From Halanaerobiales bacterium (GTDB taxonomy: Bacteria; Bacillota_F; Halanaerobiia; Halanaerobiales; DTU029), in the NCBI GenBank assembly GCA_016278415.1, contig JADQBV010000037.1, positions 1-11,988 of the forward strand: a DNA stretch of 11,988 nt. The letters are read 5' to 3'. The stretch's first letter is position 1; each line of letters starts with the position of its first letter. The notes beneath the pieces are model-generated. The model was not told the origin of the DNA. It saw nothing but the letters and a program-made list of their open reading frames with translations, and searched no databases. The position numbers were made by a program, and so were the translations under genes. This document shows, one piece after another, positions 1 to 11,988 of the stretch.

Positions 1-455
1 TCAAAGTATTGATAATCAACACGATATATGTTAAAGTCCTTAAAAAAACTTAAAGCCTTCTCTTGATAATTTAAAGATGTATCATTTCGTAGGTCTATTT
101 CTGGATATGAAGTCGATTGATATGGGGCTTCTTTCCTTAGCAACCTATTAGAATAATAATCTACAGTGTAGCTTACTTCCTTCAAGATACCATCTTTCTT
201 TATTAACCAGCTAATCCCCTGATAATCACCTTTAAATAAATTATCTTTATATAAAGGAGAGTAGAATAGATTATGAAGGTCATTTTTAATTTGTTTATTA
301 AATATCCTCCAATTCTGCTCCCAATCTCCCCTCTCTGCTGTATTCTCCCAGGTATTTAAACCTTGATTTAAGAACATAAAAACAGCTCCCAGTATAATTC
401 CTGTTATAGTAATAGCAATTAATATTTCGATTAGAGTAAAACCATTTTCATTCAT
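1..455 (-). CDS. gspJ: T2SS minor pseudopilin GspJ, partial (C-terminus beyond window edge)
   Basis: Open from ATG at 455 to the window edge with no stop, so about 151 residues are visible of a family usually near 200. The N-terminus is MNENG followed by FTLIEILIAIT, a class III prepilin signal: a very short leader, Gly at -1, Phe at +1 and Glu at +5, then a hydrophobic helix to about residue 29. The following W, Q and charged stretch (NTWENTAERGDWEQNWRIF, about residues 31-49) fits GspJ, which helps form the pseudopilus tip with GspI and GspK. AAGGGG lies 9 nt before the ATG. It starts 42 nt after gspI stops and is the last gene of the operon seen here. The assignment to J rather than another minor pseudopilin rests partly on its place after G, H and I. 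Confidence 0.8.
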   Translation of the reverse strand, partial: MNENGFTLIEILIAITITGIILGAVFMFLNQGLNTWENTAERGDWEQNWRIFNKQIKNDLHNLFYSPLYKDNLFKGDYQGISWLIKKDGILKEVSYTVDYYSNRLLRKEAPYQSTSYPEIDLRNDTSLNYQEKALSFFKDFNIYRVDYQYF

Positions 456-497
456 TTAAAACTACCCCTTATCTACCATTCTTAACTGCTATTATTA

Positions 498-887
498 TCA
501 ATCAATCAACACAACCCTAGTAGTCCTATAGTCCTTAACACTATTGGCACTCTGCCATTTTACAGTCAGCTCAATAGTCTTTAATCCATTCTTTTCTTCT
601 ATATTCTTAAAATTATTATCTAAAAATCCCTCTTCTACACTCCATTGAAATGATTTCTCTAAATACTCAAAACTCCCATGACGAGCTAATTCAATACCAT
701 TAATAAGTTCATTCATCTTCCCATCTGACCAGTTCAGAACAAAATTATAATTTCTTTGATATTCTATACTATCAGTAACAATCAGATAAGCCTCAACCAG
801 AATTGATATACTAATTCCCAATATAACGAGGGCTATTAAAGTCTCCAGGAGTGTAAACCCCTCTTCACTATCGAATTTTACTAACAT
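498..887 (-). CDS. gspI: T2SS minor pseudopilin GspI
   Basis: A 129-residue protein, normal length for GspI. The leader MLVKFDSEEG is cut before FTLLETLIALVILGISISIL, with Glu at +5, and the helix is the membrane anchor before assembly. The remainder is a small globular domain ending in a TIELTVKWQS strand and TTRVVLID, similar in style to the compact GspI fold. A GGAG sequence lies about 9 nt upstream of the ATG at 887. It follows gspH by 65 nt and precedes gspJ by 42 nt, the canonical H-I-J order. In known T2SS, GspI nucleates the I-J-K tip that primes pseudopilus assembly. Family assignment is from sequence plus order; function is by homology. Confidence 0.85.
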   Translation of the reverse strand: MLVKFDSEEGFTLLETLIALVILGISISILVEAYLIVTDSIEYQRNYNFVLNWSDGKMNELINGIELARHGSFEYLEKSFQWSVEEGFLDNNFKNIEEKNGLKTIELTVKWQSANSVKDYRTTRVVLID

Positions 888-952
888 CTAAACTCACTCC
901 ACTTCTCAACTCCAACACTACTTCATAATATAAATAATTGATTCTGAAACTC

Positions 953-1384
953 TTATTTCACTAAAATTTGCTTCTCCCAATCAAGTTTCCCTGTAATAAT
1001 ATCTATATTCGCTGAATATTTATGCTTGTCCAAAATACTAATAGTAAAGGCTCCACCAGAACTTGTTCCGTCAGGATAGTAAGTGATATTATCAACACTT
1101 CTATTTACTATCTCTAAATCAAAACTAATTTCTTCTTCATTATTTATCATATATATTAGTCCAGTATTATGTATTTTAACCTCAACCTTCTGCTGTTGAC
1201 TGATACTCCTTTCTCTAATTCCACGAAAGAGATGCTCCACCCTTAACAACTGGCCTCTTGTTTCAATTGATTCCAGGTATTTTTCAAAATTTGGTAGATT
1301 TACTGTTACTAAAGCCGTAATCAAAACCAATACTATCAATACCTCCAGTAAAGTAAATCCCTCTTCATTACCAATTAGTAACAT
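953..1384 (-). CDS. gspH: T2SS minor pseudopilin GspH
   Basis: Predicted 143-residue pseudopilin. The preferred start is the ATG at 1384, giving leader MLLIGNEEG cut before FTLLEVLIVLVLITALV (Glu at +5). GAGG lies 6 nt upstream. A longer reading from GTG at 1405 is open but would run 38 nt into gspG and has a poorer leader. With the chosen start the gene overlaps the end of gspG by 17 nt, which suggests translational coupling. After the N-terminal helix comes a beta-rich C-terminal half (ITYYPDGTSSGGAFTISI is typical of the GspH/FimT domain), so the H assignment is supported by sequence and order. GspH links the tip complex to the GspG fibre in known systems. Confidence 0.87.
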   Translation of the reverse strand: MLLIGNEEGFTLLEVLIVLVLITALVTVNLPNFEKYLESIETRGQLLRVEHLFRGIRERSISQQQKVEVKIHNTGLIYMINNEEEISFDLEIVNRSVDNITYYPDGTSSGGAFTISILDKHKYSANIDIITGKLDWEKQILVK

Positions 1385-1847
1385 CAGCATCCTCGTCAGA
1401 TCCACCTTCTATACCATCTTTACCATAAGACCAGAGATCATATTTATGAGTATTGTGTGTGCCTGGAATCAGATAGTTATATTTATTTTCCCAGGGATCT
1501 AAGGGAATCTCCTTTTTATCCATATATGGTCCATCCCAATCCCTTGGCAAAGGGGGAGTGGTAGGTTCTTCTACTAAGGCATTTAATCCCTGTTGATTAC
1601 TTGGATACCTGCCGTTATCAAGACGGTAATTGTTTAAAGCAACTTTAAATATATCAATCTGATTTGCTGCAGCTGTTTGGTTTGCCTTAGATACCCTACT
1701 AAATAGCTCTGGTGCTACTACTGCTGTTAGTGCTGCAATGATGACTATCGCTATTAAGACCTCAATTAAAGTAAAACCCTTTTCCTGTTTTAATTCATTT
1801 ACAAAAGTACTATTATTTCTACATCTTTTCTTATTAAACCAGCTCAT
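1368..1847 (-). CDS. gspG: T2SS major pseudopilin GspG
   Basis: The 159-residue product has a 24-residue positively charged leader cut after Gly24, then FTLIEVLIAIVIIAALTAVVAP with Glu29 at +5. Diagnostic GspG features follow: GRYPSNQQGLNALVEEP (79-95), GPYMDKKEIPLDPWENKY (106-123), and the C-terminal YGKDGIEGGSDEDADVTNW (141-159), the calcium-binding loop that stabilises the pseudopilus. This loop separates it from type IV pilins and ComGC. AAGGAGG lies 6 nt before the ATG at 1847. A 153-nt gap separates it from gspF and contains a candidate promoter, in keeping with the large amounts needed of the major subunit. It is made as a precursor that needs a prepilin peptidase, not encoded in this window. 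Confidence 0.95.
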   Translation of the reverse strand: MSWFNKKRCRNNSTFVNELKQEKGFTLIEVLIAIVIIAALTAVVAPELFSRVSKANQTAAANQIDIFKVALNNYRLDNGRYPSNQQGLNALVEEPTTPPLPRDWDGPYMDKKEIPLDPWENKYNYLIPGTHNTHKYDLWSYGKDGIEGGSDEDADVTNW

Positions 1848-1864
1848 ATCGTGCCTCCTTGAAT

Positions 1865-1893
1865 AATATAGTTAACTCCACTTTCATAGTCAA
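1865..1893 (-). promoter_or_regulatory. Candidate sigma-70-type promoter before gspG
   Basis: Reading on the minus strand: TTGACT (1893-1888), a 17-nt spacer, then TATATT (1870-1865), each one mismatch from consensus. Predicted transcription would begin near 1858, almost at the AAGGAGG of gspG, so the 5' UTR would be very short, barely including the ribosome site. That weakens the call. A separate promoter would let the major pseudopilin be made in excess. Confidence 0.3.
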
Positions 1894-2000
1894 AACATAC
1901 GCTTAAACCCGGTTAGCCATAACTTCATAATCATTACTAATCTGCCCAGAAGAATTGCTGTGAAAGACTGACTGATAGCAGTATAATACCCGACATATAT

Positions 2001-3239
2001 CTAAATAATTGTACTAATTCGCATAACAGGAAGTAACATGGCAAATACAATAAAACCAATTATTAGCCCTACAAATAGCAAAATGAATGGTTCAAAGAGT
2101 TTTAAAAATCTATCTAAACCCTCTTTATACTCCCTGGACATTTCTTCTCCAACCTGTTGTAACATAGAACCTAATTCCCCTGTTTGTTCACCTACACCAA
2201 CTAAATAGACAGTGATATCCGGGAAGACAGCTGTACTATCTAAGGCCTGAGACAAGGGGCTACCCCTCTCCACTTTTAAAACAACTGTCTCCAGTGCCTT
2301 ATTATAGACAGAGTTTCCTGTTACTTCTCTAATAATTCTCAGTGACTTCAATAATGGAACACCATTACCAACTAAAATCCCTAACTCCCCTGTTATTCTA
2401 CTGACTGCAAGTTTCTTAAACAGCCCTCCCAGTATAGGAATTTTTAGTTTTAAACTATCAATATTGCTCTTTCCCTTTTCAGATCGAGAATAATACCAGA
2501 TTCCAATTATAAATAATAGTGAAGTTAATACTATAATCATACTATTTTGACTAATGAAGTTACTTATATTTAATAATAATAGCGTTGGTAATGGTAAACT
2601 CTTATTATACGAATCATAAATATTTATAAATTTAGGTAAGACATAAAGTAAAATTGTAATAACAGCCACTAGTGAGACCATAATTAAAATAAGCGGGTAG
2701 ATCATACTTGATATAATAAAAGAACGTAGCCGCTGAGTTTCTTCCATATCGTCAACAATTCTATTACATATTAGAGGGAGATACCCACTCTCTTCACCAG
2801 CTTTAACCATACTAATATAGGTGCTATTAAAATACTTTGGGTAGTTTTCTAGGGAATTAGCAAAACCCCTTCCTTCTCTCAATGAACTATGTATATCAAG
2901 TAAATAGTTTTTAAAAGTAGATTCTTTAAACAAGCCAATTATTACAGCAAATGCCTCATTAAGTTGAATCCCAGACTGCAGTAAATTTGCTAATTGCTTT
3001 GTGAAGATTAATACACTTTTATGTTTACTTAAGGAGAAAGCGTTAGATGCAAACTTCTGTGATATATTCTCCTTTTGATCTAACTCACCATCATCAGCCT
3101 TCTCTAGGGAGTATGGTTCTAGCCCATCCTGCTCTAATTTTTTCAGTACTTTTTGATAGTTTTCTCCACTAATACTTCCATCAACAGTATCTCCACTATG
3201 GCTAATAGCTTTGTAATTGTATATTTCCAATAATCTCAC
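2001..3239 (-). CDS. gspF: T2SS inner-membrane platform protein GspF
   Basis: The 412-residue product is the usual GspF length. It has the N-terminal YNYKAISHSGDTVDGSI opening, two T2SSF domains (about 75-198 and 277-403) with the paired motifs KAGEESG (146-152) and GVGEQTGELG (348-357), and three membrane helices near 175-200, 231-250 and 383-408. GspF is the polytopic core around which GspE drives pseudopilin insertion. The GTG at 3239 is taken as start because AGGAGGG lies just upstream, although the spacing to AGGAGG is short (4 nt). It lies 149 nt after gspE, with no terminator seen in the gap, so co-transcription with gspE is likely. Confidence 0.95.
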   Translation of the reverse strand: MRLLEIYNYKAISHSGDTVDGSISGENYQKVLKKLEQDGLEPYSLEKADDGELDQKENISQKFASNAFSLSKHKSVLIFTKQLANLLQSGIQLNEAFAVIIGLFKESTFKNYLLDIHSSLREGRGFANSLENYPKYFNSTYISMVKAGEESGYLPLICNRIVDDMEETQRLRSFIISSMIYPLILIMVSLVAVITILLYVLPKFINIYDSYNKSLPLPTLLLLNISNFISQNSMIIVLTSLLFIIGIWYYSRSEKGKSNIDSLKLKIPILGGLFKKLAVSRITGELGILVGNGVPLLKSLRIIREVTGNSVYNKALETVVLKVERGSPLSQALDSTAVFPDITVYLVGVGEQTGELGSMLQQVGEEMSREYKEGLDRFLKLFEPFILLFVGLIIGFIVFAMLLPVMRISTII

Positions 3240-3388
3240 CTACCCTCCTGATCCTAAAATCTGCATAAACATAAATAACTATAGATAATCCATATACCTC
3301 TTATATTGTAAATCTGTACCGCCTATTTCCACTTAACTGCCAATAAGAATCACAGTCAGATTAGTTGTCGGATAAAAGACCGTCAAAG

Positions 3389-4894
3389 CTAAGTTCTAGT
3401 AACCCGTATTACTTCATCAAGGCTTGTTATCCCCTGTTTTACTTTATCTATACCATCTTCATATAATGATCTTATTCCTAAATTTTTAGCAGCCTGCCTT
3501 ATTTCAGATACCTTGCTGGCACTATGTATTAATTCTTCTATTTCATTTTCCACAGTTAATAGTTCATATATCCCTTTTCTACCTGAATAACCTATCTGAT
3601 TACATTGCTCACAGCCAATCTCCCGAAAAATTCTATCCCCTTGATAAGCTAATGAAGATAAATCTAACTCACTTATAGCAGGAATATATTCTTCACGGCA
3701 ATGCTGACAAAGTACTCTAACAAGTCGCTGAGCCAGTACACCCTTTAGAGTAGCACTTAAGAGATAGTCTTCTACCCCCATATCCAGAAGACGTATAATT
3801 GCACTGGCCGCATCATTAGTATGGAGGGTAGCAAAGACAAGATGACCAGTCAAAGCTGCCTGTATGGCAATACTAGCTGTTTCACTATCCCTGATCTCCC
3901 CAATCATAATAATATCAGGGTCCTGTCTTAGTATAGAACGAAGCCCTCGTGCAAAAGTAAAGTCGATCTCTGGCTTAACCTGTATCTGATTAACCCCATA
4001 TAGTTGATATTCAACTGGGTCTTCAATGGTTATTATCTTCTTCTCTGTAGAATTTAAGTGTTCCAGAGTAGCATAAAGGGTAGTTGTTTTCCCACTACCT
4101 GTTGGACCAGTTACCAAAATAATACCATGGGAAAGACTTATCAGGTTTGAGTATTGATCTAACACATTATTATTAAATCCAAGATTATTTAAATCAAGCA
4201 AAATATCTGCTTTATCCAACAACCTTAAGACCACAGCTTCACCATAGAGTGTAGCCATAGTTGAAACCCTTATATCAAGTTCACGCCCCAGGACACGAAT
4301 TCTTATCCTACCCTCTTGAGGCAATCTTCGCTCTGCAATATTAAGCCCAGCCATAATCTTTATTCTTGTCACAATAGCAGGGAAGAGTTTCCGTGGTGGT
4401 GCAGAGTTATCAAAGAGAATACCATCAATACGATATCTAAGTTTAATAGTGTTTTCATATGGTTCTAAATGTATATCACTGGCATTTTTCTTTAGTGCCA
4501 TTGTAATAATAGCATTTACTAACTTAATAATAGGTGCTTCCTGAGCTAACTCTTCTAAATTTTCTACCCTAATGTCTAGATCAATATCAGCAAAGTCTTC
4601 AGAAACAGTATGTAAATCATCCATCATCCCCTCAACTGTATCCAGTGGAGCCTCCAGGTACTCATTAATCAATTGATTAAGTTCAATGGTAGGTATTAAT
4701 TCTACTTCAATAGGAACAGAACCATAAACCTCCAATTCATCAAGTAAGGGTAATGGTGGTTTTGCATCTGATACAAAGAATACTATACCCTCCTGTTCAT
4801 AGATAGGAACCAATCTATATTCCTTTAATCTATCCCTGGGATACTCACTTAATAAACCTATATCTATACGCTCAATTAAGTCCTGATAATTCAT
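3389..4894 (-). CDS. gspE: T2SS assembly ATPase GspE
   Basis: The 501-residue cytoplasmic ATPase powers pseudopilus assembly. The N-terminal domain (1-120) docks to GspL in known systems. The catalytic core has Walker A GPTGSGKT (263-270), an Asp box around IEDPVEYQ (290-297), Walker B DPDIIMIGEIRD (325-336) and a His box around TGHLVFATLHTNDA (349-362). Two CxxC pairs, C396/C399 and C428/C431, form the zinc-binding C-terminal subdomain characteristic of GspE and related PilB ATPases. All key residues are present. AAAGGGGGA lies 7 nt before the ATG at 4894. It follows the gspC-like gene by 125 nt and precedes gspF. The Gsp neighbourhood favours GspE over PilB. Confidence 0.95.
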   Translation of the reverse strand: MNYQDLIERIDIGLLSEYPRDRLKEYRLVPIYEQEGIVFFVSDAKPPLPLLDELEVYGSVPIEVELIPTIELNQLINEYLEAPLDTVEGMMDDLHTVSEDFADIDLDIRVENLEELAQEAPIIKLVNAIITMALKKNASDIHLEPYENTIKLRYRIDGILFDNSAPPRKLFPAIVTRIKIMAGLNIAERRLPQEGRIRIRVLGRELDIRVSTMATLYGEAVVLRLLDKADILLDLNNLGFNNNVLDQYSNLISLSHGIILVTGPTGSGKTTTLYATLEHLNSTEKKIITIEDPVEYQLYGVNQIQVKPEIDFTFARGLRSILRQDPDIIMIGEIRDSETASIAIQAALTGHLVFATLHTNDAASAIIRLLDMGVEDYLLSATLKGVLAQRLVRVLCQHCREEYIPAISELDLSSLAYQGDRIFREIGCEQCNQIGYSGRKGIYELLTVENEIEELIHSASKVSEIRQAAKNLGIRSLYEDGIDKVKQGITSLDEVIRVTRT

Positions 4895-5019
4895 AGACTA
4901 GTCCCCCTTTAATACGAGATTAATCACAATAACGTCCTTAAGATATTACGATTTTAATACACCATACAAACATATTTTAATTAAATTCTGTATCTTACCA
5001 TATAAATTATGTATATAAA

Positions 5020-5823
5020 CTAATTCTGAAATACCACATTTATTTCCTGATTGTCTTTTCCCATTACTATCTCTTTATAATCTATTCTTTTGACAATATA
5101 GCCCTCAATTTCCTGACCAGGTTTAATAAGGTATGATTTATAATTATTCCGATTTACTATTATGGCCATCTTATCTTTATCATTAATAGATACTGCTTGA
5201 AGATAGAAAGGGTTATCTAATGGTTCTACTACTTCTTCACGTAACTTTTTCTCCTCTACTTGAGGGCGATCAACTTCGACATTAGGTTTTTCAAGATTAC
5301 GGTCTTTATTTTCAGATTGTTTCTCAGATTGTTTCTCGGATTGTTTTTTAGATTTTTCTTGAATTGCCTTTTCTTCAGCTGTTTGAATTTTATCAAAATC
5401 TTCTTCTTTCAATTCATCTGCCTCTTTATGCGATTCTACACCTTTATCTACCACAGGTTTATCAATTTTCACAGTTAATCCAAATATATTCTTCTTAATA
5501 ATAAGCTGCTGGTAATCGGTAGGGAGATTATTATTAGCAAGAAATATAGAATTAAAATCAACTTGCCGTGTATCCAGCTGTGTATTAATATTTTTGCTAC
5601 TATCTACATCAATCTTTCTATCGTTAAAAACACTTGTATCCTTTGCTACATTATTACTAGCAGTATCATATCCACCTTTAATAATACCACTCTCATTTAA
5701 GTCTATACTACTGTTAAGATTAGCCTTACTCTCTGTATAAAACTGCAAGTTACTATACATATACCATAAACTAATTAATAGTAATATCGATAAAAGTATT
5801 ATTGTTTTTTTATATGACTTCAT
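5020..5823 (-). CDS. gspC: GspC/PilP-like inner-membrane linker protein of the T2SS
   Basis: The preferred start is ATG at 5823 (267 residues), 5 nt after the gspK stop, with GGAG 8 nt upstream. A GTG at 5832 would overlap gspK by 4 nt but has no room for a ribosome site. A short cytoplasmic stretch is followed by one membrane helix (about 6-25), then a periplasmic segment with KKNIFGLTV (about 110-118), a Lys/Glu-rich linker holding EKQS repeats (about 158-171), and a C-terminal beta domain (about 203-265). That domain has the pattern AVSINDKDKMAIIVN...YLIKPGQEIEGYIVKRI, typical of the HR domain of GspC and PilP that contacts the secretin. No PDZ domain is seen. The C assignment rests on architecture and position; PilP-like is the alternative. 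Confidence 0.7.
   Translation of the reverse strand: MKSYKKTIILLSILLLISLWYMYSNLQFYTESKANLNSSIDLNESGIIKGGYDTASNNVAKDTSVFNDRKIDVDSSKNINTQLDTRQVDFNSIFLANNNLPTDYQQLIIKKNIFGLTVKIDKPVVDKGVESHKEADELKEEDFDKIQTAEEKAIQEKSKKQSEKQSEKQSENKDRNLEKPNVEVDRPQVEEKKLREEVVEPLDNPFYLQAVSINDKDKMAIIVNRNNYKSYLIKPGQEIEGYIVKRIDYKEIVMGKDNQEINVVFQN
5312..5347 (-). repeat. 12-bp tandem repeat in the gspC-like gene
   Basis: Three 12-bp units on the plus strand, tcagattgtttc at 5312 and 5324 and a variant tcggattgtttt at 5336. They encode the repeated EKQS segment of the linker on the minus strand. The first two units are identical, so copy number could change by slippage without altering frame (a multiple of 3), adjusting linker length. 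Confidence 0.8.
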
Positions 5824-5828
5824 TATCT

Positions 5829-6857
5829 TCACTCCAGAAATACATCATTTTCAGACCATGATATAACTTCAATCTGCCAGTTCCCATCTTGATATTCTCT
5901 TGTGATAATACAATCTATCTCATATCTTCTTTTTTCAGCCATAACAGCACTGATGTTTAGCTTTATATATTTTGATTGGGTAGTAAATAAACCTGCAATC
6001 TCTTCAAACCTATCTTCACCAAGCAAATTTTCCAGTTCATTAATCTCACTTATCTCATTTTCTTTTCTATATGATAGGATTTGATTGGATATTGCCTGAT
6101 CTATTTCTTTACCCTTGAATATAGCATTAAGGTTATCAACACTTACCAAATTAATATTAATTCTCCCCTGTACTGTTAAAAAAGGCTTTATCTTCTGAAA
6201 AGCAGAAAAATCCAAGCCATCAATTTGGGTTGGTAATTCCTCAAGATTAGTAACCATTTCACCATCATCTCGATATTCCTTTAAACTCTCAATAATCATT
6301 TCTGAAGAAACATAATTCAAATCCAGCAAGTTAAATAATTTATGTAATTTCTCAGGAGAATCCTGATTAAGATTAAACTTACCATATGTAGTTAAACTAT
6401 CGTTAATTAAAATATCATTAGAACTATCATCCGAAATTAAATTATTTATTAGATATAATTCGGCTATTAAACTCTTTTCAATATGGGCTTCAATTTGTTC
6501 ATCCCAACCCTTAATCTCTCTTAATATAGCTAAATCCTCGTAATTTATATTTAATCTACTTCCAATATCACTTATCTTAACTAAATAACTAACACCTTCC
6601 ATGCTGCCTTCAATAGGATTTAACCAATCATCTTGACTTGAGTCATAGACTGTCTGATCATTTAATAAACTATTTATACCAATATTATAGGCAGATAAAG
6701 CAACCTCCCTGAGTTGTTTTTGCTGAGAATAACCCTCAATCAGATGACTATCTAATATCACGTCATCCAATAAATATGAAAATATAATAGTTAGAATAAC
6801 TATAGACCAGAGTACAATAATTAAGGTATAACCTTCTTCATTTTTTGTTAATACCAT
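5829..6857 (-). CDS. gspK: T2SS minor pseudopilin GspK
   Basis: A 342-residue product, the large tip pseudopilin. The leader MVLTKNEEG is cut before YTLIIVLWSIVILTIIFSYL. As usual for GspK, Glu at +5 is absent (Ile here), in contrast to H, I, J and G. A large periplasmic domain follows with GspK signatures: GSRLNINYE (near 98-106) and INLVSVDNLNAIFKG (near 235-249), the counterpart of the family's INVNTA motif, with helix-hairpin-helix-like segments. AAGGGG lies 7 nt before the ATG at 6857. It is the first gene of the operon, whereas gspK normally follows gspJ. The stop is 5 nt from the next start. GspK caps the pseudopilus and is known to control its length. Confidence 0.88.
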   Translation of the reverse strand: MVLTKNEEGYTLIIVLWSIVILTIIFSYLLDDVILDSHLIEGYSQQKQLREVALSAYNIGINSLLNDQTVYDSSQDDWLNPIEGSMEGVSYLVKISDIGSRLNINYEDLAILREIKGWDEQIEAHIEKSLIAELYLINNLISDDSSNDILINDSLTTYGKFNLNQDSPEKLHKLFNLLDLNYVSSEMIIESLKEYRDDGEMVTNLEELPTQIDGLDFSAFQKIKPFLTVQGRININLVSVDNLNAIFKGKEIDQAISNQILSYRKENEISEINELENLLGEDRFEEIAGLFTTQSKYIKLNISAVMAEKRRYEIDCIITREYQDGNWQIEVISWSENDVFLE

Positions 6858-6986
6858 ACAAAAACCCCTTGGAAAAATATAAAATATTATATATATTTGT
6901 ATTTATTTACATATTCGCTATATTGCCTTCTTTTTCCTGCAAAAATAATGAATTATTATAAATTTATACTTATTTATGTATTAAAT

Positions 6987-7016
6987 AAAAAAAAAGACAA
7001 AGGATACCCCTTGTCT
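6987..7016 (-). terminator. Rho-independent terminator upstream of gspK
   Basis: Minus-strand hairpin with arms AGACAA (7016-7011) and TTGTCT (7000-6995), extended by GG/CC pairs, followed by a run of nine T (6995-6987). It lies 130 nt upstream of gspK and about 115 nt downstream of a candidate promoter, so it may end a short leader RNA or act as a back-up terminator for the Rpn gene. A second small hairpin with arms CTGGA/TCCAG (7037-7019) sits just before it. Confidence 0.8.
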
Positions 7017-7136
7017 ATCTGGACATATATCATCCAGCAACTCCATTTTTTATTTGTCTCTATATTTACTGTAACTCCAGCATAAAATTTATAGCATATG
7101 GGGTTTTACCATCTACACTTTAATTGAGTGAAGTAA

Positions 7137-7164
7137 GTTATCCTGATTTGCAATAAAAAGTCAA
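7137..7164 (-). promoter_or_regulatory. Candidate promoter between the Rpn terminator and the gspK leader
   Basis: Minus strand: TTGACT (7164-7159), 16-nt spacer, GATAAC (7142-7137). The -35 box is good and the -10 box is weak (two mismatches). It starts right after the U-tract of the Rpn terminator, where a new transcription unit is expected. Transcription from it would begin near 7130 and meet the terminator at 7016. Confidence 0.35.
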
Positions 7165-7171
7165 ACATAAA

Positions 7172-7195
7172 GAAAAAAGCAGGATCTCTCCTGCT
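7172..7195 (-). terminator. Rho-independent terminator of the Rpn gene
   Basis: Seven-base perfect stem AGCAGGA/TCCTGCT (7195-7189 with 7184-7178), loop of four, then a run of T on the minus strand (7178-7173). It begins 6 nt after the stop codon of the nuclease gene. Confidence 0.92.
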
Positions 7196-7200
7196 CTAAG

Positions 7201-8103
7201 TTAATGTTTTATTTCCTCTTTTAATAATTTAATTTTCTCTTCTGCCATCTCTGTCACTTTTACAATTTGTTTTATATCCATCCCTGCATCCAACATATTT
7301 TTAGCAATCTCTATATTTCTTTCCATTTTACCTTCATTTTTCAGTTTTTCAGCAATTGTCATTACTGCTTCACCCCTTTCAGATGATACTTCACTTACTA
7401 TCCTTGAAAGTTCTTTTGCATCTATTCCTTCTCTAGCATTCATTATATACTTTATTATTGATTCAAAATATTCCACAGCAGTCTCTTTATTATTTATTTC
7501 TTCAAGTAGATTTATTAACTTCTTTATTTCCTTTTTAAATAGTATATCGTTTACAAATATATATCGTAATATTTGTAAGATTAACTGTAGCTCTATTTCT
7601 CCTTTTATCTCTTGATCACTATATGGCGAAAAATCATATGATAAGTATTTGAAGTCTGGTATATATTCTTTAACCTCTTCAGGAATATCATCTAATATAT
7701 CAGATAATTTTAATCCTATATTCCATTTTCGTCTTCCATGATAAATTACCAAAGGAATAATCAATGGCAATTTTTTCTTCCCTTGCTTCATCTTTAAATC
7801 CCATATATTCCTCATATATTTTAACAGTTGCAAAGCAATCTTTTTAGACGGATAACTTTTATGTTCAAAAAGGAAATATAGGTATGCTTCTCTACCGTTT
7901 AAGCTTACTTTATATATGAGGTCAGAAAATACATCTTTTAGTTCTTCTTCAATCATAGAATCTTTCTCGAGTTCTATATTTTTTAGATCTATCAGGTTCA
8001 GTATTTCTAATGGCAAATAATTTTTCAGTAAACTTATGGCTATCTTTTTATCAGTCATGATTTGTTTAAAAAATTTATCGTGTACATTGTTAATATTAGA
8101 CAT
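7201..8103 (-). CDS. Rpn family recombination-promoting nuclease/putative transposase (PD-(D/E)XK)
   Basis: A 300-residue protein with the Transposase_31/Rpn layout: an opening like VHDKFFKQIM, then a PD-(D/E)XK nuclease core with VFSDLIYKV (D61) and LYFLFEHKS (E80, K82), then LPLIIPLVIYHG (112-123), a conserved strand of this family. A helical C-terminal tail (about 245-300) ends in short amphipathic repeats ending in KEEIKH. Catalytic residues appear intact and the length is usual, so it may be active. E. coli Rpn proteins are endonucleases that raise RecA-independent recombination and are linked to phage defence. GAGGT lies 7 nt before the ATG at 8103. It is monocistronic, with its own promoter and terminator. 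The role in this cell is unknown. Confidence 0.9.
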   Translation of the reverse strand: MSNINNVHDKFFKQIMTDKKIAISLLKNYLPLEILNLIDLKNIELEKDSMIEEELKDVFSDLIYKVSLNGREAYLYFLFEHKSYPSKKIALQLLKYMRNIWDLKMKQGKKKLPLIIPLVIYHGRRKWNIGLKLSDILDDIPEEVKEYIPDFKYLSYDFSPYSDQEIKGEIELQLILQILRYIFVNDILFKKEIKKLINLLEEINNKETAVEYFESIIKYIMNAREGIDAKELSRIVSEVSSERGEAVMTIAEKLKNEGKMERNIEIAKNMLDAGMDIKQIVKVTEMAEEKIKLLKEEIKH

Positions 8104-8136
8104 ATCAAGACCTCATTTCATCTATTCCTTGATATT

Positions 8137-8166
8137 ATTATATCATGGAAACGTGGGATATGTAAA
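8137..8166 (-). promoter_or_regulatory. Promoter of the Rpn nuclease gene
   Basis: Minus strand TTTACA (8166-8161), 18-nt spacer, perfect TATAAT (8142-8137). The expected start is near 8130, giving a 27-nt leader that includes GAGGT. The -10 region lies in a short palindrome GATATAATAATATC (8144-8131) that could bind a repressor; that is a guess. Confidence 0.65.
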
Positions 8167-8231
8167 TAATTTAGGGTTGAAATTCGGTTCAGTCAATACA
8201 TCTTTGTCAAGTAATTTCTCTAGTTTTAACT

Positions 8232-8483
8232 TTAAATTAATGATACCATAGAACAGACTGATGAGATAGCCTCTTTAAAGACTATTGTTACTCTTCCTTC
8301 TTCATCTTTCTTGAACTGATAGTCTTCTTTTGCCACTTCATGATAGTCAAAGTTATTATCACTATAGTGGACAGTGATAGTATCTTTATTTACCCTATGA
8401 TTAATTATTCTAGGGGAAGGTGTCAGCACTATCTTACCTATCTCTGCTTCTTCTACCAAGATAACACCAACACTATTTGCCAT
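8232..8483 (-). CDS. Hypothetical protein, 83 residues, possibly a gene remnant
   Basis: Not recognised. It is open from ATG at 8483 to a TAA at 8232, with no clear ribosome site before the ATG. The middle (about residues 18-70) reads as beta strands with a coding-like pattern, PSPRIINHRVNKDTITVHY then YQFKKDEEGRVTIVFKEAI, similar in texture to an immunoglobulin-like or other beta-sandwich surface domain. The last ten residues look unlike the rest. The frame upstream runs into the inverted-repeat element at 8502-8640 and meets a stop there. The ORF may therefore be the 3' part of a gene cut by that element, or a small intact gene. No terminator was seen between it and the Rpn promoter. Confidence 0.4.
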   Translation of the reverse strand: MANSVGVILVEEAEIGKIVLTPSPRIINHRVNKDTITVHYSDNNFDYHEVAKEDYQFKKDEEGRVTIVFKEAISSVCSMVSLI

Positions 8484-8501
8484 ATAGTCCAGGTTGACGT
8501 G

Positions 8502-8640
8502 TAACCGATATAATTATTTTTCTGCCACTTGCCACTCAGTCGTCGTCCATGACTCCTTCGTTCTGGAAAACAGACTTCCCGACCTCCTGTCTCCAGTCTG
8601 TTTTAACAGTCGCTATAGAAATATAATTATATCTAGGTTA
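8502..8640. repeat. MITE-like element with 22-24 bp terminal inverted repeats
   Basis: Ends TAACC..GATATAATTAT..TTTCT (8502-8523) and its near-perfect inverse (8617-8640) enclose a core that is GC-richer than its surroundings. The core has an inner inverted repeat AAAACAGACT/AGTCTGTTTT (8557-8566, 8595-8604) and small hairpins such as AGTC/GACT near 8537-8553. It encodes no protein I can support. The size and shape fit a miniature inverted-repeat element, or a structured RNA (minus-strand stem CTGGA-ACAG/CTGT-TCCAG). No clear target duplication was seen. It sits between the terminator of the putative immunity gene and the orphan ORF. Confidence 0.6.
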
Positions 8641-8672
8641 ATTTATTTCCACAACTATAAAATCCTTGTATT

Positions 8673-8709
8673 AAAAAAATAGGTAGTTAGTAAACTTACT
8701 AACTACCTA
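8673..8709 (-). terminator. Rho-independent terminator of the rhs-immunity unit
   Basis: Perfect 14-base inverted repeat TAGGTAGTTAGTAA (8680-8693) with its complement at 8696-8709. On the minus strand it is followed by a run of seven T (8679-8673). It lies 43 nt after the stop of the small membrane protein. Confidence 0.9.
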
Positions 8710-8752
8710 ATATATCTTTCAACAAATTTAGACCAATTCTTAGATATCAAAT

Positions 8753-9040
8753 TTAATATTTACTTTTATTTTTAAAAAATACTGAAACTATCGCATTTAA
8801 CACAACAATCGAAATTAAAATAAGATTATATACAATCTTACCTTGCCAGTAGTTTATATACCAAACGATTTTAGAAACTTGAAAATATTCTCCATGATTT
8901 ACAACATAATAAATATCATCATTCATATATTGATCTGAAGCTGTACCACCTATACATGTACTAAAAATTATAAATATTATCAAATCAATCGTCCAAAAAA
9001 ATGATATGTATTTCAATGATTTAAATAATAAATTTAGCAT
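8753..9040 (-). CDS. Small two-helix membrane protein, putative Rhs immunity protein
   Basis: No named family recognised. The start chosen is ATG at 9040 (95 residues) because AGAAGGG lies 6 nt upstream; a longer reading from 9100 would overlap the rhs tail and begin with a poor, non-membrane segment. The helices are near residues 9-28 (SLKYISFFWTIDLIIFIIFS) and 68-88 (KIVYNLILISIVVLNAIVSV), with a loop of about 40 residues containing YYVVNHGEYFQVSKIVWYI, and a basic C-terminus. It starts 34 nt after the rhs stop on the same strand and the pair ends in a strong terminator, the usual position of an immunity gene. A membrane immunity protein would suit a toxin acting at the membrane or cell envelope. 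Function is inferred from position only. Confidence 0.6.
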   Translation of the reverse strand: MLNLLFKSLKYISFFWTIDLIIFIIFSTCIGGTASDQYMNDDIYYVVNHGEYFQVSKIVWYINYWQGKIVYNLILISIVVLNAIVSVFFKNKSKY

Positions 9041-9074
9041 CCTTATCCCTTCTTTGTCTGGTAGTATTATACAA

Positions 9075-9757
9075 TTATCTAACTGGATCTGTATAGTCAA
9101 TTAATTCATACCAGTCATATCTTACGCCAATACTTGGTGTGGTAGATACTGTAATTCCTGTACTCGATACTAACTTACCTTCTGAATACCAACGTGCATG
9201 TTCAACTCCATAAATTAAATTAGCACTTCCAGATACAAATGAACCTGAGAAATCTTTTGGTTTATCTGCATTACTAACAATTCCAATTGAATAAGATAGA
9301 GAAAAACTTGGAGCACCAATAATATCAATTGGCGTGATTGAATATCCAGGTCCAACATGTATATACCTAGCATTCTCATAGTTTTCATTTCCTGTTAACG
9401 TAGTTTTACCAATTGCTATATCAGCTTGACCAGTTATAGGATCAGGAAATGTAATTGTTATATCTGTATATATATTATGATTATCTACCCATTCAACGGC
9501 CTGATATCCAATATAGCTAGCTGCGTCTTCAGTTGAATCTCCCATATACCCCTTTATATTCTCTTGTGTACGATAATTTGTATGATTATCTGCAACTTCT
9601 TTTGTATCTTCACTTATTGACCAATCTATTTCATCAATATTTGGGGTTTCTTCTTGAATACTTTTAGTTATATAACTACCAATACCTCGTAAAAATCCTT
9701 TAAATACATCAATGATATCCTCAAAAATATGCCCCGTAGGATCCACATACCTCATCG
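9075..9757 (-). pseudogene. Rhs gene, 3' exon: end of core and variable C-terminal tail
   Basis: Begins in mid-codon after the intron, giving MRYVDPTGH, the universal end of the Rhs core, followed by about 218 residues of variable tail. The first part of the tail (IFEDIIDVFKGFLRGIGSYI) looks like a linker helix. The rest is rich in Gly, Ser, Thr and beta strands (ITITFPDPITGQADIAIG, SFSLSYSIGIVSNADKP, STTPSIGVRYDWYELIDY). I see no HNH, ADP-ribosyltransferase, deaminase or other known toxin motif. In Rhs proteins this tail is released inside the shell and is usually a toxin. ATG at 9755 is not a real start because it has no ribosome site and sits inside a conserved motif. The upstream part has a frame break, so the gene may be inactive. 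Confidence 0.8.
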
Positions 9758-9813
9758 GTCGGGTCGGTCACTGGCGCGTTAGCAAGAGCCACGTCTCCAG
9801 ATTCCGCCACGAA

Positions 9814-9846
9814 GAACCGTACGTGAAGTTTTCCCTCATACGGCTC
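9814..9846 (-). ncRNA. Group II intron domain V
   Basis: Minus-strand hairpin beginning GAGCCGTATGAGGG and closing with CACGTACGGTTC, arms GAGCCGTA.G/C.TACGGTTC with a GAAA-type loop. It carries the catalytic AGC triad and has the standard length of about 34 nt. It lies 36 nt after the reverse transcriptase stop and 56 nt before the 3' splice site, leaving room for a domain VI stem. Confidence 0.93.
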
Positions 9847-9882
9847 AATTAACATACTTCTTATTACAGTTTATGATTCCTA

Positions 9883-11166
9883 TTAAGCTGGTTTCACTTT
9901 CGGGTTGTAATATCTGACCTGATAGTCGTTATATAGACCCCATTTATCATATATTACTTCCTTACTCCATTCTTTCCAGCCAAAGCCCTTACGTCCCTGG
10001 CGTTTCCTCACGAAGCGTCTAACTTTCTTCTCTATCCAATCTTTTAGAAAAGAAAATAATTTTCCACAATGGCCTATACGATAATAGTTAACCCATCCGC
10101 GTATTATTTCATTCAAATCCCAGATAACCATCTCTTTGGGCTTATCACCACTTCTTTTAAGACAGTTTCTGACCTTATCTATTAGCTCTTTTACTTTTTT
10201 CTTCCGCGGTCTTATCAATACCATATTTCTCCCACTTTTGTTGTCAGTAAGTCTAAAGGTAAATCCAAGAAAGCTGAATGTTTCTCCTTTTCGTAGGTCA
10301 ACTGTACAGCTTTTAGTTTCATTTATCTTTACTTTAAGCTTAGATAATTCTTCTTTCAGTCTTCTCCAGGCTTTACCTACCAACCACTCAAGAGCCTTAT
10401 GGCCATTAACTAATATCACCATGTCATCTGCAAAACGACAGTACTCTATTTGCTGGTATCCTTTATGTTCAGTGTCCTGGACAGCATTCTTAAACATATG
10501 GTCTATTCTATTTAGATATATGTTACTAAATAATGGTGATATTACGCCCCCTTGGGACACTCCAACCTTACCATTAGCCTTTAGAGTTATCTTTACTAAC
10601 CACATTATCTTTGGGTCATTTATTCTTCTTGCTATTTGTTGCAATAGAATATGATGTTTGATATTATCAAAGTAGGATGTAAGGTCAACATCTATTACTG
10701 TCGTCAGTCTTTTCAATGGTGCTTTAGCTACTTTTACAACAGCGCCATGCTGATTTCTCTTTGGTCTATATCCATAAGAGTTATCGGCAAAGTCTGCTTC
10801 AAAGACAGCTTCCAGTATTAATTTTAATGCTCCCTGTACTACCCTATCTTTAATGGTTGGAATTCCTAATACCCTTATTTTACCATTAGATTTAGGAATC
10901 TCCTGCGGACGATTTCGTTGTGGTCTATATGTTCCATCTTCTAATTCCTGTTTTATTTCAGCTATGAATTGTTTTACTCCTCTTTCTTCTACATCTTTAA
11001 ATGTCACTCCATCTATACCGGCAGAACCATTATTTTGTTTTGCCATTATGTACGCTTCATAAAGTGTTTCTTCTTTTGTGACATGACAATACATGCCCCA
11101 GAAACGTTTGCGCTTATCGGATTTCGCTGCAATATATATCTTTCTCCTCAGTTCCTGTAATTTCAT
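9883..11166 (-). CDS. ltrA: Group II intron reverse transcriptase/maturase
   Basis: The 427-residue product starts at ATG 11166 (MKLQELRRKIY); an in-frame GTG at 11187 would add seven residues, and the ATG has AGGA 7 nt upstream and a conserved family start. Reverse transcriptase blocks include NNGSAGIDGVTF, RVLGIPTIKDRVVQGAL, VIDVDLTSYFDNI (catalytic D159, D161), QGGVISPLFSNIYL and CRFADDMVILV (catalytic DD at 247-248). The maturase/X domain has FSFLGFTF, IIRGWVNYYR (about 354-363). There is no HNH endonuclease zinc region at the C-terminus, so it probably relies on nicks or replication forks for target priming. It helps the intron fold and splice and copies it into DNA. The catalytic residues are intact. 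Confidence 0.95.
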   Translation of the reverse strand: MKLQELRRKIYIAAKSDKRKRFWGMYCHVTKEETLYEAYIMAKQNNGSAGIDGVTFKDVEERGVKQFIAEIKQELEDGTYRPQRNRPQEIPKSNGKIRVLGIPTIKDRVVQGALKLILEAVFEADFADNSYGYRPKRNQHGAVVKVAKAPLKRLTTVIDVDLTSYFDNIKHHILLQQIARRINDPKIMWLVKITLKANGKVGVSQGGVISPLFSNIYLNRIDHMFKNAVQDTEHKGYQQIEYCRFADDMVILVNGHKALEWLVGKAWRRLKEELSKLKVKINETKSCTVDLRKGETFSFLGFTFRLTDNKSGRNMVLIRPRKKKVKELIDKVRNCLKRSGDKPKEMVIWDLNEIIRGWVNYYRIGHCGKLFSFLKDWIEKKVRRFVRKRQGRKGFGWKEWSKEVIYDKWGLYNDYQVRYYNPKVKPA

Positions 11167-11463
11167 AGTGGTTCCTGTCCTCCCCACTTTACCTCACAAT
11201 TTTGTTGAAAGATTGTATACTAATTAGGTCCCTTCCCTACTTCGAAGTTCTGTTTCTTCGATATCATCAGTAATACAGACCTTTCCGACTTCCTCTTACC
11301 TTCCGATAATTTTCCCGGAGACACTCTGGTTATATTACCTTCCTGCTCTACTGATTTCTCATATAGGGTAAGTAGGATATCTCCAGTTGCTTTCTCGTGA
11401 CTTTCTATCCATACCGCCACTGCTACCCCGCCGAAGTTATTCCACCTATGGTAGGTGTTGTGA

Positions 11464-11470
11464 AATAATC
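11464..11470 (-). other. EBS1 of the group II intron (pairs with 5' exon)
   Basis: Minus-strand GATTATT, about 236 nt into the intron, is perfectly complementary to the last seven exon bases AATAATC (11712-11706). This supports the 5' splice site and shows how the intron recognises the rhs target. A weaker EBS2 candidate AACATA (11538-11533) matches TATGTT in the exon at 11721-11716, slightly farther from the splice site than is usual. Confidence 0.65.
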
Positions 11471-11705
11471 CTGTCTTCGCCCAATAACCAGAGGCTCGAC
11501 CCTCGGGATTAGCTTCATTTCGGAGCTACATATATGTTCATTTCATTACAGCCTGGATAGTCGCTCACCCGGCTTGTACCGGATTTTAACGATGGGCTTC
11601 AGTATTTTGATTACTCGCCATACTGCCATCTTCACTAAGCAACTTCTACCTTTTATTGCTGTCAGACCTTCCCTGACTAGCTACGAGCGCCTTATCTGGG
11701 CACGC

Positions 11706-11988
11706 GATTATTCATAACATAAATGTAGATATTTTGGCTCTGCGGATTATCCAACTCTCCTAGATAAGTATCCTCAGTAATAAATCTACCAATCGACGGG
11801 TCGTAATACCTGGCTCCATAGTAATACAAGCCTATAGACACAACTTCCCGCTGACCGGTATACTTATATCCCCCAGCTTCTTCATCCACAATCTCAGTCT
11901 GTCCAATCCTTGGTAGAACCACCAAATGGCATGTAATCCTGATCCATTATTACTTTACTATCTTGATCAGTAATCAATCTGGTTGAAC
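11706..11988 (-). pseudogene. Rhs gene, end of 5' exon with frameshift (partial, 5' end beyond window)
   Basis: Reading from the window edge, one frame gives TRLITDQDSKVIMDQDYMPFGG (split: TRLITDQDSKV then IMDQDYMPFGG), typical Rhs text, then goes off to a stop at 11896-11894. The match resumes one frame over as LPRIGQTEIVDEEAGGYKY, then YTGQ, YYYGARYYDPSIGRFITED and QSQNIYIYVMNN. Homologues typically read PFGGDLPR, which would fit a two-base loss near 11916-11920. Unless this is a sequencing error, the full-length Rhs protein is not made. No ribosome site marks a restart. The Rhs shell repeats lie outside the window. The intron begins after AATAATC. Confidence 0.85.

What the first reader, a model, noticed from the sequence alone, without database searches (positions are those of the whole stretch)
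9750..11720. Group II intron sits exactly in the conserved Rhs core motif and splicing would restore NNP-MRYVDPTGH
The intron interrupts the Pro codon of the near-universal NNP-x-RYVDPTGH motif on the same strand. A 7-nt EBS1 (11470-11464) matches the exon end AATAATC. Because this DNA stretch is conserved between Rhs copies, the intron could spread among rhs loci while the host gene remains expressible, or splicing could gate toxin production. The 5' end GCGTGCCC departs from the usual GTGYG.
Basis: partly seen in the sequence, partly recalled or inferred. Interest (0 to 1): 0.7.

Follow-up and report, generated by a model that had tools for sequence, protein, structure and literature searches.

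The report
Mobile intron homing to rhs genes
A self-splicing mobile intron sits in the DNA of a conserved Asn-Asn-Pro motif of an rhs toxin-family gene, and close relatives sit at the same spot in other rhs genes, so the motif looks like a recurrent landing site; the host genes seen here look broken or silent, so a role in controlling a toxin is not supported.

Summary
The intron is real: 1,948 nt, window 11705-9758 (-), with an intact 434-aa reverse transcriptase/maturase and Rfam matches to domain I and domains V/VI. It splits the Pro codon of the rhs-core NNP motif in phase 1. The two UBA5388 introns are 98.1% identical over 480 nt, their exon-1 flanks 71.6%, so they moved separately from the exons.

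Not supported: an expressible host gene or a toxin gate. The window rhs frame breaks upstream of the intron, and both UBA5388 copies lie in orphan modules with stops. Rhs is not the only target: a relative uses the same 7-mer in a PKD-domain gene. The GCGTG start also occurs in a relative. New target, known kind of element; splicing is untested.

The parts
9758..11705 (-). group II intron, 1,948 nt, 5' GCGTG, 3' GAC
   Evidence: boundaries agree with those of L001 and L010
9883..11187 (-). intron-encoded protein, 434 aa, RT plus maturase domain, no endonuclease domain hit
11541..11679 (-). domain I part, RF02003
   Evidence: 99.4 bits
11483..11489 (-). EBS1, GGTTATT (intron nt 217-223)
   Evidence: same column pairs in 9 of 9 introns; inside a predicted loop, whose fold energy is not better than shuffles (z 0.10)
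11706..11712 (-). IBS1, AATAATC, end of exon 1
9758..9848 (-). domains V and VI, RF00029
   Evidence: 47.3 bits; fold z -3.85
9764..9764 (-). putative branch-point A, unpaired in the predicted D6 fold, 7th base from the 3' end
   Evidence: role inferred
11706..11988 (-). rhs core part before the intron, cut by the window edge
   Evidence: TIGR03696 positions 9-68 of 76
9075..9757 (-). rhs part after the intron: end of the core motif and a 226-aa open frame with no Pfam or NCBIfam hit at 1e-3
11915..11930 (-). approximate place where the rhs reading frame changes
   Evidence: assembly error not excluded

Best explanation
This is a potentially active group II retro-intron without endonuclease domain. 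Its RNA guide EBS1 (11489-11483) pairs with AAYAAYC, the DNA of Asn-Asn and the first base of Pro in the Rhs core, and the intron enters between the first and second base of the Pro codon. By the genetic code every NNP site reads AAYAAYCC. In the L001/L010 intron the guide (GGTTGTT) has G opposite both variable Y positions, so G-C or G.U pairing accepts any codon choice; in the window the first of these positions is A, so its guide fits AAT-AAY best. The multicopy rhs family thus offers a recurrent target. Shown by sequence: anatomy, phase, EBS1-IBS1 covariation, recurrence at rhs sites, movement independent of the exons in one genome. Inferred: reverse splicing/retrohoming as the route, and accurate splicing. 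Since the hosts seen are broken or orphan rhs copies, the insertion is most likely a low-cost landing place, not a toxin switch.
For: Rfam and protein domains. Same codon position in L001 and L010. P0131, P0132 and P0133 read NN-RVPRQGAYS, NN-RVP and NN-RVLSQGTHS; P0134 reads as L010. EBS1 column pairs in 9 of 9 introns with 6 different IBS1 sequences, next best 1 of 9; window T-A is C-G in L001. L001/L010 introns 471 of 480 identical at the 5' end and 100 of 100 at the 3' end, exon-1 flanks 68 of 95. In G001 four rhs sites are uninterrupted NNP against two with the intron. Both G001 copies were found through the intron, not through rhs, though G001 has 839 AAYAAYCC places in all.
Against: Of 4 copies found with intron DNA in 398 genomes only 2 are in rhs, both in one genome. 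The G309 copy uses AACAATC in a PKD-domain gene in another frame, while all 25 rhs core matches of G309 run to profile position 74-76, so none looks interrupted. P0131-P0133 came from an rhs query and the window from a reader who noted rhs, so they are biased; their DNA was not seen. The L001 IEP is broken and that of L010 mostly missing. No EBS2 signal. No splicing or mobility data.
Confidence: 0.72

Rival explanations
1. The intron is a generalist that enters any accessible AAYAAYC site; rhs copies are hit because they are many, conserved and harmless to hit, with no specialisation on rhs.
For: G309 copy at the same 7-mer outside rhs; G172 remnant not in a recognised rhs; other guides of the wider family match quite different targets.
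Against: Both G001 copies are in rhs although the four uninterrupted rhs NNP sites are under 1% of its 839 AAYAAYCC places (backward-pattern control 583).
Confidence: 0.22
2. Splicing rebuilds a working Rhs protein and so permits or gates toxin production.
For: Phase 1 and matching sides in 3 of 3 DNA-level rhs copies; intact IEP in the window.
Against: The window rhs frame changes upstream near 11915-11930; L001 and L010 modules have stops just upstream of the rhs fragment.
Confidence: 0.05
3. The shared position is inherited: an rhs module that already held the intron was copied and its ends diverged.
For: One genome holds two copies.
Against: Introns 98.1% identical but exon-1 flanks 71.6%, and L010's flank is closer to an uninterrupted module (L025, 80.0%).
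Confidence: 0.05

Closest known systems
E. coli introns E.c.I2 and E.c.I9 (PMC3522654, passages seen)
   Same: Group II introns said there to target one repeated family of mobile DNA ('Rsh IS', ISEc1-5) at fixed positions, leaving most sites free.
   Different: The target is an insertion sequence, not the rhs core coding motif. That this IS is linked to rhs elements is my recollection.
RF02003-type introns of G178, G109, G118 and G207
   Same: Same Rfam domain I model and same EBS1 column.
   Different: IEP 39-58% identical in the matched parts; IBS1 is GGACGTT, GGTTAAG or CTGAGGG; no rhs motif seen by eye in the flanks.
Group IIB introns with attC-like arrays (PMC7923331, passages seen)
   Same: EBS1-guided entry; endonuclease-less class E members are described there.
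   Different: The targets there are integron cassettes. The passages give 6-bp EBS2-IBS2 pairing for IIA/IIB; no EBS2 was detected here.

Membership tests
Bacterial group II intron | domain V/VI and domain I RNA | tested here: met
   RF00029 47.3 bits, RF02003 99.4 bits
Bacterial group II intron | RT/maturase encoded inside | tested here: met
Bacterial group II intron | EBS1-IBS1 pairing with covariation | tested here: met
   9 of 9 at one column
Bacterial group II intron | 5' GTGYG | tested here: not met
   GCGTG; C at position 2 in 3 of the 9 introns (window, L018, L014), so a family variant and not a bar to membership
Bacterial group II intron | 3' end AY | tested here: met
   ends GAC
Bacterial group II intron | splicing | not testable with these tools
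   needs RNA
Group IIA/IIB intron | EBS2-IBS2 pairing | tested here: inconclusive
   no column above permuted exons
Named ORF class (C, D, E, F, g1-g4) | place in the IEP tree | not tested
   no reference set at hand; PMC3552965 passages only
Rhs gene as host | Rhs core match | tested here: met
   TIGR03696 56.6 bits, cut-off 32.5
Working rhs gene as host | one open frame through the core | tested here: not met
   frame changes near 11915-11930; assembly error not excluded

The most novel reading that the evidence does not exclude
A lineage of group II introns has specialised on the rhs polymorphic toxin family by evolving a guide that in effect reads a protein motif: seven bases of EBS1 cover Asn-Asn and the first base of Pro, with G opposite both synonymous positions, so any codon choice at any rhs NNP site can be entered in the same phase.
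Probability: 0.33. Interest if true: 0.68.

Novelty: new member of a known kind. Interest (0 to 1): 0.5.

Why it matters
If it holds, the variable rhs toxin family is a recurrent landing place for group II introns, at a motif whose DNA can vary only at two bases without changing the protein: a simple way for an RNA guide to keep its target across species. It also gives a covariation-supported EBS1 for this RF02003-type lineage, useful for predicting targets, and tells annotators that rhs proteins ending in NNRVPR-like tails are probably cut by an intron.

Tried and rejected

Viral contigs: no stretch with the single protein; 61 pattern stretches with alignment A1 (24 IEPs), none confirmed; 5 junction-pattern hits L002-L006 show no intron after the motif. 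Genomes: IEP at E 1e-60 in 9 of 299 phylum genomes and 2 of 61 relatives; junction pattern in 3 of 398, of which the G404 hit lies in an unrelated open frame; intron DNA in 3 of 398 and 2 of 29.

EBS2: no signal over permuted exon labels. Papers: searches listed no paper on a group II intron in the rhs core, judged from titles and abstract starts; one search listed 25 of 95 and 15 of 23; the library is open-access PMC. PMC4487195 (passages) mentions an rhs-like chloroplast ORF with a 267-bp intron in Bryopsis hypnoides; not compared.

Rows dropped: one search got 27 rhs loci and parsed 17 distinct sites (11 NNP, 3 NDP, 2 GNP, 1 SNP); the rest were not parsed or were repeats. One search used 9 introns; left out were L012 and L021b (one tandem place whose 'exon' is the end of another copy; both fail), L015, L016, L017, L019 and L030 (more distant or cut), G309 (contig edge) and L057 (guide region missing). 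The L001 identity of 75% is the best tblastn segment; the pieces show 57-61%. Script faults: one search gave blanks for five introns through a naming slip, searches used too narrow a pattern; replace them.

Full report
What is there. On the minus strand lies a group II intron from 11705 to 9758 (1,948 nt). Rfam finds part of domain I (RF02003, 99.4 bits) and domains V/VI (RF00029, 47.3 bits), both over their gathering scores. It holds an open 434-aa frame with reverse transcriptase and maturase domains and no endonuclease hit. Before it the sequence matches the Rhs core (TIGR03696, positions 9-68 of 76) and stops at Asn-Asn plus one base; after it come two bases and codons reading MRYVDPTGH. 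The intron is in phase 1 of the Pro codon of NNP. In the predicted D6 fold the A at 9764, seventh from the 3' end, is unpaired, a fitting branch point.

Is the position special? The single confirmed relative in genome contigs (L001, Firmicutes bacterium UBA5388; 75% in the best segment; 1 of 19 pattern stretches) has its intron after AACAATC, and after it a base pair of two and codons reading LRFVDPSG. A second copy in that genome (L010, G001 contig 59) follows AATAACC in another rhs module. G001 has 7 rhs core matches: L027 and L028 carry the intron, L023, L024, L025 and L026 are uninterrupted NNP, L029 is partial. The two introns agree at 471 of 480 bases at the 5' end and 100 of 100 at the 3' end; their exon-1 flanks agree at 68 of 95, and L010's flank is nearer an uninterrupted module (L025, 76 of 95). 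So the intron moved separately from its surroundings.

More insertions. A search with the L001 reading, rhs running into the intron, gave 4 proteins. P0134 reads as L010. P0131, P0132 and P0133 end NN-RVPRQGAYS, NN-RVP and NN-RVLSQGTHS, against NN-RVPRKGTHS in L001 and L010. I take them as three further insertions at the same place; this is inference from protein, and P0132 simply ends there. A search with the window's own rhs piece gave 9 proteins: P0121 is the window's, 5 read through an uninterrupted NNP (P0122, P0123, P0124, P0126, P0128), two have QNP or GNP (P0125, P0129) and one ends earlier (P0127).

How the site is recognised. Nine introns with six different IBS1 sequences were aligned. 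At one column all nine can pair six bases with the end of their own exon; the next best column pairs in one. With seven bases, 9 of 11 rows pair at 6 or 7 positions; the two misses are one tandem place. In the window this guide is GGTTATT, 11489-11483, in a predicted loop (the fold is not more stable than shuffles, z 0.10). From window to L001 a T-A pair becomes C-G. In the L001/L010 intron the guide GGTTGTT puts G opposite both third codon bases, and its two sites differ exactly there. Of 17 rhs sites parsed from 27 loci of G001 and G309, 11 are NNP and all 11 fit AAYAAYC, as the code demands. No EBS2 was detected.

Results against a strong reading. A G309 copy (92% identical over 126 nt at a contig edge) follows AACAATC too, but in a PKD-domain gene and in a frame reading K-Q-S; all 25 rhs core matches of G309 run to position 74-76. 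A remnant in G172, without the guide region, follows other DNA. So of 4 places found by intron DNA in 398 genomes, 2 are in rhs, both in G001. G001 has 839 AAYAAYCC places (backward control 583) and G309 1,129 (control 707): the short guide alone does not explain why both G001 copies are in rhs. Other contacts, or selection for harmless places, may add to it. The window's guide has A opposite the first variable base and so fits AAT-AAY best.

Is the host gene working? As far as can be seen, no. In the window the frame changes between about 11930 and 11915, with likeness to relatives on both sides; an assembly error is possible. In G001 both invaded modules have stops just upstream of the rhs fragment. 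The L001 IEP is broken and that of L010 is mostly gone. That splicing restores or gates a toxin is untested and unsupported.

The 5' end. GCGTG also starts L018, and L014 starts GCATG: C at position 2 in 3 of the 9 introns. Its effect on splicing is unknown.

Verdict. A known kind of element with a target that I did not find in print. The nearest case seen is E.c.I2/E.c.I9 at ISEc1-5 (PMC3522654, passages). The host may be one of the Halanaerobiales, as the best named rhs relative (P0122, 83%) is labelled so; this is weak.

Noticed in passing
L024, L025, L026, L027, L028 (G001); L001:871-1482; L027:1208-1507: Five orphan rhs C-terminal modules start with a shared stretch holding CTAGT.CCA..TAGTTAACGCT..GTGGTATGA (partly palindromic, 4 of 5 with a longer shared leader; L024 is masked), run straight into the NARWYD codons; a phage-integrase-family gene lies upstream in L001 and a fragment that looks alike in L027. 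This may be a recombination site that swaps rhs ends.
   Followed up: partly
G178 contig 1, about 1471404-1480962 (L012, L020, L021): Related introns after GGACGTT targets, with two copies head to tail, one directly after the 3' end of the other.
   Followed up: partly
L018 (G207): A related intron with a GCGTG start lies shortly after a hairpin-like GGCAGCGCC...GGCGCTGCC sequence, as terminator-targeting introns do (by eye).
   Followed up: no
window 498-6857 (-): A type II secretion or pilus-like gene cluster; T2SSE, T2SSF and T2SSG domains confirmed in three of its genes.
   Followed up: partly
window 7201-8103 (-): YhgA-like Transposase_31 / Rpn-family nuclease gene beside the rhs locus.
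   Followed up: no
window 8753-9100 (-): 115-aa frame overlapping the end of the rhs frame, with hydrophobic stretches and no Pfam or NCBIfam hit; by position alone a candidate immunity gene.
   Followed up: no
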